Shown here: positions 1-14,393 of the stretch, piece after piece
Layout of the letters: each line of letters begins with the position of its first letter
Position numbering within the stretch: position 1 is the first letter of the stretch
The notes under the pieces: generated by a model
Seen by the model: the letters and a program-made list of their open reading frames with translations, nothing else
Database searches by the model: none
What the model was told of the DNA's origin: nothing
Made by a program: the position numbers and the translations under genes
NCBI GenBank assembly: GCA_005223085.1
Contig: NJBP01000051.1
Span: 1-14,393, forward strand
Length of the DNA stretch: 14,393 nt
Direction of reading: 5' to 3'
Source: Candidatus Aerophobetes bacterium Ae_b3b
GTDB lineage: Bacteria; Aerophobota; Aerophobia; Aerophobales; AE-B3A

Positions 1-639
1 AAGAATGGTTACCGGGAGAAAGTTTTCCTCATGACCAAGAACCACGGACGTGATGGAGTAGCGTTTCGGCAACAACTGGATGAAAGTCTCAGAAGACTTC
101 AGACCGACCAGATCGACCTGCTCCAATTCCATGAAATCATCCATGAGGGAGAGCCTGACCGGATCTTCTCCGAAGGTGCGATAGAGGAGGCAGTTAAAGC
201 ACGGGAGATCGGCAAGGTTAGGTTTATCGGTTTCACCGGCCACCGCTGGCCCCGCCTCCTGGGTCAGATGTTAGATAAGGATTTTCCCTGGGATACGATC
301 CAGTTTCCCACCAACCTGCTCGATAGGCACTACCGCAGTTTCACCAACGAGATCTTGCCCCGAGTGGCCGAGCGGAGGATGGGGATCATCGGGATGAAAA
401 GCCTCGCTGGTAGTCAGATCCTCAAGACTGGTGTGTCGCCCCAGGAGGCAATCACCTATGCCCTCTCCTTGCCCATCGATACCCTGGTGAGTGGGATAGA
501 CTCGCTTAAGGTTCTCGATCAGAACCTTACCATTGTCCGGAACTGGAAGCCGCTCTCAGAGGAGGGACAGAAGCATCTCCTGGAGCGGGTTGCCTCCTTT
601 GCACGTGATGGCCACCTTGAAGACTACAAGAGGACCTGA
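1..639 (+). CDS. Aldo/keto reductase, C-terminal part (5' truncated by window edge)
   Basis: The frame is open from the first base, so the gene starts before the window; 212 residues are visible. The protein is an NAD(P)H-dependent oxidoreductase of the aldo/keto reductase (AKR) TIM-barrel superfamily, cytosolic, substrate unknown. Visible family marks: the strand VFLMTK, whose Lys fits the catalytic lysine; DLLQFHE, whose His fits the active-site histidine; KVRFIGFTGH; and the late-barrel strand MGIIGMKSLAG followed by a region around TLVSGIDS that usually touches the cofactor. The catalytic Asp and Tyr would be in the missing N-terminal part. A 6-bp hairpin overlaps the stop codon (639-655) without a T run. 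The next gene has its own promoter, so this is probably a separate unit. The family call is secure; the substrate cannot be judged. Confidence 0.87.
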   Translation, partial: KNGYREKVFLMTKNHGRDGVAFRQQLDESLRRLQTDQIDLLQFHEIIHEGEPDRIFSEGAIEEAVKAREIGKVRFIGFTGHRWPRLLGQMLDKDFPWDTIQFPTNLLDRHYRSFTNEILPRVAERRMGIIGMKSLAGSQILKTGVSPQEAITYALSLPIDTLVSGIDSLKVLDQNLTIVRNWKPLSEEGQKHLLERVASFARDGHLEDYKRT

Positions 640-748
640 GAGAGGATCACTCTCTCCAAGAAGATGAGCAGATTTAAAGAGGCAGCGGTAAATTCCATCA
701 AAAAGAATCTCTACTAGCGCCTTGCAAACTTCTCTAAACTACGAGAGG

Positions 749-776
749 TTGACAACCACCGGGCTCTACCTAAAAT
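749..776 (+). promoter_or_regulatory. Sigma-70-type promoter for the glutaredoxin/FTR operon
   Basis: TTGACA at 749-754 is a perfect -35 box. After 16 bp comes TAAAAT (771-776, 5 of 6 matches to TATAAT). A start of transcription near 783 gives a leader of about 60 nt before the strong ribosome site GGAGGT (831-836) of the gene at 847. Predicted from sequence only. Confidence 0.55.
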
Positions 777-846
777 TATGCCCAGAGAATGCTATCCTCT
801 AACTTTGAAACGAAGCCTGATCTTCGTAAAGGAGGTGTAAGAGCTT

Positions 847-1125
847 ATGATGCAGCATGTACCCGGGGAAAATAAAGGAAAAATTACTCTTTATGCTCTA
901 AGTACCTGTGGGTGGTGTGAGAAAACTAAGAACTTTCTGGATAAGCTTGGAGTCGAGTACTCCTACGTGTACGTGGACCTTCTGGACGGTGAAGAACGAG
1001 AATCTGTTATGAATGAAGTTCGGCGTTGGAATCCCCATCGCTCTTTCCCCACTGTGGTTGCCAATGAGGAGACATGCATAGTAGGATACGATAAACAAAA
1101 GATCAAGGAGGCAATAGGGCTATGA
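847..1125 (+). CDS. Glutaredoxin-like thiol-disulfide redox protein
   Basis: This 92-aa protein has a thioredoxin-fold glutaredoxin signature. Strand [17 protein letters not shown] carries the redox pair Cys21-Gly-Trp-Cys24, followed by a helix, strand [13 protein letters not shown], and the segment SFPTVV with the expected cis-proline. It is cytosolic and should reduce disulfides or glutathione-like adducts. The ribosome site AAAGGAGGTG lies about 10 nt upstream. ATG codons at 847 and 850 are adjacent, so the start could be one codon later. The stop overlaps the next start by 4 bp (ATGA, 1122-1125), so the two genes are translationally coupled. The partner is a ferredoxin-dependent disulfide reductase, so this redoxin is probably its direct substrate rather than being reduced by an NADPH enzyme. 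The partner assignment is inference; the fold and active site are seen directly. Confidence 0.9.
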
Positions 1126-1625
1126 AGAGGAGGGAAGTACCGACCGAAGATATTCAGAAGCTCTACCAGAGGTTGAATCGTGAGGCGGAAGCTTCCGGGT
1201 ACCATCTTAACCTAGATGTGGAGTTCACCAAAGAGCTTGTAAAAGGTCTTCTGGTAAATGAGCAAAGATACGGGTATTGGGCCTGTCCTTGTAGGTTGGC
1301 ATCAGGAGTTAAGGAAAAAGATCGGGATATCATTTGTCCTTGTGACTACCGGGACCCCGATCTTACCGAATACGATCAATGCTACTGTGCACTATATGTA
1401 TCAGAGAAGGTTCTGAGAGGCGAAAAGACTACCGGCTCCATTCCCGAACGTCGCGGCGGGGCTCCAGAGCGCCCAAAAGGAAAAACCTCATCGAAAGCTC
1501 TTTCTGAACTTCCTCTTCCGGTATGGAGATGTCGGGTCTGTGGATACCTTTGCGCCAGGGAGACTCCTCCAGAGGCCTGCCCCATATGTAAAGCGAAAAG
1601 AGACAGATTTGAGAAGTTCACCTAA
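1122..1625 (+). CDS. Ferredoxin:thioredoxin reductase catalytic subunit fused to a rubredoxin domain
   Basis: The 167-aa protein has two parts. Residues about 8-95 are the FTR catalytic domain, with the three diagnostic cysteine pairs: Cys55-Pro-Cys57, Cys72-Pro-Cys74 and Cys87-Tyr-Cys89. Four of these hold a [4Fe-4S] cluster and two form the active disulfide. Spacings between pairs are 14 and 12 residues. After a polar, basic linker (about 98-133) comes a short rubredoxin-type FeS4 domain: Cys137-x2-Cys140 and Cys153-x2-Cys156, with one extra Cys144. The enzyme would pass electrons one at a time from ferredoxin, possibly via the rubredoxin iron, to the cluster and then to a protein disulfide. 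The overlapping glutaredoxin gene is the obvious acceptor. No separate FTR variable subunit is seen. The last 136 nt of the coding region recur almost exactly at 6209-6344. Confidence 0.9.
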
Positions 1626-1651
1626 GAACTGTTTTTCTTTACCATTTACCT
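1490..1651 (+). repeat. Direct repeat, copy A (rubredoxin end of the FTR gene)
   Basis: This 162-bp segment recurs at 6209-6370 at a constant offset of 4719 bp with no gaps. I count five mismatches. One lies in the 136 coding bases, where GCC becomes GCA and Ala is kept. Four lie in the 26 bases from the end of the stop codon onward. The copies diverge abruptly after 1651/6370. Confidence 0.95.
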
Positions 1652-1683
1652 GTTCCTTAATGCCTGGATAAGGTTACCCTGAA

Positions 1684-1914
1684 CTAATACACAAATAACC
1701 TTGCGATTTCTTTTAGAAGTTGCTCTGAGTTGACAGAGATAATTCCCGTCTCTCTAGCGAGATTAGATAAAGATATCTGCGGAAACTCGCCTTCTTCTCT
1801 CTTGTAGAATTGTTTACTCCTTACTCTAAAAGACCAATCGTCCTCAGCAAAATACACAAAACGCCAATTCTGATTCGAGGCTTTCAGAACAATAAAGCTC
1901 TTGCGGAAGTAGAT
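1684..1914 (-). pseudogene. Open reverse-strand remnant of an unrecognised gene
   Basis: The gap between the FTR gene and the molybdoprotein gene (1626-1954) holds a reverse-strand frame free of stops for 76 codons, ending in TAG at 1684-1686 and bounded upstream by TGA at 1915-1917. It has no ATG; an internal GTG would give only 57 residues. The translation is balanced and coding-like, with blocks such as NQNWRFVYFAEDDWSFRV and LSNLARETGIISV. I do not recognise a family. With no start codon or ribosome site, the most likely reading is the 3' remnant of a gene lost by rearrangement; a chance open frame is possible. A TTGACA at 1730-1735 on the forward strand has no partner -10 box. Confidence 0.3.
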
Positions 1915-1954
1915 TCAGATTAAAGAAGTAATAAGAATCCCTAGGAGGTTTTTG

Positions 1955-2635
1955 ATGAAATGGAGAATAAGAATTAATCTTTTACTCGTTTTTGTATGTA
2001 TATTCACCTCTGTTTTTTCTTGGATGTCGGTGAGAGAAACTCCGGCCAATGAAGTCAAAGAACTTCAGCCAGTAGAAATTAGAGAGTATGAAGGCGAAAA
2101 ACTCTCTTCCTCAAAAACGGGTTTCCGAGAGAATTCCATAAGAGGGCCTCAATATGTGAAGAAAGAGGACTATCAACTTGAGATCACCGGGCTTGTGAAA
2201 AGTCCTCTCACCTATACTTATGATGAGGTACTAGCATATGACCAATATAAGAAGGTTGTCACCCTTAATTGCGTAGAGGGATGGAGTGCAACGGTATTAT
2301 GGGAAGGTGTGCTGGTAAGAGATGTTATCGCAAATGCTGGTATTCTTCCCCAGGCGAAAGTAGTCATTTTTTATGCCTACGATGGGTATTCCACCTCTTT
2401 CCCGTTAGAGCTTATTTTGGATAATGATATCATAATGGCCCACAAGATGAACGAGGTAGCCCTTCCACCAGAAAGGGGCTTTCCTTTTGCGCTTGTTGCC
2501 GAGGAAAAGTGGGGTTACAAGTGGATAAAGTGGATAACCAAGATTGAACTATCCGATGATGTCAACTACCGAGGTTATTGGGAGAGTAGAGGATATGCCA
2601 ATACTGGCGACCTGGATAAGAGTTTCCTTGATTAG
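1955..2635 (+). CDS. Molybdopterin-dependent oxidoreductase, sulfite oxidase/MsrP-like fold
   Basis: This 226-aa protein belongs to the sulfite-oxidase-type molybdopterin superfamily. An N-terminal hydrophobic segment (about residues 5-23) is a signal peptide or anchor, so the protein acts outside the membrane. The core runs from about residue 70: YQLEITGLVKSPLTYTYDEV, then VTLNCVEGWSATVLWEGV, in which Cys106 is the expected molybdenum ligand, then ERGFPFALVAEEKWGYKWIKW and the closing RGYWESRGY. ATG at 1955 is preferred over the in-frame TTG at 1952 because AGGAGG (1943-1948) sits 6 nt before the ATG. There is no twin-arginine motif, although such cofactor proteins are usually exported folded by Tat. 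A membrane protein gene follows after 12 bp, like the MsrP/MsrQ pair. Substrate unknown; methionine sulfoxide or another S- or N-oxide is a guess. Confidence 0.85.
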   Translation: MKWRIRINLLLVFVCIFTSVFSWMSVRETPANEVKELQPVEIREYEGEKLSSSKTGFRENSIRGPQYVKKEDYQLEITGLVKSPLTYTYDEVLAYDQYKKVVTLNCVEGWSATVLWEGVLVRDVIANAGILPQAKVVIFYAYDGYSTSFPLELILDNDIIMAHKMNEVALPPERGFPFALVAEEKWGYKWIKWITKIELSDDVNYRGYWESRGYANTGDLDKSFLD

Positions 2636-2647
2636 TCTGGTAGATAG

Positions 2648-2908
2648 ATGATAAGAAAGATTAGCTTCCAGTTTATAAGAAAAGTAATAGGGTGGTCTTT
2701 ATTTGTCTTGATGGTTCTTTTTATTATCACCGGATTCGGTATTACTCAATTCAGAACTGTGGAAAGAATAACCTTAGGTCTTTTGGGCAAAGCCCTATCA
2801 TTCAAGGTTCATCTCAAATTATGGATACCCCTGATAATCCTATTATCCCTGCACATCATATTTAGATGTATCTGGGAGTCACTGAGAAAAAGAAGAGGCA
2901 GACAGTGA
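2648..2908 (+). CDS. Small two-helix membrane protein, putative heme-b partner of the molybdoprotein
   Basis: The 86-aa protein has two predicted membrane helices (about residues 14-34 and 55-73) and a basic tail ending RKRRGRQ. The second helix carries His55 and His69. This H-x13-H spacing is the one seen in four-helix b-type cytochromes that place one heme at each face of the membrane. The gene starts 12 bp after the molybdoprotein stop and is almost certainly co-transcribed with it. It probably anchors the enzyme or passes electrons to it from the quinone pool, as MsrQ does for MsrP. It is far smaller than MsrQ, so dimerisation would be needed to complete a heme site. A truncated homologue lies at 6465-6593, and a protein with the same H-x13-H layout is encoded at 9498-9707. 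DUF4405-like membership is a tentative guess. Confidence 0.7.
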   Translation: MIRKISFQFIRKVIGWSLFVLMVLFIITGFGITQFRTVERITLGLLGKALSFKVHLKLWIPLIILLSLHIIFRCIWESLRKRRGRQ

Positions 2909-3014
2909 CGCTATCTCTCCTTCTGTATACCAGAGTCTTCGGTGGATAGTGAAGTAGCAAAAGAGATAGAGAGTCTAATCCTGGTGAAAGAGAATCTAGA
3001 GTCAGAGAATAGAG

Positions 3015-3218
3015 ATGTTTCCAAGTAGAGAATTAATACAGATAGGTTTCTTGGCTAGTCTGGCAGCCGGTCTTGCCACCGGGGCCGGAGCTATGCTCTT
3101 TGTCGTCTGTGATGAACTCATCCCTGAGAGCCACCGAAAGGGCCACGAGCGAGACGCCACCTTCGGCCTCATAACCGGCTTCATCATTATGATGGTGCTG
3201 GATACGGTTCTGGGTTAG
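3015..3218 (+). pseudogene. ZIP-family metal transporter, C-terminal fragment
   Basis: The 67 codons encode the end of a ZIP (zinc/iron permease) transporter. The recognisable part is GAGAMLFVVCDELIPESHRK followed by a glycine-rich closing membrane helix ending MMVLDTVLG. Intact ZIP proteins are about 240-300 residues with eight helices; here only the last two or so remain. An in-frame TAG at 2997-2999 closes the frame upstream and the ATG at 3015 has no good ribosome site. It is therefore a remnant, and the fragment should not transport metal alone. It lies at the left edge of the HEPN/phosphoesterase cassette and supports the view that this was a rearrangement point. Confidence 0.75.
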
Positions 3219-3363
3219 TGGGGGATGATTGCTGAGAACTTATTGCAGATTGTAGAGCCAAAATCAGAAGATATCTTTTAATTCTTTCGAATAATCGGAA
3301 CCTCGTCATAATAAACTACCGCTTGGGCGAACTGGATGTCTTTTCTAGCGAAAGGAGGACGCC

Positions 3364-4590
3364 ATGAAGGCTTCGAATTCTCCGTCGGCTGAAGAAAGCA
3401 AAAGGAGAGGATTATTAGGGGCTCTTGATTTTCACCAGTGCTCAAAATCTAAAAAAGCAGAAGAAGTCGAGTATCAACTGTATAGTTGGGGTGAAGTTTA
3501 CGCTATTTTCTCTGGTGATCGCGGGCATTCAACAGAGGACCGGCATATTCTCAGGTGCTTACCCTTCAAGTTGTTCAGCTCTTCAATTCCCGAGGGTCCA
3601 TTACCGCAGAAGTTATGTTTAACCTTCAGAGCACCTCTCGAGACAAGGCACAAGGGGCATCTGGTTGGGAATTTTCCTCACGAAATAGCCAAGGAATTTA
3701 CTGCTTTTCTATCCCTTATTACACGTCGCAGGATTTTTGTCACAAAAAAGACCCGATCTGATGGTTTGCCCATGGAAGAGGAAGTGGAGCCGTATCAACA
3801 CTCACACTTTCAGGAAAAACAGAGGGATAAAATGATTAAACCAAAGGAAATCAAGCAACTCTTGGATAAGCTTCAGGCAATGGATGAACACATTGCCAAT
3901 GGTTTCATTTTAGGAATGCGACTATATCACTCAGCCACTGAAATGATGTACACGGAACCGGAGTTCTCCTATCTTCTTCTTATAGCGTGTCTAGAGGCGA
4001 TTTCTTCAGCTGTCTTTCGACAGTGGAGAGAGCCTGATGAACAAAAGTTTTTGGATTCGAGAATTCCGGGATGGAGGAAAATCGGAGGGGATCTGTGCTC
4101 AGAAAAAAGGGAAGAACTAAAGGCATTGTTATTGAAAAATGAGAGGTTTACGTTTCAGAAGCTCGCGGGCTTTGTTACGAAGAATGTACCTGAACATTTT
4201 TGGAAGGAAACTGAGGATGATGCAAAGCCGCATTATTTAACGAGAACAGTATGGCCTGACCCCAGTGATTCAGGCCCAGAGCACATTTTCTACTCACCTG
4301 CTACACTACAGGATTGGGAAAGAATAAAAAAAGAAGATTTGGTTCTAGTAATGAGAAACATTTATAAGGTAAGATCTCAGCTTATCCATAATGGAATTCG
4401 GCTACCGGAAAGTATAGTAATCGGACACTCCCGAGAGGTAGGTGCCGAGGCGTCTGTGGAATTGACCGAAGCTATTATGAAAAACAAGAGAAAAATAAGT
4501 TTGAACATTCCGCCTCTCTTGACTTTTGAGAAGTTGGTTAGCTATTCCATGGTGGAGTTTCTCCGTAAGTATCAAAATGCTGGGGTTTGA
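3364..4590 (+). CDS. HEPN-domain (ApeA-like) candidate ribonuclease or defence effector
   Basis: This 408-aa soluble protein has a strong ribosome site (GGAGG at 3354-3358, 5 nt before ATG). No membrane segment or signal is visible. The C-terminal half looks like a HEPN helical domain of the large ApeA-like kind: a helix FSYLLLIACLEAISSAVF at about 201-218, then YKVRSQLIHNG, where Arg337 and His342 form the R-x4-H motif of HEPN ribonucleases. The N-terminal 145 residues are a mixed strand/helix region with FPHEIAKEFTAFLSLITRRR, unassigned. HEPN proteins of this type often cut RNA in toxin-antitoxin, abortive-infection and other conflict systems. The gene lies 73 bp upstream of a phosphoesterase-ParB fusion on the same strand. 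I infer a two-gene system. The HEPN call rests on the motif and surrounding pattern, not on a profile search; the residue after Arg is Ser rather than the common Asn/His/Asp. Confidence 0.65.
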   Translation: MKASNSPSAEESKRRGLLGALDFHQCSKSKKAEEVEYQLYSWGEVYAIFSGDRGHSTEDRHILRCLPFKLFSSSIPEGPLPQKLCLTFRAPLETRHKGHLVGNFPHEIAKEFTAFLSLITRRRIFVTKKTRSDGLPMEEEVEPYQHSHFQEKQRDKMIKPKEIKQLLDKLQAMDEHIANGFILGMRLYHSATEMMYTEPEFSYLLLIACLEAISSAVFRQWREPDEQKFLDSRIPGWRKIGGDLCSEKREELKALLLKNERFTFQKLAGFVTKNVPEHFWKETEDDAKPHYLTRTVWPDPSDSGPEHIFYSPATLQDWERIKKEDLVLVMRNIYKVRSQLIHNGIRLPESIVIGHSREVGAEASVELTEAIMKNKRKISLNIPPLLTFEKLVSYSMVEFLRKYQNAGV

Positions 4591-4601
4591 AGACATATGA
4601 G

Positions 4602-4629
4602 TTGTAGAACGTTAGCACTTTTTTATACT
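4602..4629 (+). promoter_or_regulatory. Weak candidate promoter before the phosphoesterase gene
   Basis: TTGTAG (4602-4607, 3 of 6 matches to the -35 consensus) and TATACT (4624-4629, 5 of 6 matches to -10) are 16 bp apart. If real, the second gene of the cassette has its own transcript with a leader of about 28 nt as well as read-through from the HEPN gene. The poor -35 box keeps confidence low. Confidence 0.25.
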
Positions 4630-4649
4630 ACTTTCATATCCAATCCTCG

Positions 4650-4666
4650 AAGGAGTCAAGAAAATT
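4650..4666 (+). promoter_or_regulatory. Ribosome site and apparent ATT start codon
   Basis: AAGGAG at 4650-4655 is followed after 8 nt by ATT (4664-4666), then AAG ATA CTG GCT GTT TCT GAT. ATT stands exactly where related phosphoesterases begin with Met before KILAVSD. The in-frame codons back to the TAG at 4613-4615 include no ATG, GTG or TTG. The first TTG (4703) would remove strand 1 and the motif I aspartate. The start is therefore either a rare ATT initiator or a G-to-T change or error in ATG. Confidence 0.6.
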
Positions 4667-6127
4667 AAGATACTGGCTGTTTCTGATAAAATTGAACCCA
4701 CCTTGTACGAGTACTTCGATAAGAAAAGATATTCTGAAATAGATTTGATTCTTTCAGCCGGAGACTTAAGACCTGAGTATCTCTCTTTTTTAGTGGATAT
4801 GCTGAATAAACGCTGTTATTATGTGAGAGGCAACCACGACATAATATACAATGTGGAACCACCCTTGGGCTGCGTGGATATAGACGGGAAAGTGGTCAGT
4901 CATAAGGGTATTAGAATTCTTGGACTGGGAGGTTCTATGTGGTACGGGGGAAGGGGAGTTGAACATACTGATTGGCAAATGCGCTGGAAGGTATGGAAGG
5001 CAAGGTTCCAGATTTGGAGAAGGCGAGGAGTGGATATTGTTCTCACGCACGCTCCTCCCAAGGGTATTCATGATGGGAAAGACCTCTGTCACAGAGGATT
5101 TCGCTCTTTTCTCAAGCTAATTGAAAAATATAAACCCCGCTACCTGATTCATGGCCATGTTCACAAAAGTTATGGCTACAGTGAAGAAAAGATAACTCAG
5201 GTTCAAGAGACCAAGGTGGTAAACGTTCAGGGAAAACATGTTCTGGAGATACAGCCTCGCATGAGGAAGAAAATCACCAAAAAAGAAGGATGGTGGAATA
5301 CTGTCTTTAAGTTAAGGCAGGATTCCCTTAAATCCTTTTATGCGGAATCTCGGGCCCGAAAGTATCTTGATTCAATTGATAGAGGCATACAGACTGTCAA
5401 GTCAGATAACATCGTGGGGAGCGTAGGTAGACCTTTAGATTTCAGTAGGAATTTCTCTATCAAGGGTGTAGATGGAAAGCCTCACATTCAATCTAGAGTG
5501 AAAAGTATAGAAGAAGCCATGCAAGAAGGCAGGCCTCTTCCCGCAGTAGAGCTTTATAAAATTGATGATGAATACTATGTGTTGGACGGTCATCATCGCA
5601 TAATTGCTGCAAAAGGGCAGGGGCAGAAGTTTATTGATGCTCATATTGTCGAATATCTTCCTCTGGGTGATGACTCAAGAAGGCTTCTTATTCAAAAAAG
5701 AATCGAATTCGAGGATGAGACAGGACTGGGGGGGATCAACCTCTTGCATCGGCGGGATTACGATAAGCTACTACTTCAGATAAGGAACCATAAAAATCGT
5801 ATTGAGGAAAAGCTAAAAGAAAAGGTCACATTAAAGGAAGCAGCCCGAGATTGGTTTAGCGTATTCTACTGCCCGGTAACGGAGAAAATAAAGAAACTCA
5901 AGCTCAGGCAGTATTTTCCCAAAGCTACCATAGGGGACATGTATGTTTATTTGTGCGACCAGGCAAGGCTGCGCAGCGAAAAGAGGCTGGAGCATACCTG
6001 CAATTTGCCGGAAGCACTTGAGGAGATCGGCATACTGGCAAAGACTACCCAGATTATTCTTTTAGATGAGGGGTTTAAAGAAAGGACTATAAGAGCTTTT
6101 CGTTCTCTTTTTCGTCTGGGAAAATGA
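4664..6127 (+). CDS. Metallophosphoesterase fused to a ParB/DUF4032-like domain
   Basis: The protein has 487 residues if it starts at the ATT. Residues 2-205 are a calcineurin-like metallophosphoesterase: motif I at SD8, motif II at GD34, motif III at GNHD (Asn57, His58), then VDIVLTHAPP and YLIHGHVHKS supplying the late metal-binding histidines. Motif I is SDKIEP, so the usual D-x-H histidine is absent. After a basic linker, the segment from VGSVGRPLDF through PLPAVELYKI to YYVLDGHHRIIAA matches the ParB N-terminal/sulfiredoxin-like fold with its DGHHR loop. The remainder (FEDETGL, AARDWFSVFYCPVTEKI, then a helical tail) resembles DUF4032-type proteins. Such proteins could act on phosphoesters, nucleotides or nucleic acid; the substrate is unknown. 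It lies downstream of the HEPN gene. Domain 1 is secure, domain 2 likely, the DUF4032 link tentative. Confidence 0.75.
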   Translation: MKILAVSDKIEPTLYEYFDKKRYSEIDLILSAGDLRPEYLSFLVDMLNKRCYYVRGNHDIIYNVEPPLGCVDIDGKVVSHKGIRILGLGGSMWYGGRGVEHTDWQMRWKVWKARFQIWRRRGVDIVLTHAPPKGIHDGKDLCHRGFRSFLKLIEKYKPRYLIHGHVHKSYGYSEEKITQVQETKVVNVQGKHVLEIQPRMRKKITKKEGWWNTVFKLRQDSLKSFYAESRARKYLDSIDRGIQTVKSDNIVGSVGRPLDFSRNFSIKGVDGKPHIQSRVKSIEEAMQEGRPLPAVELYKIDDEYYVLDGHHRIIAAKGQGQKFIDAHIVEYLPLGDDSRRLLIQKRIEFEDETGLGGINLLHRRDYDKLLLQIRNHKNRIEEKLKEKVTLKEAARDWFSVFYCPVTEKIKKLKLRQYFPKATIGDMYVYLCDQARLRSEKRLEHTCNLPEALEEIGILAKTTQIILLDEGFKERTIRAFRSLFRLGK

Positions 6128-6208
6128 CGCTATGAGAGGCTACCTGCAATTCATTACTTAGTAAATTCACCCATTAATTGATTTAATAGGAAAGCAACAA
6201 AGAGGAGG

Positions 6209-6344
6209 ATCGAAAGCTCTTTCTGAACTTCCTCTTCCGGTATGGAGATGTCGGGTCTGTGGATACCTTTGCGCAAGGGAGACTCCTCCAGAGGCCTGCC
6301 CCATATGTAAAGCGAAAAGAGACAGATTTGAGAAGTTCACCTAA
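6209..6344 (+). pseudogene. Orphan rubredoxin domain, partial copy of the FTR-rubredoxin gene
   Basis: This is a second copy of the last 45 codons of the gene at 1122, including the stop. All four iron-binding cysteines and the protein sequence are kept; the single base change is silent. The frame stays open upstream to about 6165 but offers no ATG, GTG or TTG start, although a purine-rich GAGGAGG lies at 6202-6208. The FTR domain is missing. It is most likely a non-expressed remnant. A lone rubredoxin from a non-standard start is conceivable but unsupported. Confidence 0.8.
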
Positions 6345-6370
6345 GAGCTATTTTTCCCTACCATTTACCT
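6209..6370 (+). repeat. Direct repeat, copy B
   Basis: Second copy of 1490-1651, with five mismatches over 162 bp. Beyond 6370 the similarity jumps to a diverged copy of the molybdoprotein end, matching 2558 onward. About 900 bp present between the corresponding points of copy A is missing here. Confidence 0.95.
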
Positions 6371-6372
6371 TT

Positions 6373-6450
6373 GATGTCAAATAGAGAGGATATTGGGAGA
6401 AAAGAGGGTACGTCGATAGTGGTAACTTAGATGAGAGTTTTCTTAAATAG
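6373..6450 (+). pseudogene. Remnant of a second molybdopterin oxidoreductase gene (last 25 codons)
   Basis: Reading from 6373 gives D-V-K-stop, then RGYWEKRGYVDSGNLDESFL and the final Lys and stop. This aligns without gaps to the last 25 codons of the gene at 1955 (from 2558). The fourth codon is TAG (6382-6384) where the intact gene reads Tyr (TAC). Many other differences show an older split than that of the adjoining rubredoxin repeat. Only the extreme C-terminus remains, so no function is possible. Confidence 0.85.
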
Positions 6451-6464
6451 TTTGACTTTGGACG

Positions 6465-6593
6465 GTGAAATACATTAATCTGCGCCTGATCAAAAAGATA
6501 ATAGATTGGTCTCTATTTGCTTTAGTAATGCTTTACCTTATTAGTGGGTTTGGAATTATACAATTTCGGATTATTGAAGTGAAAGGGAGGTAA
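6465..6593 (+). pseudogene. Truncated copy of the small heme-b-like membrane protein
   Basis: From a GTG at 6465 the frame encodes 42 residues with one membrane helix, WSLFALVMLYLISGFGIIQF, aligning to residues 2-39 of the protein at 2648. It lies at the same distance from the molybdoprotein stop as the intact gene does. It ends in VKGR-stop, losing the second helix and both histidines. The lost part is replaced by the ribosome site of the desulforedoxin gene (GGGAGG just before 6591). It could still be translated, but the putative heme site is gone. Confidence 0.7.
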
Positions 6594-6595
6594 AA

Positions 6596-6721
6596 ATGGC
6601 GGTCAATAAAGTGGGAGAGAAATACCGGTGTAATGTCTGTGGCAATGAGGTGGAGGTAACCAAAGTTGGTGGCGGAACTCTGGTTTGCTGCGGTGAGGAT
6701 ATGGAACTAATAGGAGAATAG
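6596..6721 (+). CDS. Desulforedoxin (stand-alone FeS4 protein)
   Basis: The 41-aa protein has the desulforedoxin layout: Cys12-x2-Cys15 near the N-terminus and adjacent Cys31-Cys32 in the closing motif [11 protein letters not shown]. Desulforedoxins are small dimers in which each chain binds one iron through four cysteines. The same fold forms the N-terminal domain of two-domain desulfoferrodoxin. The ribosome site AGGGAGG ends 5 nt before the ATG. The gene starts two bases after the stop of the truncated membrane-protein frame and is followed after 44 bp by the superoxide reductase gene. It very likely donates electrons to that enzyme, the two genes being a split desulfoferrodoxin. Its short length makes it easy to miss in automated annotation. 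Confidence 0.85.
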
Positions 6722-6765
6722 CTAGCCAGGAGCAAAAAAAACATAGATCAAAAAGGAGGTTAAAA

Positions 6766-7131
6766 ATGGCCGAGAAGGACCTATTCAGTCAGGTGAATAG
6801 ACCCGAGGATCCTGACAACATGACTGATCTGGAGAAAAAGCATCTTCCTGTAATAGATGCACCAGACAAGGCCAGTGCCGGAGAGACTATCCAGGTCTCA
6901 GTGGAGGTGGGTAAATTACTAGCTCATCCTAACGAGCCAGCTCACCACATTGAGTTTATCGACCTTTATGAGGACGAGGTTTATTTGACGCGGGCCGATT
7001 TCACTGGCGGCAAGGTCAATCCCAAGGTGACCTTTGAGGTGATGCTTACAAAAGGAGGGAGATTGCGAGCATTTTGTAGTTGTAATCTGCATGGGGTGTG
7101 GGAGGGAGATAAGCTCATACCTATTGAGTAA
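6766..7131 (+). CDS. Superoxide reductase (neelaredoxin / class II desulfoferrodoxin iron domain)
   Basis: This 121-aa cytosolic enzyme reduces superoxide to hydrogen peroxide at a mononuclear iron centre, without making oxygen. The ligand set is complete: His26 in EKKHLPVI, His54 in AHPNEPAH, His60, and Cys106 and His109 in CNLHG. The Glu that usually lies two residues before the first His (E-K-H) is Lys24 here, with Glu23 one position earlier. The N-terminal desulforedoxin domain of desulfoferrodoxin is absent but encoded by the preceding gene. The ribosome site AAAGGAGG lies just upstream. Electrons probably come from that desulforedoxin or from rubredoxin. The peroxide formed could be removed by the peroxiredoxin encoded convergently downstream. 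Confidence 0.92.
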   Translation: MAEKDLFSQVNRPEDPDNMTDLEKKHLPVIDAPDKASAGETIQVSVEVGKLLAHPNEPAHHIEFIDLYEDEVYLTRADFTGGKVNPKVTFEVMLTKGGRLRAFCSCNLHGVWEGDKLIPIE

Positions 7132-7215
7132 ATTTTGCCGGGTCGACTCTGATTATAACATATAACTCGACGGTGAAGAATGAGATTATAAGTCACTAGA
7201 TGGCCAGAGTCTAGG

Positions 7216-7671
7216 CTATTGGAGCACTTTCTTTATTGCCTCAAGGTCGGGTAACTTTTCTGGATCCTCGGAGACCCATTTATAACGAATAATTCCCCCT
7301 CTGTCCAAAACAAAGGCGGAACGCTTGGCTACCCCTTTGAACCCTCCGAGATCTTCATAGAGAACACCATAGGCTTTACTCACCTCTTTGTTAAAATCAC
7401 TTAAGAGAGGAAAGTTCAGATTTAACTGCTGAACCCAGGCTTTTTGAGCGTAAGGGCTGTCCACGCTGATTCCGAAAACTTTCGCCTTGACCGCCGTGAA
7501 CTCGGTCATGCCATCACGAATAGAACACATCTCTGCAGTGCAGACCGAACTGAAAGCAAAAGGGTAGAAGAGTAAGAGTATGTTTCCTTTACCTAATTCG
7601 TCTTGGAGACGAACCTTCTTTCCCTCGGTTGAGGGAAGCTCAAAGTCCGGAGCCTTATCTCCGATATCCAT
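7216..7671 (-). CDS. Peroxiredoxin, BCP/AhpE-like (AhpC/TSA family)
   Basis: The 151-aa thiol peroxidase reduces hydrogen peroxide and organic hydroperoxides. The active-site segment is FYPFAFSSVCTAEMCSIRD: Cys44 is the peroxidatic cysteine in the P-x3-T/S-x2-C motif (Ser41 in place of Thr), and Cys49 five residues later is the likely resolving cysteine of an atypical 2-Cys enzyme. Arg117 in AKRSAFVLD completes the active site. No signal peptide is present, so it is cytosolic. The start ATG has the ribosome site GGAGGTG upstream (complement of 7675-7681). It lies 105 bp downstream of the cupredoxin gene on the same strand with no clear promoter of its own, so co-transcription is likely. It converges with the superoxide reductase gene. 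The reductant is probably the glutaredoxin or FTR system encoded nearby (inference). Confidence 0.92.
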   Translation of the reverse strand: MDIGDKAPDFELPSTEGKKVRLQDELGKGNILLLFYPFAFSSVCTAEMCSIRDGMTEFTAVKAKVFGISVDSPYAQKAWVQQLNLNFPLLSDFNKEVSKAYGVLYEDLGGFKGVAKRSAFVLDRGGIIRYKWVSEDPEKLPDLEAIKKVLQ

Positions 7672-7776
7672 TTGGCACCTCCATCTTAATATATTTTCGG
7701 CATTCTGCGAACCTTGGTCAGTTTTGAAGAAAAGCTATTCATGGTCCAGGAGAGCCATTTCCTTTAGCTACCCGGT

Positions 7777-8916
7777 TTACTTGAGCGGTTTAGTCTCCAC
7801 CTTTTCAACGGTTTCGAACATGATATGGAGGAATGGCTGTTGCTTGCCGTTGGGCAGTATAAATCCCGTTGGCACCGGGCTCTGGACAGGGCCCTCTGGA
7901 CTCCCCTTCACCGGGGGTAGGATCAGGTGAAGGTGCGTCGCTTCGTGATTCACCTCTTTGTCGAACACCAGCCTATAGTTTTCGTCTCGTACTTTTTCTC
8001 CCAGCATCACGTGGACAATTCGGTGTGTATCCACCTTCTTTCCCTTAACAAAAAGATCGCCGAGCCCCCAAAAGGCCAGGTAAACAAATTGAGTGGGCAT
8101 GAGTCTGGTCCCGATTCCGGTCATTCCATGCATTAGGTGGTTGGTGGCAACTCCACCAAAAAAGGGATGATCTGGTCCCCGCGGGATAGCTTTCTTTACC
8201 ACCACTTTGTATTCTACCCCCTTGGGATTGGTAAAAGTCGCCGTAAAGTCAACCTCGTCCTCAGTATCGGGTCCATCCATAGCGCTAACATCCCGGGCCG
8301 TAAGACTCAAGCTTCCGGTCACCCTGGCAAACTTGTCAGAAAAAGGGGTAGGCATTAGGGTAGTGGTATAGGCAGTCCCGGCTTCGTTCTTCTCCCGGGC
8401 CTGGAGGGGCACTCCGATATTTGGTTCAAATCCGATCGGCTGATCAGGAGTGCCGAATACGGCAGGATCCAACTTTCTTTTTCCGGGCAGAATCCAACGC
8501 ACATCGTCCCCCGCCTTAACCTGGATCTCAAGCGGAAGAAGGATAGTTGGTCGTCTGGCCCTGGCTGATGCCACCACGACTGTTCCTCTCATCGAGGGAT
8601 GAAACTTGCAGTAGTAGTCATAGGTTCCCGGCTCGGTGAAGGTAAAGAAGTAGGAATCCCCCCTGCCTAGCTTACCTGAAGAGAATACCTCGTTTCGGCT
8701 AGTGACAGTATGAGGAGCTCGGTCTTTATTGGTCCAGGTCACTGTACTTCCCACCTGCACGGTAATCTTGTCTGGCTGAAAACGCAATCCCTTTATCTCA
8801 ACCGCAGGGCCACCGGCATCAGCTTGCGAAGCAATAGCTATACTGCCTGCTACCAGCACACTCAAAGTACAGGCTGTAATAACCTGCCGCCACCGTTCCC
8901 TTCGTTTTTTTTGCAT
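7777..8916 (-). CDS. Secreted plastocyanin-like cupredoxin with a large unknown C-terminal region
   Basis: The 379-aa precursor has a basic start (QKKRRERWR), a hydrophobic stretch and ASQADA, giving a likely cleavage after residue 34. Residues about 36-118 are a cupredoxin domain: APHT supplies His69, and YYCKFHPSM supplies Cys103, His106 and Met109, a complete type 1 copper set. It should carry electrons in the periplasm or on the cell surface. The remaining 260 residues are mostly strand-like, with PFFGGVATNHLMHG, TGIGTRLMPTQFVY and HEATHLHLILP. I do not recognise them. They are histidine-rich and may bind metal or form a lipocalin/jelly-roll fold. A strong ribosome site AAGGAGGG precedes the ATG, and a perfect 6-bp inverted repeat sits just above it. 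It probably forms a transcript with the peroxiredoxin gene. Confidence 0.8.
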   Translation of the reverse strand: MQKKRRERWRQVITACTLSVLVAGSIAIASQADAGGPAVEIKGLRFQPDKITVQVGSTVTWTNKDRAPHTVTSRNEVFSSGKLGRGDSYFFTFTEPGTYDYYCKFHPSMRGTVVVASARARRPTILLPLEIQVKAGDDVRWILPGKRKLDPAVFGTPDQPIGFEPNIGVPLQAREKNEAGTAYTTTLMPTPFSDKFARVTGSLSLTARDVSAMDGPDTEDEVDFTATFTNPKGVEYKVVVKKAIPRGPDHPFFGGVATNHLMHGMTGIGTRLMPTQFVYLAFWGLGDLFVKGKKVDTHRIVHVMLGEKVRDENYRLVFDKEVNHEATHLHLILPPVKGSPEGPVQSPVPTGFILPNGKQQPFLHIMFETVEKVETKPLK

Positions 8917-8928
8917 TTTTCCCTCCTT

Positions 8929-8949
8929 GGTCTCGCTTTTAAGGAGACC
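8929..8949 (-). promoter_or_regulatory. Inverted repeat in the cupredoxin leader, next to the ribosome site
   Basis: GGTCTC (8929-8934) and GAGACC (8944-8949) are perfect inverted arms around a 9-base centre that itself contains CTT and AAG able to pair. In the reverse-strand mRNA the hairpin would abut the Shine-Dalgarno site (complement of 8922-8928). It could be an operator or a translation-controlling hairpin. Confidence 0.35.
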
Positions 8950-9305
8950 TGAAAGTTACCAACAGGATTCATAAGCGTCTGATAACAAGGCTCGTGTTAA
9001 CTGGGCAGCTCTTATTCTGTGGTAGCTGGCATGAGACAAGGGTTTCGCCGATGGAAGAAAAGGGAGTAACATGCGAGGTTGTCTGGTTAGAATTTCCCGG
9101 AAGGTGTACCGGTCAACTGAAATGGTTCTTTTCCACTCTTCCCTACGACTACTTCTTCCGTCGGGGATCAGTCCAGAGAAAGGAACTCAGGTGCTGAATT
9201 AGTTCACCGGTTCTGATTTTTTATTCCTGACACTCAGAATGAATCAGCAGGACTATTAGATAAATCCCCATCCTGAAGCGACTTTAATCAAATAAACTGA
9301 TATTA
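8950..9305 (-). other. Long non-coding stretch; probable cupredoxin leader
   Basis: Between the cupredoxin start and the divergent promoters at about 9306-9402 I see no gene I can support. Short frames are open on both strands, for example a 43-codon forward frame at 9071-9202, but they show no family pattern. If the reverse promoter at 9306-9333 is used, the cupredoxin mRNA has a leader of roughly 380 nt. One stem (CAGGA/TCCTG with an 18-nt loop, about 9250-9277) is visible. I could not match a known riboswitch. Confidence 0.3.
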
Positions 9306-9333
9306 ATTATAGTACGATTTTTGCAAAAGTCAA
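9306..9333 (-). promoter_or_regulatory. Reverse-strand sigma-70-type promoter, towards the cupredoxin gene
   Basis: On the reverse strand TTGACT (9333-9328, 5 of 6 matches) is followed after 16 bp by a perfect TATAAT (9311-9306). It points to the cupredoxin and peroxiredoxin genes, with the nearest start codon about 390 bp away. Confidence 0.5.
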
Positions 9334-9374
9334 GTGTCGAATTCTGGTCTGTCAAGGGATTCCTTATCCTGCCG

Positions 9375-9402
9375 TTGACAAATAGTCCACTTGTGCCATA
9401 AT
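9375..9402 (+). promoter_or_regulatory. Forward sigma-70-type promoter for the small membrane protein
   Basis: TTGACA (9375-9380, perfect) and CATAAT (9397-9402, 5 of 6) are 16 bp apart, divergent from the promoter at 9306-9333. The predicted leader to the ATG at 9498 is about 90 nt. The region between the two -35 boxes (9334-9374) could hold a shared operator. Confidence 0.5.
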
Positions 9403-9497
9403 AAAAAGGAGACAGGATCTCTCCGTATCAACTAATTCCCCACAACCGAGCAAGGAAGCTTCGCCTGCAAAATCTCTATTGCAGTAAGGAAAAGAAG

Positions 9498-9707
9498 ATG
9501 TTTGACATCACCATTCTCGGAAAACCTATCTATCTCTGGATGGGAATTTTAGTTTTCGTTTTTCTGCTTTTCACTTTATTTTCAGGTTTGAATATTCCCC
9601 CAGGTTTTAGAAGACGACATAAAATTTTGGCCCTCATTACCATCGTGCTCATTTCCGTTCATCTATTTTTCTCCCTTATGGCCTATTTTCCGATATTGTA
9701 TAAGTAG
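9498..9707 (+). CDS. Small two-helix membrane protein with H-x13-H, putative heme-b protein
   Basis: The 69-aa protein has two hydrophobic segments (about residues 11-31 and 42-64) joined by a short basic turn GFRRRHK. His41 and His55 are 14 residues apart at the two ends of the second helix, the same layout as His55/His69 of the protein at 2648. This suggests a common b-heme-binding plan, perhaps in a homodimer. Ribosome site AAGGA at 9486-9490 and the promoter at 9375-9402 support expression. An FAD-protein remnant follows 74 bp downstream; the two may once have formed an electron-transfer pair. The heme assignment is inference from spacing only; no family is recognised with certainty. Confidence 0.6.
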   Translation: MFDITILGKPIYLWMGILVFVFLLFTLFSGLNIPPGFRRRHKILALITIVLISVHLFFSLMAYFPILYK

Positions 9708-9781
9708 CTATTCCTAAATCTAATTTTCACCTCTTGAGTTCGGTACCCTCCTTAAATTTCCGGGGTAGCAGGAGGTTCAAG

Positions 9782-10072
9782 TTGGCAGAGATTATTATTA
9801 TAGGTGGAGGACCGGCCGGACTTAGCGCGGGCATATATACTGCCAGAGCTGGAAGAGAGACCCTCATCATTGACAACGGAGACTGTACGGCATGCAAAAT
9901 TGACCGGCTGGATAACTACCTGGGATTTCCCCGGGTTTACGCTACCGGAGACTGCACGGGAGCAAACAGACAGATAGCCATCGCTATGGGAGAAGGCGCC
10001 GATACTGCGATTAATCTCATCTCCGAGCTGAAAGGAACAAGGTGGGTAGGTTACGGAGGAAGATTCAAATAA
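9782..10072 (+). CDS. Thioredoxin-reductase-like FAD protein with a large in-frame internal deletion (probable pseudogene)
   Basis: The frame encodes 96 residues. Residues 2-50 are the N-terminal FAD-binding part of a thioredoxin-reductase-like flavoprotein: EIIIIGGGPAGLSAGIYTAR (GxGxxG-type nucleotide loop), then LIID and RLDNYLGFP. From residue 51, RVYATGDCTGANRQIAIAMG is the second FAD-contacting motif, found near the C-terminus of such enzymes, followed by the last helix. About 200 residues between them are missing, including the NAD(P)H domain and the usual site of the redox-active CxxC. The join after GFP keeps the frame. A Cys35-x2-Cys38 pair remains. TTG at 9782 is preferred as start because GGAGG lies 6 nt upstream (9771-9775). 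It cannot be a normal reductase; a minimal FAD binder is possible but unlikely. Confidence 0.7.
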   Translation: MAEIIIIGGGPAGLSAGIYTARAGRETLIIDNGDCTACKIDRLDNYLGFPRVYATGDCTGANRQIAIAMGEGADTAINLISELKGTRWVGYGGRFK

Positions 10073-10151
10073 CCTTTACCAAAAGATCACCAACTCTCTT
10101 TATCAGCCAATAGCCAGCTTTCCAGTCAAATTTAGAGCGATTTTAGCCCCT

Positions 10152-10172
10152 GAGCCAATGAGCTCTCTTTTT
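10152..10172 (+). terminator. Weak candidate terminator
   Basis: GAGC (10152-10155) and GCTC (10162-10165) can form a 4-bp stem, followed by TCTTTTT. It lies between the converging FAD-protein and reverse-strand genes. The stem is short, so this is tentative. Confidence 0.2.
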
Positions 10173-10560
10173 AATTAAGTAAAATTTTTCTCCCCAGAAT
10201 CTTAACGTATCTTTGCCTATTTTTCTTATCTTTGCTGGAGGAAGTGATCCCCTTTACCTCTTTTTCCTCCGGTGGTTCAATTTTCTCTCCCTGGCCCTCC
10301 ACGAACCTGGTAGTTCCTTGCCAGCCCTTCTTGATGTGAGTTCTCTTTTTGGAGAGAAATTGATTTTTAGCCTGAAGATGGGTGGGGAACTTCCACATCT
10401 GGATTAGAGTATTGTTATCGAGAATAAGTTTATAAGTTTGGCCATTTTTCCTGGCCGTGTAGATGGTCCTCACTGGTTTACTCCTTAAGACTCTTAATAG
10501 AGCCTGGAAATCGATCTTTAACTTGATCTTACTTGCCAGAAGATACTCTGCCCTAGTCAT
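10171..10560 (-). CDS. Basic protein of unknown function
   Basis: This 129-aa protein is not recognised. The N-terminal half (about 1-70) looks globular: a helix TRAEYLLASKIKLKIDFQAL, then strand-like YTARKNGQTYKLILDNNTL. The C-terminal half is a low-complexity, lysine- and glutamate-rich tail (around GEKIEPPEEKEVKGI and SKDKKNRQR) ending in a short hydrophobic strand ILGRKILLN. No signal peptide or membrane segment. The ribosome site AAAGGAG lies about 11 nt before the ATG, and a consensus promoter is just upstream (10619-10646), so expression looks real. It follows the ABC exporter genes on the same strand, but its own promoter suggests independent control. Nucleic-acid binding would fit the charge but is a guess. 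Confidence 0.55.
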   Translation of the reverse strand: MTRAEYLLASKIKLKIDFQALLRVLRSKPVRTIYTARKNGQTYKLILDNNTLIQMWKFPTHLQAKNQFLSKKRTHIKKGWQGTTRFVEGQGEKIEPPEEKEVKGITSSSKDKKNRQRYVKILGRKILLN

Positions 10561-10618
10561 GGGCTTTCATCTCCTTTAGCAAGGTTTATTTTGTTAATAA
10601 TGAGACCTATTTGCTCTT

Positions 10619-10646
10619 ATTATAATCAAAAAAAAGATTTTGTCAA
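10619..10646 (-). promoter_or_regulatory. Full-consensus sigma-70-type promoter
   Basis: On the reverse strand a perfect TTGACA (10646-10641) and a perfect TATAAT (10624-10619) are 16 bp apart, with a run of eight T in the spacer. It drives the gene at 10560-10171 with a leader of about 50 nt. Confidence 0.65.
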
Positions 10647-10674
10647 GGGGGGCAACTACCTTCAAGAAGCTTTC

Positions 10675-12465
10675 CTAAGCAAAAATTTTTCCTTTTTCTG
10701 CTTGATATTGTAGTTGATATAATCTGTAGTAAATTCCTTTCTTTTGCAGAAGCTCTTGATGAGTACCTACCTCTTTAACTCTACCCTTATGTATTACTAT
10801 TATCCGATCTACGTCTTTGATAGTAGAAAGCCGGTGAGCAATAACAATAGAAGTTCTATGCTGGAGTAGTTTGGCTGATGCATCCTGGATGAGCATCTCT
10901 GTTTCTGTATCTACGCTGGAAGTAGCCTCGTCCAGAACCAATATTTTGGGATCAAAAGCTAGAGCACGGGCGAAAGCCAAAAGCTGCTTCTGACCGACTG
11001 ATAATAAGCTGCCCCGTTCACGCACATCCTCTTGATACTCGTGGGGCAATTTTTTGATAAACTTATCGGCATTAACATAACTGGCAGATTCTTTTACCTG
11101 CTGGAAATTTATTTTATTCTCTCCTAGCTTGATATTATCCTCAATGGTTCCTGAGAAAAGAAAGACGTCTTGTTGCACTATCCCCAGGTAGCGACGCAAC
11201 TCTTTTTGTCGAAAATTTCTTATATCGATTTCATCAATTAATATCTTTCCTTTTTGCGGATCATAAAAACGAGCCAATAAGCTGATGATTGAGGTTTTAC
11301 CTCCTCCCGTTGCTCCTACAATAGCTACTTTTTCCCCTGCTCGAACACGAAAAGAAATATCACGCAGGACATAATCCCTACCATTGTAGGCAAACCATAC
11401 GTTTTTAAATTCAATCTCTCCCCGGATTCCCTCTACAGATAAAGGCAGTTCTGCATCCTTGATTTCTACTGGAGTATCCAATAATTTGAATATTCGCTCT
11501 GAGGAAGCCATAGCTGATTGCATAATATTATATTTCTCACTCAGGTCTCTTATGGGATGATAGAATCGATTCACATATTGGATGAAAGCTACCAATGCTC
11601 CAAATGTGAGTGCTCCTTTGAGGATTTGACCTCCACCGTACCAGATGATCAAGGCAACGGCAAGGGAGCCAATAATCTCTACCGAAGGATGGAAGGCAGC
11701 ATGGTAAAAAACAGACCGCAAGCAGGCCTCAAGATAGTGATGACTTAATCCCTCGAATTTACCAAGATTTTTCTTCTCTTGGTTGAATATCTGAATAATG
11801 GGCATACCGACGATACTCTCTTGCAAGAAGGCATTAATGCGGGCTATTCTTGTTCTAATAGCACGATAAGATTCTCTCGCCTTTTGGCGGAAGAGTATGG
11901 TGGCATAAATTAGTAAAGGTAGGACCATAAAACTTACCAAGGCCAGTTTGAAATCAAGCCATAACATGACTATGACGATACCTATGAGACTGAAAATGTC
12001 GCCAAATATAGCTATGATACCGGAGGTCAGCATTTCATTTAAAACTTCTACGTCGTTGGTAAGTCGGGTTATAAGTCTTCCTACTGGATTTTTATCGAAG
12101 AAAGAAAGTGACATTTCTTGTAGATGAGAAAAGAGTTCCATTCTCATATCAAACATTACCCTCTGACCGACAAATTGCATAATATAAATCTGAAGATAGC
12201 GCAGGAAAAAGGTTACTACCAGGATAGCCAGGAATATGAGAGCGATCCGGGATAAGCCCGAGATATCCTGGGTAGCTATATAGCGGTCGATAGCAATTTT
12301 AGTAAGATACGGTCCTGCCAGTTGTAAGACCGAGATAAATAAAAGCAAAATGATAGATACAGCCACATATAACTTGTAAGGAGCCAGGTACCTGATCAAT
12401 CGACGCATTAATCGACTATCATATGCTTTTCCTAGTACTTCTTCTTCTGCCTGATGTTGATTCAT
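10675..12465 (-). CDS. ABC exporter half-transporter, TM288-like subunit (catalytic Glu, degenerate signature)
   Basis: The 596-aa protein is an ATP-binding/permease fusion: six membrane helices (about 35-320) and a nucleotide-binding domain (about 345-590). Walker A is GATGGGKT with Lys390. The ABC signature is degenerate, LSVGQ (488-492). Walker B is ILVLDE with the normal catalytic Glu513, and the switch histidine is His544. The companion gene 11 bp upstream encodes the opposite pattern (good signature, Asp for Glu), so the two form a heterodimeric exporter of the TM287/288, BmrCD or TmrAB type. The single working ATP site uses this protein's Walker motifs and the partner's LSGGQ. These exporters move hydrophobic drugs, lipids or peptides; the substrate is unknown. 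A modest ribosome site AAGGGAT precedes the ATG. Confidence 0.92.
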   Translation of the reverse strand: MNQHQAEEEVLGKAYDSRLMRRLIRYLAPYKLYVAVSIILLLFISVLQLAGPYLTKIAIDRYIATQDISGLSRIALIFLAILVVTFFLRYLQIYIMQFVGQRVMFDMRMELFSHLQEMSLSFFDKNPVGRLITRLTNDVEVLNEMLTSGIIAIFGDIFSLIGIVIVMLWLDFKLALVSFMVLPLLIYATILFRQKARESYRAIRTRIARINAFLQESIVGMPIIQIFNQEKKNLGKFEGLSHHYLEACLRSVFYHAAFHPSVEIIGSLAVALIIWYGGGQILKGALTFGALVAFIQYVNRFYHPIRDLSEKYNIMQSAMASSERIFKLLDTPVEIKDAELPLSVEGIRGEIEFKNVWFAYNGRDYVLRDISFRVRAGEKVAIVGATGGGKTSIISLLARFYDPQKGKILIDEIDIRNFRQKELRRYLGIVQQDVFLFSGTIEDNIKLGENKINFQQVKESASYVNADKFIKKLPHEYQEDVRERGSLLSVGQKQLLAFARALAFDPKILVLDEATSSVDTETEMLIQDASAKLLQHRTSIVIAHRLSTIKDVDRIIVIHKGRVKEVGTHQELLQKKGIYYRLYQLQYQAEKGKIFA

Positions 12466-12476
12466 AGATTAATCCC

Positions 12477-14225
12477 TTAAGCCATTTTTTCTAGCTCTTC
12501 CCTTAGCTGTTGCTGTAGCCATATATCAGTATAGATACCACTTCTGGCTACCAGCTCTTCATGAGTACCTTGTTCTACAATTCGACCGTCCTTAAGTACT
12601 ACTATCCAATCAGCATCTTCGATAGTGGATGTTCGATGCGATACTAGAATACAGGTTCGTCTTTTCCGGAATTTACGTAATTGTTTCAGGATTTTCTCCT
12701 CAGTATGGACATCCACGCTGGAGAAGGCATCATCAAGAATGAGAATCTTGGGCTCACGAATAATGGCTCTGGAAAGAGCGGTTCTTTGTTTTTGACCGCC
12801 AGAAAGAGTTACTCCTCTCTCCCCCACTGGTGTTTCATATCTTTGAGAAAACCTTTCAATCTCGTCACTCAGCGCTGAGATACTGACGGCCCGTCTTAGT
12901 TTTGCCTCATCAAAACCCTCTAACCCATAGACGATATTCTCCTTAAGACTTTCTGAGAAAAGAAAAGTTTCCTGAGGAACATAACCAATATTTTTACGTA
13001 ATATTTTAAGGGGTATACTTTTGATCTCCATACCATCAATAGTAAGAGAGCCTTCCCTTACTTCCAGTAATCGGGGAATTAAGTTGACCAGGGTGCTTTT
13101 ACCCGATCCAGTGGGGCCTATAATACCAATAGTTATACCTTTAGGTATCTTCAAATCAATATTCTTCAATATCACTTTCTTATCATAGGCAAAACTCACG
13201 TTTTTAAACTCGATTTCCCCTTCAAGAGTACGAATATCCTCCAGATACTCACTATCTTTAATTTCCGGTGCTTGATCCAGTATTTCTATGAGCCTGCCCA
13301 TTGAGGCAGAACCTCTTTGTACCAGATTAATTGCCCAACCCAGAGCCATCATAGGCCAGGTGAGCATCATTAAGTATCCATTGAATTGTACGAATTGTCC
13401 CAGACTAATCTTGCCCCCCATGACTAGCCGGCCGCCAAGCCATAAAACAATTACCATTCCTATTCCGGCAATAAGCATAATAAAGGGAAAGAACAGTCCC
13501 CAAATCTTTACCAGGGAGATATTTTTGTCCATATAGTCCTGATTCAATTGCTTGAATTTTCTTTTCTCGTTCCCTTCCTGAACATATGCTTTTACTACCC
13601 GGATCCCGGTTAAATTTTCTTGCACTCCTACACTGATACTGGAGAATTGTTCCTGCACTTTTTGGAACCGATAGAATATTCTGGAGCTGAAAATGGTAAC
13701 GGCTATAGTTAAAACCGGCAGCGGTATTAACGAATAGAGAGTTAATTTGTAATCAATGATCAGCATTAAAATAATAGCCGCCGAGCCCATAATTATCGTA
13801 TTTAGTAAATTACGAATACCCGGGCCTACGAGCATTCGCACTGCTTTTAAATCATTGGTAGCGCGCGCCATAATATCTCCCGTTTTTGTCTTGTGGAAGT
13901 AGGATAAAGATAGCTTTTGTAAATGACTAAATAAATCATTGCGCAATTCATATTCAATCTGGAAGGCAACTCCCATTAGTCTGCGAGTCATTAGAAATCG
14001 AAAGAATCCTGCCATAATTGAAATGGACACTATTAGCAGGGCATATAGGAGTAACGTCTCTTTATTCATCAACGTCTTCAAATCATCTATGGTGTAGCGT
14101 AATACATAAGGGATTAAAAGGGCAAGCAAATTGGTACCTAAGGAGAAAAAAACTGCTAATATTAAGTTTCTCTTGTGCCTTAGCAGGTAAGCTTTTAATC
14201 TGGTTAGATTGCTACTTTTTCTCAT
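12477..14225 (-). CDS. ABC exporter half-transporter, TM287-like subunit (canonical signature, Asp in place of catalytic Glu)
   Basis: This 582-aa half-transporter has a six-helix membrane domain (about 15-300) followed by a nucleotide-binding domain (about 333-575). Walker A is GPTGSGKS with Lys376. The signature LSGGQ (474-478) is intact. Walker B reads ILILDD, with Asp499 in place of the catalytic glutamate, as in the degenerate-site subunit of heterodimeric exporters. The switch histidine is His530. It is transcribed first and followed after 11 bp by its partner gene. No clear Shine-Dalgarno site precedes the ATG; a TATAAT lies only 11 bp upstream, so the mRNA may be leaderless or nearly so. 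An IS200/IS605-type end begins within 26 bp of the start codon, so the native promoter may have been altered by insertion. Confidence 0.92.
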   Translation of the reverse strand: MRKSSNLTRLKAYLLRHKRNLILAVFFSLGTNLLALLIPYVLRYTIDDLKTLMNKETLLLYALLIVSISIMAGFFRFLMTRRLMGVAFQIEYELRNDLFSHLQKLSLSYFHKTKTGDIMARATNDLKAVRMLVGPGIRNLLNTIIMGSAAIILMLIIDYKLTLYSLIPLPVLTIAVTIFSSRIFYRFQKVQEQFSSISVGVQENLTGIRVVKAYVQEGNEKRKFKQLNQDYMDKNISLVKIWGLFFPFIMLIAGIGMVIVLWLGGRLVMGGKISLGQFVQFNGYLMMLTWPMMALGWAINLVQRGSASMGRLIEILDQAPEIKDSEYLEDIRTLEGEIEFKNVSFAYDKKVILKNIDLKIPKGITIGIIGPTGSGKSTLVNLIPRLLEVREGSLTIDGMEIKSIPLKILRKNIGYVPQETFLFSESLKENIVYGLEGFDEAKLRRAVSISALSDEIERFSQRYETPVGERGVTLSGGQKQRTALSRAIIREPKILILDDAFSSVDVHTEEKILKQLRKFRKRRTCILVSHRTSTIEDADWIVVLKDGRIVEQGTHEELVARSGIYTDIWLQQQLREELEKMA

Positions 14226-14236
14226 AGGAATTTTAG

Positions 14237-14242
14237 ATTATA
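14237..14242 (-). promoter_or_regulatory. Possible -10 box for the ABC exporter operon
   Basis: The reverse strand reads TATAAT here, 11 bp before the ATG at 14225. No good -35 box is seen at 16-18 bp; that position falls in the terminal hairpin of the insertion element. If used, the transcript would start only a few bases before the ATG. Confidence 0.3.
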
Positions 14243-14250
14243 AAACCCCA

Positions 14251-14291
14251 GGCAAGAAAAGCCCCGAATTTATTCGTGGGGATGAATTGCC
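14251..14291 (+). repeat. Subterminal hairpin of an IS200/IS605-type left end
   Basis: Nested inverted arms: GGCAA (14251-14255) with TTGCC (14287-14291), and CCCCGAA (14262-14268) with TTC-GT-GGGG (14273-14281), leaving a TTTA loop and a two-base bulge. An imperfect hairpin upstream of tnpA is what the Y1 transposase recognises in IS200/IS605 elements. The exact cleavage site is not determined. Confidence 0.5.
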
Positions 14292-14319
14292 TTGACCTTT
14301 TGTTGTTTTTTGCTATACT
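14292..14319 (+). promoter_or_regulatory. Candidate promoter of the transposase gene
   Basis: TTGACC (14292-14297, 5 of 6) and TATACT (14314-14319, 5 of 6) are 16 bp apart, directly after the terminal hairpin. The expected transcription start is within a few bases of the ATG at 14329, so the leader would be very short. Weak expression is usual for IS200-type transposases. Confidence 0.4.
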
Positions 14320-14328
14320 ATAAACACT

Positions 14329-14393
14329 ATGGAATATAAACATTCTCGTAATCAGGTATTTTTGATTAACTACCATCTTGTTTGGTGTCCTAA
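14329..14393 (+). CDS. tnpA: IS200/IS605-type Y1 transposase TnpA, N-terminal fragment (3' truncated by window edge)
   Basis: The first 21 residues include the strand FLINYHLVWCP, which is the conserved start of IS200/IS605 TnpA proteins. These are small HUH-family enzymes that move single-stranded DNA using a catalytic tyrosine. The HUH motif and tyrosine lie beyond the window, so integrity cannot be judged. The upstream hairpin supports the call. Confidence 0.8.
   Translation, partial: MEYKHSRNQVFLINYHLVWCP

Follow-up and report, generated by a model that had tools for sequence, protein, structure and literature searches.

The window, i.e. the whole stretch of 14,393 nucleotides that was analysed, is one contig (C46) of a draft genome (G000) that consists of 86 contigs and is 88.6% complete. 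It contains a gene for what is very probably a HEPN-family protein, followed by a gene encoding a metallophosphoesterase fused to a ParB-fold domain, and the original prediction joined the two into a two-gene cassette, a candidate conflict or defence system. The features at the locus are the following.

3015-3218, + strand: ZIP-type metal transporter gene of which a remnant is left, the left flank of the insertion (alignment to locus L015 of the related genome G002)
3225-4631, + strand: segment of ~1.4 kb carrying the HEPN gene only, which corresponds to ~50 bp at the syntenic locus of G002 (alignment to L015)
3364-4590, + strand: HEPN-family protein, 408 aa, with an ATG start and a strong AAAGGAGG ribosome-binding site upstream
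3460-3789, + strand: N-terminal region, residues 33-142, predicted to be mostly beta, a putative sensor (model of very low confidence, pLDDT 33)
3883-4578, + strand: C-terminal, all-helical HEPN domain, residues ~174-405 (model of residues 151-408)
3994-3996, + strand: E211, an invariant acid, counterpart of the acid of HEPN helix 2 (six-sequence alignment)
4372-4389, + strand: R337-S-Q-L-I-H342, the active-site motif (Rx4H), located where a helix ends (alignment and model)
4664-6127, + strand: metallophosphoesterase-ParB-fold fusion, 487 aa, with a likely ATT start preceded by AAGGAG
4664-5263, + strand: phosphoesterase domain (PF00149, E = 3.1e-11; family alignment)
5306-6103, + strand: ParB-fold domain with a DGHHR motif at 5585-5599 (profile matches and relatives)

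The 408-residue reading frame that had been reported for the first gene is present, with Arg337 and His342 spaced as R-x4-H. HEPN proteins are characterized by an Rx4-6H motif plus an additional acidic residue (PMC3710099), to which R337/H342 and E211 of the window protein correspond. No real match to this protein was found in Pfam, NCBIfam, PADLOC or PHROGs, and searches of phages, viral contigs and the PDB by sequence returned none, save one chance match in the PDB. A scan of contigs, in turn, recovered a single relative from a Methanosarcinales archaeon, which aligns over its full length and is 63% identical in the alignment. When this archaeal protein was used as the query, it matched a HEPN-annotated protein from a Pseudoalteromonas plasmid (WP_004587011.1, E = 0.01), which itself led to a HEPN protein from an Exiguobacterium plasmid (WP_262415839.1). 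The comparison by hhalign of the window and archaeal pair with these two plasmid proteins, both of which already carry the HEPN annotation, gave a probability of 93.9 and an E value of 1.6e-7 over residues 94-402. The plasmid proteins share this homologous region and identical invariant residues with the window protein, but they are only about 20% identical to it and have other neighbours, and no tested function was found for either of them. Searching genomes with the two-sequence alignment at E values up to 1 yielded chiefly chance matches; a four-sequence profile run against 386 genomes added two further real relatives (in genomes G346 and G187), and another relative, bacterial, sits on an IMG/VR viral contig. 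The relatives (P0003, P0012, L051, L055/L067 and L056) are 17-63% identical to the window protein, and the six-sequence alignment has 13 invariant positions, including E211, Y334, R337, S338, H342 and G344.

The structural evidence points the same way. A first model of the protein, built from two sequences, was useless (pLDDT 33), and a model of residues 151-408 built from three sequences (pTM 0.64, pLDDT 53) is fit for reading the helix layout only; it consists of a helical domain in which the R337/H342 motif lies at a helix end and E211 on a helix. In a VIA-align comparison with 987 PDB chains, the top match was the HEPN domain protein 4nqf (Z 5.8, rmsd 5.2, 124 residues aligned), the sole chain at Z 5 or more, with a score that is within the chance range for helical bundles, and Foldseek searches of PDB and BFVD with the model gave nothing significant. 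The Z score of 5.8 is weak when taken alone; combined with the motif and with relatives that carry the HEPN annotation, it supports the assignment as HEPN. Of the checks that had been proposed on that assignment, profile searches support it through hhalign relatives that are annotated as HEPN, and structure prediction agrees with it weakly, through a low-confidence helical model with 4nqf as its top match. The first protein is therefore very probably a HEPN protein, belonging to a small family outside Pfam, PADLOC and PHROGs, and a putative RNase.

The likeness to ApeA that was originally proposed holds weakly. Similar to ApeA (HEPN_Apea, PF18739, PADLOC PDC-S58), the window protein appears to have a beta-rich N-terminal part that is followed by a helical domain, in which a Glu and the R-x4-H motif are conserved, and in an hhalign comparison of the window family with ApeA the catalytic R and H fall in register, at a probability of 19%. 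Membership of PF18739, however, does not follow, as this profile has no match to 3364-4590 even at an E value of 10. In addition, the N-terminal part, with a beta prediction that comes from a very poor model, is ~150 aa long and thus about half the size of ApeA-NTD1, which spans ~300 aa (PMC3710099). Judged from the model, the window protein may have an ApeA-NTD plus HEPN layout. A true ApeA-type HEPN protein (PF18739, PDC-S58) is encoded elsewhere in the same genome, on contig C20 (L057:5964-7355), with a SIR2-like gene near it (L057:4308-5375). With regard to HEPN-MNT toxin-antitoxin systems, no adjoining nucleotidyltransferase gene was found, the neighbours in the window being the ZIP remnant and the phosphoesterase-ParB gene.

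The origin of the HEPN gene is best seen by comparison with G002, in which a ZIP transporter gene is followed by the phosphoesterase-ParB gene with ~50 bp between them and no HEPN gene. On the left of the insertion, window positions 1653-3092 correspond to L015 11629-10190 (95%) and 3087-3224 to L015 9643-9506 (81%), and on the right, positions 4632-6106 are colinear with L015 at 89% identity. The full ZIP gene of G002 matches PF02535; in the remnant, the N-terminal 27 residues are fused in frame to the C-terminal ~43, with the loss of ~547 bp of the middle, and an intact paralogue is present in the source genome (G000:C59:7317-8063). The edges of the insertion show no clear target-site duplication, terminal inverted repeat or transposon-type ends. 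The comparison set for the phylum comprised 17 genomes, and the HEPN gene was found in none of the 16 besides the source genome. Because G002 is colinear and does not carry the gene, and because the gene is absent from the other 16 genomes of the phylum, its acquisition as a single gene is the best reading.

The archaeal HEPN gene is located between a DUF1156 methyltransferase gene and a DUF262/HEC-05 gene (GmrSD-like); close by are genes for an SMC-like ATPase and for a helicase resembling DrmD/HmaA. Its full-length likeness to the window protein does not extend to the partner, which is a DUF262-HNH (GmrSD-like) gene that overlaps it by 26 bp and not a phosphoesterase-ParB gene. The surrounding region (L014:1763-14714) forms a defence island in the archaeon, with genes for a DUF1156 methyltransferase, HEC-05, an LmuB-like ATPase and a DrmD/HmaA-like helicase and a small HEPN gene. 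Six HEPN loci other than that of the window were collected and counted as five, since L055 and L067 are one gene; one of the five lies in this island and one on the viral contig, and several relatives on plasmids and chromosomes occur by themselves. Based on the island context and the relative in the viral contig, a role in defence is likely, if indirectly argued, and the original conflict or defence claim is plausible for the HEPN protein alone, not for a joint system with the phosphoesterase-ParB protein. It has to be noted that the same protein could be no defence effector at all but an RNA-binding or RNA-processing protein, or a decayed cargo gene, without abortive function. We consider this unlikely: the single defence-island context among the relatives and the several that stand alone would agree with it, but the patchy distribution, the sharing between archaeon and bacteria, the viral and plasmid contexts and the strict conservation of the active-site motif are in keeping with a conflict gene.

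As to the second gene, the frame that ends at 6127 contains no ATG, GTG or TTG before the TTG at 4703. The conserved N-terminus, IKILAVSD, begins at the ATT at 4664, behind AAGGAG, and the equivalent start codon is ATT in G002 and G006 and ATG in G007. The strand and frame originally given for this gene are correct, and the distance of 73 bp to the HEPN gene matches provided that translation begins at ATT 4664. In the phosphoesterase domain, which is of the calcineurin type, blocks II-V (GD, GNHD, THAPP and GHVH) are kept, and in block I the Asp of DxH is present and the His absent. The protein thereby shares the GD, GNHD, H and GHxH blocks with the PF00149 and PADLOC PDC-S10 phosphoesterases and with MPPED2 (PDB 3rl4), from which it differs in the missing block I His and, in the window lineage, in the fusion to a ParB-fold domain. 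The ParB half matches the PHROG ParB profile (E = 7.7e-7) and, in the window, GmrSD_N (E = 0.04), and its relatives give weak matches to DUF4032, ParBc_2 and DUF1015. The description as a metallophosphoesterase fused to a ParB/DUF4032-like domain is thus sound for the first half, where the PF00149 match is significant; the ParB part amounts to a fold resemblance, with DUF4032 matched weakly and in relatives only. The DGHHR motif region and weak profile matches are shared with SerK, SbnI, DUF1015, DUF4032 and ParBc_2. The similarity to SerK and SbnI, however, is below significance (PDB E values of 0.2-0.9), and the window domain, unlike these, is tied to a phosphoesterase gene. SerK, an ADP-dependent free-serine kinase, was itself earlier annotated as ParB (PMC5120207).

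The two halves of the second protein have a history of their own. They are fused in G000 and G002, and likewise in G006 apart from one internal stop; in G007 and G012 they are in-frame reading frames with one stop between them, and G013 and G014 carry them as separate, adjacent genes, with the ParB-fold part being a separate gene also in G033. The fusion in the window arose when the stop codon separating the neighbouring genes was lost. The pair is conserved in the phylum of the window, and outside it 20 of the searched genomes contain both halves, which lie side by side in 12 of these (our count). On Tsukamurella and Cetobacterium plasmids, the pair is found behind genes for sugar ABC transporters or glycogen phosphorylase, and some members of the phosphoesterase family adjoin ribosomal protein genes. 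The sugar-gene neighbours point to a putative function in metabolism or its regulation. A Collinsella plasmid record (L061:1088-3711) also has a ParB-fold signal, and there a gene for a BMP-family ABC substrate-binding protein overlaps the phosphoesterase gene; this "plasmid" is 900 kb long and also carries ribosomal protein genes.

The pair could also be a defence module in its own right, as PDC-S10, a candidate profile of PADLOC, hits the window phosphoesterase with an E value of 4.5e-16. The same profile, however, hits each of the seven family members that were tested, including those located in sugar-transport operons or next to genes for ribosomal proteins, and because every member matches, the hit is no evidence of defence; PDC-S10 was rejected as proof for being unspecific within the family. 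Given also that the pair is conserved across the phylum, a defence module of this kind is quite improbable. No defence context was found at the phosphoesterase/ParB loci examined, which lie in sugar operons or among housekeeping genes instead, and no publication was found that deals with PDC-S10 or with phosphoesterase-ParB pairs.

The proposal of one system made of both genes, in which the HEPN protein would be the RNase effector and the phosphoesterase-ParB protein would sense it, remove its signal or neutralize it, has some features of the locus in its favour: the genes are close together on the same strand, there is no terminator-like site between them, and the gene that overlaps the archaeal relative also encodes a ParB-superfamily domain (DUF262). 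Adjacency, however, is not conserved. Profile searches of six-frame translations, in which each set of loci was searched for the family of the other gene, revealed a phosphoesterase or ParB domain at 0/5 other HEPN loci and a HEPN gene at 0/14 phosphoesterase/ParB loci, so that among the genomes examined the pair is adjacent only in the window. Furthermore, G346 holds both families on different contigs, G002 has the phosphoesterase-ParB gene without the HEPN gene, and the phosphoesterase and ParB halves are conserved beside other neighbours in distant bacteria. The cassette claim, and with it the claim that the second protein senses, modifies or neutralizes the first, is not supported by these observations, and the conserved adjacency expected from a survey of gene neighbourhoods did not materialize. 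As to enrichment in defence islands, the other proposed check, one of the five HEPN loci lies in the archaeal island and one on a viral contig, and the phosphoesterase/ParB loci lie in sugar operons or among housekeeping genes. The two genes are best read as neighbours by insertion and not as a new two-part defence system, and we see very little chance that the two-gene reading is correct. A similarly small chance may be given to a variant in which the HEPN family works generally with ParB-fold partners and the insertion recruited the resident nucleotide-binding phosphoesterase as a regulator, a reading based on the fact that in both of the closest members the gene that comes next encodes a ParB-superfamily domain (DUF262 in the archaeon, phosphoesterase-ParB in the window).

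The locus is thus probably made up of two unrelated units, an acquired, stand-alone gene of the HEPN RNase type and, beside it, a vertically inherited and probably metabolic or regulatory phosphoesterase-ParB protein. In the model that we propose, the HEPN gene would have entered the locus alone, by insertion between the ZIP and phosphoesterase genes, and its product would combine a beta-rich N-terminal part, probably a sensor, with the C-terminal helical HEPN domain. The latter would dimerize and cleave RNA at a composite R337/H342 site assisted by E211, the protein staying dormant until the N-terminal part meets a trigger, such as infection, following which growth would be shut down. The phosphoesterase-ParB protein would act independently of it, most likely hydrolysing a phosphorylated small molecule or a phosphoprotein as part of the regulation of metabolism or transport; its ParB-fold part would bind a nucleotide or phospho-ligand. 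The analysis shows the sequences and their conservation, the insertion as compared with G002, and the conservation and fusion history of the phosphoesterase-ParB pair; the RNase activity, trigger and defence role of the HEPN protein and the substrate of the phosphoesterase-ParB protein are what we infer here.

In practical terms, one candidate two-gene defence system is struck off, and two smaller leads remain. The first is a HEPN family that no Pfam, PADLOC or PHROG model covers; it is shared by bacteria and an archaeon and occurs also on plasmids and a viral contig, and it is a candidate stand-alone anti-phage RNase. The second is a conserved, unexplained phosphoesterase-ParB-fold gene pair, probably metabolic, which PDC-S10 of PADLOC may over-call as defence.

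The draft genome contains near-duplicate contigs, so that the synteny reading depends in part on an imperfect assembly. Window positions 1-930 share 96% identity with the end of another contig of this genome, C59 (L068:5572-6501), possibly through a segmental duplication or strain mixture; given this match and the internal deletions in several window genes, local rearrangement or strain mixture is possible. That the adjacency of the HEPN and phosphoesterase genes is itself an artefact of a mixed-strain assembly, as the C59 match, a 162-bp repeat and the truncated genes of the window might suggest, is highly unlikely, because in G002 the two flanks of the insertion belong to a single colinear locus and the edges of the insertion are free of repeats. 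The 162-bp direct repeat (97%) occupies positions 1490-1651 and 6209-6370 and is the end of a ferredoxin-thioredoxin-reductase/rubredoxin reading frame; behind the copy at 6209-6370 lie diverged remnants of molybdopterin oxidoreductase and membrane-protein genes. Farther along the window, at 9734-10072, a thioredoxin-reductase-like reading frame of 112 aa apparently has its N- and C-terminal ends joined without the middle.
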